Assembly (NCBI GenBank): GCA_025057115.1
Contig: JANWWZ010000006.1
Location: forward strand, 1 to 64,000
Source of the DNA: Bernardetiaceae bacterium
Lineage (GTDB): Bacteria; Bacteroidota; Bacteroidia; Cytophagales; Thermoflexibacteraceae
Direction: 5' to 3'
DNA length: 64,000 bases
Under the pieces are notes generated by a model. It was not told where the DNA came from. It did no database searches and worked only from the letters and a program-made list of their open reading frames with translations. Shown in pieces: positions 1 to 64,000 of the stretch. Positions within the stretch are counted from its first letter, which is position 1. Every line of letters starts with the position of its first letter. Position numbers and translations under genes: made by a program.

Positions 1-741
1 CCCATGCTGAGAGCCACCACTATCATTACCTCCTCTTCCTTTTATAGTAACCCATCCCGTGCCCGTGGATTCTACGACGCAGTTCGAACCAATATTTACT
101 CCTGAGAAGTTTCCTGTTGTGGGTGTTGCTTGTTGGTTGGCTTCTATGGTAATGTTGCCATTTTGCGTGCGCAACGTAGAGGAGTTGTTAAATTGAACGT
201 TTTGGCTTACCTTGATTACTACATTGCCGCTTCCTTGCAAAAGGACATCCGCATTAGTTGCAAACACAACCCTATCTGTTCCTGGCGAGGGATCATCGTC
301 CTGTAAATCTACATCTAAGTTGGCATTGGTTTGGAAGGTAACATCACCGTTGAAAGTAACAACATCATCTCCCGTACCACCGTTGATAGTAAGAGCAGGC
401 AAAGGCGATGTAAAAGCATTGATGTTAATTCCATCATTCCCGCCGCCAGTGTTAATAGTAATGGAGTTGATTCCTGTGAGTGCAATAGTGAAAGGAAAAG
501 CTGTTGGAGAGCCCCCATTCAAGGAATAAGTAGCACTAGGAGAAACATTAATCTGTAAATTTGCACCAATTTGCGACATGGTGAGGGTTTCACCATTACC
601 GCTGTTGTCGGTAATGACCACGTTCCCACCCGTAGTAGTAATCGTGTAATCGGGACTTTGCCCGTAGCAAAGGAGACTTGTGGCTAAGAAGAATGAACTA
701 AACAAGAAAAGGCGTTGAAGAGGTGTTTGTATATTTTTCAT
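1..741 (-). CDS. Secreted beta-strand-repeat surface protein, N-terminal part (runs off the left edge)
   Basis: The minus-strand reading frame is open from an ATG at 741 to the window edge (247 codons), so only the N-terminus is present. Residues 1-25 form a signal peptide (basic MKN start, a run of L/F/S, ending CYGQ). The rest is rich in N, T, G, V and S, with short beta-strand-like segments. Motifs such as NGGTGDDVVTFNGDV and STGTGWVTIKGRGGNDSGG resemble the stacked repeats of very large Bacteroidota cell-surface beta-helix proteins. I infer an exported, adhesin-like protein. The C-terminus, where a T9SS sorting domain would sit, is outside the window. No catalytic motif is visible. Confidence 0.75.
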   Translation of the reverse strand, partial: MKNIQTPLQRLFLFSSFFLATSLLCYGQSPDYTITTTGGNVVITDNSGNGETLTMSQIGANLQINVSPSATYSLNGGSPTAFPFTIALTGINSITINTGGGNDGININAFTSPLPALTINGGTGDDVVTFNGDVTFQTNANLDVDLQDDDPSPGTDRVVFATNADVLLQGSGNVVIKVSQNVQFNNSSTLRTQNGNITIEANQQATPTTGNFSGVNIGSNCVVESTGTGWVTIKGRGGNDSGGSQHG

Positions 742-1165
742 GGTTGTAATTTTTTACTGGTGAGATGGTTAGAGGAAGAGTTATTAAGATAAAGTGCATA
801 GGTAGCGCTTTGTAAAGCGCGCAAAGAAGAGGCAAACCCTGCAAGTGATAGCATGCACGCATGCAACAGATAATTCTCCCTTGTATCAATCCCGCATTGT
901 ATTCTATGCAGGCTCATCGGCTAGGAGGTTCGTCGTTTCATACTCTAAGAGCCTAAAAAGGCATTTTTATACTCACTTACAAGCAAAAAAATATTTAAGT
1001 ATTACTCGGTCTGTTTGTCAAAGAAAAACGGGCAAGCTTGGTAGTTAAATTTTGGATTTATGTTCATTTTATCGCTTTTTATGCTTGCAAAAGCAACAAG
1101 ATGAAAAAAATTTTGTTATTTCAATTTTTGTAATAAGTAGCTATTAGCCAGACTCTTAGTTCTTG
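742..1165. other. Intergenic stretch with no gene seen
   Basis: About 420 bases lie between the start of the left-edge surface protein and the terminator of the next gene. Short open frames on both strands have no recognisable protein character. A small palindromic run of GCATGC units occurs near 852-865. The stretch presumably holds the promoter of the left-edge gene. Confidence 0.4.
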
Positions 1166-1207
1166 GAAAAAAAACACAAGCTGCTTTGCCCTAGCAAAAC
1201 AGCTTGT
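1166..1207 (-). terminator. Rho-independent terminator of the glycine-rich surface protein
   Basis: Arms ACAAGCTG and CAGCTTGT (1176-1183 and 1200-1207) are extended inward by TTTGC/GCAAA across one mismatch. Read on the minus strand, the hairpin is followed directly by a run of eight T (1167-1174 as A on the plus strand). It sits 24 bases past the stop codon at 1231. Confidence 0.8.
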
Positions 1208-1230
1208 AAAGAATCGCTTTAGCTGCAAGA

Positions 1231-4200
1231 CTACTCCAGCAACACTACCCGGCGAAGGTATTCCCCTGCAGCAGTGCGAATCTTAAAAAGATATACGCCA
1301 GAGGTCATTTCTTGCAAAAATTGTACGCGGAATTCACCTAATCCTACATGCTCTAAACGTACGTCTATTCTCCTACCAGCAAGGTCGTAGCAAACAACAG
1401 AAGGAGTTTCTTTTACTACAGAAGTACGGAGAAATAACTGTTGTGCTGTTGCTGGATTGGGGTACATTACTGCTTCTTCCTGTAAGGCTAAGTCGTGAAA
1501 TATTACAACTGCTATTTTAGTATAGCTAACCGTTCCGTTTAAATCTACTTGTTTGAGGCGGTAATAGTTCACCCCTGGATGGGGTTCGGTGTCAAAGGTT
1601 TCGTAGTGACGCGTGATATAGCTATTTCCTGAGTTGCCCAGAATGGTAGAAAAAGTAACAAAGTGAATGCCATCGCGGCTTTTTTGCACTTCAAAGTGAG
1701 AATGGTCTCGTTCCCAAGTAGTGGTCCAGAAGATTCTAGCTTCGCGTTCTTTGGTGCGCTCTGCTCCAAAATGGCTAATTTCCACAGGTGTGGGAGTGAG
1801 ATTTTCAAAAATTTGCCCGCCCAGCCCTGAGGCTTCTGCGCAGAAGAACATATTGCCTTGGAGGGCACAGTCGGAGTTGTTTCTATTTCGGCTGCTGATG
1901 CCTCCGTTGTTATAGATGCTCATCACTGGAGGCAAAGGTCTATTTAAGCGCACCAGTCCCCCACCACCGCCGCCGCCGTTGCCATGGCAATGGATGAAGT
2001 CCACATCTCCTCCTTTTCCTCCAGAAGCGTGGATAATAATGGGCGTATTATAAGTAGGACAATTGATAAGGATGCTGCCTCCTGCACCTCCGCCACCGCT
2101 AGAATCCCCCCCAGCTCCTGCCAGCACAGATTGTCCATTAGCGATGATTGCATATCCATTGCCTACAATTTCATTAGCTTGGATAATTACAATGCCTCCT
2201 CCATTGCCTCCAGGGGTGGCGGTGTTATTATTTTGCTGTCCCCCGCCACCGCCGCCGCCTAAGAACAATCGGTATTGAGAATAATCTAATCCGACTCCTC
2301 CTTTGCCACCATTGTTAGAAGTGGGGTTATCAAGAGGGTTGCTAGCACAGCCGTTGTCTTGGGTATTAATAGTGCAGTTCCACTGTCTGCCGCCGTCTGC
2401 CCCAGGTCCAAAATTGCTGCCGCCGCCTCCTCCTGAGTTATGAGGATTGCCGCCACCGCCGCCATTGGCTAATCTTGCTCGTGCACGGTCGGTAGTAGTT
2501 TCAGCAATCCCTTCGCCTTTTTGCCCGAATCCTGTATTATCGGTAGCCCAAGTACCAATACTACAACTTCCATTTGAGGTACTCACTGCCCCTCCGCGAA
2601 AACCTAAATTGGATACGTCTATATCGGAATTTAAAGTTAAAGTGCCATTCACCCATAGGACTACCACTCCCCCTGTAGTGCCATTCCAAGGTAAACCTGT
2701 TACAGGAGCTACTATAGTAGCGTTGCTGTAAGTAGGCACGCGAATGATTTGTACGCGTCCTGCAGGATTATAAGTATTAGTGGTTGTACCCGCAATGCTA
2801 ATAGTAGTTCCGTTGGGAACGGAGTTGATGACAGCAAATTCGTATCTGCCCGCGCTGTTATAGTTGGTTATTGTACCAAAGTTAGAAACATCGCCTGTTA
2901 CGATAGTAGCTCCCTTCATTTGGATGATTAAAATTCTATCTCCAGGGCTAAAGCCTGTGCTACTGTTTACTGTAAAATTCGTATTTCCTCCTGAAACAGT
3001 GATATTAGTAACCTCAGCATATCGGTTTACGATACCTGCAATTTGGTTGGCTGCGGGCGAATTAGTAAATATCCTGAGATTGCGCAAGGTGATGTAACTT
3101 TGATTAGGATTGTTATCTCCATGAACGTTATTGGTAGAATTACTATCATCGAAGACAAATTTGATATCGTTGATATTCTGACTAGCATTACTCAAGGCTA
3201 CATCATTTGCAAACTGGGTAGTACCGATCCATACGTCGGCACTACTACTCAACACAGTTTGAGTAGAACCATCGGGAGCGGTATAGGTTTGACTTGCTCC
3301 AGAGCGATTGACTACCCAAGTAAGCGTTTGCTGCCCCGACTGAATGGCACTAGTAGCTCCGCCGCCATCGGGATAGGTAATTGAAAATTGGTTGCCCGTA
3401 ACTAGGTTGATCCGTATCCGCGAAGTAGGAGAGCTAGGACGGGAGATATCTGCTGTAAATCCATCTCCAATGGAGAGTTCTGCTGCATTGGGAGTATTGC
3501 CAATGGTACGGGTACTAATTTCTGCTTGAATGATCACAAAATCAGGCGAAGAGCTGAAATTGGTTGTTTTTACGGCATAGGTACCTCCTGGGCCAGGTCC
3601 ACGCATGAAGGTAAACTCTCGTGGCGAGCTGCTAAAGACAAAGGTGTTATTATTACTACTAAGACTAGTATTGCCTTGTGCATCTACTTCATCAAACTGA
3701 CCTGTATAGTAATCCATCGTGTTGAAACCTCCTACATTAGTATTTTTGGAGGTTGTAGAGTTGATGAATCTTCCATTTCGCCCAATAGAGGAGCGCGTTA
3801 CTTTTAGTTTACCAGCGCCGGTGATTTCAAAGCGCGAGTCGTAGATAGTGAGAATACCATCTACGCGCAGTTCACCGCTGGCTATGTTCATAGTTTTGGT
3901 ATTGGCGGGATTGGTATTGGTGCCATTAGTGAGTTGGAGATTGTAGTAATTTACAGGGCGAATAGTTTGAGCACCATTTCTGATATAATTAACCGTGCTA
4001 AGGAAATAATTTACATCAAAATTACCAGTATTCATTGGTTGAGTAGAATGCCCATATTCCAAAATACCGCCTGCTTCTTTGGGATCAGGAGAGCTAAAGG
4101 GTCCGAAGCCAGGATGATGATGGTACCAACGTTCTTGCTTCCATGTGGAACTAGAACTTGCTCCGTCTAGAATTCCCCAAATGCGCACCAATGCCTGACT

Positions 4201-4737
4201 ATTTACTACAGCATTGTCTCCTACTCGCACACTGTTGTTAAAAATCATAAAGGTGCGGCTAAAAAGATTTTGTGTTTTGGCGAAGGTGGCTCCTCCTGCA
4301 TTAAAGGAAGTAGCGGTAGGTCCTGCCAATGAGATAATCCCTCCTTCAAAAACCATGTTATTAAAATTAGTGACCGCTGTGGTATTCCATGAGCCTAGCG
4401 AGTCAATTCGCACCCAACCCTTAAATGTAGTAACACCACTGTTGTTGTCGTCTGTAAAATTAGCACCAGTTTGTACGCGCATATTGCCGTGTACGGTAAA
4501 GTTGTAGGAAGTAACAGTAAGAGTTCGTCCACTGTTGATAGTGAGGTTATTACATTCCGCATTAACATCTACCGTACAGTTGGCATCAATTACAACATTA
4601 TCAGTAGCTGCAGGCAATCCCGGTGGTGACCAGTTACTAGAAGTACTCCAGTTACCTGCGGTAACAAATGTTTTTTGAGCATAGGCGCTTATCCATAGGC
4701 CACACCAAAAAATAACAGAAAGTAATGGTACTCTCAT
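1231..4737 (-). CDS. Large secreted protein with glycine-rich domain and T9SS C-terminal sorting domain
   Basis: 1168 aa. Residues 1-20 are a signal peptide ending SAYAQ. The N-terminal third begins with a GNWSTSSNWSPPGLPAATDN motif, usual at the start of Bacteroidota surface beta-helix proteins, and continues as N/T/G-rich beta strands. Roughly residues 760-1000 are strongly glycine-rich, with clusters such as NGGGGGNPHNSGGGGG and LGGGGGGGQQNNN and scattered cysteines. The last ~80 residues look like a type A sorting domain (MYPNPATAQQLFLRT, then a strand pattern ending GVYLFKI...LRRVVLLE), so export by T9SS is expected. An AGGAG stretch precedes the ATG closely. I infer an outer-surface adhesin or matrix protein; no enzymatic motif was seen. 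Confidence 0.85.
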   Translation of the reverse strand: MRVPLLSVIFWCGLWISAYAQKTFVTAGNWSTSSNWSPPGLPAATDNVVIDANCTVDVNAECNNLTINSGRTLTVTSYNFTVHGNMRVQTGANFTDDNNSGVTTFKGWVRIDSLGSWNTTAVTNFNNMVFEGGIISLAGPTATSFNAGGATFAKTQNLFSRTFMIFNNSVRVGDNAVVNSQALVRIWGILDGASSSSTWKQERWYHHHPGFGPFSSPDPKEAGGILEYGHSTQPMNTGNFDVNYFLSTVNYIRNGAQTIRPVNYYNLQLTNGTNTNPANTKTMNIASGELRVDGILTIYDSRFEITGAGKLKVTRSSIGRNGRFINSTTSKNTNVGGFNTMDYYTGQFDEVDAQGNTSLSSNNNTFVFSSSPREFTFMRGPGPGGTYAVKTTNFSSSPDFVIIQAEISTRTIGNTPNAAELSIGDGFTADISRPSSPTSRIRINLVTGNQFSITYPDGGGATSAIQSGQQTLTWVVNRSGASQTYTAPDGSTQTVLSSSADVWIGTTQFANDVALSNASQNINDIKFVFDDSNSTNNVHGDNNPNQSYITLRNLRIFTNSPAANQIAGIVNRYAEVTNITVSGGNTNFTVNSSTGFSPGDRILIIQMKGATIVTGDVSNFGTITNYNSAGRYEFAVINSVPNGTTISIAGTTTNTYNPAGRVQIIRVPTYSNATIVAPVTGLPWNGTTGGVVVLWVNGTLTLNSDIDVSNLGFRGGAVSTSNGSCSIGTWATDNTGFGQKGEGIAETTTDRARARLANGGGGGNPHNSGGGGGSNFGPGADGGRQWNCTINTQDNGCASNPLDNPTSNNGGKGGVGLDYSQYRLFLGGGGGGGQQNNNTATPGGNGGGIVIIQANEIVGNGYAIIANGQSVLAGAGGDSSGGGGAGGSILINCPTYNTPIIIHASGGKGGDVDFIHCHGNGGGGGGGLVRLNRPLPPVMSIYNNGGISSRNRNNSDCALQGNMFFCAEASGLGGQIFENLTPTPVEISHFGAERTKEREARIFWTTTWERDHSHFEVQKSRDGIHFVTFSTILGNSGNSYITRHYETFDTEPHPGVNYYRLKQVDLNGTVSYTKIAVVIFHDLALQEEAVMYPNPATAQQLFLRTSVVKETPSVVCYDLAGRRIDVRLEHVGLGEFRVQFLQEMTSGVYLFKIRTAAGEYLRRVVLLE

Positions 4738-5282
4738 CTTCTCCTTAGCTTTTTATTATTTATCTCCCATACACTACGCAATATTAATCCAAAAATGTGA
4801 TAAAATTTAAACAGTGTGGTTTTTGTTGAGTAATTTTTTCGTACATTTTCTATCTGTTTTAGGTTTTGTTTTACTTTTTAGGGGATACGCTAAGTCTTGT
4901 CTATCGGCTTAAAGTGATTTTAATACACACAAAACTTTTTTTTTAGTAACAAATTTAATTTCACAAGTGACTTTTTTTCAAATTTTATTACTTGTGTAAG
5001 TTTTACATCAATTTTGTTTAAAAGTTCCTCGTATGTCAAAAACCCAAAAAGAAAAAATTAAATAGACGATATACAATTTATCTAAAAAACACTCGAAAAG
5101 AATGATTGACTTATGTATTTTTGGCTTCATAAATTACATTGCGTAAAAGTCAAGTGAACTTGCATTGATGCTAATTTTGTCGCTGCGTTAGCGTGGCCGT
5201 TAAACTCGGTTTCTTTGAGGAAGGGCTGGAACAAAACGAACAACTAATTTGTTTGAGCATATCAAAGAGTTTTTTGCAGTGT
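4738..5282. other. AT-rich divergent intergenic region
   Basis: This 545-base region separates the divergent surface protein and amidotransferase-like genes. It is very AT-rich with poly-T runs and contains no convincing gene. An open frame enters the next gene from a GTG at 5193, but those first 30 codons look non-conserved, so the region is better read as promoter and leader sequence. Confidence 0.5.
5172..5179 (+). promoter_or_regulatory. Possible -7 box (TAATTTTG)
   Basis: Exact match to the Bacteroidota -7 consensus TAnnTTTG, about 105 bases before the preferred start of the amidotransferase-like gene. No TTG lies at the expected ~19-base upstream spacing, so support is weak. Confidence 0.3.
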
Positions 5283-6146
5283 ATGGAAGTTTTTACCGCT
5301 AGCCAACCTGTTAAAAGGATCGCAATTTTGGATTTGTACGACAACTTTCCCAATCAGGGGATGCGATGTATTAAGCAGATTATCCACGAGCAGAGCGGGC
5401 TTCACTGCGGCGTTTTATTAGATTTTGATGTATATGAATGCCGCTACCGAAACGAATTTCCTCACCCCAGTCAGTACGATATTTACATTTCTACAGGCGG
5501 ACCAGGCAGCCCTTATGATGGTCAAGGCAAAGCATGGGAAAAAAACTACTTTAAGTTAATTGAAAAGCTCTGGAGCCATAACCAAAATTGCAACGACAGC
5601 AAAAAGTACGTGTTTTTTATCTGTCATTCCTTCCAGATGGTAGTGCGCTTGTTTGACTTAGGACACGTAACTCAACGGCGTTCTACTTCTTTTGGCGTTT
5701 TTCCAGTACATAAAACCATTGAAGGCAGGAGCGATAGCATCTTAGGACGCCTTCCCGACCCCTTCTATGCCGTAGACTCGCGGGACTGGCAAGTAATCCA
5801 ACCCAACTTTGCCCGACTGCAAGAAATGGGAGCACAAGTGCTTTCACTAGAAAAAATTCGTCCTCACGTCAATTTAGAGCGCGCTGTCATGGCAATGCGC
5901 ATTTCTAATGAGTTTTTTGGAACTCAGTTCCACCCAGAGGCTGATCCTATTGGCATGAGCATTTATTTCCAGCAAGAAGAAAAGCGCCAGCAAGTAATCC
6001 AAAATCACGGCTTGCAGAAATATCAAGACATGATCGCCCATCTTAACGATCCCGACAAAATTTTGCTTACTTATAGTACCATTTTGCCAACTTTTTTGTC
6101 CCAAGCTATTAATAGCCTTCAGAAAGAACTCGTGAGTTGCCAATAA
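5283..6146 (+). CDS. Class I glutamine amidotransferase-like protein (GMP synthase-type GATase fold)
   Basis: 287 aa from the ATG at 5283, chosen over an upstream GTG at 5193 because the conserved fold begins at KRIAILDLYD. The class I GATase elements are visible: a TGGPGSP oxyanion-type turn at 71-77, the nucleophile elbow FFICHSFQMV with Cys114, and QFHPEAD with His217 and Glu219. There is no fused synthetase domain and no partner gene nearby; the gene stands alone before a repeat array. Family knowledge suggests an amidotransferase or gamma-glutamyl hydrolase-like enzyme in the cytoplasm; the substrate cannot be told from sequence. Confidence 0.8.
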   Translation: MEVFTASQPVKRIAILDLYDNFPNQGMRCIKQIIHEQSGLHCGVLLDFDVYECRYRNEFPHPSQYDIYISTGGPGSPYDGQGKAWEKNYFKLIEKLWSHNQNCNDSKKYVFFICHSFQMVVRLFDLGHVTQRRSTSFGVFPVHKTIEGRSDSILGRLPDPFYAVDSRDWQVIQPNFARLQEMGAQVLSLEKIRPHVNLERAVMAMRISNEFFGTQFHPEADPIGMSIYFQQEEKRQQVIQNHGLQKYQDMIAHLNDPDKILLTYSTILPTFLSQAINSLQKELVSCQ

Positions 6147-6152
6147 ATTACT

Positions 6153-6718
6153 TTTCAAGTTTTAATCAGTTGTTTGTAAGGACGCGAACAACGGCGTGGT
6201 ATTTTTTTTTTAATTACAAGTAGTTGTTCGTGAGGACACAAACAACGGTGTGGTAGTTGTTCGTGAGGATACAAACAACGGCGTGGTATTTTTTTTAATC
6301 ACAGTAGTTGTTCGTGAGGACACGAACAACGGCGCGGAGTGAGGACACCAACAACGGCGTAGTAGTTGTTCGTGAGGAAACCAACAACGGTGTGGAGTGA
6401 GGACACCAACAACGGCGTGGGCATACCCTTCCCCATTGTTCATGTCTTCATGAACGATACTCTTCGCCATTGTTCGTGTCTTCACGAACAATCTTTCTTG
6501 CCATTGTTCGTGTCTTCATGAACAATCCTTCTCGCCGTCCATGTCTCCACGAACAATCCTTCTCGCCATTGTTCATATCTTCACAAGCAATCTTTCTCGC
6601 CATTGTTGGTATCTCCACGCTTATCCTTCGCCATTGTTCGTGTCTGCACGAACGATGTACTTTGTGCCTTGGAAAACAATCCAGCGCGAGTATTTTCTTT
6701 TTTAATCACACACAACAA
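6153..6718. repeat. Two-armed array of ~34-bp palindromic repeats
   Basis: About a dozen imperfect units, each an inverted repeat of the form GTTGTTCGTG-AGGA-CACGAACAAC. In the left arm (6169-6421) units read (A/T)GTTGTTCGTGAGGACACGAA... followed by GGCGTGG. In the right arm (6431-6655) the units are in the opposite orientation with a variant core (ATTGTTCGTG-TCTT-CACGAACAAT) and a spacer CTTTCTCGCC. The motif GTATTTT(T/C)TTTTTTAAT(C/T)AC recurs at about 6199, 6287 and 6691, so poly-T segments mark unit groups and the right end. Open frames across the array (e.g. repeated PLFVSSRTTT) are by-products of the repeat. It belongs to the same family as the array at 50451-50665. Confidence 0.85.
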
Positions 6719-6894
6719 GATACAATTGCGTCTTATTAGGACATTATGGGGGAGCGTTTTTCGATTCCATCAAAATGCATGGATGGAAAGGAGAAATAGC
6801 ACAGAAGTCAAAAGCGAAGGTAGAGCCAAGCTCCGTTTGGCTTAAAAAAACTCATATTGCGCATGAGATAATTTAGTTTACAAAAAGGCAATAA

Positions 6895-8058
6895 TTATTG
6901 TAAGGTAGCAAAAAAGAAATACATGCCCAAGGCGTACTGCTGAATGCTGCTTAAGTGGTCCCCGCCTTGAATTTCGATAAGTTCAACATTCGTAGCCCCT
7001 TGCCGACGCATGGCGTTGAGCGCGTCGCGAGCATGAAAAGGGTGCACAATGTTATCCGCCGTGCCGTGATACATGCGCACTGGAGCTTGCGGGCGCCAAT
7101 CATGCGTGTCGTTGTCCCGAAAAGCATTGATAAAAGCTGCATCGCTGCGATTGCGGATGCCTTCCAGAAAAGAAGGTAAAAACAGTTGGCGCGGATTGGT
7201 ACTCACTGGTGCAGAAACGCCACCTGTCTGCACTATTGTTGCCCAAGGTGGTGCCAAAATAGCCGACCAAGGACGATTGATGCGATAAATTCTATTGTAG
7301 CTCTCCAATGCCCAAAGGTAGAGATTCATACCAGGTAAATTGTCGTTAGTGTTAGCCAAAAAATCAGCAAAACCAGTTTTGTGATATGCCCCGCCTCCAG
7401 GAGCGCTTGCCGTTACCCGAAATTCATTACTGGCTTCTTCTTCAATTTTGCGATGCAAAGCCATCGTAGCATTCCCTCCTTGAGAGTAGCCTGTCAAAAA
7501 CAATTTTCCATTGAGTTGGATGTTGTTCAGACGGCAATACTCTTTGACTGCGCGCAGCATATCTAAACACACTTGAGCAGTATTTTTAGCATGTTCGTAA
7601 GGGTGTGGAATGTTGCGCGAAACTCCAAAGCCTAAGTAATCAGGGGCAGAGACTACGTAACCTGCTGATGCCAATGCCGTCCCTATTGACCAAGCTTCGC
7701 TTTGGTTGGTATAGTTAGAAGGAGCTTGGTTGTCATTGGTAATAGTGCCGTGTTGGTGGCTTAGCAAAGGCAAAGGTCGGTTGGGGTTAAGAGGAAAAAG
7801 CAGCGCCCCAGAGGCTTTTACTTCTTGACCGTCGGGATCTTTAGTTCGGTACACTATGCGCACAACCTGCACATCAAAATTGACCAATGTATTAGCTATA
7901 GGAATGCCTTGTAAGCGTTGTGCAATGTCGGCTTTTCGAACCTCACCAATGGTGGTTGACTCTACAAGAAATTGCGGAGCTACTTCCTCTTGCTTTTTGC
8001 TGCATGCATTCAGGAAGAACGCTACTGCAAGTATCCAAATAATGCGCAAGGGTTTCAT
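6895..8058 (-). CDS. Lipoprotein alpha/beta hydrolase (secretory-lipase-like)
   Basis: 387 aa. Lipoprotein signal: MKPLRIIWILAVAFFLNAC, with the lipid-attachment Cys at 19. The alpha/beta hydrolase core shows the nucleophile elbow GYSQGG (Ser192), an acid in HGTADNIVHP (Asp335) and a base in GGDHLSS (His368), a complete Ser-Asp-His triad. Residues 95-145 (HQHGTITNDNQAPS, SAPDYLGFGVS) match the layout of LIP-type/prolyl-oligopeptidase-like esterases. It is predicted to be membrane-anchored outside the cytoplasm and to cleave an ester or amide; the substrate is unknown. The gene is monocistronic, with a promoter-like box just upstream. Confidence 0.85.
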   Translation of the reverse strand: MKPLRIIWILAVAFFLNACSKKQEEVAPQFLVESTTIGEVRKADIAQRLQGIPIANTLVNFDVQVVRIVYRTKDPDGQEVKASGALLFPLNPNRPLPLLSHQHGTITNDNQAPSNYTNQSEAWSIGTALASAGYVVSAPDYLGFGVSRNIPHPYEHAKNTAQVCLDMLRAVKEYCRLNNIQLNGKLFLTGYSQGGNATMALHRKIEEEASNEFRVTASAPGGGAYHKTGFADFLANTNDNLPGMNLYLWALESYNRIYRINRPWSAILAPPWATIVQTGGVSAPVSTNPRQLFLPSFLEGIRNRSDAAFINAFRDNDTHDWRPQAPVRMYHGTADNIVHPFHARDALNAMRRQGATNVELIEIQGGDHLSSIQQYALGMYFFFATLQ

Positions 8059-8083
8059 AAAGCGTTTCTTGGTTAGACTTGAA

Positions 8084-8091
8084 CAAAGATA
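8084..8091 (-). promoter_or_regulatory. -7 box (TATCTTTG) for the lipoprotein hydrolase
   Basis: Read on the minus strand, an exact TAnnTTTG match sits 25 bases upstream of the ATG. The -33 element is not clear. Confidence 0.45.
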
Positions 8092-8401
8092 GTTTATTTT
8101 GCAAAAGAAAACTTGCTAGTCTACTTTTTTTGAAAAAAAGTATTTTTAGAAAAAAGTGAAAACAATACCACTAGTAAAATACAATTTGGCAGGTTAAATC
8201 CTTCCCATATGGTTGCATGCGTGATTCAAAACTAATTCATGGAAATTATCAAGTGCTTGTGTATTTATTTGCAAATTCATAGTATTGCTATGAATGTATG
8301 CAAAAATGTGTATTGTGCGTGCACGTCAGTGCGTTTGCTACAAACCTAAAGTAGATAACAAATTTAAAATAAGAAAGTGGAGGAAGTATCTAAGTTCGAA
8401 A
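8092..8401. other. AT-rich intergenic region before the decayed methyltransferase
   Basis: About 310 bases with no recognisable coding sequence. A short GCATGCG palindrome is present around 8213. This is probably the former upstream region of the decayed restriction-modification genes. Confidence 0.35.
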
Positions 8402-9200
8402 ATGAAAATCTTTCAAAACTCAATGCGGTGTTTGAAAGGTTTAAACTCCGAGAAACTAGTTTTACGTCATAAGAAATCGCTATCTCTTAATGGAGATGCA
8501 TTAAATGAAAATTTTTTGAAAATAAAACTTTTGACTTGATTGTAATTTCACCTCCGTACAATGTGGATATTAAATATCACTCGTACAATGATGATCTAAC
8601 TTATGATGAGTATTCATCATTCTCCGAAATGAAGATAAAAAATTGTTTTCATTGGACTAAAAAGCAAGGTAGATTTTGTTTGAATATTCCCCTTGACAAA
8701 AACAAAGAAGGACAAAAAAGTGCCAGTGCTGATTTGACAGTTTGGGCGCAAAAAATTGGATGGAAATACCATTCGACTATTGTGCGGAACAAAGGCAATC
8801 TTGCTCGCATAAAATTCTGGTAATCAAATATTTACGTTGCTGCCTCATATGTAATTGCGCCTGTTGAATTGATTGTAGTTTCTATAAAGAAGAAGAAAAA
8901 AATGAAAGGTTCAAAAGTTTCGGATATTACTAAAAAGGAGTTTATGGACTGGACTAATGGTATTTGGACATTCAATGGATAAAGCAAAAAGTGAATTGGA
9001 CATCCTGCTCCGTTTCCATTACAACTTCCTTACAAGTGTATAAAGTTGATGATATTGTATTAGCCCCCTTCGTAGGAAGCGGTACTACATTAATTGCAGC
9101 AAACAATGCCAATAGGTTTTCAGTTGGGCTAGAAATAGATATTAATTACTGTAAGTTAGCAGGGCAAAGAATTATTAGCGAAACTGAAATGCTTTTTTGA
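8402..9200 (+). pseudogene. Decayed type II DNA methyltransferase (beta-group SPPY type)
   Basis: Fragments of one methyltransferase can be followed through several lesions. SLNGDALNE (about 8488-8515) is in one frame. After a frameshift come FDLIVISPPYNVDIKYHSYN (catalytic motif IV, SPPY) and KYHSTIVRNKGNLARIKFW. An in-frame stop at 8821 follows, then SYVIAPVELIVV, DITKKEFMDWTNGIWTFNG, stops at 8980 and 8992, and IGHPAPFPLQLPYKCIKL. A second frameshift leads to DDIVLAPFVGSGTTLIAA (SAM-binding motif I) and a C-terminus ending at 9200. The order IV-then-I is that of beta-class amino-methyltransferases. It was once a ~270-aa enzyme and is now non-functional. Confidence 0.85.
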
Positions 9201-9210
9201 AGATAAAATT

Positions 9211-9685
9211 ATGAGTGAGAAAAAACTAGAAACGAACTGAAAAAAACTGTTAGCAAGCTAATTATGGGATATTTTAAACAGCACCCAAACAAAGATGGGC
9301 TCATGTCCTGTAGTTGACTGAGTTGAAGAAAAATATTTGAAATTACATAATAAAAAGCCAAGAGATATATGGCGTGCCATAAGAAAGTTGCACCAAGAAG
9401 GTTTTTTGATAAAAGCAAAAAAAGGAATTTACAGGCATGAATCTGATAGTATTTCACCAAATCAACTAAATGATTTGACTCCAGAACTGAAAAAGCAACT
9501 ATTGGAAAGAGATAATGATAAGTGCGTAGTTTGCAGCAGAACAAAATAAGAAGGATATGAATTACATTTTACCTAAAGATAAAGGCGGAAGAGCCTCTAT
9601 AAAAAATTGAATGCAAACGGGCACATCAAATGGAAAAAAAAGACGAATAAAGATGTATAAAAGCATAACATACACACTGACTTAG
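9211..9685 (+). pseudogene. Decayed winged-helix/HNH restriction endonuclease
   Basis: The remnant starts with ATG (MSEKKLETN then stop) immediately after the methyltransferase remnant. In the same frame follow WDILNSTQTKMGS, a stop, then VEEKYLKLHNKKPRDIWRAI and the winged-helix-like RKLHQEGFLIKAKKGIYRHE. The first HNH half is LKKQLLERDNDKCVVCSRTK, with the CxxC zinc pair, then stop and EGYELHF. A frame change gives LPKDKGGRASIKN and finally KKRRIKMYKS. These pieces match in order the type II enzymes that pair an N-terminal winged helix with a C-terminal HNH domain. Several stops, a frameshift and loss of the catalytic His segment make it a pseudogene. Confidence 0.75.
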
Positions 9686-11479
9686 TTACATTTCCAACAT
9701 TTGCAAGCGAATCAGGTTGCTGTAAATGCCATTTTCAGCCAGAAGTAATTCTTCATGCGTTCCTTGCTCAATAATTTGTCCTTTGTCGATGACGTAAATT
9801 CTATCCACTTTTTTGATGGTAGCCAGCCTATGAGCGATAATAATCGTAGTGCGGTTTTTCATCAAGGTATCGAGTGCTTCTTGCACTAATTGTTCTGATT
9901 CAGCGTCTAGGGAGCTGGTGGCTTCGTCTAGTATCAAAATAGCGGGATTTTTTAAAATAGCGCGCGCAATGGCAATGCGCTGGCGCTGACCTCCCGACAG
10001 TTTTACTCCGCGCTCACCTACTACCGTGTCCAACCCATCGGGGAAACTTTCAATAAAATTCCATGCATTAGCTTGGCAAGCTGCGGCAACAATTTCCTCT
10101 TCGGTGGCATTGGGCTTGCCGTAAGCAATATTTTCGCGAATAGTTCCTCCGAACAATATCACTTCTTGGGGCACGATGCCGAGATTGTGGCGGTAAGCCG
10201 TCAAATCATATTGCTCAATAGGCACGCCATCGATGTAAATTTGCCCGCTTTGGGGTTGGTAGAAGCGCAATAATAACTGCACAATAGTAGATTTACCAGC
10301 CCCGCTATAGCCTACTAAGGCAATTTTTTCTCCTGCCCGCACTCGGAAGGAAATGTTACTAAGCACCGTTACATCTGCTCGCGTAGGATATCGAAAAGTA
10401 ACGTTTTGGTAAACGATTTCTCCGTGTAAGCGCAATGGAGTAAGTGGGTTTGCAATGCGAGGCATTTCTCCTTCTTTTTGTAAAATTTCGCGTATGCGTT
10501 CAGAAGCCCCTACAGCCCGCTGCAATTGTCCATAAATATCGCCGAGCCCACCGATACTGCCTCCAATGAACATGGTGTAAATGACAAAAGAAGTCAGGTC
10601 GCCAATTGTAATTTTTCCCGAGGCAACTAGCCCGGCTCCATACCAAAGCACTGCCACGATGCCACCGAATAATGCCAAAATAATAAACGAAACGAAAGCG
10701 CCGCGAAACCACGCCGCATGAAGTGCTGTGTGCACTACTTTGTTCAAAGATTCACTGTAGCGGTGGGCTTCATAGGCTTCATTAGTATAAGCCTTTACCA
10801 TGCTAATGGATTGCAGCGTTTCTTCTACTACTACATTAGCCCGCGCAAGTTCGTCTTGGGTTTGCCGCGCCATCTTGCGGATGTGCTTGCCAAACAACAA
10901 ACCTAGTACCACCAGCACTGGTACAACCCCTAACATGAAAACAGTAAGCTGAGGAGTATGCCAGAACAATACCCCTAAGCCTGCCAGTAAAATTACCATT
11001 TGGCGAATGAGTTCTGCCAAAGTAACAGAAAAAGTGTCTTGCAATAGTGTTACATCGGCAGTGATGCGGCTGATTAACTCTCCTGTGCGATAGCTGTCGT
11101 AAAACGACATGGGTAGGGTAATGAGTTTTTCATACAAGCTCCGACGGATATCTGCCATGCTGCATTCACTCACTCGGCTGAAAAAGTACACTCGCAAAAA
11201 TGAAAAAGTAGCTTGCACAGTAAGGACCGCCATCAGTGCCAGCGCAATGCTGTTGATGTTTTGCAAAAATGCAGGTGGATTGCCCGTAGCAGCATCTACT
11301 AGCTTTCCTGTCAAAAATGGAAATGCTAACACTACCGTGCTGGAAAACAACAAAAACAGCATGCCTGCTACAAAGTTCCACCGGTAGGGGTGCATGAAGC
11401 GGTACAGTTCTACCAGATGCTTAAGCGTATCTTTGTTGAGTTTTCCTTTTTGCCGTTCTGGTATATTCCTGCGTGCCAT
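9686..11479 (-). CDS. MsbA-like ABC exporter (fused membrane and ATPase domains)
   Basis: 597 aa half-transporter. Six membrane segments lie in residues ~35-320, starting RWNFVAGMLFLLFSSTVVLA. The ATPase domain has Walker A GYSGAGKST near 390, signature LSGGQRQRIAIARAIL near 491, Walker B ILILDEATSSLD near 511, and the H-loop IIIAHRLATI. The family (MsbA/LmrA) works as a homodimer, exporting lipids, drugs or peptides across the inner membrane; the substrate is unknown here. It is divergent from the ROK gene, with about 100 bases between starts. Confidence 0.92.
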   Translation of the reverse strand: MARRNIPERQKGKLNKDTLKHLVELYRFMHPYRWNFVAGMLFLLFSSTVVLAFPFLTGKLVDAATGNPPAFLQNINSIALALMAVLTVQATFSFLRVYFFSRVSECSMADIRRSLYEKLITLPMSFYDSYRTGELISRITADVTLLQDTFSVTLAELIRQMVILLAGLGVLFWHTPQLTVFMLGVVPVLVVLGLLFGKHIRKMARQTQDELARANVVVEETLQSISMVKAYTNEAYEAHRYSESLNKVVHTALHAAWFRGAFVSFIILALFGGIVAVLWYGAGLVASGKITIGDLTSFVIYTMFIGGSIGGLGDIYGQLQRAVGASERIREILQKEGEMPRIANPLTPLRLHGEIVYQNVTFRYPTRADVTVLSNISFRVRAGEKIALVGYSGAGKSTIVQLLLRFYQPQSGQIYIDGVPIEQYDLTAYRHNLGIVPQEVILFGGTIRENIAYGKPNATEEEIVAAACQANAWNFIESFPDGLDTVVGERGVKLSGGQRQRIAIARAILKNPAILILDEATSSLDAESEQLVQEALDTLMKNRTTIIIAHRLATIKKVDRIYVIDKGQIIEQGTHEELLLAENGIYSNLIRLQMLEM

Positions 11480-11522
11480 TGCGTACTTCTACCTTTGCTG
11501 CAAAGTAACGGCAAAACTGGAG

Positions 11523-11530
11523 TAGATTTG
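11523..11530 (+). promoter_or_regulatory. Possible -7 box (TAGATTTG) for the ROK gene
   Basis: Exact TAnnTTTG match 53 bases before the ROK start; a TTTG lies 25 bases further upstream, longer than the usual spacing. Confidence 0.35.
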
Positions 11531-11583
11531 TATAAATCGGTACAAAATCACAAATTGCTGGGCAAGCAAAAAAATCCAGCCAT

Positions 11584-12573
11584 ATGCAAACAGGAATGCC
11601 TGAGTACGTGCTAGGCGTAGATATTGGTGGTACGTATACTAAATACGGTTTTGTGAACCGAGAAGGCAACTGCATCGGGGAAAGCTATATTCTCACTCAT
11701 GCTGACGAACCTTTCACCCACTTTTTAGTGCGCCTAGTGCAAGCCATAGAAGAAAGTCGGCGCGCTCTGGGGTTTGAAATTGCCTTGCGAGGCATTGGCA
11801 TTGGCGCTCCTAATGCCAATTACTACACGGGCAGAATCGAAAAACCTGCTAACCTCAGTTGGGGCGATGTAGATGTGGTAGGTCAACTTAGTAGGCATTA
11901 CAGAGGCATTCCCATTGTCATTACTAATGATGCTAATGCAGCTGCTATTGGAGAGATGAAGTTCGGAGCTGCCCGCAACATGCGAGATTTTATTATGATT
12001 ACTTTAGGCACGGGGCTGGGAAGTGGTATTGTGGCTAATGGAAAACTCGTCTACGGACATGATGGCTTTGCAGGCGAAATGGGTCATGTAATTGTGGATC
12101 CCAACGGCAGGATGCACTCCAATGGCAGGCGAGGTGCACTGGAAACTTACGTTTCTGCTTCGGGCATCAAGCGAACTGTTTTCTATCTAATGGCTGAATA
12201 CCCCTACGAAAGTGAGCTACGCCATTTGAGCTATCACGAAATGACTAGCGAACACATTACCGCTGCTGCTTTGCGCGGAGATAAGATAGCCTTAGAAGCC
12301 TACGAGTACACGGGACGCATCTTAGGCATGAAACTAGCCGATGCAGTAGCTCATACCAGTCCAGAGGCTATTATTTTTTTTGGGGGACTTACCAAAGCGG
12401 GCAATCTTTTACTAGAGCCCGTAAAGCGCCACATGGAAGCCTATTTGTTTCCCATTTACCGCAATAAAGTCAAGTTGCTTATTTCGGCTTTGGAAGGGAA
12501 AAACGTGGCTGTGCTGGGAGCAAGTGCTTTAGCATGGAATGAAATTGATTCAAACATGATGGTTAGTTTTTAG
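11584..12573 (+). CDS. ROK-family sugar kinase-like protein
   Basis: 329 aa. N-terminal phosphate loop GVDIGGTYTKYG at 11-22. The sugar/ATP site segments TNDANAAAIGE and TLGTGLGSGI are present, as is EMGHVIVDPNG with the ROK glutamate/histidine. The usual ROK zinc motif (CxCGxxGCxE) is replaced by HSNGRRGALETYVSASG, so all expected cysteines are missing. No helix-turn-helix domain precedes it, so it is an enzyme-type ROK (glucokinase, or N-acetylhexosamine kinase-like) rather than a repressor. Specificity cannot be read from sequence. The gene is alone on its strand. Confidence 0.8.
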   Translation: MQTGMPEYVLGVDIGGTYTKYGFVNREGNCIGESYILTHADEPFTHFLVRLVQAIEESRRALGFEIALRGIGIGAPNANYYTGRIEKPANLSWGDVDVVGQLSRHYRGIPIVITNDANAAAIGEMKFGAARNMRDFIMITLGTGLGSGIVANGKLVYGHDGFAGEMGHVIVDPNGRMHSNGRRGALETYVSASGIKRTVFYLMAEYPYESELRHLSYHEMTSEHITAAALRGDKIALEAYEYTGRILGMKLADAVAHTSPEAIIFFGGLTKAGNLLLEPVKRHMEAYLFPIYRNKVKLLISALEGKNVAVLGASALAWNEIDSNMMVSF

Positions 12574-12619
12574 TGAAGCATTGCCCATTTTGCTAACAAT
12601 ATGTGGCCAGAAATCAAAA

Positions 12620-12642
12620 GTCGTTCACTTTGGGTGAACGAC
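12620..12642 (-). terminator. Hairpin between convergent ROK and bacilliredoxin genes
   Basis: Perfect 9-bp arms GTCGTTCAC/GTGAACGAC around a 5-base loop. On the minus strand the stem is followed by TTTT, fitting termination of the suf/bacilliredoxin operon; the plus side lacks a T run. Confidence 0.55.
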
Positions 12643-12674
12643 CAGAAGCAATAGACCTCAAAACTTCGCCGAGG

Positions 12675-13094
12675 CTATACAGTACAAAGTTCCTCAAAGG
12701 TTTCCACTAAGTGCTCGGCAATCATTTCTGCAGTGCGTCCTTCTATTTCGTGGCGTTGGATAAAGTGCATTAAGTCGCCATCTTTAAAAATGGCAATAGA
12801 AGGAGAGGAGGGGGGATAAGGCAGCATGTACTCGCGCGCTTTTGCTACGGCTTCTTTGTCCACTCCTGCAAAAACGGTAACTAAATGGTCAGGCTTGACG
12901 CGAGCTTGTTGCAGCGCCAGCCTTACTCCTGGGCGCGCTGCTCCTGCTGCACAACCGCATACCGAGTTTACTACTACCATGGTAACGCCTGGGCGCTTCA
13001 TGGCTGCTTCTACTTTTTCGGGAGTGTCCAAATCTTCAAAGCCGATAGCTATCAGCTCTTGTTTCATCGGGTCGGTGAGCTCTTTGGGATACAT
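12675..13094 (-). CDS. BrxA/BrxB-family bacilliredoxin
   Basis: 139 aa, full length for the YphP/YqiW (BrxA/B) family. The redox motif Cys46-Gly-Cys48 lies in NSVCGCAAGAARPG, with the thioredoxin-like segment YPPSSPSIAIFKDGDLMHFI downstream. Family members reduce mixed disulfides between proteins and low-molecular-weight thiols in the cytoplasm. It is the last gene of an operon with sufS, sufE and a sufT-like gene (57-base gap), suggesting a role in thiol handling during Fe-S assembly or oxidative stress. Confidence 0.88.
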   Translation of the reverse strand: MYPKELTDPMKQELIAIGFEDLDTPEKVEAAMKRPGVTMVVVNSVCGCAAGAARPGVRLALQQARVKPDHLVTVFAGVDKEAVAKAREYMLPYPPSSPSIAIFKDGDLMHFIQRHEIEGRTAEMIAEHLVETFEELCTV

Positions 13095-13151
13095 GGCTAT
13101 ATAGGATTAGTGGTCATTCAAATCGATTACTCTACAACTTATGACTGCACG

Positions 13152-13514
13152 TTATAAGAATCCTAGCGCCAACTTAGCTGCTTCTGACATCATTTCCTGC
13201 GAATACGGAGGATTGAAGGTCAGTTCTACCGTAACTTGATTAACTCCTGGAATAGCACTGACTTTTTCCTTGACCTCTACAGGAATATGCTCAGCAGAAG
13301 GACAAGCTGGCGAGGTAAGGGTCATGAGAATGAATACGTTATTTACTGGATAGACGGAAACTTCGTAAATCAATCCCAGTTCGTAAATATCTACTGGGAT
13401 TTCGGGGTCATAAACAGTTTTCAGTACCTCAATGACCTTTTCGCGGAGGTTTTCTATGGGTGTCATGTTGTCAGCGGGTGTTTGAGGAGCCGCTGAAAGG
13501 TGATTCTCTTCCAT
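13152..13514 (-). CDS. SufT-like Fe-S assembly factor (MIP18/DUF59 family)
   Basis: 120 aa. The DUF59 signature is clear: YDPEIPVDIYELGLIYEV at ~36-53, and MTLTSPACPSAEHIP at ~74-88 with the conserved Cys. A low-complexity ~20-residue extension precedes the domain. Family proteins help Fe-S cluster maturation or carriage. Its position, 7 bases after sufE and before the bacilliredoxin, supports that role. PaaD-type proteins share the fold but lie in phenylacetate operons, which are absent here. Confidence 0.85.
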   Translation of the reverse strand: MEENHLSAAPQTPADNMTPIENLREKVIEVLKTVYDPEIPVDIYELGLIYEVSVYPVNNVFILMTLTSPACPSAEHIPVEVKEKVSAIPGVNQVTVELTFNPPYSQEMMSEAAKLALGFL

Positions 13515-13521
13515 GGCTGAT

Positions 13522-13950
13522 TCATTTTAGAGTCTCTGCAGCCTGATAAGCAAGGGCGTAAAGTTTAAGTTGTTTTATCATCGAAGCCAGTCCATTAGAG
13601 CGATTCATAGAGAGCATCTGCCGCAATCCGATGCGGTCTATAAAATACAAGTCAGCAGAAGCTACTTCTTGGAGGAGCTGGCCAGAAAGCACGCGAAGGA
13701 GCAAGCTAACAATGCCTTTGACCAAAGTGGAGTCGCTATCGCCATAGAAGTATATTTTGCTATCTCGCACTTCGGGTTTGATCCACACTTTGGATTGGCA
13801 ACCTTTTACGATATAATCCTCTGTCCTGTACTTTTCTGGATACGGGGGGAGTTTCTTGCCCAGTTCTATTATGTAGTTATACTTGTCTTCTTTGCTGTCG
13901 AAAAGGGCAAATTCGTCTATAATCTCGTCTTGAATTTGTTGAATGGTCAT
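13522..13950 (-). CDS. sufE: SufE sulfur acceptor
   Basis: 142 aa, typical length. The sulfur-accepting Cys51 lies in DYIVKGCQSKVWIK, and the family start IQDEIIDEFALFDSKEDKYNYIIELGK is split over positions 5-33. SufE takes persulfide sulfur from SufS and passes it to the SufBCD scaffold. The gene starts 12 bases after the sufS stop and ends 7 bases before the sufT-like start, so the genes are co-transcribed. Confidence 0.92.
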   Translation of the reverse strand: MTIQQIQDEIIDEFALFDSKEDKYNYIIELGKKLPPYPEKYRTEDYIVKGCQSKVWIKPEVRDSKIYFYGDSDSTLVKGIVSLLLRVLSGQLLQEVASADLYFIDRIGLRQMLSMNRSNGLASMIKQLKLYALAYQAAETLK

Positions 13951-13962
13951 TGTTGTAATAGT

Positions 13963-15180
13963 CTATCGCAACGCATGGGCAACTTTGCGGAGTTCTTTTG
14001 CAAAAACGTCAATTTCTTCCTTAGTATTATAAACAGCAAATGAAGCCCTAACAGTTCCAGCAATGCCAAAGTAATTCATCAAAGGCATGGCACAGTGATG
14101 CCCCGTTCTTACAGCAATTCCTTTGGCATCTAAAAGCATGCCTACATCCATTGGATGAACGCCGTCAATGACAAAGGAAAGCACGCTGGCTTTTTCTTTA
14201 GCAGTGCCGATGATGCGAATGCCATCGATATCGGCAATGGTTTGAGTTGCGTAGGCAAGTAGTTGGCTTTCATGAGCTGCAATGGTCTGAAAACCCGTTT
14301 GCTGCACAAATTCAACAGCGGCTTTCATTGCCACTGCATCGCTAATGTTGGGCGTACCTGCTTCGAATTTGTAGGGAATGTCATTGTAAGTAGTTTGCTG
14401 GAAAGTTACTTCTTTTATCATTTCTCCCCCGCCCATGTAAGGAGGCATTGCTTCGAGCAAGTGCCGTTTGCCGTATAGAATGCCGATGCCTGTAGGTCCG
14501 TACATTTTGTGAGCGGAAAAGACGTAAAAATCTACATCAAGGGCTTGTACGTCAATGGCATAATGAGGAGCAGCTTGCGCTCCATCAACCAACACTACGG
14601 CACCTTGCTGGTGAGCCAGGCGAACTATTTCTGCGATGGGGTTTACCGTTCCTAAAGCATTGGAAACATGCATGACGGCTACCAGCCGCGTGCGCGGGGA
14701 GAGCATTTTTTCATACTCTTCCAACAACAATTCTCCTGCTTGGTTGATGGGAATGACCTTCAGCACAGCACCTTTTTCTTGACATATCATTTGCCAAGGA
14801 ACAATGTTAGAGTGGTGTTCCATGGCGCTAATGATGATTTCTTCGCCTTGACGCAAAAAGGCGCGCCCATAAGTAGCCGCTACTAAATTGATGGATTCTG
14901 TAGTGCCTCTGGTAAAAACTACCTGCTCTTTGGAAGGAGCGTTGATCATCTTTGCCACTGCTTCCCGAGTGGCTTCAAAGGCTTCGGTAGCTTTTTCAGC
15001 CAAAGTATGGATGCCGCGATGGACATTCGCATTCATGGTAGTGTAGTAATGCATGAGGGCTTCAAGCACCTGGCGCGGCTTTTGGGAAGTAGCGGCGTTA
15101 TCAAAATATATCAGCGGTTTGCCATTGATTTGCTGGTGCAAAATGGGAAACTGGCGGCGGATAGCCTCTACGTCAAACAT
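13963..15180 (-). CDS. sufS: SufS cysteine desulfurase
   Basis: 405 aa from the ATG at 15180 (MFDVEAIRRQ), preferred over an in-frame upstream start because the family begins here. It is a fold-type I PLP enzyme: the PLP lysine is Lys225 in FSAHKMYGPTG, the cofactor-binding Asp/Gln are in LVDGAQAAPH, and the active-site Cys363 is in RTGHHCAMPLM, the group II (SufS) pattern. It removes sulfur from cysteine for Fe-S assembly with SufE. It is first in the operon sufS-sufE-sufT-like-brx; the scaffold genes sufC and sufD lie 15 kb away. Confidence 0.95.
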   Translation of the reverse strand: MFDVEAIRRQFPILHQQINGKPLIYFDNAATSQKPRQVLEALMHYYTTMNANVHRGIHTLAEKATEAFEATREAVAKMINAPSKEQVVFTRGTTESINLVAATYGRAFLRQGEEIIISAMEHHSNIVPWQMICQEKGAVLKVIPINQAGELLLEEYEKMLSPRTRLVAVMHVSNALGTVNPIAEIVRLAHQQGAVVLVDGAQAAPHYAIDVQALDVDFYVFSAHKMYGPTGIGILYGKRHLLEAMPPYMGGGEMIKEVTFQQTTYNDIPYKFEAGTPNISDAVAMKAAVEFVQQTGFQTIAAHESQLLAYATQTIADIDGIRIIGTAKEKASVLSFVIDGVHPMDVGMLLDAKGIAVRTGHHCAMPLMNYFGIAGTVRASFAVYNTKEEIDVFAKELRKVAHALR

Positions 15181-15304
15181 ACATTGCCATTGACTTGCAT
15201 GCAAAGGTAGCATTTGTTGAAGTGAATTCTAATTTGATAACTCTCCTGAGGCAAATTTGTTAAAGGACTGCAGCCCCTACGCAGTTTTGTTTTACTTTGT
15301 GGAT

Positions 15305-16405
15305 ATGATCCTGCGCGCAAATAGTCCACTGGGGAGAATGATTTGCACAGAAAGCGGTTCCATGTTGTATTTTGGAGGCACTGCCTACTTTGCCTTGCCT
15401 TCGCACAAAGGGTTTCAGCGCTTGCTTGCTGAGGGAATGCGACGATATGGCAACAATTTTGGTGGCTCGCCCAATGCAAATTTGCGTCTAAAGGTTTATC
15501 AAGAAGCACAAACTTTTTGGCAAACTTACATGGAAGCCGAAAAGGCAATTCTGGTCTCTTCTGGTTTTATGGCAGGTCAGTTAGTAGCTTGGTCATTGCG
15601 GGAAAGGCTCCGCGATGCTCCAGAAACGAGAATTTCTTATGCACCGTTTACCCATCCTGCTTTGTGGTCGGGATGGGAGAGCAAAGAACATACTTGCTTC
15701 CAAGAGTGGCTAGGAAAAGCAATGGAATCCATCGAAAGGGAGCCGAGTCAATCTTACATCTTGGTTTGCAATGCTTTAGATGCCGCAAAAGCGCAGCTAT
15801 ACGACTTTTCACCGCTGAATGCCTTACCCGCTCAGGCTAAGCTAACTCTTGTTGCAGATGACTCGCACGGCATAGGCATTACTGGACCAGAAGGCAAGGG
15901 CATTTTTCCCGTTCTAAGGAAAATTGCAGAAAAAATTACAAACTTGCAAATTATAGTGGTAGCCTCTTTAGCAAAAGCATGCGGTTTGCAAGCAGGCTTG
16001 ATTTTGACCAATTCTCCCGATTGGGGTAGCCAACTAGAGAAAAGTCCTTTTTATGCGGGGGCTTCTCCTTGTGCCCCAGCGTATGCCTATGCTTCTATGA
16101 AAGCTCTTCCCATTTGGGAGAAAGAAAGAAAAAAGTTGTTAAAAAATATTGCCTACTTTGCCGAAAAAATACACTCGCTGAAACTGTTTCAGTTTGTGCC
16201 TAATTATCCCGTTTTCTACACCGAAATAAGCGGACTGTATGAGTTTTTGGTCCAAAACGACATTGTCATTTCTGCGTTTCCATATCCTGAAGAAACTAGC
16301 CCCTTGCTTCAGCGCATTGTCATCAACTCAGCTCATACTTTCCAAGACATGGATCGGCTAACTAGCTGTATTGACTTTTTTTTAAAAAATATCTACTCCT
16401 CGTAA
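15305..16405 (+). CDS. BioF-like PLP-dependent aminotransferase/acyltransferase
   Basis: 366 aa from the ATG at 15305. It resembles the alpha-oxoamine synthase group: NNFGGSPNANLRL near 50-62, the PLP aspartate/histidine in VADDSHGIGITGPEGKG near 193-209, and the Schiff-base Lys in VVASLAKACGLQAG near 232. It is shorter than BioF (~385-400 aa) and no other biotin genes are nearby, so calling it bioF would be over-reading. It is divergent from sufS and convergent with cysS, overlapping it by 13 bases at the 3' ends. Confidence 0.75.
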   Translation: MILRANSPLGRMICTESGSMLYFGGTAYFALPSHKGFQRLLAEGMRRYGNNFGGSPNANLRLKVYQEAQTFWQTYMEAEKAILVSSGFMAGQLVAWSLRERLRDAPETRISYAPFTHPALWSGWESKEHTCFQEWLGKAMESIEREPSQSYILVCNALDAAKAQLYDFSPLNALPAQAKLTLVADDSHGIGITGPEGKGIFPVLRKIAEKITNLQIIVVASLAKACGLQAGLILTNSPDWGSQLEKSPFYAGASPCAPAYAYASMKALPIWEKERKKLLKNIAYFAEKIHSLKLFQFVPNYPVFYTEISGLYEFLVQNDIVISAFPYPEETSPLLQRIVINSAHTFQDMDRLTSCIDFFLKNIYSS

Positions 16406-17886
16406 GCCCAATCGACTCCGTCTTTCATATCCTTGACTACGACACCTAATTTTCTAAACTCTGCTCGGAGTTTATCCACCATGCCAAAATCCTTGTTTTG
16501 CTTGGCTTGCCGATACACGTTGAGCAACACTTCCATTACTTGCTCTATATCAGGGCGGAACTCCTGGCGCAAACCGAATACCTCCTCCACGAAGGTGATA
16601 TAGGTGTTGAGCATTTGCTGGAAAGTTTCTCGACCTATTTCAGCAGGTTTTATTTGCCCATTGTGAACAGAGTTAATTTTTTTGAGCAGATTTAGCAAGG
16701 CAGAAAGCGCTACTGCTGTGTTGAAATCATCATCCATGCCTTTGTAAATATTTTGGATGATTTGTTGAATTTCTTCAACAATTTTGCTTTGCACTGGGGT
16801 ATTTTCGTCGGGCAGGTATTGCATCTTTTTGGCAATGCGCAACCCATTAATCACCCTTACATATCCTTTGTGAGCGGCCTTAAGGGCATCGTTGGAAATA
16901 TCCATTGTGCTGCGGTAATGGGTTTGCAAAATGGCATAGCGGAAGGTCATAGGGCTGTAAGGGCGCTCTAGCAAAGGATGGGTGCCAGTAAAAAGCTCAT
17001 GCGGTAGGATGCCGTTACCTGCGCTTTTGCTCATGCGGACACCGTTGACGGTAAGCATGTTGGTATGCAGCCAGTATTTCACGGGCTCTTTGCCACAGTA
17101 GCCTACTGATTGAGCAATTTCACACTCGTGATGGGGAAATTTCAAGTCCATTCCTCCACCGTGAATATCGAAAGTCTGTCCTAGATATTTTTGGCTCATG
17201 ACAGAGCACTCTAGATGCCATCCTGGAAAGCCTTCCCCCCAAGGAGACTGCCAACGCATGATATGTCCTGGAGCGGCTTTTTTCCAGAGAGCGAAATCTT
17301 CGGGGTTGCGCTTTTCGCCTTGTCCTTCCAGATCGCGCGTGCCAGCAATGAGCTCTTCTATGACTCTACCTGATAGTTTTCCATACTGATAGTGCAAATT
17401 GTATTTACGCACATCAAAATAAACTGAGCCATTGACTTGGTAAGCAAACCCATTTTCAATAATTTTTTTAGTCATTTCTATTTGCTCTACAATGTGCCCT
17501 GTTGCTTGGGGTTCGATAGAAGGAGGCAAATTGTTGAGCTGCTCCATGACCAAATGGAAGTGATTAGCATAGCGCTGTACTACTTCCATAGGCTCTAAGT
17601 TTTCTAACCGCGCTTTTTTGGCTATTTTGTCTTCTCCTTCGTCGGCATCGCTTTCTAGGTGTCCTACATCAGTAATGTTGCGCACATACCGCACTTGGTA
17701 GCCTAGGTGTTTTAAATAGCGATAGATGATGTCAAAGCAAGTAAAAGTGCGGCAGTTGCCTAGATGGACGTAGTTGTAAACCGTAGGTCCGCATACGTAC
17801 ATGCCTACAAAAGGGGGATGTAAAGGTTCGAAAGGTTCTTTAGTGCGGCTAAGGGTATTGAATACTTTGAGCTGGTGAGGTATCAT
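16393..17886 (-). CDS. cysS: Cysteinyl-tRNA synthetase
   Basis: 497 aa from the ATG at 17886 ([20 protein letters not shown]). Class I motifs are HLGN (HIGH-type) at 41-44 and RMSKS (KMSKS-type) near 283. Zinc ligands are Cys32 ([10 protein letters not shown]), the Cys in WHLECSVMS, and the His/Glu in [12 protein letters not shown]. The C-terminal DALR-type helical region is complete. It charges tRNA-Cys in the cytoplasm. It lies 38 bases downstream of the SpoIIE phosphatase gene on the same strand. Confidence 0.96.
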
Positions 17887-17924
17887 AAAGCAAAAGTATG
17901 CAACAGGGAGTAAAACAGAATGCC

Positions 17925-19496
17925 CTAGCAAGGTTGAATGCCGATGATTAAGATATCATCTGTTTGTGGGTGCATGCCTTGCCAATCTCTTAGCTCATTA
18001 ACTATCATACTTCTTTGTTTTTGCATGGGCATGTTAGAGGTTTGTAGTAACAGTTCGCGAAAACGGCGTGAGTGATACTTGGTATTTTCAGGACCGCCGA
18101 ACTGGTCTTGAAACCCATCTGTATAAACATAAATTTTATCCCCTACTTGCAACTGAATGGTCACCTCGGGGTAATCTCGTTCTCCTCTAATTTGAAAGCC
18201 GCCGATGGGTACCCTTGCACTTCTGAGCCTTTGAATACTTCCATTGCGCACTAAGCAAACATCTCCGTTAGCAGCAGCAAATACAAGTTGATAGTTTTGC
18301 ATGTCGAATACTAATAAACTGATTTCCATTCCATCATTTATTACGTAAATGCCATCCTTTTTCGGTCGGAAGATTTCCCTCAAGCGCTCATTGAGCTTAT
18401 GCAAGATGGTGGAAGGATTGAGTATTTTTTCTATGTTCACTATTTGATGCAAAGCAGTGATGCCTATCATCGTCATGAGGGCTGCGGGCACGCCATGACC
18501 AGTGCAATCGGCTACTGCAAGAATGTTGTAGTTATCCTGCTGAGTGAACCAGTAAAAATCTCCAGAAAGTATATCTTTAGATTTTTCAAGAATGAAGCAA
18601 TCGGGAAAGCTCTCTATGAGGCTTTGAGGATCAGTGCGCAAAGCAGTTTGAATGCGATTAGCATACCTAATGCTTTCTCTAATATTTTGATAAGCTTCAG
18701 CAATGAGTTTTTGCTTTTCTTCCAAGAGTTGATTTTGCCGCTTCAGTTCTTCGGTCAGCACAATAAGTTCTTCTTGCTTGGTTTTCAGTTCGTCGTTTTG
18801 TTCTGTCAAAGAGTCTTGGAGCATGAGAAGCTGCCGATTTTGTTTTTCAATATGATCGGTGGCTATTTTGGCTTCTTTAATTTTCTCGTCTAACTTTTTA
18901 AATGTAGGGTACAAGAGAAACAAGTTTTGAAAAATTACCACTGCACTTACTATAATCAAAACACCCCAGAGGTAGTTAATGGTATCGCGGTTATAGGCAA
19001 GGTGAAGGCGGGCATAATGTACATCTGCCAGTTCGCCAAATTGGCTTGCTAGTTGGTCGGACAACGCTGCAATTTTTTGATCATTGGCAGTGTCAAGAGC
19101 TATCATGTCGGTAAATTTGACTAGATTGGGTGTTATCTCTGACAAGTGTTGATCTATTTCAGCAGTGTGATATAGCTGGGCTTTGGCAAGCGTGTCGGAT
19201 TTGTTCAATAAGTTAAAGTGGGTATTTTCTAACAAAACAGTAAGAGAGTCGATGATGTGCCGTGCCTGCATGCGCTCAGCAGCTACCTGACTGTAGCGAC
19301 GTTGCAACCAAGCAGCTTGCAAGGCTTTTACCAGTGCCCGCTGACGAGCTACTATATTGGAAATGCGGTTGAGTTCATTTTTTTGTTCAACGTGGTGAAT
19401 ACTAAACAATAGCCCTAGTACCAGGGTAAAAAAGCCTATGACGAGAGAAATAATTATGCTCAATGCCATTTTTCTGGTAGATACAATCGTGGCCAT
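17925..19496 (-). CDS. Membrane-anchored SpoIIE-type protein serine phosphatase
   Basis: 523 aa. Membrane segments at ~9-32 (MALSIIISLVIGFFTLVLG) and ~174-196 frame a helical periplasmic sensor region resembling NIT/PilJ-type input. A long coiled coil follows (~200-285: QNRQLLMLQDSLTEQNDELK and similar). The PP2C/SpoIIE catalytic domain spans ~300-523, with metal-binding Asp residues in SKDILSGDFYWF, AVADCTGHGVPAALM and VYTDGFQDQFGG. Such enzymes dephosphorylate STAS anti-anti-sigma-like partners; none is adjacent here. The output domain is of the same type as that of the phosphatase at 36057. Confidence 0.88.
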   Translation of the reverse strand: MATIVSTRKMALSIIISLVIGFFTLVLGLLFSIHHVEQKNELNRISNIVARQRALVKALQAAWLQRRYSQVAAERMQARHIIDSLTVLLENTHFNLLNKSDTLAKAQLYHTAEIDQHLSEITPNLVKFTDMIALDTANDQKIAALSDQLASQFGELADVHYARLHLAYNRDTINYLWGVLIIVSAVVIFQNLFLLYPTFKKLDEKIKEAKIATDHIEKQNRQLLMLQDSLTEQNDELKTKQEELIVLTEELKRQNQLLEEKQKLIAEAYQNIRESIRYANRIQTALRTDPQSLIESFPDCFILEKSKDILSGDFYWFTQQDNYNILAVADCTGHGVPAALMTMIGITALHQIVNIEKILNPSTILHKLNERLREIFRPKKDGIYVINDGMEISLLVFDMQNYQLVFAAANGDVCLVRNGSIQRLRSARVPIGGFQIRGERDYPEVTIQLQVGDKIYVYTDGFQDQFGGPENTKYHSRRFRELLLQTSNMPMQKQRSMIVNELRDWQGMHPQTDDILIIGIQPC

Positions 19497-19553
19497 TTCT
19501 TGGGCATTTGAGAAAAAATTGTTACTGGCGCGGTTCTTTTACTTTAAGAGTTG

Positions 19554-20015
19554 CTAGTTAAGGATAATCCCTTCCGTTTCTTTTTCTGCTGTTAGTAGAA
19601 TGCAACAGCGCAACATGCAAGGTGCCACAGGAGGAGCATCTTCAGGCATGACACAATCTTGACTGCTAAGAAGAGCATGGACTTTTACACTATCAAGCCA
19701 AGCCACCAAAGCCCATAGAGGGGTTTTTAAATAAACTGAGTTTCTGCGCAAATGGTAAATTATTTCTACCATGTAAAGCAAAATAACATAAAGGCGAGGC
19801 ACTACTTGACGGCATTGGGCAATCGATTTGGCTTTAAAGATAGCAGGAATTACTAAAAGGTCACTAGCGAGCTGCCTGCTGTGGATATCCTGTAGAGAGG
19901 GATACCTTGTAGTAATTTCGAACAAAAATCGGTTTAGCCGAGCTTTTGGCAATTGGTCAATCTCTTCTCGCTCAATTGGTTTTTGGGTAATTGCTCTCAT
20001 GAAGAAAAACGACAT
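19554..20015 (-). CDS. Hypothetical protein
   Basis: 153 aa. Not recognised. It is a soluble, mostly helical-looking protein with a basic N-terminal third (EREEIDQLPKARLNRFLFE) and a Cys-rich C-terminal stretch (CVMPEDAPPVAPCMLRCC, ~120-137). It is immediately upstream of the SpoIIE phosphatase on the same strand (57-base gap), so it may be co-transcribed and functionally linked. Protein-like composition and position support a real gene; no domain could be named. Confidence 0.55.
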   Translation of the reverse strand: MSFFFMRAITQKPIEREEIDQLPKARLNRFLFEITTRYPSLQDIHSRQLASDLLVIPAIFKAKSIAQCRQVVPRLYVILLYMVEIIYHLRRNSVYLKTPLWALVAWLDSVKVHALLSSQDCVMPEDAPPVAPCMLRCCILLTAEKETEGIILN

Positions 20016-20232
20016 AGGGTAGCTAGTTCTATCTGCTGTTAGTTAGCGCTCTTTCACGAATTCAAAAAGAGCAGTTTGAGTTCGAGTCAAAAAGGCTGTA
20101 ATGAACAAGTCTCTCATTTGACTTTGCCCTACGACAAATTTGGCAATCTGGCTGCAGAGGTCCACTGTTATTGAAGCGATGAGGTCAAAGTTGATAGAGG
20201 CTGAAAAAATGATTATACTCCATTTCTGGTGG

Positions 20233-21474
20233 TTATAAATCTGCTGCCTCTGTAATACAACCCGCTACGGCTGAAGCGGCTACTGTTGCAGGAGAAGCTA
20301 AATAGATTTCGGCATTGGGGTTTCCCATGCGTCCTTTAAAATTGCGGTTGGCGGCAGAAATGACCACTTCTCCATCAGCAGGTACGCCCATATGCGAGCC
20401 TACACAAGGACCGCAGCCGGGAGTGGCAAAACTCACCCCTGCTTCTAGCAAAATTTCCACTGTGCCATCACGCAAGGCGGCTTGAAAGACCTGTTTGGAA
20501 GCTGGAATGACTAACATGCGCACCGAAGGATGAATCTTTCTCCCCCGTAGTACATTTGCAGCAGCATGCAAGTCCTCTAGGCGTCCATTGGTACAAGTGC
20601 CGATAAAAGCGTAGGTAATTTTCTTTCCCTTCACTTTTTCCAAATCAGTTACTTGATCGGGTTGGTGAGGTAAACTTACCTGCGGTTTTAACTGACTGAC
20701 ATCTAACTCTATTACACGGCTGTATACGGCTCCTTCATCTGGAGCAATAGGAGTAAATGAATAATCTAACTGCAGTCCTTCAGGGTGGACGAGTCCCGCT
20801 TTGGCGCCCATTTCTACCGCCATATTTGCCAATACAGCGCGGCTGGAAAGACTCATAGCCGCCACCGTAGAACCACAGTATTCAATAGCTTGATAGGTAG
20901 CCCCTTCTATGCCGATATGGCTCATCAGATGCATAATTACATCTTTAGCATATACTCCCTTCTGCAAAGAGCCGTTAATGACTACTTTGATGGTACGCGG
21001 TACCTTGAGCCAAATTTTTCCCGTAAGCCATACTGCTGCCAAATCAGTAGCTCCCACGCCCGTGGCAAAAGCATTAATACAACCATAGTGGGTAGTATGT
21101 GAGTCAGCACCAATGAATACGTCCCCAGGTTTGACGTAGCCATGTTCCATAATTACTTGGTGGCAAATTCCTTCGCCTACGTCAAAGACTCTGATACCGT
21201 GCTTTTTGCCAAATTGGCGCATCAATTGGTGCAAATTGCTAATGGTTTGGTTAGGAGCAGGAGCGGCATGGTCTATGACTAATGCAATTTTATCGGGGTT
21301 CCAAACTGTTCTATTCCCTGCCATTTCTTCAAAGGCTTTGATGGCATAAGGAGCCGTTGTATCGCTTGCCATAGCGCCATCTACAGTTACGATAGCAATC
21401 TCATCGGCATAGACCTTTTTGCTGCTGTGCAGGGAGAGAATTTTTTCAGCAATGGTTTGAGGTTGACCGCTCAT
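20233..21474 (-). CDS. LeuC-type 3-isopropylmalate dehydratase/homoaconitase-family large subunit
   Basis: 413 aa, the short LeuC2/HACN length rather than the ~465-aa LeuC. The three [4Fe-4S] ligands are visible: Cys near 293 in FIGTCTNGRLED, and the pair near 352/355 in TPGCGPCVGSHMG. The aconitase-family IGADSHTTHYG motif is near 141. It should hydrate/dehydrate a 2- or 3-hydroxy acid together with a small subunit. No leuD-like small subunit lies beside it, nor any leuA/leuB, so leucine synthesis is likely but not certain. Confidence 0.85.
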   Translation of the reverse strand: MSGQPQTIAEKILSLHSSKKVYADEIAIVTVDGAMASDTTAPYAIKAFEEMAGNRTVWNPDKIALVIDHAAPAPNQTISNLHQLMRQFGKKHGIRVFDVGEGICHQVIMEHGYVKPGDVFIGADSHTTHYGCINAFATGVGATDLAAVWLTGKIWLKVPRTIKVVINGSLQKGVYAKDVIMHLMSHIGIEGATYQAIEYCGSTVAAMSLSSRAVLANMAVEMGAKAGLVHPEGLQLDYSFTPIAPDEGAVYSRVIELDVSQLKPQVSLPHQPDQVTDLEKVKGKKITYAFIGTCTNGRLEDLHAAANVLRGRKIHPSVRMLVIPASKQVFQAALRDGTVEILLEAGVSFATPGCGPCVGSHMGVPADGEVVISAANRNFKGRMGNPNAEIYLASPATVAASAVAGCITEAADL

Positions 21475-21536
21475 ATTGCTGCCATGGAGATAGTGGCTTA
21501 AAGATACAAAAAGTCATATAAAACAAAATTGGTTGC

Positions 21537-21544
21537 TATCTTTG
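21537..21544 (+). promoter_or_regulatory. -7 box (TATCTTTG) for the secreted/membrane gene pair
   Basis: Exact TAnnTTTG match 18 bases before the preferred ATG at 21563; no TTG at ideal -33 spacing. Confidence 0.4.
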
Positions 21545-21562
21545 GAAAACCAAATTGATGAC

Positions 21563-22054
21563 ATGAAAGGAGTATCTCTGTGGTCGTGGTTGGGTCTGTG
21601 GCTACCTTGCTGGTGGCAAGCCACCTTTGTGCTCTCGGAAAGGGCATGGCTCACGGTCAATGCCCAGCGGGTTAATTGCCCCCCTGGTCAGGTGATAATG
21701 CTTTCATCCCTGCCTCTAGGCACGCGCATGCAGGCAGTTCGCTTTGAGGTAGAACTAACTTTTAGTCAGCAAGAATGGGAACAGCTTCAAAATAGCAGAA
21801 AAATACCGATATTGTTCAAATGGTTCCGCTTTAGCGGAGCGCGTATGTTTATTACCAGTGTGGTGCAAGATAGCAACGCTGGTCAAGGAAGTAGTATTGT
21901 TCGCCACAACAACGGAACGATTACTTACCGAGCCCAAAGCACTCATGAGCGCATCACGCCAGGAAGTTGGGTGATCGTTCCTGTCTACGCAGATAATACA
22001 CCTATCTTGCTCAATGTAAGTGAAGAGCTTTCCTATCAATTTAGAGTGCCATGA
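21563..22054 (+). CDS. Hypothetical secreted protein, coupled to downstream membrane protein
   Basis: 163 aa from the ATG at 21563 (MKGVSLWSWLGLWLPCWWQA), which gives a plausible export signal; an in-frame TTG at 21533 is less likely. The rest looks like a small beta-rich domain (VRFEVELTFSQQEWEQL, RMFITSVVQDSNAGQGSS, SWVIVPVYADNTPILLNV). The stop overlaps the next start as ATGA, implying translational coupling and joint function. I do not recognise the family. Confidence 0.6.
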   Translation: MKGVSLWSWLGLWLPCWWQATFVLSERAWLTVNAQRVNCPPGQVIMLSSLPLGTRMQAVRFEVELTFSQQEWEQLQNSRKIPILFKWFRFSGARMFITSVVQDSNAGQGSSIVRHNNGTITYRAQSTHERITPGSWVIVPVYADNTPILLNVSEELSYQFRVP

Positions 22055-23169
22055 AATCGACATCAGACCCCGCCGCTCTGCCAACCTATCCCGAAATAAC
22101 TATTTACCCTGACCCTCTTAGGCAAGCAGTGGAAGACGTAATGCTGATTTTGTCTTATGCAGCAGAGCGCGGTATTAGCGTTCCTGCTGAGATTACCAAA
22201 CAATTAGTGCAAGCAAAGTTTCTATATCAGACTGAAAACTGGACTGCAGAAAACGAAGCGGAGTTTTGGACTGCTTACAATGCCATCAGCCAAATTATCC
22301 GACCCGTTACCATCGATAGCCTCCGCGCTGCTACTGACACTTTGCAGCCTACGCATTTTTTGTTTCGCTTTTTTGGCATTAAACTCTACCGCCGTGCTTC
22401 TCTTGCTCAAAATGCCGTGCGGCGTTACACTTGGATGGGACTTTTTTGGGTAGCGCTCATGCTCACAGTGCAAATTTATACCCTCATCGGTAGCACCTTG
22501 ATGAATAACATCGCTTCCATTAATCACAAAATGGAGGGCTTGGAAGAAGAAATTGCTCGACTCAACATGCTTTCTGGAGAAAACGTCATCTTGCAAATTA
22601 CCCAAAACACTACCAAGCTCGATGAACTCTCCGCTGACCTACAGCTTAGTGCCGAGTTACTTTCAAACTGGCTCGCTCCTATAAATACCCTCGTCCTGCG
22701 CGACAAATACTATAAAAACGAACTTCTCGAAGAAGAAAAAATGAAAAACCTCCGTGAGCAAGAGCGCATTAACTTGATAAAAAAAGTTCAACAAGTAGCC
22801 CAATATCCTCTCCTCATTGCTAGCCTTTACTTATTGCCCTTGCTCTATGGTTTATTAGGCGCTTTTGCTTTTGTATTGCGCAAACTTACTGAAGATACTC
22901 GCCAAATGGTGTACACTAAAGAAAGCGACCTAAAATATGTGCTGCGCATTCACTTGGGAGCATTAGCAGGGCTGGCAGTGGGCTTGTTTTTTGTGCCAGA
23001 AGATACTTCTATTGCTTTGCCTGTTTCTCTTTCACCTTTAGCTGTAGCATTTTTAACAGGCTATAGCGTTGAATTCTTCTTTTCGGCTTTGGATAGGATC
23101 ATCAATATGATTAGCCGCAACAATCAAAACCGCTCTGCAGAGGAACCTGCTCGTAAAGAGGAGGCATAG
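22051..23169 (+). CDS. Hypothetical membrane protein with coiled-coil periplasmic/cytoplasmic loop
   Basis: 372 aa. A soluble N-terminal ~125 residues is followed by a membrane segment (YTWMGLFWVALMLTVQIYTL, ~130-150), a coiled-coil stretch (~155-240: ASINHKMEGLEEEIARLN), a second membrane segment near 250-275 (LLIASLYLLPLLYGLLGAFA), and two more near 300-345. The tail is charged (NNQNRSAEEPARKEEA). The start overlaps the previous gene by 4 bases. No known family was recognised; a structural or sensor role with the secreted partner is only a guess. Confidence 0.65.
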   Translation: MKSTSDPAALPTYPEITIYPDPLRQAVEDVMLILSYAAERGISVPAEITKQLVQAKFLYQTENWTAENEAEFWTAYNAISQIIRPVTIDSLRAATDTLQPTHFLFRFFGIKLYRRASLAQNAVRRYTWMGLFWVALMLTVQIYTLIGSTLMNNIASINHKMEGLEEEIARLNMLSGENVILQITQNTTKLDELSADLQLSAELLSNWLAPINTLVLRDKYYKNELLEEEKMKNLREQERINLIKKVQQVAQYPLLIASLYLLPLLYGLLGAFAFVLRKLTEDTRQMVYTKESDLKYVLRIHLGALAGLAVGLFFVPEDTSIALPVSLSPLAVAFLTGYSVEFFFSALDRIINMISRNNQNRSAEEPARKEEA

Positions 23170-23191
23170 TACATTAAGTTTGCTTAAAAAC

Positions 23192-23231
23192 AACATTGCT
23201 GCTGCGCTAGCAAGGCGCAACAGCAATTGTT
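23192..23231. terminator. Bidirectional terminator between convergent genes
   Basis: Long stem AACATTGCTGCTGCGC / GCGCAACAGCAATTGTT with a 7-base loop, followed by CTTTTAAAAA on the plus side and by TTTTTAAGC on the minus side. It serves the membrane-protein gene (+) and the PpiD-like gene (-). Confidence 0.75.
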
Positions 23232-23252
23232 CTTTTAAAAAGGACCCGACTT

Positions 23253-25370
23253 TTAGAAGTAGCGAGCTGTATTGTCTTTTACTTTAGCTAGCTTTCTTAT
23301 AGCTTTAAGGATGTTGTCTTCTGTTTGCAAGCGGCGGCGTTCTTCAATTTGATTTTTGTAGGTGTTGTAATCCGCAAGTTCACTTGCTTCATCAGTTTGA
23401 GTTACTTCGATGATAAACATGCCGTAGTCATCGCGAATGATACCTGAGCGTTCGCCCTTCTTGAGAGCATAGGTAGCCCCTACTACGTAAGGAGCGTAGT
23501 TTGCTTGGCGAATATTGGAAGTAATAGGGTTGATATCAGATTGCTCAATAACTTCTGCTCCCGCGCCGTAGGCTTTTTGCAAATCTTCCAACGTTCTTCC
23601 CTTGAGATTGCTGAGTTTCTGGCGAATCATTTCGGCTTTTTTGTCCTTGATGTAGTCCTTGATGACTTGCTCGCGCACATCTCTCAGGGTTGCCTCTCCT
23701 TCTTCGGTTTTGTCGCGAAGCATGGCTACTAAATACTGGTCTTGCAACTCAAATACTTCGGATACGTCGCCTATCTTGCGCTCATCGGCATAAGCCCATC
23801 GAACAATATCTCTTACGCGAGGATCAGTCAAGTTGTTAATGCTGCGGGCATCCTCTGGGATTTCCAGGGCTTGAATGCTAATCAAGTCCTTTGCGGCAAT
23901 TACTTTATCGACATACTCTTTGGCATTGCGAGCCTTGGCAAACTCACCTGCCTTTACAAATGCTTGGTTTTTAGTTTCATCGCTAGAAAGAATATCTTTG
24001 GAAATAGCTGCGATAGTGTATTTGTCGCGCGTTTTTAGTCCTGTTACGTTGATGATGTGATAGCCGTACTCTGTTTCCACTAGGTTAGGGATCAGCCCTG
24101 TTTTAGTGGCATTCATTACGGCTTTTTCAAAAGGCTCTACCATTTGTTTTTCAGTAAACCAGCCTAGGTCGCCGCCGCGAGATTGGGTGCCTGGGTCTTG
24201 GCTGTACATGCCTGCCATTGTAGCAAAGTCGGCACCGCTCTTGATGCGGGCTAACAGTTGTTCGGCTTCTCGTTTGGCTTTTTGCTTGTCATCCCCGAAG
24301 CGGAAGAGAATATGGCTAGCTTTGGCAGAAGCCACAGAATCTTGGCTTTTTTTGACGATGCGGTAAATGATGTAATAGCCGTGCTTGATATATGGACCTA
24401 ATACGGCACCTACTTTTAGACTGTCGCGGGAAATTTCCTCAGGAATATCAGCAGGTTTAAAGTCGCGGTAGGAAGTGCCTAAGTCGGAGTTATTGGCTAC
24501 AAATGCCTGTATTTCGCTTTCTGGTTTTGTGGCTAACTCCTCCTTGAGCTTCATGATTTTGCTTTTAACCTTTGCAGAATCCTTTGCAGAGGGTTTAAAG
24601 GAGAAGGTGACGTATTCGATAGCGCGGTTTTCTTTGCGCTTGTATCTGGATGAATGCGCTTCTAAATAAGCCTGTAACTCGGCTTCTGTATACTTAATTA
24701 CCGAATCAGGGATAGAAGAAAAGGGTACAAAAAGGAACTTGATGGCACGCCGGTCATTGGTATCGTGATAGTATCTTTCCGCTTCTTGGCGAGTTGCGTA
24801 GGTGGAAAAAGTCATTAAATGAGCGTACTTTTGGCGCAGACGCGTGGGTATGAGGGATCGTTCAAAGGCTTCAAACTGAGCCCGTTGTTCAGGAGGCAGA
24901 GAAGCTAAGCTGTTCAAAAAAGTAATGATTTGGTTGCGGTCCACTTCACCAGTTTGCTGGTTGCGAAAAGCTTCTCGTAGTTCAGGGTGAATGTTGTTTC
25001 CCTGTACCATGTCTATTACTTCCTCGTCGGTTACTGTCAGACCTATGCGCTCTGCCTGAGGAAGAATGGCGTGTTTGTAAAGCAGTTCATTAAGGGCTTC
25101 ATAGCGAAGGAAGTCGCCTTCTACATCGTTGTTGATGTTGCGCCCTAAACGAGCTGCCATATTACTGCGGACTGTGTTTAACTGGTCACTAAATTCTTGA
25201 GGTGAAATACTTACCCCATTAATATTGACTACTTCTTTGCGATTGAACAAATTTAAAATAGAGGAGTTGGGTGAAAGCAAGTCGCCGCCGATGATAAACA
25301 AACCCAACGCAATGAAAATAACAGCTATAACCGCTGTAGAAAGTTGCCTTATTCGCGTGATAATTGCCAT
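23253..25370 (-). CDS. PpiD/SurA-like periplasmic peptidyl-prolyl isomerase
   Basis: 705 aa. N-terminal membrane anchor at ~12-33 (TAVIAVIFIALGLFIIGGDL), then a SurA_N-like chaperone domain (~50-230). A parvulin rotamase domain spans ~345-440, with KASHILFRFG, the FATMAGMYSQDPGTQSRGGD segment, LGWF and EYGYHIINV. A second, degenerate rotamase-like region follows to the C-terminus. The length and single N-terminal anchor fit PpiD, a foldase at the inner membrane that helps outer-membrane and secreted proteins. Its position next to lon and an OmpA-family gene suits envelope quality control. Confidence 0.88.
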   Translation of the reverse strand: MAIITRIRQLSTAVIAVIFIALGLFIIGGDLLSPNSSILNLFNRKEVVNINGVSISPQEFSDQLNTVRSNMAARLGRNINNDVEGDFLRYEALNELLYKHAILPQAERIGLTVTDEEVIDMVQGNNIHPELREAFRNQQTGEVDRNQIITFLNSLASLPPEQRAQFEAFERSLIPTRLRQKYAHLMTFSTYATRQEAERYYHDTNDRRAIKFLFVPFSSIPDSVIKYTEAELQAYLEAHSSRYKRKENRAIEYVTFSFKPSAKDSAKVKSKIMKLKEELATKPESEIQAFVANNSDLGTSYRDFKPADIPEEISRDSLKVGAVLGPYIKHGYYIIYRIVKKSQDSVASAKASHILFRFGDDKQKAKREAEQLLARIKSGADFATMAGMYSQDPGTQSRGGDLGWFTEKQMVEPFEKAVMNATKTGLIPNLVETEYGYHIINVTGLKTRDKYTIAAISKDILSSDETKNQAFVKAGEFAKARNAKEYVDKVIAAKDLISIQALEIPEDARSINNLTDPRVRDIVRWAYADERKIGDVSEVFELQDQYLVAMLRDKTEEGEATLRDVREQVIKDYIKDKKAEMIRQKLSNLKGRTLEDLQKAYGAGAEVIEQSDINPITSNIRQANYAPYVVGATYALKKGERSGIIRDDYGMFIIEVTQTDEASELADYNTYKNQIEERRRLQTEDNILKAIRKLAKVKDNTARYF

Positions 25371-25442
25371 TGCTCAGAAGTTTTTGACCCGCGAATTTAG
25401 CGCTGCCGATTTAGCTTCACAACAATTTTACAAGTTTTTAGC

Positions 25443-27947
25443 TCATCTGCTATCTGATAGCAAATTTTCCTCCCTTGCTTGATCTTGATTTTTTCCTATG
25501 GGCTCCAGGTCAAAGTGCATGGGTTTTTTCACTTTTTCGGGCAGTAGGGCAATTTGCAGCACTTGGTCGATGGTATCTACGTAGTGGATGTGCAAGTCCT
25601 TGAGATATTGGGTATCTATTTCTTCTACGTCCTTGCGGTTGCGAATCGAAAGGATGACTTCGCTAATTCCTGCGCGGCGAGCTGCTAAGAGTTTTTCCTT
25701 GATCCCTCCTACAGGCAATACTTTGCCGCGCAAGGTGATTTCTCCTGTCATAGCGAGGCGCTCTTTTACTTTGCGCTGGGTATAGATAGAGGCAAGAGCC
25801 GTCAGCATGGTAATACCCGCCGAAGGACCGTCCTTAGGCACTGCCCCTGCTGGTACGTGAATATGCAGATCGTACTGGCTGAAAATGCGGTGGTCAATTC
25901 CTAGCTCTTCTGCATGGGCTTTGAGGTAGGAGAGCGCTGTAACGGCAGATTCCTTCATTACCTCGCCCAACTGACCAGAAAGGGTAAGGGCGCCTTTGCC
26001 CTTGCTCAAACTAGCTTCAACAAACAATATCTCCCCCCCTACGGGAGTCCATGCCAAGCCGATGACTACCCCTGCAATGTCGTTTTGTTGGTAAATTTCC
26101 CGATCAAAGATGGGAGGACCTAAGATAGTTTCTATGTCTTCTGCTTTGATGCGCTTTTTGTAAGGCTCTTCCATAGCTACCCATTTGGCAATATGCCTCA
26201 TGACAGCTCCGAGTTTCTGCTCCAGATTGCGCACTCCTGATTCGCGAGTATATTCCTCGATAATTTTAAGAAGTGCTTTGTCATCGATGCTAAAATCTCT
26301 GGCTTTTAAACCGTGCTCTTTGCGCAATTTTGGCAGAAGGTGGCGCTTGGCGATTTCAACTTTTTCTTCTTGAGTGTAGCCTGTGATTTCGATGATTTCC
26401 ATGCGGTCGCGCAAAGCGGGGTGAATGGTATCCAGAGAATTAGCCGTGGCAATAAACATAACTTTGGAAAGGTCGTATTCCACTTCGAGGTAATTGTCCA
26501 TAAAGGCATTATTTTGCTCGGGGTCGAGCACTTCTAGCAAGGCAGAAGCGGGGTCGCCGCGAAAGTCGCTGCCTACTTTGTCTATCTCGTCCAAAATAAA
26601 TACGGGATTAGAGGCACCCGCTTTTTTGATGTTTTGCAAAATGCGTCCTGGCATGGCGCCGATATAAGTTTTGCGATGTCCGCGAATTTCTGCTTCGTCG
26701 TGCAGCCCCCCTAAGGACATGCGCACGTACTTCCTGCCTAGTGCCTTAGCAATGGAGCGCCCTAGTGAAGTCTTGCCCACTCCAGGGGGACCGTAAAAGC
26801 ACAAAATGGGACCACGCATATCTCCTCCCTTGAGCTTGAGCACTGCCAAGTACTCAATGATGCGTTGTTTAGCTTTTTCTAGTCCATAGTGGTCTTGGTC
26901 TAAGATTTCCTGTGCTTTTTTGAGGTCGAAGACATCTTCCGAGTACTCATTCCAGGGCAAATCAACCATGAACTCGGCATAGTTGAGGGCAACGGGAAAC
27001 TCTGGAGATTGTGGATTGAGCCGCAAGGCTTTGTCTAGCTCTTTGTTAAAATGTTTAGCCACTGCTTCAGGCCATTTTTTTTGTGCTCCGCGAGCGCGCA
27101 ACTGTTCAATTTCTTGCTCGTGCCCATCCATGCCCAGCTCGTCTTGCAGCACTTTTATTTGTTGGCGCAAGAAGTAATCTCGTTGCTGTTGGTCTATATC
27201 CGAATGGGCTTTGGTGTGAATTTCTTGTTTGATTTGAAGCAATTCTATTTCGCGGAGCATGTGGCTGAGCAATTTAGTGCCCCGCTCTTTGACTGAGGGG
27301 ATCTCAAGTAGCTCTTGTTTCTCCTTGACTTCTACGTTAATGTTAGCAGAAAGAAAGTGAATTAGAAAAGTAGGGTTTTCAATATTGTGGATGGCCACTT
27401 CGGCTTCTTGTGGAATGTCTGGGTTGAGCCGCATAATTTTGTAGGCTGCCTCTTTAAGAGACTGCACGAGCACTTTGATATCTTTGCGGCGTTCTTCTAA
27501 AGGTTCATCGTTTAAGTAAGTTACCTTGCCCACTAGATAAGGACTGTGGCGCACAATCTCATTGATTTGAAACTTCTGCTTTCCTTGAATGATGATAGTA
27601 TTTTGCTCATTGGGCAATCCTATCATTTTCATGATGTAAGCTACTGTTCCTACGGAGTAGAGGTCCTCTAAAGTAGGATCTTCGGCGTTGTGGTTTTTCT
27701 GAGTTACTACTCCCACGATGCGGTTGCCCTTGTAAACCTTGCGAATGAGTTTGATCGCTTTTTGCCGAGTGACCGTAACAGGTATGATGATATTAGGGAA
27801 AAGCACGGAGTTTCTCACTGGCAAAATGGGCAGTTCTTCTGGAAGCTCTTTGAGTTCTTCTTCATCAGCTTGTAAATTGTTGATTAGCGATGTAAAGTTG
27901 TCCGATGCTTCTGCGAGCATCAAAAAAGTATCCTCAAAATGCGGCAT
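25443..27947 (-). CDS. lon: Lon ATP-dependent protease
   Basis: 834 aa from the ATG at 27947; an in-frame ATG at 27989 would add 14 residues. LON substrate-binding domain ~45-250 (ELPILPVRNSVLFPNIIIPV), AAA+ domain with Walker A GPPGVGKTS near 384 and Walker B PVFILDEIDK near 450, and the protease domain with catalytic Ser near 709 (KDGPSAGITM) and Lys near 750 (GGIKEKLLAARRAG). A cytosolic protease that degrades misfolded and regulatory proteins. Expression is likely from the box at 28034. Confidence 0.96.
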   Translation of the reverse strand: MPHFEDTFLMLAEASDNFTSLINNLQADEEELKELPEELPILPVRNSVLFPNIIIPVTVTRQKAIKLIRKVYKGNRIVGVVTQKNHNAEDPTLEDLYSVGTVAYIMKMIGLPNEQNTIIIQGKQKFQINEIVRHSPYLVGKVTYLNDEPLEERRKDIKVLVQSLKEAAYKIMRLNPDIPQEAEVAIHNIENPTFLIHFLSANINVEVKEKQELLEIPSVKERGTKLLSHMLREIELLQIKQEIHTKAHSDIDQQQRDYFLRQQIKVLQDELGMDGHEQEIEQLRARGAQKKWPEAVAKHFNKELDKALRLNPQSPEFPVALNYAEFMVDLPWNEYSEDVFDLKKAQEILDQDHYGLEKAKQRIIEYLAVLKLKGGDMRGPILCFYGPPGVGKTSLGRSIAKALGRKYVRMSLGGLHDEAEIRGHRKTYIGAMPGRILQNIKKAGASNPVFILDEIDKVGSDFRGDPASALLEVLDPEQNNAFMDNYLEVEYDLSKVMFIATANSLDTIHPALRDRMEIIEITGYTQEEKVEIAKRHLLPKLRKEHGLKARDFSIDDKALLKIIEEYTRESGVRNLEQKLGAVMRHIAKWVAMEEPYKKRIKAEDIETILGPPIFDREIYQQNDIAGVVIGLAWTPVGGEILFVEASLSKGKGALTLSGQLGEVMKESAVTALSYLKAHAEELGIDHRIFSQYDLHIHVPAGAVPKDGPSAGITMLTALASIYTQRKVKERLAMTGEITLRGKVLPVGGIKEKLLAARRAGISEVILSIRNRKDVEEIDTQYLKDLHIHYVDTIDQVLQIALLPEKVKKPMHFDLEPIGKNQDQAREENLLSDSR

Positions 27948-28033
27948 AGTTGATTGCTTGGCTAGTACTAACTTTGTCCATAGTGCCATTATGACATTCC
28001 TATTGGCACGCTGAATAATATAAAAACTATTTG

Positions 28034-28041
28034 CAAAAGTA
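28034..28041 (-). promoter_or_regulatory. -7 box (TACTTTTG) for lon
   Basis: Exact TAnnTTTG match on the minus strand, 45-85 bases upstream of the two candidate lon starts. A TTG lies closer (12 bases) than the usual spacing. Confidence 0.4.
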
Positions 28042-28070
28042 AATAGTATGTTGCAACCCTTGTGCCGCCT

Positions 28071-30200
28071 TTACTTGTCGGTTTTATCTTCTGTCAAATT
28101 GTTAGGTTTATAGATTTTGAACTCTACGCGTCGGTTGATTTTGCGGTGCTCAGCAGTGAGCTCTGGCGAAATGATAGGCTTCGTATTGCCATATCCGACA
28201 GCAATAATTCGGTTAGGGTCGATTTTGCCATAGGTTACTAAGTAATTTTTGATTGCCTCTGCACGGCGCTGAGAAAGTTTTAAATTGTTCTCTGGATTGC
28301 CAGAACTGTCAGTATGTCCCGAGATGGAGAGCATAAATTCGGGGTAGTCGATTAGGAAATTCATGACTAGATGCAAGTCATTTTCCATTTCAGGAAGTAT
28401 CTCAGCACTGCCTTCTGCAAATTCAATGGATTCAAACCGCACATTGTCAATGCTTTTCACGGAATACTGGCGCTCTGTGTCTCCTTGAAGGAAAAAAATT
28501 TCTTCCAAGCGGAAAAAGTTTTCTCCTTGTACCACCAGCATGTAGCGCTTTTGGTTAATAAGTTCGAACTCAAACTCGCCTTGTTCGGAGAGGTATTTAG
28601 GCATTACTTCTACCCCATCGGTTAAATCTATAACAGAAACGATGCCTTTGACAATTTGCCCTGTGCTAGCCTCTTTTACTTGACCTTTGAAGCGCACCAC
28701 GGCATTAGGTTTGGCTTCCATAGGCATGGGGTAGGAGTAAATATCCAAATTGCGCGAGTTGCCTTCTTGGGCTTTGGCAAAGAATAGCTTGTCGGAATTA
28801 GTATCTATGGTGAAATAAAATTCCCTGCCCGCACTGTTTACTAGCGGTCCTAAGTTTTTGGGTTCTGTCCATCTGCCTTTTATGTAGTAGCTTTTGAATA
28901 TGTCAAAGTCGCCGTAGTTGACTAAATGTCCATCTGAACTGAAGTAAAGTACATTGTACTTGTGGTGAATAAAAGGACTGACTTCATTTTTTTGGGTGTT
29001 GATAATAGGACCTAGATTTTGTGCGGGTCCCCACTTGCCAGTTGCATCGCGTACGGAAAAATACAAATCTGCCCCGCCAAATCCTCCTGCTCTATCAGAA
29101 GAAAAGTAAAGAGTGTCTTCTGTAACAGAAAGCGCTGGATGAGAATCCCATGCAGGACTGTTTACAATGCCCAGGTTTTCTGGCTCTGACCAATAGCGAC
29201 CTTGGACGCGGCGGCTGATGTATAAGTCGCAGTTGCCCATGCCGTCAGGGGCTTCACATCGGGCAAAAATGATGAAATCGCCTTTTGCACTCAAGCACGG
29301 CGAGCCTTCGTTATAGGCCGTATTTAAGTCAGCGAAAGGATAGGCATCTTGCCAATAGGCGGTGTCCTCTCCGATGCGCTCGGCAATGAAAAGGTCTTCG
29401 TTAAAAATTTGCCGAAGCGGGTTGCTGCTGGGCGAGCGATTTCGTTTTGAGGTGAAAATGAGCATGTTGCCATTTCGCGAGAGGCTGACTCCATAGTCAT
29501 CGTAATCGGAATTGATTGCCTGACCGATGTCGGTAAGTATGCCACGCGGAGGGCGCAGGGTATCGATATGCTTGCGCAGTTCAAGCATTTGGTAATATTC
29601 TTCTAAAGTTACGTAGCGCGGCTTTTCGAAGGGAAAAAGGCTGTCGTAGTGCTTCCAGGCGCGAGCCAAGTTGCCGCGATGGTGCTTGATAATCAACTGC
29701 AAAGCCTCTTTGGCAATTTCCATTTTGCGCATTTGCAAAGCTACCCGCGCCAGTTGCCAGATCAGGTCAATACCCGATGGAGGCAAGGCAATCGACCTGT
29801 TTAAGGCAGATTTAAACTGTTGCATGTGAGCCACATATTCAGCACTGGAAGGCTCGGTAAAGTTGCCAGGTCCCAAGCGAGAAACATAGTTGAGCAAGTA
29901 CCGAAATAACTGCTCCCAGTTTTTTTCTTGCTGATATTTGTTAATGCGCCCCAATAGTCTTTCATTGTAGTAAAAAGGCTTTTGGTTGATGTTGCGAAAG
30001 TTGATTTGAGTTTCATCGTAAAAGAAAGTGCTGTCTTCCAGTTCAAATTCTTCGGTTTTAAGCGCAGTTTCCTTGTTGGCTTTGCGCCGTTCAGGAGCTT
30101 TCTTACCCGACTGATTATCATGCTGCCCTTGGGCAGGGTGCATTAGTAACCAAAATTTTACTAAGGCAAGGTAGGTAATGCAAAGTACTCTAATGTTCAT
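28071..30200 (-). CDS. PorE-like protein: TPR + PD40 beta-propeller + carboxypeptidase-regulatory-like + OmpA domain
   Basis: 709 aa from the ATG at 30200. Signal peptide ~1-25 (MNIRVLCITYLALVKFWLLM). Helical TPR-like region ~60-210; five or so WD40-like PD40 blades ~230-500 with LYFSSDRAGGFGGADLYFS, LYFSSDGHLVNYGDFDIF and similar; a carboxypeptidase-regulatory-like beta domain ~520-590; and an OmpA peptidoglycan-binding domain ~600-700 with GHTDSSGNPENNLKLSQRRA. The same domain order is known for PorE of the type IX secretion system, and T9SS cargo is encoded in this window. Many Bacteroidota carry several such paralogues, so assignment to PorE itself is inference. Confidence 0.8.
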   Translation of the reverse strand: MNIRVLCITYLALVKFWLLMHPAQGQHDNQSGKKAPERRKANKETALKTEEFELEDSTFFYDETQINFRNINQKPFYYNERLLGRINKYQQEKNWEQLFRYLLNYVSRLGPGNFTEPSSAEYVAHMQQFKSALNRSIALPPSGIDLIWQLARVALQMRKMEIAKEALQLIIKHHRGNLARAWKHYDSLFPFEKPRYVTLEEYYQMLELRKHIDTLRPPRGILTDIGQAINSDYDDYGVSLSRNGNMLIFTSKRNRSPSSNPLRQIFNEDLFIAERIGEDTAYWQDAYPFADLNTAYNEGSPCLSAKGDFIIFARCEAPDGMGNCDLYISRRVQGRYWSEPENLGIVNSPAWDSHPALSVTEDTLYFSSDRAGGFGGADLYFSVRDATGKWGPAQNLGPIINTQKNEVSPFIHHKYNVLYFSSDGHLVNYGDFDIFKSYYIKGRWTEPKNLGPLVNSAGREFYFTIDTNSDKLFFAKAQEGNSRNLDIYSYPMPMEAKPNAVVRFKGQVKEASTGQIVKGIVSVIDLTDGVEVMPKYLSEQGEFEFELINQKRYMLVVQGENFFRLEEIFFLQGDTERQYSVKSIDNVRFESIEFAEGSAEILPEMENDLHLVMNFLIDYPEFMLSISGHTDSSGNPENNLKLSQRRAEAIKNYLVTYGKIDPNRIIAVGYGNTKPIISPELTAEHRKINRRVEFKIYKPNNLTEDKTDK

Positions 30201-30300
30201 GGCTTGAAACAATATTTTGCATCTTGTTTAGTAACCATATAATATAAACAATACATAGCCTGACAACGTTAAAATAGGGCAAGGCGTTGCAAATCCCTAA

Positions 30301-30361
30301 GCAAAGTTGGAAAAAGGTGAATGATTGGTTTAAAACTGTTCTAAACAATTAGCAACTTTGC
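30301..30361. promoter_or_regulatory. Nested inverted repeats upstream of sufC
   Basis: A 9-bp inverted repeat GCAAAGTTG (30301-30309)/CAACTTTGC (30353-30361) encloses an imperfect dyad ATTGGTTTA...TAAACAAT. It lies 25 bases before the sufC start, where an operator for an Fe-S- or iron-responsive regulator would be expected. The right arm resembles a -7 box (CAACTTTG). Function is inferred. Confidence 0.35.
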
Positions 30362-30386
30362 GAGTTACTTATCAGCTTTAAGAGGT

Positions 30387-31154
30387 ATGTTATCTATCAA
30401 AAATTTACAGGTAGCCATCGGTGATAAGCAAATATTGCACGGTGTGGATTTAGAGGTCCAGGCGGGTGAGGTACATGCCATTATGGGACCTAACGGCTCA
30501 GGCAAAAGTACCCTTGCCGCCGTGCTGGCAGGAAGAGAAGACTACGAAATCATAAGCGGCGAGGTAATTTTCAATGGGAAAAATTTGCTAGAGCTTGCTC
30601 CCGAAGAACGCGCAGGAGAAGGGCTCTTCTTAGCCTTTCAGTATCCTGTAGAAATTCCTGGGGTAAGCAATACGAATTTTCTCAAGGCAGCGGTTAATGC
30701 TATCCGCAAATATCGCGGGCAAGAGCCGCTGGATGCCGTCCAGTTTCTCAAGCTCATCAAAGAAAAAATGAAACTGGTCAACATGGACCAATCCCTACTA
30801 AGCCGTTCACTGAATGAAGGTTTTTCAGGGGGAGAAAAAAAGCGCAACGAAATTTTTCAAATGGCAGTGCTGGAGCCCAAGCTGGCAATTTTGGATGAAA
30901 CTGACTCTGGTTTGGATATAGATGCCCTGCGCATTGTAGCTAACGGCGTTAATGCACTTCGAAACAAAGACAATGCAATTTTGCTCATCACTCACTACCA
31001 GCGCTTGTTGGAGTACATCGTACCTGATTACGTTCACGTCCTTTACAAAGGGCGCATTATCCGTTCTGGAGATAAAAATTTAGCTCTTGAATTGGAAGAA
31101 AAAGGGTACGATTGGATAAAAGCGCAAGTAGAAGCCCAGCAACCTTCCTTGTAA
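30387..31154 (+). CDS. sufC: SufC Fe-S assembly ATPase
   Basis: 255 aa, standard length. ABC-type ATPase: Walker A GPNGSGKST (Lys40), the SufC-specific signature GFSGGEKKRNE near 148-158, Walker B LAILDETDSGLD near 170-181, and the H-loop LLITHYQRLL. It drives the SufBCD scaffold that builds Fe-S clusters in the cytoplasm. It is 21 bases upstream of sufD. sufB, normally directly upstream, is not here nor elsewhere in the window. Confidence 0.95.
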   Translation: MLSIKNLQVAIGDKQILHGVDLEVQAGEVHAIMGPNGSGKSTLAAVLAGREDYEIISGEVIFNGKNLLELAPEERAGEGLFLAFQYPVEIPGVSNTNFLKAAVNAIRKYRGQEPLDAVQFLKLIKEKMKLVNMDQSLLSRSLNEGFSGGEKKRNEIFQMAVLEPKLAILDETDSGLDIDALRIVANGVNALRNKDNAILLITHYQRLLEYIVPDYVHVLYKGRIIRSGDKNLALELEEKGYDWIKAQVEAQQPSL

Positions 31155-31175
31155 CTTAAAATAACTGTTCTGGCA

Positions 31176-32474
31176 ATGGAAAAAAGCGACTTGAAAGCGC
31201 AGATGCTTTCTTATGCACAAGCTCGTGCACCGCAAACTCCCATCCATCTGCAAGCCCTTCACCTGTTGGAGGAACTAGAAATACCCACTACCAAGCACGA
31301 AGAGTGGAAATACCTCAACTTAAAAAATCTCCTTTCTCGCACTTATACCTTTGCCAACGGCAACCAGCAGGAAAGTCAATTTCCTCAATCTATTCCTAAT
31401 ATTTGTGACAACAATAGTGCTAATGTCCTTACTTTTGTCAATGGCGTTTACAGGCCAGAGCTTTCTTGCCTTGTTTCACCTCCTTCTGAGCTAACGGTTT
31501 GTTCTCTTTTGGAAGCAAAATCCAACTATCCCAACCTTGTGGATTTGTACTTTGGCAAGTACGCTAACGCCGATCAACACATTTTCGCTGCTTTCAACAC
31601 AGCCCTTGAAGCGCAAGGAGCTTTTGTATACGTACCCAACAACAAAGTGGTAGAAACACCCGTAGTGATTCGCTGCATTGCCTGCCCGAAAGAAAGTCAT
31701 TTGCTCATTCAAGTGCGGCATTTGATAGTAGTAGGCAGGAGCGCCCAACTGACCTTAGTAGAACATTATAGCAGCGCTTCCACTCCTTACCATAGCTTTA
31801 CTAACCTGGTTGCCGAAGTGATTGTATTGGAAAATGCTCACTTGCAACACTACAAAATACAAGATGAATCCGCTACGGCTTCGCACATTGGATTGACCCA
31901 AGTTTGGCAGTTACAAGATAGCTATTATGCCAACACTACCATTTCACTTGACGGTGAGCTAACGCGCAACAATTTACACATAGCTCTAGACGGACAAAAC
32001 TGCCAAGCCTATATGAATGGCCTCTACGTGCTGGACAATAAAACTGTTACAGATAATCACACAGTAGTAGACCACCGCAAGCCCAATTCTAGTAGTAACG
32101 AACTGTACAAGGGAATTCTCAAGGGAAAAACCCAAGCTATCTTCAACGGCAAAATTTTTGTTCGCCCCAATGCGCAAAAAACTAATGCGTTTCAGTCCAA
32201 CAAAAATATTTTGCTTTCGCCTAATGCTCAGGTAGATACCAAGCCGCAGTTAGAAATCTGGGCGGACGATGTAAAATGTTCACACGGCTGCACAGTAGGA
32301 GCATTGGACGAAGAGCCACTTTTCTACCTGCGCACCAGAGGCATCGACGAAGAAAACGCGCGCGCATTGCTCATTTTCGCTTTTGCACAAGATGTATTAG
32401 AGCGCATTGAACTGCCTTCGGTACGCCAGTATGTAGAAAAAAGCATCGCCGAAAGGCTAAAAATGAACTTGTGA
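31176..32474 (+). CDS. sufD: SufD Fe-S scaffold subunit
   Basis: 432 aa. N-terminal helical region with the family HEEWKYLNLKNLLSRT segment (~41-57). The beta-helix core continues to the C-terminal motif ADDVKCSHGCTVGALDEEPL at ~364-383, which carries the conserved Cys/His of SufB/SufD. SufD pairs with SufB and SufC as the SufBC2D scaffold; the B-type long N-terminus is missing, so this is SufD and not SufB. Co-transcribed with sufC. Confidence 0.93.
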   Translation: MEKSDLKAQMLSYAQARAPQTPIHLQALHLLEELEIPTTKHEEWKYLNLKNLLSRTYTFANGNQQESQFPQSIPNICDNNSANVLTFVNGVYRPELSCLVSPPSELTVCSLLEAKSNYPNLVDLYFGKYANADQHIFAAFNTALEAQGAFVYVPNNKVVETPVVIRCIACPKESHLLIQVRHLIVVGRSAQLTLVEHYSSASTPYHSFTNLVAEVIVLENAHLQHYKIQDESATASHIGLTQVWQLQDSYYANTTISLDGELTRNNLHIALDGQNCQAYMNGLYVLDNKTVTDNHTVVDHRKPNSSSNELYKGILKGKTQAIFNGKIFVRPNAQKTNAFQSNKNILLSPNAQVDTKPQLEIWADDVKCSHGCTVGALDEEPLFYLRTRGIDEENARALLIFAFAQDVLERIELPSVRQYVEKSIAERLKMNL

Positions 32475-32648
32475 ACAAGTTAATTGCTCAGCTAGCATAC
32501 GTCAAGGCTAAAAATTGAAACAAGCATTTCACCGCGCCCACTTAGTTGGTAAAATGCCTGTTTTTGTTAACCTAATCTTTCTTACAACAACTCACTCCCG
32601 CTTTTTAGGAAAGTATCTTGCCATTATCCAGAAAATAGCAAGTGAAAG

Positions 32649-32677
32649 CCCCGACAGGTTTGCCAGAGCTGTCGGGG
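32649..32677 (+). terminator. Terminator-like hairpin after sufD
   Basis: 8-bp GC-rich arms CCCCGACA/TGTCGGGG with a 13-base loop, followed by TTTC on the plus side. It lies 175 bases after the sufD stop and 60 bases before the stop of the convergent lipoprotein gene, so it may serve both. Confidence 0.55.
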
Positions 32678-32736
32678 TTTCTGATGGGGCAAAAGTTGGT
32701 TGATTTTTTTGCACGATCACCTTGCTCAATATGAAC

Positions 32737-33486
32737 TTACAATCGCATGCCTTTGCGGAAGTTTTCCTGAGGCAACTCTTTTTCTGATTCCTTACGGATG
32801 GTACCATCGGATTGGATGCGATAACTTTTTTGTTTCTTAAAAAGGGTGATGTCAGCGTTGCCATCTTCTTCCACAAATTCATACGACTCCTCTTGTTGGC
32901 TAATGTCGATTATTTGTGTAGGGTTCACTACTGCTGTTGACAGGGTATTGCTAAGAGCAGGTGGGTCGCTGCCACTGCTGCGCTCGCCCACCAATAAAGA
33001 CTGAATGGGTTTTCCTTCGGGCGTGCAAGTGATTAACACTACTACTTGACCAGCGTTGTAAGGATCGGCTTCATAACTCTGAAAATCTATCAGTACAGTG
33101 GTGGCAAATGCCTGTTCGCTTACTTTCCACTGATGCAGAGGATAGGCACTCACTTTGACTAACTCGCCGATGTCAAACGTCGGGTTGGGATTGGCTTTGT
33201 AGAGGGAGTCCAAGTATAAGAAACGATTCAGGTAATAAGTGCCTCCTTCGTATTCTACTGCTTCTTTCACGTTGCGGAAAAGAGTAGTAGCCGTTTCAAT
33301 AGTCAAGGGCTTCTCCATGCGGTTCATAAGCAAAGTATCAACGGTGTAAGGCAAATCGGTTAGGACAAAATCGGCAAGCAGCGATGCGGTGGCGGTAGTG
33401 GTTCCTTCTGAGGAATTCTTTTCGGAGGGCGAACAGCCTGCTATAGCAACAAGCCATAGACTAAGCAAGTAGGAAAGTGCTTTCAT
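32737..33486 (-). CDS. Hypothetical lipoprotein
   Basis: 249 aa from the ATG at 33486, chosen because it yields a clean lipoprotein signal, MKALSYLLSLWLVAIAGCS, with the lipidated Cys at 18; the frame is open 32 codons further upstream. The mature part begins with a Ser/Thr-rich linker (KNSSEGTTTATAS) and continues as a soluble domain with no recognised family (YNAGQVVVLITCTPEGKPIQ). Probably anchored in the periplasm or outer membrane. Confidence 0.7.
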   Translation of the reverse strand: MKALSYLLSLWLVAIAGCSPSEKNSSEGTTTATASLLADFVLTDLPYTVDTLLMNRMEKPLTIETATTLFRNVKEAVEYEGGTYYLNRFLYLDSLYKANPNPTFDIGELVKVSAYPLHQWKVSEQAFATTVLIDFQSYEADPYNAGQVVVLITCTPEGKPIQSLLVGERSSGSDPPALSNTLSTAVVNPTQIIDISQQEESYEFVEEDGNADITLFKKQKSYRIQSDGTIRKESEKELPQENFRKGMRL

Positions 33487-33629
33487 GAGATTGGATTGTT
33501 TTAGAGCATTTCTAGGTTTTAGAGGAAGGAAAGTTATGGATAAAAAAGGGGAATCGACTAATTTTATGACCGAATTCAACAAGTTAGCAAAAGTCTCAAC
33601 AACTTCCTACCACTTCCCAACGAGCGTAG

Positions 33630-33935
33630 ATGGCAAAAAGTGGTAGCACAGAACAAGACCAATGGGTCAGTATCAACAGCCACTATAATCTCTCTATCGC
33701 TGGCAAAAGAATCTTGTACTTATCGCCTATGATGGACCAAGTGCCTGGCTCCAAAAAGCCGTAAAATGAGTTGTTTAGAAAACAACTGCACTTTGCACCA
33801 GAGCAAGTGGTTAAAATTTTGGAAGATAATATCCTCGCGTCAGAAAAAGGGAGAATAGTTCGGGAATATAGGGTCGGTTTGACAGCAGCAGCCAGGTCTG
33901 GGATGGGTGGGGATGCCTGCAAGGAGGCTGAGTAA
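33630..33935 (+). pseudogene. Small ORF interrupted by one in-frame stop
   Basis: From ATG 33630 the frame runs MAKSGSTEQDQWVSINSHYN... to a TAA at 33762, then continues in the same frame as NELFRKQLHFAPEQVVKI...REYRVGLTAAARSGMGG to a TAA at 33933. The two halves have similar protein-like composition and together would give ~101 aa. The opposite strand is open across the same bases (79 codons), so coding on either strand is unproven. I read it as a possibly broken gene or remnant. No family recognised. Confidence 0.35.
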
Positions 33936-34308
33936 TGTTTGAAAAAACCGTTAGAGCGTTATTGCGCAGGGTATCGGTGCGGCCTTTTGCTATCTGTCAG
34001 TACAACCAAAGAAGCATACTACGCAATCTTAAGGGTTAGCTCTGGCGGAGTGGAGAAGTGCTGGCGGTTGTGAATATGCCAACAGAGAGTTCAGGAGTTG
34101 GTCGTCGGTATTTGATTGAATAGGATTCGTGGTAAGGGAGGGGTAGTGGGGATAGAAATGAGGTCATAAGCCTGCGTTATCAAAAGCATTGTGTCTGTAA
34201 AGAAACAACCTCACTTCATACACTTAGGATACTACTGGTAAATTCCACAAACTATTATTTTGCTATTCAATAAATTGCATCCGATAATTACCCATGCGAG
34301 ATGCACCT
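33936..34308. other. Non-coding or degraded stretch before the Ig-like repeat protein gene
   Basis: About 370 bases with short frames only. A GC-richer segment (34020-34190, GGTTAGCTCTGGCGGAGTGG and following) differs from the AT-rich intergenic style elsewhere, perhaps decayed coding sequence. No tRNA or known RNA fold could be drawn from it. Confidence 0.3.
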
Positions 34309-36051
34309 ATGAATATGAAAACAATTTTTGCAAAAAACTATTGGATCCTATTTTCTTGTGTAATAGTTTTTCAAACTTACGGGCAAAACGGTGGTTCAGA
34401 AAAAGGTTTTTACGTAGATGAGGAGGGAAAATACTACCATCGGTTGAATTTACCGGTTTACATCCGCATTGCCAGCTCCCCTGATGATCCAGGGGTGTTG
34501 CTCTCTGGTAAAAAAACTACTGAAAACCAAGTTCAAACCATTCCCATTCAGCTCGATGGGCATGGCATTCACTACCTTCGGCACGTTGATGCCGTCGACC
34601 CGCAAAATACATTTTTCTACATCATCCACGCCGATGGCAAAGCTCCACAAACTAAATCGGTTTACATCACTCCCAACCGCTTCTTCGATGGCAAAACCTT
34701 CTTCTATGGCAAGGAACTCACTATAGAACTCCAAAGCAGCGATGATATGGCAGGAGTAGAAAAGGTGTTTATTGCACGCGATGGGGGGCAAGATAGCCTC
34801 TATAATGCTCCTTTAGCCATCCATGAAGAAGGAGAACGACAAATTAGCTACTACGCCATCGACCGAGTGGGCAACCGCTCAGCAGTAACTACCGAAAAAT
34901 TCGTAGTGGATTTGACTCCACCTCAAACGCGTCTGCAGGTTACTGGCATTTCTGATAGTAAAGTAATTTCTACTTCTACTCGGTTTTATTTTTTCATGGA
35001 GGATAACATTGTAGGGGTAGCCAAAACTTTTTACAAAATAGACGAAGGAACGTGGATGGTATATACTCCTGGTCAAATACTGCCTACCGAAAAACTCGCC
35101 GAAGGAGAGCACACCATCTACTTTTATTCAGTGGATAAGGTCAACAATCGCGAGGAAGAGCAGAGCTTTAGCTTCTTTATGGACCGCACAGCACCTATTA
35201 TGTCCGCCGATATTTTAGGAGACAAATTTATCATAGGTAATCAAGTGTATTTTTCTGGAAGAACCAAGCTCAAGCTCACTGCCTTGGACAATAAAGCAGG
35301 CATTAAAGGCGTATTTTACTCCATCGATGATGGACCAGTGCAAAAATATGAAGAGCCATTTTACATGCCTGAAAAACCTGGACTGCATATTGTCCGCTAC
35401 TTTGCTGAAGACAACATCGGAAACTCGGGCGTTTATTTAACCGACACCAAAACCAAACCCTTTGAAGAGGTGCGGCAAAACATTAGTGCTGTTTACGTAG
35501 ATCTCACCGGTCCCGTGATTAAAAGCCGTTACGTGGGCAAAACTTTTCAACGTGCCCGTCAAACCTTTACCGGACAGCAAACTAGCATAGAAATCACTGC
35601 TGTGGACGTGGAATCAGGCTTGCAACGGATTAACTATCGCTTTGAAGACCAAACAGAAGAACAACCCTATAACGGATTGATCTCTTTAGCTGACCGCATA
35701 GGCAAACAGCGCCTCGAACTGATTGCATACGACAACGTAAACAACCGCAATGCTGTTTTTATCGAGTTTTGGGTAGATGGCAATCGCCCACAACTTAGCC
35801 ATCGCTTCAGCGTAGCTCCTGTAGGAGAAAATACTTATCCCACTTATGCCAAACTTTTTTTAACGGTTCAGGATGAGGATACTTCACCGCAAAATATTTT
35901 CTACTCTATCAACGGGGCTCCTTTGGTGCCTTATCAGGCTCCTATTAGCGGGTTTAAGAAAAACACTAGTTATGAAATAAAAGTATTTGTAGAAGATGCA
36001 GTGGGAAACCGCTCTGAAGAGGTAATCACCTTCCAAACAGCTGATTTCTAA
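34309..36051 (+). CDS. Secreted protein with Ig-like/OmpL47-type beta-sandwich repeats
   Basis: 580 aa from the ATG at 34309 (a further ATG at 34315 is equally possible). Signal peptide to ~residue 25 (ILFSCVIVFQTYGQ). At least five repeats follow a pattern of a short D.SG...YSID.G....Y..P.....G.H.I.Y.A.D..GN type, e.g. GVFYSIDDGPVQKYEEPFYM, GLHIVRYFAEDNIGN and FYSINGAPLVPYQAPISGF. Such repeats occur in bacterial surface proteins and in chitobiase-like C-terminal domains. No sorting domain is evident. It ends 5 bases before the TPR-phosphatase gene, so they share an operon and perhaps a signalling path. Confidence 0.75.
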   Translation: MNMKTIFAKNYWILFSCVIVFQTYGQNGGSEKGFYVDEEGKYYHRLNLPVYIRIASSPDDPGVLLSGKKTTENQVQTIPIQLDGHGIHYLRHVDAVDPQNTFFYIIHADGKAPQTKSVYITPNRFFDGKTFFYGKELTIELQSSDDMAGVEKVFIARDGGQDSLYNAPLAIHEEGERQISYYAIDRVGNRSAVTTEKFVVDLTPPQTRLQVTGISDSKVISTSTRFYFFMEDNIVGVAKTFYKIDEGTWMVYTPGQILPTEKLAEGEHTIYFYSVDKVNNREEEQSFSFFMDRTAPIMSADILGDKFIIGNQVYFSGRTKLKLTALDNKAGIKGVFYSIDDGPVQKYEEPFYMPEKPGLHIVRYFAEDNIGNSGVYLTDTKTKPFEEVRQNISAVYVDLTGPVIKSRYVGKTFQRARQTFTGQQTSIEITAVDVESGLQRINYRFEDQTEEQPYNGLISLADRIGKQRLELIAYDNVNNRNAVFIEFWVDGNRPQLSHRFSVAPVGENTYPTYAKLFLTVQDEDTSPQNIFYSINGAPLVPYQAPISGFKKNTSYEIKVFVEDAVGNRSEEVITFQTADF

Positions 36052-36056
36052 TTGCC

Positions 36057-37985
36057 ATGAAACGCGCCTTGGTTATATGGGTATGGTTGAATATGAGTTT
36101 TTTGTCGCTTTACGGACAACAGGGCTACCTCACTGCCCGCGATTCAGGAAAAATTTTCTCTTACTTGCAAGAAGCAAGCCAAAGAAAGACTATCAAAGAT
36201 TGGCGTGGGGCTAGCGACCTAATTAACAAAGCCGCTCTGATATGTTGGGACGCCCGCGAATTTCAAAAAGCCATTGACTTATTCCATCAATCCCTAGTGC
36301 TCAATCGCTTGGTAGACAACCAAAGCGGCATTTTCGGCATTAATAACAATTTAGCTTTTTTACACGCCGATCTACAGCAATACGACTCTTCAGTGTATTA
36401 CTTTACCAAAGTATTAGAAGGGCGTCGGCAGCAGGGAGCTAGTGAATCCGTCATCTCCGCTCTTATTAATATTTCAGTGGTGTACAACAAGTTAAAACGC
36501 CATGCAGAAGCAGTAAAAGCCCTAGAAGAAGCCCTCGAAATTGCCAACAGCCAAAATAACTTAGAGCGCGTGCGCACATGTTATGGACTTCTGGCAGAAA
36601 CATACGAAAAAATGGGGGATATGAAAAAGACCCAAGAGTACTTTGAGCGCTACAAGTCGATGGTAGAAATGCTCAATAAGGCTCAACTTTTTGCCTTGCA
36701 ACAAGAACTAACGAAAGAGCAAGAAACGCGTCGGCGCATAGAAGAGGCGCGTCGGCTTGCTGAGATGGAAGCTCGTTTGCAGGAAGAAGCTCTTAGCCGC
36801 GCTGCACGACGCCTCACTATACAAGACTCTGCCATCGCCGTGCTCAATGAGCGCTATACTAAAAATCAAATGGCGCTGGAAATCATGCGTCAAGATAGCC
36901 TCATTAAATCGCTTGAAATTAAACAACTGCAGTATGAAAAACAGCAGCAACAAATCCGCTTTTACTTTTGGCTGGCAATAGGCATGGCTGCTTTAGTGAT
37001 AGCCTTGGTAGTCATTGCTTTCTTGTACCGAATTGAAAAAAACAAAGAACGCGAGAACCGCCTCTTGCAAGCTAAAAACCAAGAGTTAGCCGCCTTAGGA
37101 CAACAACTCCGCCAGCGCAGCATAGAGCTAGCCGCTGCCAACCAAGAACTTACAGCCGCTTTGGAGCAAGTAAATTTGCAAAAAGAAATCATAGAAAAGA
37201 AAAACCAAGCCATTGCAGAAAGCATTCAATATGCTGCTAGTATTCAGCAAGCAGCGCTTTTATTTACTCCCCAAGTCAGGCAAGCACTTCCGCCGCACTT
37301 TGTTTTTTACCAGCCCAGAGACGTAGTAGGCGGTGATTTTTACTGGTTTACCACTCTTGAAAAAGAAAATCAACAGTTGTGTGTTATTGTAGCTGCAGAC
37401 TGCACAGGACATGGCATTCCTGGGGCGTTTATGAGCATGTTAGGAGGAGCACTCTTGCATCAAATCATCAACCAGCAGGGTATCACTAGCCCAGCTTCTA
37501 TTCTGCAAAAAATGCACGATGGACTCAATCAAACCCTTAATCAGCAACAGTCAGGCAATCAAGATGGCATGGATATAGGAGTTTGCGTACTTTACAAACA
37601 CAATGGAAAATACCACTATTTGGAGTATGCAGGGGCAAAGATGACTTTGTTTTATATCCCTCATGGAGAGGTACTACAAACTTGCAAGGGAGACCGCTGG
37701 CCCATAGGAGGCTACGACCCTAAAATAAAACACAACTTTAGTCACTTTTCTCTTCCCATAGAAACGCCTATTTCTTTCTACCTTTCCTCTGATGGCTTTG
37801 CCGACCAGTTTGGAGGGTTTGCAGAGCGAAAATTTTCTACAGCTAATTTTAAAGCCTTACTGCAACAAGCCCATGTGTTGCCTATAGATCAGCAGGAAGA
37901 GTTTTTAAGAGAGCAGTTTAATCAGTGGAAGGGAAAATTTCCGCAGGTAGATGACGTGATGGTAGTGGGATTTGTTTGCTCTTAG
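36057..37985 (+). CDS. TPR sensor - SpoIIE-type serine phosphatase
   Basis: 642 aa. Signal peptide 1-21 ending YGQ, then a periplasmic TPR array ~25-205, a charged helix rich in RRRIEEARRLAEMEARLQEE (~225-290), and a membrane segment at 301-325 (WLAIGMAALVIALVVIAFLY). A coiled coil spans ~335-395. The PP2C/SpoIIE domain (400-640) has RDVVGGDFYWF, AADCTGHGIPGAFMSM and SSDGFADQFGG as metal-binding Asp motifs. The sensor half is almost the same as that of the convergent histidine kinase at 38044. Expected role: dephosphorylate a STAS-type partner in response to an envelope signal. Confidence 0.9.
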   Translation: MKRALVIWVWLNMSFLSLYGQQGYLTARDSGKIFSYLQEASQRKTIKDWRGASDLINKAALICWDAREFQKAIDLFHQSLVLNRLVDNQSGIFGINNNLAFLHADLQQYDSSVYYFTKVLEGRRQQGASESVISALINISVVYNKLKRHAEAVKALEEALEIANSQNNLERVRTCYGLLAETYEKMGDMKKTQEYFERYKSMVEMLNKAQLFALQQELTKEQETRRRIEEARRLAEMEARLQEEALSRAARRLTIQDSAIAVLNERYTKNQMALEIMRQDSLIKSLEIKQLQYEKQQQQIRFYFWLAIGMAALVIALVVIAFLYRIEKNKERENRLLQAKNQELAALGQQLRQRSIELAAANQELTAALEQVNLQKEIIEKKNQAIAESIQYAASIQQAALLFTPQVRQALPPHFVFYQPRDVVGGDFYWFTTLEKENQQLCVIVAADCTGHGIPGAFMSMLGGALLHQIINQQGITSPASILQKMHDGLNQTLNQQQSGNQDGMDIGVCVLYKHNGKYHYLEYAGAKMTLFYIPHGEVLQTCKGDRWPIGGYDPKIKHNFSHFSLPIETPISFYLSSDGFADQFGGFAERKFSTANFKALLQQAHVLPIDQQEEFLREQFNQWKGKFPQVDDVMVVGFVCS

Positions 37986-37986
37986 T

Positions 37987-38007
37987 TTCAAGGCTACTTG
38001 CCTTGAA
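37987..38007 (+). terminator. Short hairpin between the two convergent sensor genes
   Basis: 7-bp arms TTCAAGG/CCTTGAA with GC pairing continuing into the loop, followed by GGTTTCTTTT. It lies directly after the phosphatase stop. A modest terminator. Confidence 0.45.
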
Positions 38008-38043
38008 GGTTTCTTTTCCGTTGAAAGAATCCCTCATCAGAAT

Positions 38044-39816
38044 TTAGCGAAACATTTGAGTGCAAGGAGTTTCTGCCAAAGGCATGTGTATATACCAGGT
38101 AGTTCCTTCGTTCACTATGCTTTTTATTTTTAGCTGGGCTTTATTGCGCTGACACAAGTTTTTGCACAAAGCAATGCCAATACCCGTTCCCCCCTCGCCA
38201 GCAGTTCCCTTAGTAGAGTAACCTCCTTGCAAAATATGGTCTAATTTCTCTGGAGGAATTCCTATTCCAGTGTCTTGGATTGATACAATGCAACTATTTT
38301 CTTGTATTTGTGCGCTAATGGTTATCTTACCCCCCTCTGGAGTGAATTTAATGGCGTTGTTGATGAGGTTGCGCAGTACGGTTTGCAAAGCCAGGCGATT
38401 GAAGTACACTGCAACACTGTTTTGAATGTAATTTTGCAGGCTGATGTTTTTCTGCTTAGCTGATAGGTGCAGTAAATCAATGGTCTCTTGGACTGTTTGA
38501 AAAAGGCAAACCTTGTCCGTTTGCATTTCTTGTTCTGTTTTGCCCCAAAGTAATAAATTGTCCAGTGTTACCATTAACTGAGTGACATTACTGTGCAGAG
38601 TGGGCATCAATTGATTAAAATCCTCAAAAGAAATGGCATTCATAAGCAGGAGGTCCAATACGCCGCGCAAGGATACTACTGGAGCCCGCAAATCATGCCC
38701 GATAATGGAAAACAACTGTTTAAGGCGTTGATTCAAAAGACTAAGTTGCTCGGCTTGCTGAGCAATCTCTTCTTTTTGCTGGGCCAGTTGGGTGTTTTTT
38801 AACTGCAACAGGCGAGCTTCACGGACTTTGTTTTCTTTAAGGCGATACAAAAAAGCAATCACCAATATAGCGATGATAAAGGCAGCCGTAACAATAAGCA
38901 AGTAAAAGTAAAAACGGCTTTCGCGATATCTTTTTTCGTACAAGAGTTGGTTGATAGTAAGGACTTTTATAATGCTGTCTTTGCGCAAAATTTCCAATGC
39001 CATTTGGTTTTTGGTATAGCGTTCAGTTAGGAGAGCAATAGCGGAGTCTTGTGCAGTGAGGCGTTGCGCAGCGCGGTTAAGGGCTTCTTCTTGCAACCGC
39101 ACTTCCATTTCAGCAAGGCGGCGTGCTTCTTCTATGCGCCGACGCGTCTCTTGCTCTTTGGTTAGTTCTTGTTGTAAGGCAGAAAGTTGAAACTTATTAA
39201 GGATTTCTACCATTTCCTTGTAACGCTCAAAATACTCTTGCGTTTTTTGTAAGTTACCCATTTGCTCATAAGTTTCTGCTAGCAAGCCGTAGCAAGTGCG
39301 CATGCGTTCTAGGTTGTTTTGGCTACGAGCAATTTCCAAAGCCTCTTCTAAGACTTTGATAGATTCTTCAAAGCGCTTTAGTTTATTGTACACGACCGAG
39401 AGGTTAATAAGAGCGGAAATGATTGGCTCAGTGACCTGCTGCCGACGACGTCCTTCTAGTACTTTGGTAAAATAATACACTGAAGAGTCGTATTGCTGCA
39501 GATCGGCGTGTAAAAAGGCTAAATTGTTATTAATGCCGTAAATGCCACTTTGGTTGTCTATCAAGCGATTGAGCGCCAGAGATTGATGGAATAAGTCGAT
39601 AGCTTTTTGGAATTCGCGGGCATTCCAGTAAGTCAAGGCAGCTTTGTTAATCACGTCGCTAGCCCCGCGCCAGTCTCTGATTGTTTTTTTTTGGCTAGCT
39701 TCTTGCAAATAGGAAGAAATTTTTACCGAGTCGTTGGCTGTAAGATAATTTTGGGCAAACAATCCTGCTATTGGCAAAAAAAGCAACGCCCATGCAGCAG
39801 GTAAATAACTATACAT
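38044..39816 (-). CDS. TPR sensor - histidine kinase
   Basis: 590 aa from the ATG at 39816. Signal peptide, TPR array and RRRIEEARRLAEMEVRLQEE helix match the phosphatase at 36057 nearly residue for residue through ~residue 290. A membrane segment follows (YFYLLIVTAAFIIAILVIAF), then a coiled coil. The kinase half has the H-box SIIGHDLRAPVVSLRG (phospho-His near 372), N-box NLINNAIKFTPEGG, G1 DTGIGIPPEKLD and G2 GEGGTGIGIALCKNLC. No receiver domain and no response regulator are nearby. The kinase and the phosphatase probably read the same kind of signal with different outputs. Confidence 0.9.
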   Translation of the reverse strand: MYSYLPAAWALLFLPIAGLFAQNYLTANDSVKISSYLQEASQKKTIRDWRGASDVINKAALTYWNAREFQKAIDLFHQSLALNRLIDNQSGIYGINNNLAFLHADLQQYDSSVYYFTKVLEGRRRQQVTEPIISALINLSVVYNKLKRFEESIKVLEEALEIARSQNNLERMRTCYGLLAETYEQMGNLQKTQEYFERYKEMVEILNKFQLSALQQELTKEQETRRRIEEARRLAEMEVRLQEEALNRAAQRLTAQDSAIALLTERYTKNQMALEILRKDSIIKVLTINQLLYEKRYRESRFYFYLLIVTAAFIIAILVIAFLYRLKENKVREARLLQLKNTQLAQQKEEIAQQAEQLSLLNQRLKQLFSIIGHDLRAPVVSLRGVLDLLLMNAISFEDFNQLMPTLHSNVTQLMVTLDNLLLWGKTEQEMQTDKVCLFQTVQETIDLLHLSAKQKNISLQNYIQNSVAVYFNRLALQTVLRNLINNAIKFTPEGGKITISAQIQENSCIVSIQDTGIGIPPEKLDHILQGGYSTKGTAGEGGTGIGIALCKNLCQRNKAQLKIKSIVNEGTTWYIHMPLAETPCTQMFR

Positions 39817-39963
39817 GTAAGTAAGATGCGGTATTACGCACAAAAATAGAAGAAGCTCTGCAATTTTTTCTCAAGTAGTAAACCTCGGCAGGGCATTGAG
39901 CTAGACGACCAATTTTTCAACCATAAAGGTACACCATTGCCCTGCTTGTGCGAGGGTCTTACA

Positions 39964-40383
39964 TCAGCCTACTTTTTTGAGCCACCGTTGGGCTTGTTCT
40001 ACACTTTTAAAGTACTTTACTTGTACTACTTTGGCACTCTCGGTTATTTGCTCTACAGCAAGCCTGCCATACAAATCTTCAGAAAGAACGATGGCGTTAT
40101 AACGCAGCCCGCTTTCTATGGCGCGAGGAGCCCAGTTCTGATTCGTCCAGTCCTGATCTTCTGGAAAAATGACTTCACTTTGCTGCGTATTGCCCAGCAT
40201 TTTGCTAGTCTTATGGGCTTTCAGCAACTTAATTGCATGGTTCATGATTAGGCGGTACAAGGCACTGGGACAGTAACCAATAAGCTGTACCACTACTGCA
40301 TCGGTAGTTGCATCATAGTACACCCTTCCGTTGGGATAAACCCCAAAGTCGTTTCCTTCTAATTCATCCTCTTGTGATGACAT
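39964..40383 (-). CDS. STAS/SpoIIAA-like hypothetical protein
   Basis: 139 aa, soluble. The alternating pattern YYDATTDAVVVQLIGYCPS, then a helix with LIMNHAIKLLKAHKTSKML, then SEVIFPEDQDWTNQNWAPR and NAIVLSEDLYGRL is that of the STAS-like (SpoIIAA-type) proteins seen in Cytophagales. The canonical phospho-acceptor Ser/Thr site cannot be pinned by eye. It lies upstream of the kinase gene on the same strand (147-base gap) and near the SpoIIE phosphatase, making it a candidate partner of that pathway. Confidence 0.6.
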   Translation of the reverse strand: MSSQEDELEGNDFGVYPNGRVYYDATTDAVVVQLIGYCPSALYRLIMNHAIKLLKAHKTSKMLGNTQQSEVIFPEDQDWTNQNWAPRAIESGLRYNAIVLSEDLYGRLAVEQITESAKVVQVKYFKSVEQAQRWLKKVG

Positions 40384-40443
40384 AATGGAATGTTGTGTTA
40401 GCCAGTTTACATTTTAGCAATAAATTTACAAAAAGGCAAATTT

Positions 40444-41238
40444 TCATTCGCCTTTTTGAAGCATAGCGATTTCGTTTAAGTCCTTTGGAGGGTTGAGCCA
40501 CAGGGTGGCTTGGTTGCGAATGTATGAACGAATAGGATCGGGAATTTTTTCAAAGTCGTCCAAGCGATAGCACACCAGTTGAATAATGCCCTTTTTTCCC
40601 TGTCCAAAGAAGGAAGGCAAATCGCCGTAGCGCACCCAGCTAAGTTGATAGCGATGTTCGAGCTTGGATTTTTTGGGGAAATAGTAAAAGTCGTAGTTTT
40701 CGTAGGCTTCGTATTTTCCGCGCGGTGTTTCCCAGTCCAGAAATACAGGTGAAGTAAACACGTAACTATTTCCCATCTTTCGAGCAATGGTTTTGTAGCC
40801 TGGTCCCATCTTAGTAATGCGCTGTCCACTGCCTTGCTCCACATAAGTAGCCAATCGATCACCGTGCAGCACGTAGGTAATTTTCTGATAGGGATACTCT
40901 ATGTGGCTGACTTTCTGACCGTTGTACTCTTTTAACACCTGATTAGTTTGCGCATCAGTGTAGAGAAAAATTTTGCGATTGAGCTGAATAACACTGTCTT
41001 TGGCAACTCGGATGACAGTGGCGGCATCAATGCCCTGCATGCGACTGAGCAATTTGCCATCGGGATAGGAATATACCTCGCCGTAGCAGTACCAATACAC
41101 GGGCTTTTTGCCGTCGCCTACGCGCATTTCTACAAACTTGTCAAAAAGTTCCTGATTAAAGGAAAGATTTTGACCAACTGCTGATAAATGAATTGATAGC
41201 AGTGAAATCATCCATAAAGCTGATTGCATTTTTTTCAT
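40444..41238 (-). CDS. Hypothetical secreted protein
   Basis: 264 aa with a signal peptide at 1-22 (MQSALWMISLLSIHLSAVGQ). The mature part is a beta-rich soluble domain (KPVYWYCYGEVYSYPDGKLL, KITYVLHGDRLATYVEQGSG) ending with a helical segment. No cysteine framework, lipobox or sorting domain. The family is not recognised. It sits 45 bases downstream of the amine oxidase gene, likely in one transcript. Confidence 0.65.
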   Translation of the reverse strand: MKKMQSALWMISLLSIHLSAVGQNLSFNQELFDKFVEMRVGDGKKPVYWYCYGEVYSYPDGKLLSRMQGIDAATVIRVAKDSVIQLNRKIFLYTDAQTNQVLKEYNGQKVSHIEYPYQKITYVLHGDRLATYVEQGSGQRITKMGPGYKTIARKMGNSYVFTSPVFLDWETPRGKYEAYENYDFYYFPKKSKLEHRYQLSWVRYGDLPSFFGQGKKGIIQLVCYRLDDFEKIPDPIRSYIRNQATLWLNPPKDLNEIAMLQKGE

Positions 41239-41283
41239 GGCAGTACAATTTTTAGTTTTATGTTAAATGATATTGGAAAAATT

Positions 41284-42738
41284 TCAAGTGCTCAGGAGTT
41301 GTTCTACTTCGCCTACGGCGCGCTCAGCTGAAATAGCAGCGCCTTCCATACCTGTATGGGTAAAGCAAGTGTGTTCTCCCGCAAAGCACACATTTCCTGC
41401 TGGGCGGGCAAAATGCGGCACCCAGCGATTAATTTGACCAGGAGCATATTGGTGATAGGCTCCTCCTTGAAATGGATTTGCGCTCCACGAGTTGATGTAT
41501 ATGATCTCGAAAGCTCCTCTACTGGCAGGACGCATCTTTTCCATTTGTTCAGTAACGAAATTAATAGCTTGTTCTTTTGTAAGTTGGTCGAATTGGATTG
41601 CCTCTTTGCCCACCATCCACGCTGTTAGGCGCTCTACTTCTCCTTGTTGGTTGTAAATGGCAAAGATTCTGCCCAAAGGTCCATCGGTCCACATGGCAGC
41701 GGGCAGTTTGTCTTTTTCCCAGTAGGGAATCAGAGGTCGCATGTGAACTTGGGAAATGGGGATATAAGGCATTTGGCTAATGGCTTCTTGCTGAAGTTCC
41801 GTTAGCGGTATTTCCATTTGCAGTTTTCTTAAAGAGGGGAAAGGCAACGTACAAATTACTGCTCGAGCAGTGTACTTGCTTTTATCAGCGCAATGTACCT
41901 CTACGCGATTTTTTTTCTGCACTATCCGCGTTACTACTTTATTGGTTTCGGGAGATTGCTTGAGTTTAGTGGCTATTGCTTGAGGTAATCGACTACTTCC
42001 CCCAGCAATTCGCAAGGTGGTTTTGCTGCCTCCAATTATTCTCAGGCTCAAGCTGCGCAACACGTGGAGGGCAGAGGTTTGCTGGACGCCCAAGATATTG
42101 GCATTTACATCAATGAGCCGAATAGCTTCATCAGAAGCACCGTGAATTTTCAAAAACTCTGCATAAGACACATCCAATTGCCGAAAGCTGCCACCATACC
42201 ATTCGTCTAATTGTTTAAAGGGAATGTTTTTCATGGTATAATGACTTTCTAGCAGGGGCGGCAGGATATTTTTTTCATTTGGGTCCAGTAGATTGGCTTG
42301 GGCATCAGTAGCCCAGTCCTTGGCGTGAAGTAGTTTTCCGCGTACAAACAAAGCAAGTTCTCTGGCTTGAGGAGGTTGCGCCTCAGGGGGAGTAATCGCT
42401 ACTCCTACTTTCTCTGCCAATGCAAGAATGGTTTTGTAGCCATCGCCTACTTCTACGCCACCTATTTCAGGTTTGCCTGGCAAGTGATCCAGCGTAAACA
42501 GTCTTCCTCCGATGCGTTCAGAGGCTTCTAGCACGCGGACAGTATAACCTTTTTCTTGCAGCAGCAAAGCAGCATACAGCCCTGCAATACCGCCCCCTAG
42601 TACAATGACATCGGTACGCGTATCGGCAGCCCAATGTCCAACGAAGTCAGGAGCAAACAACAAAGCAGCCCCTGAGAGCCCTAGCTGGCGGATAAATTCA
42701 CGCCTATTGGGCAGGTTTGTGCCAGTGAGAGTTTTCAT
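41284..42738 (-). CDS. Tat-type flavin amine oxidase / FAD-dependent oxidoreductase
   Basis: 484 aa from the ATG at 42738, which overlaps the end of the upstream gene by 35 bases. A twin-arginine-like signal (NRREFIRQLGLSGAALLF, ~9-26) suggests export after folding. The FAD-binding start is DVIVLGGGIAGLYAALLLQE, then RVLEASERIGGRLF; the C-terminal FAD motif is NVCFAGEHTCFTHTGMEGAA. This is the layout of monoamine-oxidase-type flavoenzymes, which oxidise amines to aldehydes with release of H2O2. The substrate is unknown. Confidence 0.88.
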   Translation of the reverse strand: MKTLTGTNLPNRREFIRQLGLSGAALLFAPDFVGHWAADTRTDVIVLGGGIAGLYAALLLQEKGYTVRVLEASERIGGRLFTLDHLPGKPEIGGVEVGDGYKTILALAEKVGVAITPPEAQPPQARELALFVRGKLLHAKDWATDAQANLLDPNEKNILPPLLESHYTMKNIPFKQLDEWYGGSFRQLDVSYAEFLKIHGASDEAIRLIDVNANILGVQQTSALHVLRSLSLRIIGGSKTTLRIAGGSSRLPQAIATKLKQSPETNKVVTRIVQKKNRVEVHCADKSKYTARAVICTLPFPSLRKLQMEIPLTELQQEAISQMPYIPISQVHMRPLIPYWEKDKLPAAMWTDGPLGRIFAIYNQQGEVERLTAWMVGKEAIQFDQLTKEQAINFVTEQMEKMRPASRGAFEIIYINSWSANPFQGGAYHQYAPGQINRWVPHFARPAGNVCFAGEHTCFTHTGMEGAAISAERAVGEVEQLLST

Positions 42739-43396
42739 TTTCACGAATGATTTCAAATTTTTTTAAATCAGTTTCTACAAGTCGGTTAATAATTTGCTCT
42801 CCTTGAGGGGAGGTAATAATAAACCGCGCCGATGCCTTTACTGGTCCAATGCCTTTGGCAAAGTGATACGTATTGATGCTTTGGGCTTGTCTGCCATCTT
42901 CAAATACCCAATGAGTGCTAAAATCTATGCGCATGCATTGAGGATAAAGCTGGCCGCTTGTAGTGGTTACATCTTCTAGAGCAACCACCTTTTGAGTGAT
43001 GGTGAAAGTGCCTTCCGTAATGCGTCCATCCGTCTCGTATTTCTGAAAAGGTGTAGAAACGTAAATAGAATCGCCGAGCTTGATTCGGTCAGTAAACCAA
43101 TAAAAAGGCTTTTGAAAAACGACTTTTGAACCATCGTTGAAAATTTCGCCGCCATAAAAAATACCTCTTCCCCTGTCGTAGCGAAGTACTTTGGCGGCAT
43201 TGGTGGCGTCGTAATGCAAAATGGCACTTGAGGTTTCACCGCGCTCTATGCGAGAGACGTAATCGGGCTTGCCAGGGGGAGCAGTATAGGTCCAGCGAGC
43301 TCCTATCACCAGGGGGTAATAATCCTTAATCCGAATTCTTTGCGCATGACCCTGCATCATCACAAGCAACAAGCAAACAGCAAGTAAACGAACCAT
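42704..43396 (-). CDS. Hypothetical secreted protein upstream of amine oxidase
   Basis: 230 aa. Signal peptide 1-18 (MVRLLAVCLLLVMMQGHAQ). The mature part is beta-rich: YYPLVIGARWTYTAPPGKPD, YFGG-like GIFYGGEIFNDGSKVVF, and TYHFAKGIGPVKASARFII, a pattern seen in small Bacteroidota periplasmic domains of unknown function. It ends inside the start of the amine oxidase gene, implying translational coupling. It may be an accessory or assembly partner of that enzyme (inference). Confidence 0.7.
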   Translation of the reverse strand: MVRLLAVCLLLVMMQGHAQRIRIKDYYPLVIGARWTYTAPPGKPDYVSRIERGETSSAILHYDATNAAKVLRYDRGRGIFYGGEIFNDGSKVVFQKPFYWFTDRIKLGDSIYVSTPFQKYETDGRITEGTFTITQKVVALEDVTTTSGQLYPQCMRIDFSTHWVFEDGRQAQSINTYHFAKGIGPVKASARFIITSPQGEQIINRLVETDLKKFEIIRENENSHWHKPAQ

Positions 43397-43526
43397 ATCT
43401 TTATATTACCTGCATACGGAAAGTTACAAACTTTTTACCAAAAGTTAATGAAGTTAATTAGTTAAGCAGAGATATTACTTCTGCTTCAGCCTCGGCAGAT
43501 TTTTACCTCGAGTGATAATTGAGCTG

Positions 43527-43558
43527 TTTGTGGAAATGTTATATTAGTGCCAGATTTG
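43527..43558 (+). promoter_or_regulatory. Bacteroidota-type promoter (TTTG-N20-CAGATTTG)
   Basis: TTTG at 43527-43530, a 20-base spacer, then CAGATTTG at 43551-43558 (one mismatch to TAnnTTTG). It lies 10 bases before the ATG of the cNMP/ParA-like gene, giving a near-leaderless transcript. Confidence 0.4.
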
Positions 43559-43568
43559 AATACATCCC

Positions 43569-44984
43569 ATGCACCTAGTAGAAGATGCCGTAGCAGCCCT
43601 AAGGCAATCGATGCTTTTTAAGCAGTTACCCCAGGATACATTAGAGCAAATTGCAGCCAAAACTAAACTGCGGCAGTTTTTTCCCAATGAAACAATTGTT
43701 TGGCAAGGGGATCCTAGCGATAGCCTGTACGTTATCATCAATGGCATTGTAACTGTACAACGAGTGACGGCTCATCAACAAACGCAAATTTTAGCTTACT
43801 TAATGCCAGGAAATACCTTTGGCGAGGTAGGGATTTTGGAAAATCAACCCCGCTCGGCAACAGTGAAAGCCTTAACTGATGTAGATGTGCGCGTGATCCG
43901 AAGAGAGGACTTTATGGAAATCCTCTACAAGCATCCCATAGTGGCTATTGAACTAGCAAAAATGCTAGGACGATATTTGATTGAAGCTAACCGGAGGCTA
44001 TCGCGCTCCTCTAGAATGCGAATGGTGCTAATAATCAACGTATTTGAAGGGCAAGGCGCTACTAGCATCGGCGTGATGCTGGCTAATATGCTAGCAGAAA
44101 AAACCAACTTGCGCACCATTTATACCGAGTACCCCATTCCTCAAAAACTCATCGCTGACCTTGGACTCGAAAAACGCACCAAAATCTACAAAAGCAAGCA
44201 AGGATGCGATTTTCTCATTTCACCTGATGATGCTTCTTTGCCTGATGTAGTCAAAACTACTTTCATGATTGACAATATTATTAGCGAGTATGAAAATGTA
44301 GTCATCACGCTTAACGAGCCCCCCGATGAAGATCAAGATGGCAACCTAGACCAAGACATCGTTTTTATGTTAGACTATGCCAAGCAAATTATCTTGCTTG
44401 TTCCGCCCGACAAGGTCAAAGACGAACATTTCCTACGCCTTCAACAATTATTGCGAAGACACATCAAACGCGACGAAGTGCAAGTGTTCACCATGGCAAA
44501 CAGTGCTACGCAAGATTTGCAGCGCCACCCCGTAGAAGCGGAAACGGATTTTTACGTGCCTTTCATTCCAGATTTTCCCTCGCTTAAAATCGGTTTGCAC
44601 GATAGAATACCCGTTCCTAGCGTGCTGCAAAATATTTTTGAGTTGCTCATAGATCGCCTAGAGCGAAGTAATAATATCGGCATTTTTATTCCCAGTACTG
44701 TGGATATCGATACCCCCATCGACCCTCAACCTTACATTGAACGAACCTTAAACTTTCTAGCAGAACGCTTTGGAGGAGCCACCTGCAAACAAGCCAGTGG
44801 CGTATGGAACAGCGAAAAAGCAGGGCTAGTAGGGGAAACTGTTTACGTAGTTTACACTTACGTAACTCCCGCCGATATGAACCGCCACTTAGACGAGGTA
44901 ATAGAATACGTCAAATCTCTCAAAAAAGAATTGCGGCAAGAAGCAATGGCAATGGAAATTAACCGAAAGCTGACTCTTATATAG
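43569..44984 (+). CDS. Cyclic-nucleotide-binding domain fused to ParA/MinD-like domain
   Basis: 471 aa in three parts. Residues ~15-130 are a cNMP-binding domain (FPNETIVWQGDPSDSLYVII, then PGNTFGEVGILENQPRSATV, where the phosphate cassette FGEVGILxxQPRSAT is intact). Residues ~150-350 look like a ParA/MinD/CpaE-type fold beginning MVLIINVFEGQGATSIGVML; the Walker A lysine pattern is degenerate. Residues ~375-471 are a small alpha/beta domain with a FGGAT...GVW....GL..E pattern. There is no DNA-binding domain, so it is not a Crp regulator. Function is unknown; nucleotide-gated positioning or protein docking is conceivable. Confidence 0.75.
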   Translation: MHLVEDAVAALRQSMLFKQLPQDTLEQIAAKTKLRQFFPNETIVWQGDPSDSLYVIINGIVTVQRVTAHQQTQILAYLMPGNTFGEVGILENQPRSATVKALTDVDVRVIRREDFMEILYKHPIVAIELAKMLGRYLIEANRRLSRSSRMRMVLIINVFEGQGATSIGVMLANMLAEKTNLRTIYTEYPIPQKLIADLGLEKRTKIYKSKQGCDFLISPDDASLPDVVKTTFMIDNIISEYENVVITLNEPPDEDQDGNLDQDIVFMLDYAKQIILLVPPDKVKDEHFLRLQQLLRRHIKRDEVQVFTMANSATQDLQRHPVEAETDFYVPFIPDFPSLKIGLHDRIPVPSVLQNIFELLIDRLERSNNIGIFIPSTVDIDTPIDPQPYIERTLNFLAERFGGATCKQASGVWNSEKAGLVGETVYVVYTYVTPADMNRHLDEVIEYVKSLKKELRQEAMAMEINRKLTLI

Positions 44985-45051
44985 AGTGAAGAACGTAGCG
45001 GGGCAAGGTTTACCTAAAGTCCTTAGTTTAGCTTACATGGTCTTAAAGAGT

Positions 45052-45657
45052 TTAAAAGTCTTTCTTGAGAGATATATAGCCTGGGTAGGGCACGTCCAAT
45101 CCAGCGATGTTGACATAAGGCTTGATTTTAAATGCTAGACGAGGGTTGTCATTTCCTTTTGCAATGGTATCGAAAATGAAGCCTAAAACCGTATCGCGTT
45201 GAGGATTTGCAAATAATTTTTTCAAATCAAAGCTCACTAATAAAGGCATGGAAGCCAAGCCGCCGTGAGGAGCTACTTGAATGCGCTGCTGTAGGGCGCC
45301 GCTAAGTATTTCTTTGCCGTCAATTTCTAGGATCCAATCCATTTGCCCAATAGAGGCAGGCACTGGATTGGGGTTTTGCACCTCTACATTGGCTACAAAG
45401 TTGAACGTCAACGGGCTGTTGCCTGTTAAGGCAGCAGTAATCTTAGCTGCATCGGCAAAATTAAAATCCGACAGACTTTTCTTGCCTGAAAAATCTACTC
45501 CTGCAACGGAAAATTTGTCCAAACTTTGCAGCCTAAATACGCATTGTGCAAAATTTCTTACTTGCTTGACTGCTTGGCAAGCAGCCATTGAAGCACTTGC
45601 TAATATAAGAATCGACAAGTGATTAGCTGGACTTAACTTTGCAAAAAATTTCATCAA
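45052..45657 (-). CDS. LEA-type-2-like lipoprotein
   Basis: 201 aa. Lipoprotein signal ending SMAAC (Cys27). The mature part follows the LEA14/WHy pattern: FSVAGVDFSGKKSLSDF, then FNFVANVEVQNPNPVPASIG with the NPNP hallmark, and EIDGKEILSGALQQRI. Such proteins are small beta-sandwich domains in the periplasm; their biochemical role is unclear. It follows the AraC regulator on the same strand (35-base gap). Confidence 0.78.
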   Translation of the reverse strand: MMKFFAKLSPANHLSILILASASMAACQAVKQVRNFAQCVFRLQSLDKFSVAGVDFSGKKSLSDFNFADAAKITAALTGNSPLTFNFVANVEVQNPNPVPASIGQMDWILEIDGKEILSGALQQRIQVAPHGGLASMPLLVSFDLKKLFANPQRDTVLGFIFDTIAKGNDNPRLAFKIKPYVNIAGLDVPYPGYISLKKDF

Positions 45658-45692
45658 GCGTTGTATTATTAAGTATTGAGAAATATAGCTCT

Positions 45693-46628
45693 TTACGTGT
45701 TCATTAAACTTTCGCGGCGGCGCATCTTGCCAGCAGGGATGCCAAACATCATTTTAAACCGTCGACAAAAATAAGCCGTGTCTTTGTAACCTACCTCATG
45801 GCTAATGGCGCGAATGCTTTTTTTGGTAGTCCGTAGCAAATTAACTGCTTTTTCCATGCGTTGGTACTCAATGTAATCTTGCGGATTAATACCCGTGAGC
45901 ATTTTGAAGTATTGCCCTACGTAGTCTTCTGATACGTTAGCTACTTTGGCAAGTACGCGGTTAGAAAGGTCGCCGCTTAAATTATTTTTGATATACGTGA
46001 AAATATCTATCAGCCTTGGATCGCGGAAGTAGGTGTTATTGGTAGCCAGTTTCTCAACAAATTGATTATTAGCCAGCAAATGGCGAATAATTTCTACCAC
46101 CAGCCATTGGGTTAGAAGGTTGATGACTCGCTCCTTTCCCGTGATGGTGCGTTCGGCTTCTTGCAAAATTTCTTTTGCAATGTGAAGCAGTTTCTTGTTG
46201 CCTTTGATGGTAAAAGGAGGAATGTCAAGGGAGGTGAAGAAACTTACCGAGTCAAAAATTTTTGCTTCAAAGTTAATGTGGAAATAGTTTTGGACTTTAA
46301 TGTTGCCTTTTAGCTCGCTAGAGGGAATATGTTTGCGGAAAAAATGCTCTTGGTTGTGAATAAAATCTTCATTCCCTATTCTGAGGGCTCTGTCTCTTAT
46401 GCCAAAAGTCAGGTGGCAGGGCTTTCCTCCTGGAATGAAAAGCATTTCATTTTCGTGAATAGTTTCTCCTGTAGTTTCAAGGGTAATGGTGGAATGTTGT
46501 CCTACTATTAACAAAGTGTTCTCCACATCATAGGCATTGGTTACGGTAACAGGTTGGAGAATGTCCAAGTGCCTGCAGCGAATGAAGCGCATGCTCAATG
46601 CCTCTATGATTCGGTTGAAATCTTCCAT
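45693..46628 (-). CDS. AraC-family transcriptional regulator
   Basis: 311 aa. An N-terminal cupin-like sensor region (~1-180, with LLIVGQHSTITLETTGETIH) is followed by a C-terminal double helix-turn-helix ~205-305: VLAKVANVSEDYVGQYFKML and the second helix with SIRAISHEVGYKDTAYFCRR. It has the FKMMFGIPAGKMRR end of AraC/XylS proteins. A promoter with TTTG and TATCTTTA boxes lies just upstream. The target is unknown; the neighbouring LEA2 lipoprotein is downstream on the same strand. Confidence 0.88.
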   Translation of the reverse strand: MEDFNRIIEALSMRFIRCRHLDILQPVTVTNAYDVENTLLIVGQHSTITLETTGETIHENEMLFIPGGKPCHLTFGIRDRALRIGNEDFIHNQEHFFRKHIPSSELKGNIKVQNYFHINFEAKIFDSVSFFTSLDIPPFTIKGNKKLLHIAKEILQEAERTITGKERVINLLTQWLVVEIIRHLLANNQFVEKLATNNTYFRDPRLIDIFTYIKNNLSGDLSNRVLAKVANVSEDYVGQYFKMLTGINPQDYIEYQRMEKAVNLLRTTKKSIRAISHEVGYKDTAYFCRRFKMMFGIPAGKMRRRESLMNT

Positions 46629-46635
46629 AGTCAGG

Positions 46636-46666
46636 TAAAGATATTTAACCGCAAAATTTAGACAAA
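46636..46666 (-). promoter_or_regulatory. Bacteroidota-type promoter for the AraC regulator
   Basis: On the minus strand: TTTG, a 19-base spacer, then TATCTTTA (one mismatch to TAnnTTTG), ending 7 bases before the ATG. Confidence 0.45.
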
Positions 46667-46717
46667 ACTAATCTATTTATGGACAATGGAAAATAACACT
46701 GTAACTTTATCGAGATT

Positions 46718-47275
46718 CTACCTAGTTCGCCCAAGAATGACTTCATCAGTTCGTACAACATTGCTCAGGTGAAGTCGTCGGTCAGCAATTTGTACTTCAA
46801 ACCGAATGGTATCGCCGCGAGTAACTCTGGGTCGGTAAGCATCCGCAAAGATGTAAAAAAAGTTGAAACCATAGCGCAAACTTCCTTCAATGGCTGTTTT
46901 GCTGTTGAGATTGTTAAGTCTTGGAAAGCGCGCATTCAAAGTTACGTTAGGGTCGGCAAAGACTACGGGCACAAATCTACCGTGCTCTTTTTTGAAAATA
47001 TTAACAAAATAGTTATAATAAAAGCGATTAGGCGTGCCGTCTGGGTTAGTGACGCTGAAGGGAGGATTAATATCTTGGTCGCTGAGGCCTAAATCTCCAT
47101 CTCCATCGCGGTAACTAATAAAAATGGCAATAGAATCCGTTTGCGGAAACCTGCTGGGAGTTATTACAATATTTTGGTAAGCAATTTCTGGCACTATAGA
47201 ATAGTTGGGCTCGCGAAAACACGAAGAACACATCACCGCACATCCAACTGCCAGCAAAGCCAGTTTTCTCTCCAT
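46718..47275 (-). CDS. Hypothetical lipoprotein
   Basis: 185 aa. The signal MERKLALLAVGCAVMCSSC has a lipobox-like CSSC (Cys19). The mature part carries a calcium-loop-like acidic turn (SYRDGDGDLGLSDQDIN, ~54-70) and beta strands (RGDTIRFEVQIADRRLHLSN). This layout is common among Bacteroidota lipoproteins of unknown function. It is divergent from the LuxE-like gene with 27 bases between, so the two share a promoter region. Confidence 0.72.
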   Translation of the reverse strand: MERKLALLAVGCAVMCSSCFREPNYSIVPEIAYQNIVITPSRFPQTDSIAIFISYRDGDGDLGLSDQDINPPFSVTNPDGTPNRFYYNYFVNIFKKEHGRFVPVVFADPNVTLNARFPRLNNLNSKTAIEGSLRYGFNFFYIFADAYRPRVTRGDTIRFEVQIADRRLHLSNVVRTDEVILGRTR

Positions 47276-47302
47276 AAATAGATTTAAATTTTATTAGTTC
47301 AT

Positions 47303-48283
47303 ATGCAATTTACACAAACATTCAAAACAAAGCTACAAAATCTTCGACCTGCTCAATTTGAGCAATTAGCCCTCGAAGCATTCCACTATCAGGCAAGGCA
47401 TTGCTCTGTTTACAAAGAGTATCTCCAAGCTCTAAAGGTGCAAATAGAAAACATAAACCACATAAGTCAAATTCCCTTTCTTCCTATCGCTTTTTTTAAG
47501 TACCACCGCATCAGCAGTACTGATCAACCTGCAGAAGTAGTATTTGAAAGCAGCGGGACTACAGGCGGCCAGCCAAGCAAACACTACGTGGTGGATAAAA
47601 AATTTTACAGCTCAAATGCAATACAAATTTTTAACCATTTTTATGGACTTCTTGGCAACTATCACCTATTTGCCTTGCTTCCTTCCTATTTAGAGCGAAA
47701 AAATTCATCGCTGGTTTTTATGGTCGAAGAATTGATGCAGCACACTGCTCAGCCTTCTGGATTTTTTTTATACAATTTTGAAGAGCTTTCTTCACTAATT
47801 AAAAAGACCTACAAAAACGACAAAAAAATTATTTTGCTGGGTGTAACTTACGCACTGTTGGACTTTGCAGAACGCTTTCCGATGTACCTGCCCGAACTGA
47901 TTGCAATGGAAACTGGAGGCATGAAAGGACGTGGACAAGAAATGGTTCGCCAACAGGTGCATGCCAGGCTAAAAGAAGCTTTTGGCTGTCAGGTGCATTC
48001 AGAATACGGCATGACTGAAATGCTTTCTCAATGCTATGCCATCAACTCTGATGTGTTTCAAGTCCCGCCACAAGTGCGCATTCTCCTCCGCGACCTGAAC
48101 GATCCTTTCTCTCCAGCCCCGCGACGAATTGGCGGCATTAACGTCATCGACCTTGCCAACATTGATTCGTGTTGTTTCTTAGAAACTCAAGATATAGGCG
48201 AAATGCTTTCTCCAACCACATTTCGCGTTTTAGGTCGTTATGATAATAGCGAACAACGCGGTTGTAATTTGCTTGTCTCGTGA
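47303..48283 (+). CDS. LuxE-like acyl-protein synthetase
   Basis: 326 aa. The adenylation motif ESSGTTGGQPSKHYVVDKKF (~84-103) and the C-terminal EYGMTEMLSQCYAINSD (~234-250) are those of the LuxE/acyl-protein synthetase group in the ANL superfamily. Such enzymes activate fatty acids or other acids with ATP; in luminous bacteria LuxE feeds aldehyde synthesis, but no luxA/B/C/D is near, so the role here is different and unknown. Confidence 0.82.
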   Translation: MQFTQTFKTKLQNLRPAQFEQLALEAFHYQARHCSVYKEYLQALKVQIENINHISQIPFLPIAFFKYHRISSTDQPAEVVFESSGTTGGQPSKHYVVDKKFYSSNAIQIFNHFYGLLGNYHLFALLPSYLERKNSSLVFMVEELMQHTAQPSGFFLYNFEELSSLIKKTYKNDKKIILLGVTYALLDFAERFPMYLPELIAMETGGMKGRGQEMVRQQVHARLKEAFGCQVHSEYGMTEMLSQCYAINSDVFQVPPQVRILLRDLNDPFSPAPRRIGGINVIDLANIDSCCFLETQDIGEMLSPTTFRVLGRYDNSEQRGCNLLVS

Positions 48284-48302
48284 AAATTTGGAATTACATT
48301 TG
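48273..48302 (+). promoter_or_regulatory. Promoter for the 42-aa lipoprotein (TTG-N19-TACATTTG)
   Basis: TTG at 48273-48275, 19 bases, then TACATTTG (48295-48302), an exact match in sequence and spacing to the Bacteroidota consensus. It overlaps the 3' end of the LuxE-like gene and leaves a ~25-base leader before ATG 48329. Confidence 0.55.
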
Positions 48303-48328
48303 AAGAAGAAACAATAAACTCCTTAACT

Positions 48329-48457
48329 ATGAAACTGACTAAATGGATTGCCTGCGCTTTAGTTGCGCTCACTATGATGGCTTCTTGTGCCTACAAAACG
48401 TGCCCTACTTATGCCCAAAAAACTACTATGGCAAAAAAGCAAGCTGTGCGCGGATAA
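48329..48457 (+). CDS. Tiny lipoprotein (42 aa)
   Basis: A complete ORF of 42 codons, MKLTKWIACALVALTMMASC..., with a lipoprotein signal and lipidated Cys20, then AYKTCPTYAQ and a basic tail. Short Bacteroidota lipoproteins with a CPTYA segment after the lipobox are known. It has its own well-spaced promoter (48273) and a perfect 10-bp hairpin just after the stop, which together support a real gene. Function unknown. Confidence 0.7.
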   Translation: MKLTKWIACALVALTMMASCAYKTCPTYAQKTTMAKKQAVRG

Positions 48458-48469
48458 TTTCGCTACTGA

Positions 48470-48497
48470 ATGCGGATAATATCAAATTTATCCGCAT
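48470..48497 (+). terminator. Hairpin after the tiny lipoprotein
   Basis: Perfect 10-bp arms ATGCGGATAA/TTATCCGCAT with an 8-base loop, 12 bases past the stop, followed by TACTTGGTATTCCTT. The T tract is weak. A second, shorter TTCCTTC/GAAGGAA stem lies just after, and a 15-base near-repeat (TTCCAGAAGGA(A/G)ATG) follows at 48515 and 48540. Confidence 0.6.
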
Positions 48498-48779
48498 TAC
48501 TTGGTATTCCTTCTTCCAGAAGGAAATGTAATTCTCTTTTCCAGAAGGAGATGAAAGTAGACAAAGAACGCTACTAGTCAAGCGGAGTCTCAGCTTACGC
48601 GCTTGCTAAATTTATTTACTCAGTGGGTATTTTTTTACTTTTTTTTGTAATCACTGAATTACAAGTGAGCAAGGATACTAATCTCTAAAGTCAAGCAAGT
48701 AACTGGGCAATGTTTTTGCCCTCTTACAAGCTTTGCGCTTTAGTAACTTGGTGGGGCACTCATTTGCCTTGCGCACAAA

Positions 48780-48896
48780 TTATTTGTTGGCGCTGTATTG
48801 CTTGGCAGCGGTCTTTTGTTGAGCGCTTTGGCTGTGATAAGCTACAAAAAACAACATAGCGCTAATGCAAATTAGCAAGAGTAGTTTTTTTGCCAT
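48780..48896 (-). CDS. Tiny secreted/membrane peptide (38 aa)
   Basis: ORF of 38 codons from the ATG at 48896: MAKKLLLLICISAMLFFVAY, then HSQSAQQKTAAKQYSANK. A classic short signal-like hydrophobic run with basic start is followed by a Gln/Lys/Ala-rich tail. Convergent with the 42-aa lipoprotein and upstream of der on the same strand. The size and signal argue for an exported peptide, but without homologues this stays moderate. Confidence 0.5.
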   Translation of the reverse strand: MAKKLLLLICISAMLFFVAYHSQSAQQKTAAKQYSANK

Positions 48897-48964
48897 ATCC
48901 CAATTATGTAGTTTATTTAGGTTCAACACCTGTACGAAAGTAGGCATTTTTTTGAAAAATGCAA

Positions 48965-50272
48965 CTACTTTTCCCTGAAAAACAAGCGAATGGGCACCCC
49001 TTCTAAGTTAAAATGCTGGCGCATTTTGTTTTCTAAAAAGCGCTGGTAAGGCTCTTGGATGTATTGAGGCAAATTGCAATAAAAAGCAAAAGTAGGGCAT
49101 TGGGCTGGAAACTGCGTAATGTACTTAATCCGAACAAACTTGCCTTTTATAGCAGGAGGCGGGTAGTTTTCTATCTCCTTGAGCAGGACTTGGTTAAGTT
49201 GAGAAGTGGGTATTTTCTTAAACTTGTTTTGATAAACTTGCACTGCCTTTTCTATCGTTTGAAAAATGCGTTGCTTGTTAATTACTGATGTAAATAAAAT
49301 AGGCATATAGTCAATTGGAGCCAGTCTAGCACGGATTTCATCAGCCATGCGCTTAGCTGTGTGGCTGTCTTTTTCCACCAAATCCCACTTATTGACCATG
49401 AGCACAATGCCCTTATAGTATCGGTGCGCAAGGGAAACGATGTTTACGTCTTGAGACTCTATCCCAGAGGTAGCATCTATCATGATAATGCACACATCTG
49501 AATCTTGAAGGGCTCTAATGGAGCGCAGAACGGAGTAAAATTCTATGTGGTTTTTAATGCGGGACTTTTTGCGCAAGCCAGCAGTATCGGTAATGATAAA
49601 GTCCATGCCGAAGAGTCGGTAGCGGGAGTCGATGCTATCGCGGGTCGTGCCTGCAATATCGGTAACGATGCTGCGCTGCTGTCCCAATAAGGCGTTTAGA
49701 AAAGACGACTTGCCGACGTTAGGTCTACCCAAAATGGCAAAGCGCGGCAAGCCTTCTGGAATTTCTTGGTGGCTTTCCTCTGGAAAATGCGCTGTGATGG
49801 CATCTAGCAAATCTCCCGTACCTGCTCCGTTAATAGCAGAAATGGGATATACGTTATCAAATCCCAATGAATAAAATTCGCCGATATAATTCATTGTAGC
49901 TGGCGTATCGGCTTTGTTGACCACTACGTAAACTGGCTTCTTACTCTTGCGGATTACATTTGCAAGATCTTTATCCAAGTCAGTAACCCCTGTTTGCAAA
50001 TCTACCATGAAAAGGATAACGGAGGCTTCTTCAATGGCAATTTCCACTTGCTGGCGAATAGCTGTTTCAAATACATCGTTTGAACCGTAGACGTATCCTC
50101 CCGTGTCCACGACAGTAAATACCTTGTTGCCCCATTGGGCTTGTCCATAGTGGCGATCGCGAGTAACACCACTTTCGTTGTCCATAATAGCTTTTCTGGA
50201 CTCGGTAAGGCGATTAAAAAGAGTAGATTTGCCGACGTTGGGTCTGCCAGTAATGGCTACGATATTGGCCAT
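48965..50272 (-). CDS. der: Ribosome-assembly GTPase Der (EngA)
   Basis: 435 aa from the ATG at 50272 (MANIVAITGRPNVGKSTLFN); an open frame continues upstream but outside the family. Two GTPase domains: P-loops GRPNVGKST at ~9-17 and GRPNVGKSS near 183, with DTGG and DTAG switch motifs and NKAD/NKWD specificity motifs. A KH-like C-terminal domain ends LFFREK. Der acts in 50S subunit assembly in the cytoplasm. Confidence 0.96.
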   Translation of the reverse strand: MANIVAITGRPNVGKSTLFNRLTESRKAIMDNESGVTRDRHYGQAQWGNKVFTVVDTGGYVYGSNDVFETAIRQQVEIAIEEASVILFMVDLQTGVTDLDKDLANVIRKSKKPVYVVVNKADTPATMNYIGEFYSLGFDNVYPISAINGAGTGDLLDAITAHFPEESHQEIPEGLPRFAILGRPNVGKSSFLNALLGQQRSIVTDIAGTTRDSIDSRYRLFGMDFIITDTAGLRKKSRIKNHIEFYSVLRSIRALQDSDVCIIMIDATSGIESQDVNIVSLAHRYYKGIVLMVNKWDLVEKDSHTAKRMADEIRARLAPIDYMPILFTSVINKQRIFQTIEKAVQVYQNKFKKIPTSQLNQVLLKEIENYPPPAIKGKFVRIKYITQFPAQCPTFAFYCNLPQYIQEPYQRFLENKMRQHFNLEGVPIRLFFREK

Positions 50273-50350
50273 AACAAATAAAACCAAAACTTTTTGACCG
50301 CAATAAATATGCGCTCTAAACCACAAAGTTACACCTTCTCTCCTGCCTGT

Positions 50351-50448
50351 GCAAAAGGCTTTTCTCTACTGTTTTTCTTTACAATTTTGTATTTTTTTTT
50401 ACTTAGAGTTGCAAAAGCACACTTTGGCAGGCAGGTAAAAAATTTGCT
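50351..50448. repeat. Direct repeat copy 1 (~97 bp) flanking the palindromic array
   Basis: Begins GCAAAAGGCTTTTCTCTACT and ends AAAAAATTTGCT. It matches 50666-50761 except for two substitutions and a shorter poly-T run in the second copy. Confidence 0.9.
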
Positions 50449-50450
50449 AC

Positions 50451-50665
50451 TTGCGATTAAAAAAGAAAATACCCGCTGCTGGGCTGTTTTCCAAGACATG
50501 AGCAAATTACATTGTTCGTGAAGACACGAACAATGGGGAAGAGTAAGGGTGAAGACACGGACAATGGCAAGAAAGATTGTTCGTGCAGACACGAACAATG
50601 GCAAGAAAGATCGTTCATGAAGACATGAACAATGGCGAAGGATAAGTGTGAAAACACGGACAATG
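50451..50665. repeat. Second locus of the palindromic repeat family
   Basis: Starts with a ~60-bp boundary (GATTAAAAAAGAAAATAC..., ...TGTTTTCCAAG) that is also found, inverted, at 6650-6716 at the right end of the first array. Four to five palindromic units follow (ATTGTTCGTG-AAGA-CACGAACAATGG and variants with spacers GCAAGAAAG). Only one arm is present here, in the orientation opposite to the right arm of the first locus. Confidence 0.85.
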
Positions 50666-50761
50666 GCAAAAGGCTTTTCTCTACTATTTTTCTTTACAAT
50701 TTTGTATTTTTTTACTTAGAGTTGCAAAAGCACACTTCGGCAGGCAGGTAAAAAATTTGCT
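50666..50761. repeat. Direct repeat copy 2 (~97 bp) flanking the palindromic array
   Basis: Same sequence as 50351-50448 with two base changes (G to A in CTACTG/A, T to C in ACTTT/CGG) and two fewer T in the long T run. Together the copies bracket the palindromic array. Confidence 0.9.
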
Positions 50762-50813
50762 TGAACGAGCCTGGATTTGACGGTGAAAAATCTTGCTTTG
50801 TGCCTGATGCCAT

Positions 50814-52241
50814 TCAGTGGGGAGCGTCAAACCACCAAGGAGAGGCAATCGGTTGAGTTTTTATTAGGTAAACTTTTTGGCGCATAAAGCGCTTGATAGC
50901 GGAAGGTCCCATGCGCGTGCCGCCCATGCCCGACATTTTGAAAGAATTTTTTTCGCCTTCATGAATAATAGCTGTTAAAGCAGAGTCGTTGATGCTGATA
51001 GCCCCGCCTTTGATGCGCTTGGCAATGAATAGAGCTTCTTCTACCGTTCCAGCAAAAACCGCTCCGCTAAGCCCATAGATAGTACTGTTGGCCTTAGCAA
51101 TGCCGTCTTCTATGCCATGAAAAGGCATCACGGGCATTAAAGGACCAAAAGTTTCCTCAGTCATGACTTTCATTTCATGGGTAACGTTGGTGAGTACGGT
51201 GGGAAAACACCAACCTCCGCCGTCGATCATTTCAACATATCCTTTGCCAGTTAAAATGTTTGCGCCTTTTTCTTTAGCATCGCGAAGGTGCTCATTGATA
51301 ATGTCAATCTGTTTGTCAGAAATAATAGGTCCTATTTGCCCACTGTCGTAATCTGGATAGGCGAAGCGCAACTGATTGGTTTTTTCAACCAACATACTGA
51401 CAAATTGGTCAAAAACGCTATCTTCCACGTAAATTCTTTCAATAGAAAGACAAGATTGCCCCGCATTGACTACAGAGCCCCAAAGCAAAGAAGAAGTAGC
51501 ATGATCTAAGTTAGCACTGGCGGTAACGATAGCAGGGTCTTTTCCCCCCAATTCTAAAAACACGGGTTTAAAGTGCTGAGCTGCAGCCTGATAAACTTTT
51601 AAACCCGTGGCCACGCTGCCTGTAAAGCAAATTAAGTCAGCAAGTTCTACCAATTGTGCTCCTGTGGATCCTGCCCCTTCTACGTAGGTAAGAACGCTGG
51701 CAAGTTCGGGTACTTGGGAAATGGTGTTCATCAACGGCTTGATAAAGCGCGGGGTAATTTCGCTAGGCTTGACAATGACTGCACATCCTGCAAGCAAAGC
51801 AGGAATGGTGTCAATCAAAGAGAGCAACAAAGGAAAGTTCCAAGGACTGATGACCGCTACCAGTTCGTAGGGCTCTAGGTCTTGTCTAAGGTGTATAAAA
51901 GACACACTGCTGGGTTTTTCAGACTGAGGTGGGAGACAATCAGTAGCTATCTTACACCAACGGTCAATAGAGGAAGCGATTAACTGCGCCTCTAAAATGG
52001 ACTCCGCTTTGCGCCCTGTGTCAACACAAAGAGCTTCTACAATACTTCCTAAAGCATTTTGGACCGTTTGCTTCCACTGCTGCAAGGCAGCAATTCTTCC
52101 TTCTATGCCTATTGCTTGCCATTGGAGTTGTCCTTGGCGCATGCGCTGGCATAGGTCTGCTAGCTCTTTAGCAGTGGGTGGAAATAAGTAGTAATCATAT
52201 TGCCCATTGCGAGGGTTGCGCACTGGTATGGATTCGGTCAT
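50814..52241 (-). CDS. Aldehyde dehydrogenase family protein
   Basis: 475 aa. Rossmann region with SPWNFPLLLSLIDTIPALLA; general-base Glu near 228 in PVFLELGGKDPAIV; catalytic Cys near 263 in VNAGQSCLSIERIYV; a GPLMPVMPF loop and the ALDH C-terminus. It oxidises an aldehyde to acid with NAD(P)+. The substrate is unknown; the class is closest to the broad benzaldehyde/fatty-aldehyde group. It is alone on its strand after the repeat cluster. Confidence 0.92.
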   Translation of the reverse strand: MTESIPVRNPRNGQYDYYLFPPTAKELADLCQRMRQGQLQWQAIGIEGRIAALQQWKQTVQNALGSIVEALCVDTGRKAESILEAQLIASSIDRWCKIATDCLPPQSEKPSSVSFIHLRQDLEPYELVAVISPWNFPLLLSLIDTIPALLAGCAVIVKPSEITPRFIKPLMNTISQVPELASVLTYVEGAGSTGAQLVELADLICFTGSVATGLKVYQAAAQHFKPVFLELGGKDPAIVTASANLDHATSSLLWGSVVNAGQSCLSIERIYVEDSVFDQFVSMLVEKTNQLRFAYPDYDSGQIGPIISDKQIDIINEHLRDAKEKGANILTGKGYVEMIDGGGWCFPTVLTNVTHEMKVMTEETFGPLMPVMPFHGIEDGIAKANSTIYGLSGAVFAGTVEEALFIAKRIKGGAISINDSALTAIIHEGEKNSFKMSGMGGTRMGPSAIKRFMRQKVYLIKTQPIASPWWFDAPH

Positions 52242-52394
52242 AGAATTAAAGCCTTGTGCAAGCTAATTAAAAAGTAGCAAAAAGGTGATTTAAGTCATCT
52301 TTTCTTTTCTTTGCCTGTTTTATCTTTGAGATACTATCACAAAGGGAAAAGCAGTGGCGTCAAGATTTTTTGGGTGAGCGAATTTTTTGCGCCG

Positions 52395-52415
52395 ACCCTG
52401 CCCTTGTGGCAGGGT
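52395..52415. terminator. Hairpin between NIF3-like and aldehyde dehydrogenase genes
   Basis: 8-bp GC-rich arms ACCCTGCC/GGCAGGGT with a 5-base loop, TTTGTT on the plus side. The neighbouring genes are both on the minus strand, for which no T run follows, so its function as a terminator is uncertain. Confidence 0.35.
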
Positions 52416-52451
52416 TTGTTATTTAAACACTTTAACTACCAAATTGTTTGG

Positions 52452-53567
52452 TCACAAAAAATAAAAAACTGGATTGGTGCAAATTTTAGTAATCAGCAGG
52501 GGTATTTCTGCTGGCAGATGTGGTTGCAAATACTGGTAAATTAATTCAGTGGTACTTATTTCACTTTCATAGTGTCCGATATCGGCAAGGAGGATTTTCC
52601 CTTCGGCATCAAAAAATTGATGATATTTAACATCTGCTGTTACGAAGCAATCGGCTCCTGCGGCAATTGCCTGTCCTATCAAGAAACTACCAGAACCGCC
52701 ACACACAGCCACGCGACGCACGGGTTTTTCCAGCAAACGAGTATGGCGAATGCAGGACAGATGAAAGGCATTTTTCAACAATTGGAGAAAATCTGTCATG
52801 GATAAAGGAGTAGGCAGTTCACCTATCATGCCTGCGCCTACTTCAGGGTTTTCATTAGCTAGTGGATAGACATCAAAAGCTACTTCTTCATAAGGATGGG
52901 CTTGTCGCATAGCAGCAATTACGCTTCCTTGCAAGTGAGCGGGAAAAATGACTTCTAAGCGATCTTCAGTAACGCGTTCTAGTTGATGGGCTTGTCCAAG
53001 AAAGGGGTTGGCTTTTTCATTGGGCTTGAAAGTACCCTCGCCGCGCAAGGTGAAAGTACAATAGCTATAGTTGCCAATTTGTCCAGCGCCCGCCTCTGCA
53101 ATAGCTTGCCGGACTATCTCGGTGTGAGAGACAGGGATGAACACTACTAACTTTTGCAAACTATTTAGTCGAGGAGACAAAATGCGCACATTTTTCAGCC
53201 CTATTTTGTCGGCAATTCGCTTGTTTACTCCACTGAGCACATTGTCTAAATTGGTGTGAATGGCATAGATGGCAATATCGTTTTTGAGTGCTTTAATTGC
53301 GACGCGCTCCACCCATGTGTGCCCGTTGAGCTTTTTGAGTCCTGAAAAAATTACAGGGTGATGGGCAACAATCAAATTGCACTGCTGTTGGATGGCTTCT
53401 TCTACTACTTCTTCGGTAACGTCAAGGCAAATGAGAATGCCGCGCAATGGTTGATGCGGGCTGCCTATGAGCAGACCTGCATTGTCGTAAGACTCCTGCA
53501 AGGTAAGGGGAGCCCATGCACTTAGCAACTGGGTCACTCGACCTACTGTAAAGGTTTGCATAGCCAT
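52452..53567 (-). CDS. NIF3-like dinuclear-metal protein (YbgI/GTP cyclohydrolase I type 2 family)
   Basis: 371 aa from the ATG at 53567. NIF3 core: LTLQESYDNAGLLIGSP (~22-38), metal ligands in IVAHHPVIFSGLKKLNG (~72-88) and the C-terminal GHYESE. A PII-like insert domain occupies ~140-240 (LVVFIPVSHTEIVRQAIAEAGAGQIG), the long form found in Bacteroidota and Firmicutes. The metal-dependent function is not established for the family. A 60-codon upstream extension is open but lies outside the fold. Confidence 0.9.
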   Translation of the reverse strand: MAMQTFTVGRVTQLLSAWAPLTLQESYDNAGLLIGSPHQPLRGILICLDVTEEVVEEAIQQQCNLIVAHHPVIFSGLKKLNGHTWVERVAIKALKNDIAIYAIHTNLDNVLSGVNKRIADKIGLKNVRILSPRLNSLQKLVVFIPVSHTEIVRQAIAEAGAGQIGNYSYCTFTLRGEGTFKPNEKANPFLGQAHQLERVTEDRLEVIFPAHLQGSVIAAMRQAHPYEEVAFDVYPLANENPEVGAGMIGELPTPLSMTDFLQLLKNAFHLSCIRHTRLLEKPVRRVAVCGGSGSFLIGQAIAAGADCFVTADVKYHQFFDAEGKILLADIGHYESEISTTELIYQYLQPHLPAEIPLLITKICTNPVFYFL

Positions 53568-53675
53568 TGTTTGGGATAGCAGCGAAAAATAGCGCATTTG
53601 ATTTAAAAAAAATTTCCTTTGTAGCAACCTTTTTCTTGTCAAGTTGTCCTTAAGGGCAAAAAATCTCAAAAGACC

Positions 53676-54902
53676 ATGAGAACCGTACGTGTTTGCATAG
53701 CGATGTTGTTTGCCTCTATCGGCATGCAGCTCAGCACTCTTGCCCAAGAAAAGTTTTCAAAAGCAGGCAAAATTTGGTACAGCGATGGTTTTCTTTATGT
53801 CAATATTGTTAACGAAGGAGTGTTAGTAATCAATAATTTTGATCCTCGCGCGCCAAAAAAAATGGGGTTTATTCAAATTCCTGGCAATGTGGATATGGCT
53901 GTTCGCGGCACGGTGATGTACGCTAACGCCTACCAAGACTTAGTAGCCCTCGATATTTCCGATTTGAACCATATCAAAGAATTAAAGCGGATTCCTTCGG
54001 TGTTCACCCATCGCCCTCAATCTGGTTTCTGGAACGCCAGTCCCATTGCATGGCGTACTGGTGCAGACCTTCAGGAGATTATCCGCAATGCTTTCAGCTG
54101 GCGCCGTTTTTGGTGGGAAAGTGGTAGTTTAATTGGCAATCCTTTCACTTTAGGAACTAATCCACTGGTAATGAGTGCTGCCCCAGTGGCTAAAGCCCCT
54201 GCTAACGCTCCTACAGGAGTAAGCAAAGGTGGTTCAATGGCTTGTTTTGCTCTGGTAGATGACTACTTATATGCCATTGACTCCCAAGACTTGTTGATTT
54301 TCTCTATCAAAAATCCCGCCTCTCCCGAACCTGTGGGAATGAAAGTCCACATTGGCAGCGATATTGAAACTATTTTTGCTTACGAAAACCACTTGTTTAT
54401 TGGCTCCCAAAGCGGCATGTACATTTACAACATCGCTGATCGCACTCGTCCAGAGCGCCAAGGAAGCTACCAACACGTGCGTAGTTGCGATCCTGTAGTT
54501 GTAGAAGGCAACTATGCGTATGTAACCCTTCGCAATGGAACGGACTGCGGCGGAAGTGTCAATCAATTGGATATCATAGATATTAGCTCTCCTGCTCGCC
54601 CTAGAAAAATAAGCACCCACGCCATGACCAACCCTCATGGATTGGGTATTGACAATGGATTGTTGTTTATTTGCGATGGGCGCGATGGACTCAAAGTATT
54701 TGATGCCACCAATCCTCGGCAACTTCGCATGTTGGCTCATTTCCACCACATTCAAACTTATGACGTCATTCCAGACAGCTACCGAAAAGTGCTCATGATG
54801 GTGGGAGGTAACAAAATTGCCCAGTATGATTATCACAATCCACAACAACTTACTCAGCTAAGTGTCATAGACCTGACCAGTACAGCTGATATTGAATATT
54901 AA
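53676..54902 (+). CDS. LVIVD-repeat secreted protein
   Basis: 408 aa. Signal peptide 1-23 (MRTVRVCIAMLFASIGMQLS). Successive ~40-residue LVIVD-type blades: GFLYVNIVNEGVLVINNFDP, GTVMYANAYQDLVALDISDL, YLYAIDSQDLLIFSIKNPAS, HLFIGSQSGMYIYNIADRTR, GLLFICDGRDGLKVFDATNP. These make a beta-propeller-like surface or periplasmic protein. A strong terminator follows. No sorting tail, so location is inferred from the signal only. Confidence 0.85.
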   Translation: MRTVRVCIAMLFASIGMQLSTLAQEKFSKAGKIWYSDGFLYVNIVNEGVLVINNFDPRAPKKMGFIQIPGNVDMAVRGTVMYANAYQDLVALDISDLNHIKELKRIPSVFTHRPQSGFWNASPIAWRTGADLQEIIRNAFSWRRFWWESGSLIGNPFTLGTNPLVMSAAPVAKAPANAPTGVSKGGSMACFALVDDYLYAIDSQDLLIFSIKNPASPEPVGMKVHIGSDIETIFAYENHLFIGSQSGMYIYNIADRTRPERQGSYQHVRSCDPVVVEGNYAYVTLRNGTDCGGSVNQLDIIDISSPARPRKISTHAMTNPHGLGIDNGLLFICDGRDGLKVFDATNPRQLRMLAHFHHIQTYDVIPDSYRKVLMMVGGNKIAQYDYHNPQQLTQLSVIDLTSTADIEY

Positions 54903-54925
54903 ACTACAAGACAGCAATTTCACTT

Positions 54926-54955
54926 GCCAGCTTGAGTAACCAAGCTGGCTTTTTT
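54926..54955 (+). terminator. Rho-independent terminator after the LVIVD gene
   Basis: 9-bp arms GCCAGCTTG/CAAGCTGGC, 6-base loop, then TTTTTT; 23 bases past the stop codon. Confidence 0.9.
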
Positions 54956-55190
54956 GCTTTTGTCTGTCTAAAAAGGCCCCCTCAGGCTGATATTGAACTG
55001 CTATTTCAAACTTGTTGTCTAAAAAATTGGCTTTAGTTTCAAATAAATAAGGTAAAACCTAAAAACTTGCCGCTTGTTTTCTAAAAGGTTCTTTAAAAAC
55101 AAATGCATTCATCAGATGCATTCAATGAAATAGTCTTTGTTTTTTTGCTTTGCAATGTATTAGTTTACAGCTAAAAGCTAGGAAAAGTCC

Positions 55191-55766
55191 ATGATTTTTG
55201 GAAACAAACTCAACAGAGATAATTCAGTCGCCAAAGGCAACGTGCTGATTGCAGAGCCTTTTTTGCCCGATGGCAACTTTGAGCGCACAGTGGTGTTGCT
55301 TTGTGAGCACGACAACAGCAAGGGCACCTTTGGTTTAATATTGAACAAGCCTACTTCCCTTACAGTAAGCCAAGCCACTGAGCTGATTGATATTGACCAA
55401 AAAATTTACATAGGAGGTCCAGTAGAGCAAAATACTTTGCATTTTATCCACACTTTTGCCGATTTAAAAGGATGTGTGCCCGTAAAAGATGGCGTTTTCT
55501 GGGGCGGAGATATAGAACAACTCAGCCACTATAGCAATTTGCGGCAATTAAATACCTCTAATTGTCGCTTTTTTGTAGGCTATAGTGGATGGGCGCCTTA
55601 TCAGTTAGCTAATGAAATCGAGCAAAATTCTTGGATTATCTATCGCGGCTCTATTGCAGGGCTCTTTGAATGGCCCAGTGAAAACATGTGGCAAGCAATT
55701 TTGCGCAATATGGGAGGAAAATACAAAGTATATGCAAATTTTCCCGAAGACCCGCGCTTGAATTGA
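55191..55766 (+). CDS. YqgE/AlgH family protein
   Basis: 191 aa, typical length. The family N-terminus GNVLIAEPFLPDGNFERTVV, then LLCEHDNSKGTFGLILNKPT (~41-60), YIGGPVEQNTLHFIH (~72-86) and the FVGYSGWAPYQLANEIEQN segment (~126-144) are all clear. The family has a known fold but uncertain function. It is 40 bases upstream of the DUF349 gene. Confidence 0.9.
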   Translation: MIFGNKLNRDNSVAKGNVLIAEPFLPDGNFERTVVLLCEHDNSKGTFGLILNKPTSLTVSQATELIDIDQKIYIGGPVEQNTLHFIHTFADLKGCVPVKDGVFWGGDIEQLSHYSNLRQLNTSNCRFFVGYSGWAPYQLANEIEQNSWIIYRGSIAGLFEWPSENMWQAILRNMGGKYKVYANFPEDPRLN

Positions 55767-55806
55767 ACCGAAATTGCTACCTTTGCAAGGTACTGCAGTT
55801 TCTTTA

Positions 55807-57699
55807 ATGGAAAGCATGATAGAACCGACTGAAAACCGCAACCAAGCCACCGAGCTTAATCACGAGCAGGGAACGCCTACTATGTCTTCTCAGGAAGAGA
55901 ATCATTTAGCAAGCGAAGAAGTTATTGTCCATGATGAGCACGCTGAAGAAGACGAGCACGATGAGGACGTACTAGGAGAACGAGACTTTTCTAATTATAC
56001 CAAACAGCAACTGGTAGAAGCTTCGGCTAAGCTGTTTGGAGAAACTAATTTTAGAAAAGTGGATGAAATGCTTCGCTTAATGAAAGTAGAAATAGACCGC
56101 ATCAACAAAGAAGAACGCGAAGCAGCATTGCAAAAGTTTTTGGCTGAAGGTGGTGAAGAAGATGGATTTGAATATAAACCCGACCCATTAATAGAAAAAT
56201 TTTACTCCAACTACAAAGCACTCAAAGAGCGCAAGGCAAAATACTATAGCGAGTTAGAAAAGCGCCGCCAAAAAAATTACGAACAAAAAAACGCTATTCT
56301 TCAACAAATCAAGGCTTTGGTAGAAGGTGGCGACACAGGCAGAAGCAGCCTTGAAAAATTAAAAGAACTTCAACAAAAATGGAAGGAAATCGGACCCGTG
56401 CCGCCTCAATTGGCGGATGACTTATATAGTTCCTATGATGCTTTGCTAGACCGCTTCTATAGCCAAAAGAACATCGAACTAGAGCTGATAGAGCTGGATC
56501 GGCGAAAAAATCTAGCTGCCAAACTAGAACTTTGCGAAAAAGCCGAAGCCCTCATTCATAGCGATAATATTAAAAGCGCTCTTGCAACCCTTAACAAGCT
56601 CAGAGAAGAATATAAATCCATAGGTCCGGTTCCCAAAGATCAACAGGAAGCCGTTTGGCAGCGCTTCAAAGCAGCCATTGATGCCCTTTATGAGCGCAAG
56701 CGCCAGCGCGCCGAAGAGGTAAGGCGCATGCTAGAGGAAAACATGAAAGCCAAACAAGCCCTATGCGCAAAAATTGAACCCTTTGCTGAATTCTACTCTG
56801 AGCGCATTACCGATTGGAACGCCAAAACTAAGGAAATCATGGCCTTGCAAGCCGAGTGGGAAAAAATCGGTCCAGCGCCTAAAGAAGTAGCCAAAGACCT
56901 CAACAAACAGTTTTGGAGCAATTTTAAGCAGTTTTTCGCCGCTAAAGGGCGTTTCTTTGACAAACTGGAAAAAATTCGCCAAGACAACCTAGCCCAAAAA
57001 ATAGAACTTTGCCGACAGGCAGAAGCCCTCAAAGATAGCACCGACTGGGAAGCTGTAACGGCTACTTTTAAAAAGCTACAAGAGCAGTGGAAACAAATCG
57101 GTGCTGTGCCTGAATCCCAGCGCGAAGCCATTTACCAACGCTTCAAAGCCGCTTGCGACCATTTCTTTGAGCGCAAGCGCAATAGAGTGAAAATTCAAGA
57201 GCAAGAGTTTGAGCAAAACCTTGCCAAGAAGCGCGCCATTTGCGAAAAAATAGAAGCCCTCGCAAATGCTAAAGAAACAGACCTATCTAAATTAGAAGAA
57301 TTGCACAAGGAGTTTCTCTCCATTGGATTTGTGCCGCGCAATCAAGTAGAAAAAATAACAGAACGGCTAGACAATGCCGTAGTGGCATTTTTGAACAATT
57401 TGCCAATGTCGGAGGAAGAACGCGAAAAAATTCGCTTTAAACTGCACTTGCAAGTGCTCCAACAAAATCCAGATGCTAACCGAGTGATAGCGCGGCAAGA
57501 GCAATCTTTGCGAAGAAAAATTGCTGCGTTGGAAAACGATATTTCTCTGTGGAAAAACAACGTGGAATTTTTTGCCAATTCTAAAACAGCTGAAAAACTT
57601 CGCAACGAATTTCAACAAAAAATTAAAGCTGCCGAAGCAAGAGTGGAAAAATTGCGCACTCAATTGCGGGCACTAGTGAGCCTAGTGAACAAAAAGTAA
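55807..57699 (+). CDS. DUF349 repeat protein
   Basis: 630 aa from the ATG at 55807. An acidic N-terminal region (~45-70, EVIVHDEHAEEDEHDEDV) is followed by tandem DUF349 helical repeats: WKEIGPVPPQLADDLYSSYD, YKSIGPVPKDQQEAVWQRFK, WEKIGPAPKEVAKDLNKQFW, WKQIGAVPESQREAIYQRFK and FLSIGFVPRNQVEKITERLD. The protein is highly helical and charged and presumably cytoplasmic; the family has no settled function. At least five repeats can be counted. Confidence 0.9.
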   Translation: MESMIEPTENRNQATELNHEQGTPTMSSQEENHLASEEVIVHDEHAEEDEHDEDVLGERDFSNYTKQQLVEASAKLFGETNFRKVDEMLRLMKVEIDRINKEEREAALQKFLAEGGEEDGFEYKPDPLIEKFYSNYKALKERKAKYYSELEKRRQKNYEQKNAILQQIKALVEGGDTGRSSLEKLKELQQKWKEIGPVPPQLADDLYSSYDALLDRFYSQKNIELELIELDRRKNLAAKLELCEKAEALIHSDNIKSALATLNKLREEYKSIGPVPKDQQEAVWQRFKAAIDALYERKRQRAEEVRRMLEENMKAKQALCAKIEPFAEFYSERITDWNAKTKEIMALQAEWEKIGPAPKEVAKDLNKQFWSNFKQFFAAKGRFFDKLEKIRQDNLAQKIELCRQAEALKDSTDWEAVTATFKKLQEQWKQIGAVPESQREAIYQRFKAACDHFFERKRNRVKIQEQEFEQNLAKKRAICEKIEALANAKETDLSKLEELHKEFLSIGFVPRNQVEKITERLDNAVVAFLNNLPMSEEEREKIRFKLHLQVLQQNPDANRVIARQEQSLRRKIAALENDISLWKNNVEFFANSKTAEKLRNEFQQKIKAAEARVEKLRTQLRALVSLVNKK

Positions 57700-57731
57700 A
57701 ACAATAGTTACCAATTGCAACATATAAACAC

Positions 57732-58964
57732 ATGGCTACTACACTTGCCAACGGCATAACCGATATTCAACCGATTCAGCGCAAAAGCGCCCCCGACTTA
57801 TTTGAGCATCCTGATTTTTACGGGGTAGATGAACTGCTCACTCCTGAACAGCGCATGATTCGCCAAACAATGCGCGAGTTTGTCAAGCGGGAAATTACGC
57901 CTATTATAGAAGATTGCGCCCAGCGTTGTATATTCCCTTCTCATATTGTCAAAAAATTTGGTGAAATAGGTGCTTTCGGTCCTACGATTCCCGTAGAATA
58001 CGGTGGAGGCGGGCTGGATTACATTTCCTACGGCCTCATCATGCAGGAAATTGAGCGCGGCGACTCTGGCATGCGTTCTACAGCCTCTGTACAAGGCTCT
58101 TTGGTCATGTATCCCATTTACAAATTTGGCACCGAAGAACAACGTCGAAAATACCTGCCTCGTTTAGCTACTGGTCAGCTGTTGGGCTGCTTCGGTCTTA
58201 CTGAACCCAACCACGGTTCTAACCCCGCTGGCATGACCACCTACTTTAAGGATATGGGGGATTACTACCTGCTCAATGGCTCAAAAATGTGGATTAGCAA
58301 CGCTCCAGTAGCCGACGTTGCAGTGGTGTGGGCAAAAAATGAAGAAGGTAGAATTCACGGACTGATCGTAGAGCGCGGCATGGAAGGGTTTAGCACGCCT
58401 ACTACTGGCAACAAATGGAGCCTGCGCGCAAGCAGCACGGGCGAGCTGGTCTTTGATAACGTCAAGGTGCCCAAAGAAAACCTCTTGCCTGGCAAAACAG
58501 GTTTAGGAGCGCCTTTAATGTGCTTAGACTCTGCTCGGTACGGCATTGCATGGGGTGTGATCGGCGCGGCAATGGACTGCTACGAAACAGCCCGCCGCTA
58601 TGCGATGGAGCGCATTCAGTTCGGCAAACCTATCGCTTCTTTTCAACTGGTGCAGAAAAAATTAGCAGAAATGCTCACCGAAATTACCAAAGCTCAACTG
58701 CTTGCCTGGCGGCTAGGCGTGCTGATGAACGAAGGCAGAGCTACAACTGCACAAATTTCAATGGCAAAGCGCAACAACGTAGAAATAGCCTTGCACATTG
58801 CTCGCGAAGCTCGCCAAATTCTAGGTGCCATGGGCATCACTGGCGAGTATAGCGTAATGCGCCACATGATGAATCTGGAATCTGTAATTACTTACGAAGG
58901 CACTCATGATATTCATTTGTTGATTTTGGGCAAGGAAATTACAGGAATTCCAGCTTTTGCTTGA
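57732..58964 (+). CDS. Acyl-CoA dehydrogenase, glutaryl-CoA-dehydrogenase-like
   Basis: 410 aa. Acyl-CoA dehydrogenase layout: GCFGLTEPNHGSNPAGMTTY (FAD and substrate motif, ~153-172), KMWISNAPVADVAVVWAK, and the catalytic base Glu near 388 in ITYEGTHDIHLLILGKEITG, which with the N-terminal RGDSGMRSTASVQGSLVM segment (~106-123) resembles glutaryl-CoA dehydrogenases. FAD enzyme acting in lysine/tryptophan or general acyl-CoA breakdown; the exact substrate is inferred. A strong terminator follows. Confidence 0.9.
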   Translation: MATTLANGITDIQPIQRKSAPDLFEHPDFYGVDELLTPEQRMIRQTMREFVKREITPIIEDCAQRCIFPSHIVKKFGEIGAFGPTIPVEYGGGGLDYISYGLIMQEIERGDSGMRSTASVQGSLVMYPIYKFGTEEQRRKYLPRLATGQLLGCFGLTEPNHGSNPAGMTTYFKDMGDYYLLNGSKMWISNAPVADVAVVWAKNEEGRIHGLIVERGMEGFSTPTTGNKWSLRASSTGELVFDNVKVPKENLLPGKTGLGAPLMCLDSARYGIAWGVIGAAMDCYETARRYAMERIQFGKPIASFQLVQKKLAEMLTEITKAQLLAWRLGVLMNEGRATTAQISMAKRNNVEIALHIAREARQILGAMGITGEYSVMRHMMNLESVITYEGTHDIHLLILGKEITGIPAFA

Positions 58965-58994
58965 GCATAAGTGTTTTACTATCAATCAATTCAG

Positions 58995-59028
58995 TCCCTG
59001 AAGGCAAACCTCGCCTTTAGGGATTTTT
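58995..59028 (+). terminator. Rho-independent terminator after the acyl-CoA dehydrogenase
   Basis: 11-bp arms TCCCTGAAGGC/GCCTTTAGGGA (one G-T pair), a 7-base loop, and a TTTTT run; it lies 30 bases past the stop. Confidence 0.9.
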
Positions 59029-59045
59029 GCTAACAGTTAAGGAAG

Positions 59046-62691
<3,646 letters not shown>

Positions 62692-62692
<1 letters not shown>

Positions 62693-64000
62693 TGGATTTT
62701 CGGGACTTGCTCATTACACCAGTTTACATTTTAGTCATCAGCTTCGTGATGTATGCATTGCGGCGCCAACTTTCTCCGCCGCACTTGCGCAAGTTTTTCA
62801 TGCCCGCGTTAATGGCAAAATTTGCAGGAGCAATTGCTCTTGGATTAATTTATTTTTTCTACTACGGCGGCGGGGATACGGATTTGTACTATATCTTGGG
62901 TAGGTATATCACCGATAGTTTTTACAACAGCCCCTCAGCATTTTTCAAACTTATCTTCGGTCCCCTGGAGTACGACCCTGAAACTTTCCCCTACCTTTCC
63001 ATGAACATGTTTTACTACCGCAAGGACCATGACACGTACTTTTTGTTAAGGCTTGTAGCGGTAGCTAACCTGCTTACTGGAAGCGTTTACTCTGCCAGTG
63101 CTGTACTTTTTGCTACATTCAGTTTTCTAGGCAGTTGGGCTTTTTATTTAGCAATGGCACACATGTATCCACCCTATTACAGAACGCTAGCTATAGCCGT
63201 ATTATTTATTCCATCGGTTGTTTTCTGGGGCTCAGGGCTAATGAAGGACAGCATTACCTTCGGAGGTATGGGATTGGTGGTACATGCTTTTTACTTTGGC
63301 ATTATACAGCGCAAAAACCTGCTGCGCAACTTGCTCATAGGTGCACTTGGATTTTTCTTAGTAGCTTCTATTAAAATTTACATCATGTATTGCCTGATCC
63401 CTGCTCTTATGCTCTGGCTCTTCCTGCGCTTTCGCGACAATATGCGCTCAAAGTTAGCAAAGGCTCTTTCAGTTCCTTTTCTTATAGGAGTAGGGGGGAC
63501 GCTTAGCCTGCTAGCAGTACTAAAGCTCACTGCTGATACGGCTTATAGTTTAGACAAAATTGCCGCAAAAGCGGAAGTAACTGCTACCTATTTGCATCGC
63601 CAAGCCGAGGGACAGGGATCGGCTTATGAAATTCCAGAGTTTGATGGTTCCCTAACTGGCTTGCTAAAATATGTACCATATGGGGTCACTGTTTCGCTTT
63701 TTCGCCCATTTTTATGGGAAGCCAGAAGCCCTGTCCAACTAGTGGCAGCCATAGAAGCTACTTTCTTTATTTTTCTGACTTTGCGCGTGCTTTATAAAGT
63801 AGGTCTTCGCAAAGCAGTAGCTACTATTTTTGCAGAACACTTCGTTTTTGCTGCTTTGGCATTTGCCTTAGCTTTTTCCTTCGCAGTAGGAGTTACTTCT
63901 GGCAATTTTGGCACTTTGGTGCGCTACAAAATTCCCATGATGCCGTTTTATGTAGCGGCCCTGACTATTATATTAGAAAAAAACAAACGGCGCAGGTTAA
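62692..64000 (+). CDS. Multipass membrane protein, partial (runs off the right edge)
   Basis: Open from ATG 62692 (overlapping the ligA stop by one base) to the window end, 436 codons with no stop. About ten hydrophobic segments (e.g. MAKFAGAIALGLIYFFYYGG, SVVFWGSGLMKDSITFGGMG, LLIGALGFFLVASIKIYIMY) are separated by short loops, with a GGGDTDLYY turn near residue 58. The pattern recalls polyprenyl-linked sugar transferases or O-antigen/polysaccharide membrane enzymes, but no diagnostic motif is certain. Confidence 0.7.

Follow-up and report, generated by a model that had tools for sequence, protein, structure and literature searches.

Two arrays of palindromes in the stretch of DNA analyzed here (the window, 64,000 bp in length and corresponding to bases 1-64000 of the 164,824-bp contig C66) appeared to share a boundary sequence in opposite orientations, which raises the question of whether the two loci are copies of a portable element and, if so, how such an element inserts. 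The entry of REP-like and other small palindromic repeats into bacterial genomes is largely inferred. The source genome is that of a member of the order Cytophagales and comprises 2,995,891 bp in 86 contigs (completeness 100, contamination 0.08). Besides the window, we examined 30 stretches fetched around other arrays; the scanned DNA amounted to ~269 kb.

The left edge of the second array, at 50455, had been described in the initial annotation as the inverted right edge of the 6.1-6.7 kb array, and this was borne out by an identity of 87% over 46-47 bp (50452-50498 against inverted 6665-6710), rising to 92% over an ungapped stretch of 25 nt (50452-50476 and 6686-6710). The palindromic units of the two loci match as well, as had also been noted, within a continuous match of ~213-215 bp at 80% identity (E = 3e-47; 50452-50669, or 50449-50665 for the insert limits, against inverted 6498-6710). 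Because this is one continuous homology of ~213 bp, the boundary and the units are not independent evidence. The shared end, originally given as ~60 bp, is nearer 46-60 bp, and extension of the boundary homology into ordinary genes was not seen. In an alignment of four copies, the window copy at 50449, the reversed window copy at 6710, and a copy at C5:12574 diverge to the left of TG[CT]GATTAAAA, whereas in the fourth, on contig C85, a reversed palindrome (palindrome B) runs on where the three others diverge. Thus, the defined end that had been proposed stands insofar as three copies stop at nearly the same base, but it is common to a subfamily and internal to a longer unit, because palindrome B adjoins it in other copies; the view that it marks the outer limit of the family as a whole was accordingly rejected.

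The plan of the longer unit was derived from 24 aligned stretches, chosen for the presence of a palindrome A followed by a palindrome B, a few of which align poorly. It consists of a left end resembling TTAGGTTTTTATAAGGTCATTTTTTGCC, palindrome A, a core of ~90 bp, palindrome B, and a GGC tail with a few further bases; the consensus letters read from the alignments are ATTGTTCGTGTCTTCACGAACAAT for palindrome A and GTTGTTCGTGAGGACACGAACAAC for palindrome B. In 14 of the 24 stretches, the last B palindrome immediately follows the core end, as determined with a script inspecting the last palindrome only. Palindromes A and B are imperfect inverted copies that bound the unit, that is, terminal inverted repeats are present; both occur in some inserts but not in all. 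A search pattern with 14 fixed bases, covering palindrome and tail, matched the genome 123 times, compared with 0 matches for the reversed pattern. In the examined stretches, 208 palindromes depart from the consensus by 6 substitutions or fewer, with the GGC tail mostly kept (in YGGC, the 2 G residues occur in 194/208 and 193/208, and C in 171/208). Stem pairing barely exceeds that of shuffled sequences (0.835 versus a mean of 0.820 and a maximum of 0.833), and we therefore do not argue for the stem from covariation; predicted folding as single-stranded DNA was good for both the window insert (z = -6.64) and a full unit (z = -4.10). Mixed into the arrays at L077 (G000 C25) 1012-1340, C12, and C15 is another palindrome type, which differs in its stem (GTTGCGCGTG..CACGCGCAAC) but has a like loop and a GGC tail.

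Table 1. Features of the two array loci and their surroundings in the window (., no strand assigned).
Feature	Coordinates	Strand	Basis or remark
First array: B-type palindromes (~6168-6423), inverted A-type palindromes (~6424-6660), inverted core last	6148..6710	.	
Inverted copy of the boundary (core end)	6665..6710	-	Alignment
der/engA GTPase	48968..50272	-	Insert lies upstream of der
Left flanking direct repeat copy (target duplication), 98 bp	50351..50448	.	96% identity to 50666-50761
Insert: core fragment and array of A-type palindromes, 217 bp	50449..50665	+	C5 similarity edge; ssDNA fold
Core segment of A-core-B unit (initially annotated boundary), starts ACTTGCGATTAAAAAAG	50449..50509	+	Copy alignments
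Perfect palindrome, 11-bp arms, loop AAGA, then GGG	50510..50535	.	Palindrome scan, following bases read
Perfect palindrome, 10-bp arms, loop CAGA, then GGC	50576..50599	.	Palindrome scan, following bases read
Third, imperfect palindrome, ATCGTTCATG AAGA CATGAACAAT, then GGC	50610..50633	.	
Right flanking direct repeat copy, 96 bp	50666..50761	.	Pairs with 50351-50448
Aldehyde dehydrogenase gene	50814..52241	-	der neighbor in 3/3 genus relatives

A search for target-site duplications showed that the window insert is bracketed by direct repeats lying directly outside it (Table 1), whereas the rest of the genome contains only short, chance-level pieces of the repeated sequence. The spacer between der and the aldehyde dehydrogenase gene measures 541 bp here versus ~90-95 bp in 3/3 genus relatives, none of which shows a palindrome within 300 nt upstream of the der gene. 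The flanking repeat does not align with the short der spacers of these 3 relatives (scores of 9.8-11.6), so that the ancestral single copy, or pre-insertion state, is not seen at the window locus itself. As part of the explanation that we regard as the probable one overall, the window element inserted between the aldehyde dehydrogenase gene and der, duplicating ~98 bp of its target. The 6148-6710 array has no detectable flanking direct repeat (score of 12.8, inside the control range).

The same arrangement recurs elsewhere in the genome. The examined stretches contain at least 37 array loci, of which 33 were testable; the remaining 4 (C11:1-720, C12:1-242, C15:22-252, and C86:95963-96230) run off contig ends and were left out. 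That 4 contigs end at or within arrays suggests that the arrays probably caused assembly breaks, and more or longer arrays may be missing from the assembly. With array limits defined from their likeness to 15 inserts and the left flank aligned to the right flank, scores of ≥30, ≥20, and ≥15 were obtained in 10, 14, and 16 of the 33 arrays, respectively, compared with 24, 30, and 86 of 5,000 random placements; among the 4,956 placements outside a WD40-repeat gene on C55, the corresponding counts were 7, 12, and 67, and all 12 placements scoring ≥20 fell in or across long open reading frames (ORFs), der included. When the array limits were set by hand, 13/29 arrays scored ≥20 versus 19/3,000 random placements in the same DNA. 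The 10 strong repeats are 47-190 bp long (47-184 bp in the test of the 33 arrays, the longest measuring 190 bp in another alignment), 80-96% identical, and different in sequence at each locus. The 6 weak positives (scores of 15-22; 26-71 bp, 70-89% identity) are to be held loosely, given a random rate of 1-2% at ≥15. Across the ~269 kb, a seed scan found near direct repeats of ≥28 bp only within the arrays, their flanking repeats, and the WD40 gene. No flanking repeat at a score of ≥15 was found in 17/33 arrays, including the one at 6.1-6.7 kb; old insertions with decayed duplications and arrays of other origin would both look so.

Since the inserts of the library had been trimmed at their repeats, the evidence for exact abutment of repeat and array is in part circular, but 2 checks are independent of this procedure. 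In the window element, similarity to the C5 copy starts at query base 110 and the flanking repeat stops at base 109; at C2:32325-32529, a locus outside the library with a weak repeat, the inner edge of one repeat copy falls 6 bases beyond the array limit and that of the other 8 bases within it. Among the matches listed, a search of the inserts for target DNA from other loci gave a single weak lead, a 13-base piece of the repeat at C85:53.9 kb that recurs in the insert at C85:41.8 kb (E = 0.015). At C7, C22:95, C22:213, C85:41, and C85:57, the left repeat copy overlaps the beginning or the end of a long ORF, and duplication of the target would explain how inserts can lie at gene ends without gene breakage. 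No special structure is seen in the duplicated targets (mean z of -0.45 over 16 targets, computed with RNA parameters), and selection of targets for structure was thus rejected.

The locus on C5 allows comparison with an identifiable gene. The stretch repeated there comprises about 18 codons from the end of ychF. The copy on the left completes an intact ychF (VQDGDIMHFRFNV), whereas the one on the right is an altered relic, after which the downstream DNA begins. Both a second copy of the ychF end and a palindrome are present downstream of ychF in the source genome; among 10 relatives with full-length ychF, none repeats the last 50 nt of the gene (≤14 substitutions) in the 700 bp downstream, and none has a palindrome (≤4 substitutions) within the same distance. 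The locus-specific repeats, together with the ychF comparison, indicate that these are inserted, mobile-type elements with long and variable target duplications. The initial proposal of a portable element is thereby supported by evidence new to this analysis, namely the flanking duplications particular to each locus and the comparison with relatives.

The 15 inserts cut at their flanking repeats are all shorter than 1 kb, and none carries a gene. A palindrome tail lies near one end in 14/15 inserts by script (some of the distances exceed 10 nt and are loose) and, in the window copy, by eye, the GC of its tail having been assigned to the flanking repeat by the alignment. At the second end, 7/15 inserts have the conserved left end and 2/15 (window and C5) the core end, whereas in the rest it is another palindrome or unclear. 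These counts point to preferred ends with no single fixed pair.

Candidate enzymes were sought with 4 protein families, Y1_Tnp, RVT_1, Ku, and DDE_Tnp_1, none of which had a match in the whole genome. The absence of a transposase or REP-associated tyrosine transposase (RAYT), initially reported for the window, hence extends to the whole genome for Y1_Tnp and DDE_Tnp_1, and the idea that a Y1 gene in this genome carries the same hairpin fails with 0 Y1 matches. Mobilization by a resident Y1 gene was rejected on this ground, as were resident reverse transcription, which a SINE-like retroposon would require (RVT_1), and Ku end joining, for lack of a match in the families searched. Y1 genes do occur in 9/13 genomes of the family (30 matches); of the 20 of these 30 loci that were inspected, 19 are without the element palindrome and 1 has a weak match. 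At one Y1 locus of a relative (G008 L129, on C59), the gene is flanked on both sides by other palindromes, with loops AGGA or TCCT, and a relationship of this enzyme to the loop of the element palindrome is a possible lead.

We consider it probable that the element is small, mobile, and non-autonomous, a mosaic in which GGC-tailed palindromes surround a ~90-bp core, and that it inserted with a long target duplication. Palindromes folded as single strands would be recognized by a protein, and the element would be joined to a target opened either by 2 nicks, one in each strand and separated by tens to nearly 200 bases, or by a gap of that size. Fill-in of the opened target would produce the long, variable duplication, later slippage or recombination inside the insert would multiply palindromes and whole units, and the enzyme may have been lost. 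The length of each duplication would then record the distance between the 2 cuts, making the insertion mechanism testable; being locus-specific, long duplications also mark each insertion as an event, and divergence between the 2 copies permits dating. More speculatively, the data could reflect an insertion process without any known transposase class, by which palindromic elements folding as single-stranded DNA enter chromosomal gaps or nicks with a wide stagger and leave duplications of ~30 to 190 bp, a suggestion that we regard as tentative. If true, such a footprint recalls eukaryotic target-primed retroposons, which make long target duplications.

Long, variable duplications are expected from distant nicks or a gap followed by fill-in, and also from a replication fork that changes template and comes back upstream. 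In this alternative, which we judge unlikely while giving it real weight, a stalled replication fork would copy an array located elsewhere and resume upstream, duplicating 26-190 bp without a dedicated enzyme. Besides the variable duplication length, it accommodates the variable second end of the inserts, the genome-wide lack of matches to all 4 enzyme families, and the bases that, by eye, are shared at some junctions (for example, GGCTAAAAG at C44 and GCAA in the window). Passive copying alone would not, however, produce a palindrome tail at nearly every insert and the same left end in 7/15, and the 36 palindrome clusters inspected in relatives (some loci counted twice) are without flanking repeats. 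The preferred ends lead us to favor opening of the target by distant nicks or a gap over template switching.

DDE enzymes usually make a near-fixed stagger. A conventional MITE, mobilized by a DDE transposase from another family that makes unusually long duplications and is now lost or located elsewhere, would be consistent with palindromes A and B forming inverted ends and with the 16-28 bp target duplications of the IS1202 group (PMC10132070). We consider it improbable, since duplications here extend to 190 bp and differ several-fold in length among members of one family, DDE_Tnp_1 is without a match, and the inserts are gene-less. The likeness to the IS1202 group lies in unusually long target duplications and the comparison is one of lengths only; those elements are insertion sequences with a DDE transposase, whereas the present element carries no gene and makes duplications that are longer and more variable. 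Prokaryotic MITEs are small units with inverted ends and flanking repeats that wane with age (PMC10969869). The element resembles them in its small units, inverted ends, and flanking direct repeats, target-site duplications being found at 10 loci with strong scores and at up to 16/33 overall, but its ends are themselves palindromes, the repeats are far longer than usual, and no matching parent insertion sequence was found in the search with DDE_Tnp_1.

Even less probable is a REP/BIME-type origin, in which the palindromes were moved by a RAYT and the direct repeats arose through later tandem duplication of palindrome plus flank. Palindromes of 20-40 bp, a conserved tag, and many copies, by which REP-like sequences are recognized, are all found in the element, and its GGC-tailed stem-loops in mosaic clusters resemble the tagged stem-loops of REP, BIME, and REPIN sequences (PMC3733652 and PMC3116915); the former survey reports clusters with repeated segments of flanking DNA. 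Y1 genes are, moreover, available in the family. However, the tail of the element is GGC rather than GTAG/CGTC, the genome has no Y1 match, and 19/20 inspected Y1 loci of the family are without the palindrome. Long target duplications are a further difference, the terms "duplication" and "target site" being absent from the main text of PMC3733652, and the single "duplication" passage found in the REPIN paper concerns genes (PMC3116915). Tandem duplication of palindrome plus flank predicts a second array after the right repeat, but in the inserts shown the 25 bases following the right copy are not palindrome sequence, and this route was rejected. Finally, an assembly artefact, whereby the assembler joined arrays to duplicated flanks, might be suspected in a genome of 86 contigs, 4 of them ending inside arrays, but is very improbable, given that the 2 repeat copies differ by 4-30%, their sequence is unique to each locus, and the outer flanks of the left and right copies differ.

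Among described elements, YPAL/RU-2 of Yersinia, a 168-bp palindromic element with duplications of 3-26 bp (PMC2229807 and PMC2759123), is similarly small and non-coding, with internal inverted repeats and target duplications of variable length (PMC2229807). It differs in the size of the duplications (3-26 bp versus 47-190 bp at the strong loci here), in the mosaic arrays found here, and in the phylum of the host, the comparison being one of described anatomy only. Searches of open-licence literature found no bacterial small element with duplications of >28 bp and no paper whose title or abstract describes the present element. Duplications in the IS1182 family reach up to about 60 bp. None of the element types compared is consistent with lengths of 47-190 bp.

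Beyond the source genome, the element is represented mainly by its palindrome. Matches were found in 8/38 relatives, by the palindrome with little beside it, and in 11/147 other genomes of the order, by the palindrome and up to ~17 adjoining bases; the middle of the core matched the source genome only (in this search each genome contributed 5 scored candidates, a depth at which a weak match could escape). The palindrome clusters of relatives (16 + 8 + 12, one of the 12 being a tie) showed no flanking direct repeats above 60 shuffles each, so that the long duplications are known from one genome so far. The full unit was not found in plasmids or phages, nor the palindrome with its tail in viral contigs. 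A scan of named genomes for the exact 22-base palindrome, in which very near records were possibly left out, returned 14 stretches, all from Bacteroidota, 6 of them from a single metagenome-assembled genome, Bernardetiaceae bacterium SKYG123. In 2 relatives, G011 (L068:752-2842) and G004 (L139:2-2821), the palindrome lies inside long ORFs, for example ...SNVVRADTNNGEDNS... in an ORF of 696 aa, an arrangement that recalls the Rickettsia palindromic elements. The window also contains an inverted pair of 954 nt (36126-37079 and 38794-39747; 77% complementary), which falls in 2 facing long ORFs, 36057-37985 (+) and 38044-39843 (-), and probably represents paralogous genes in opposite orientation.
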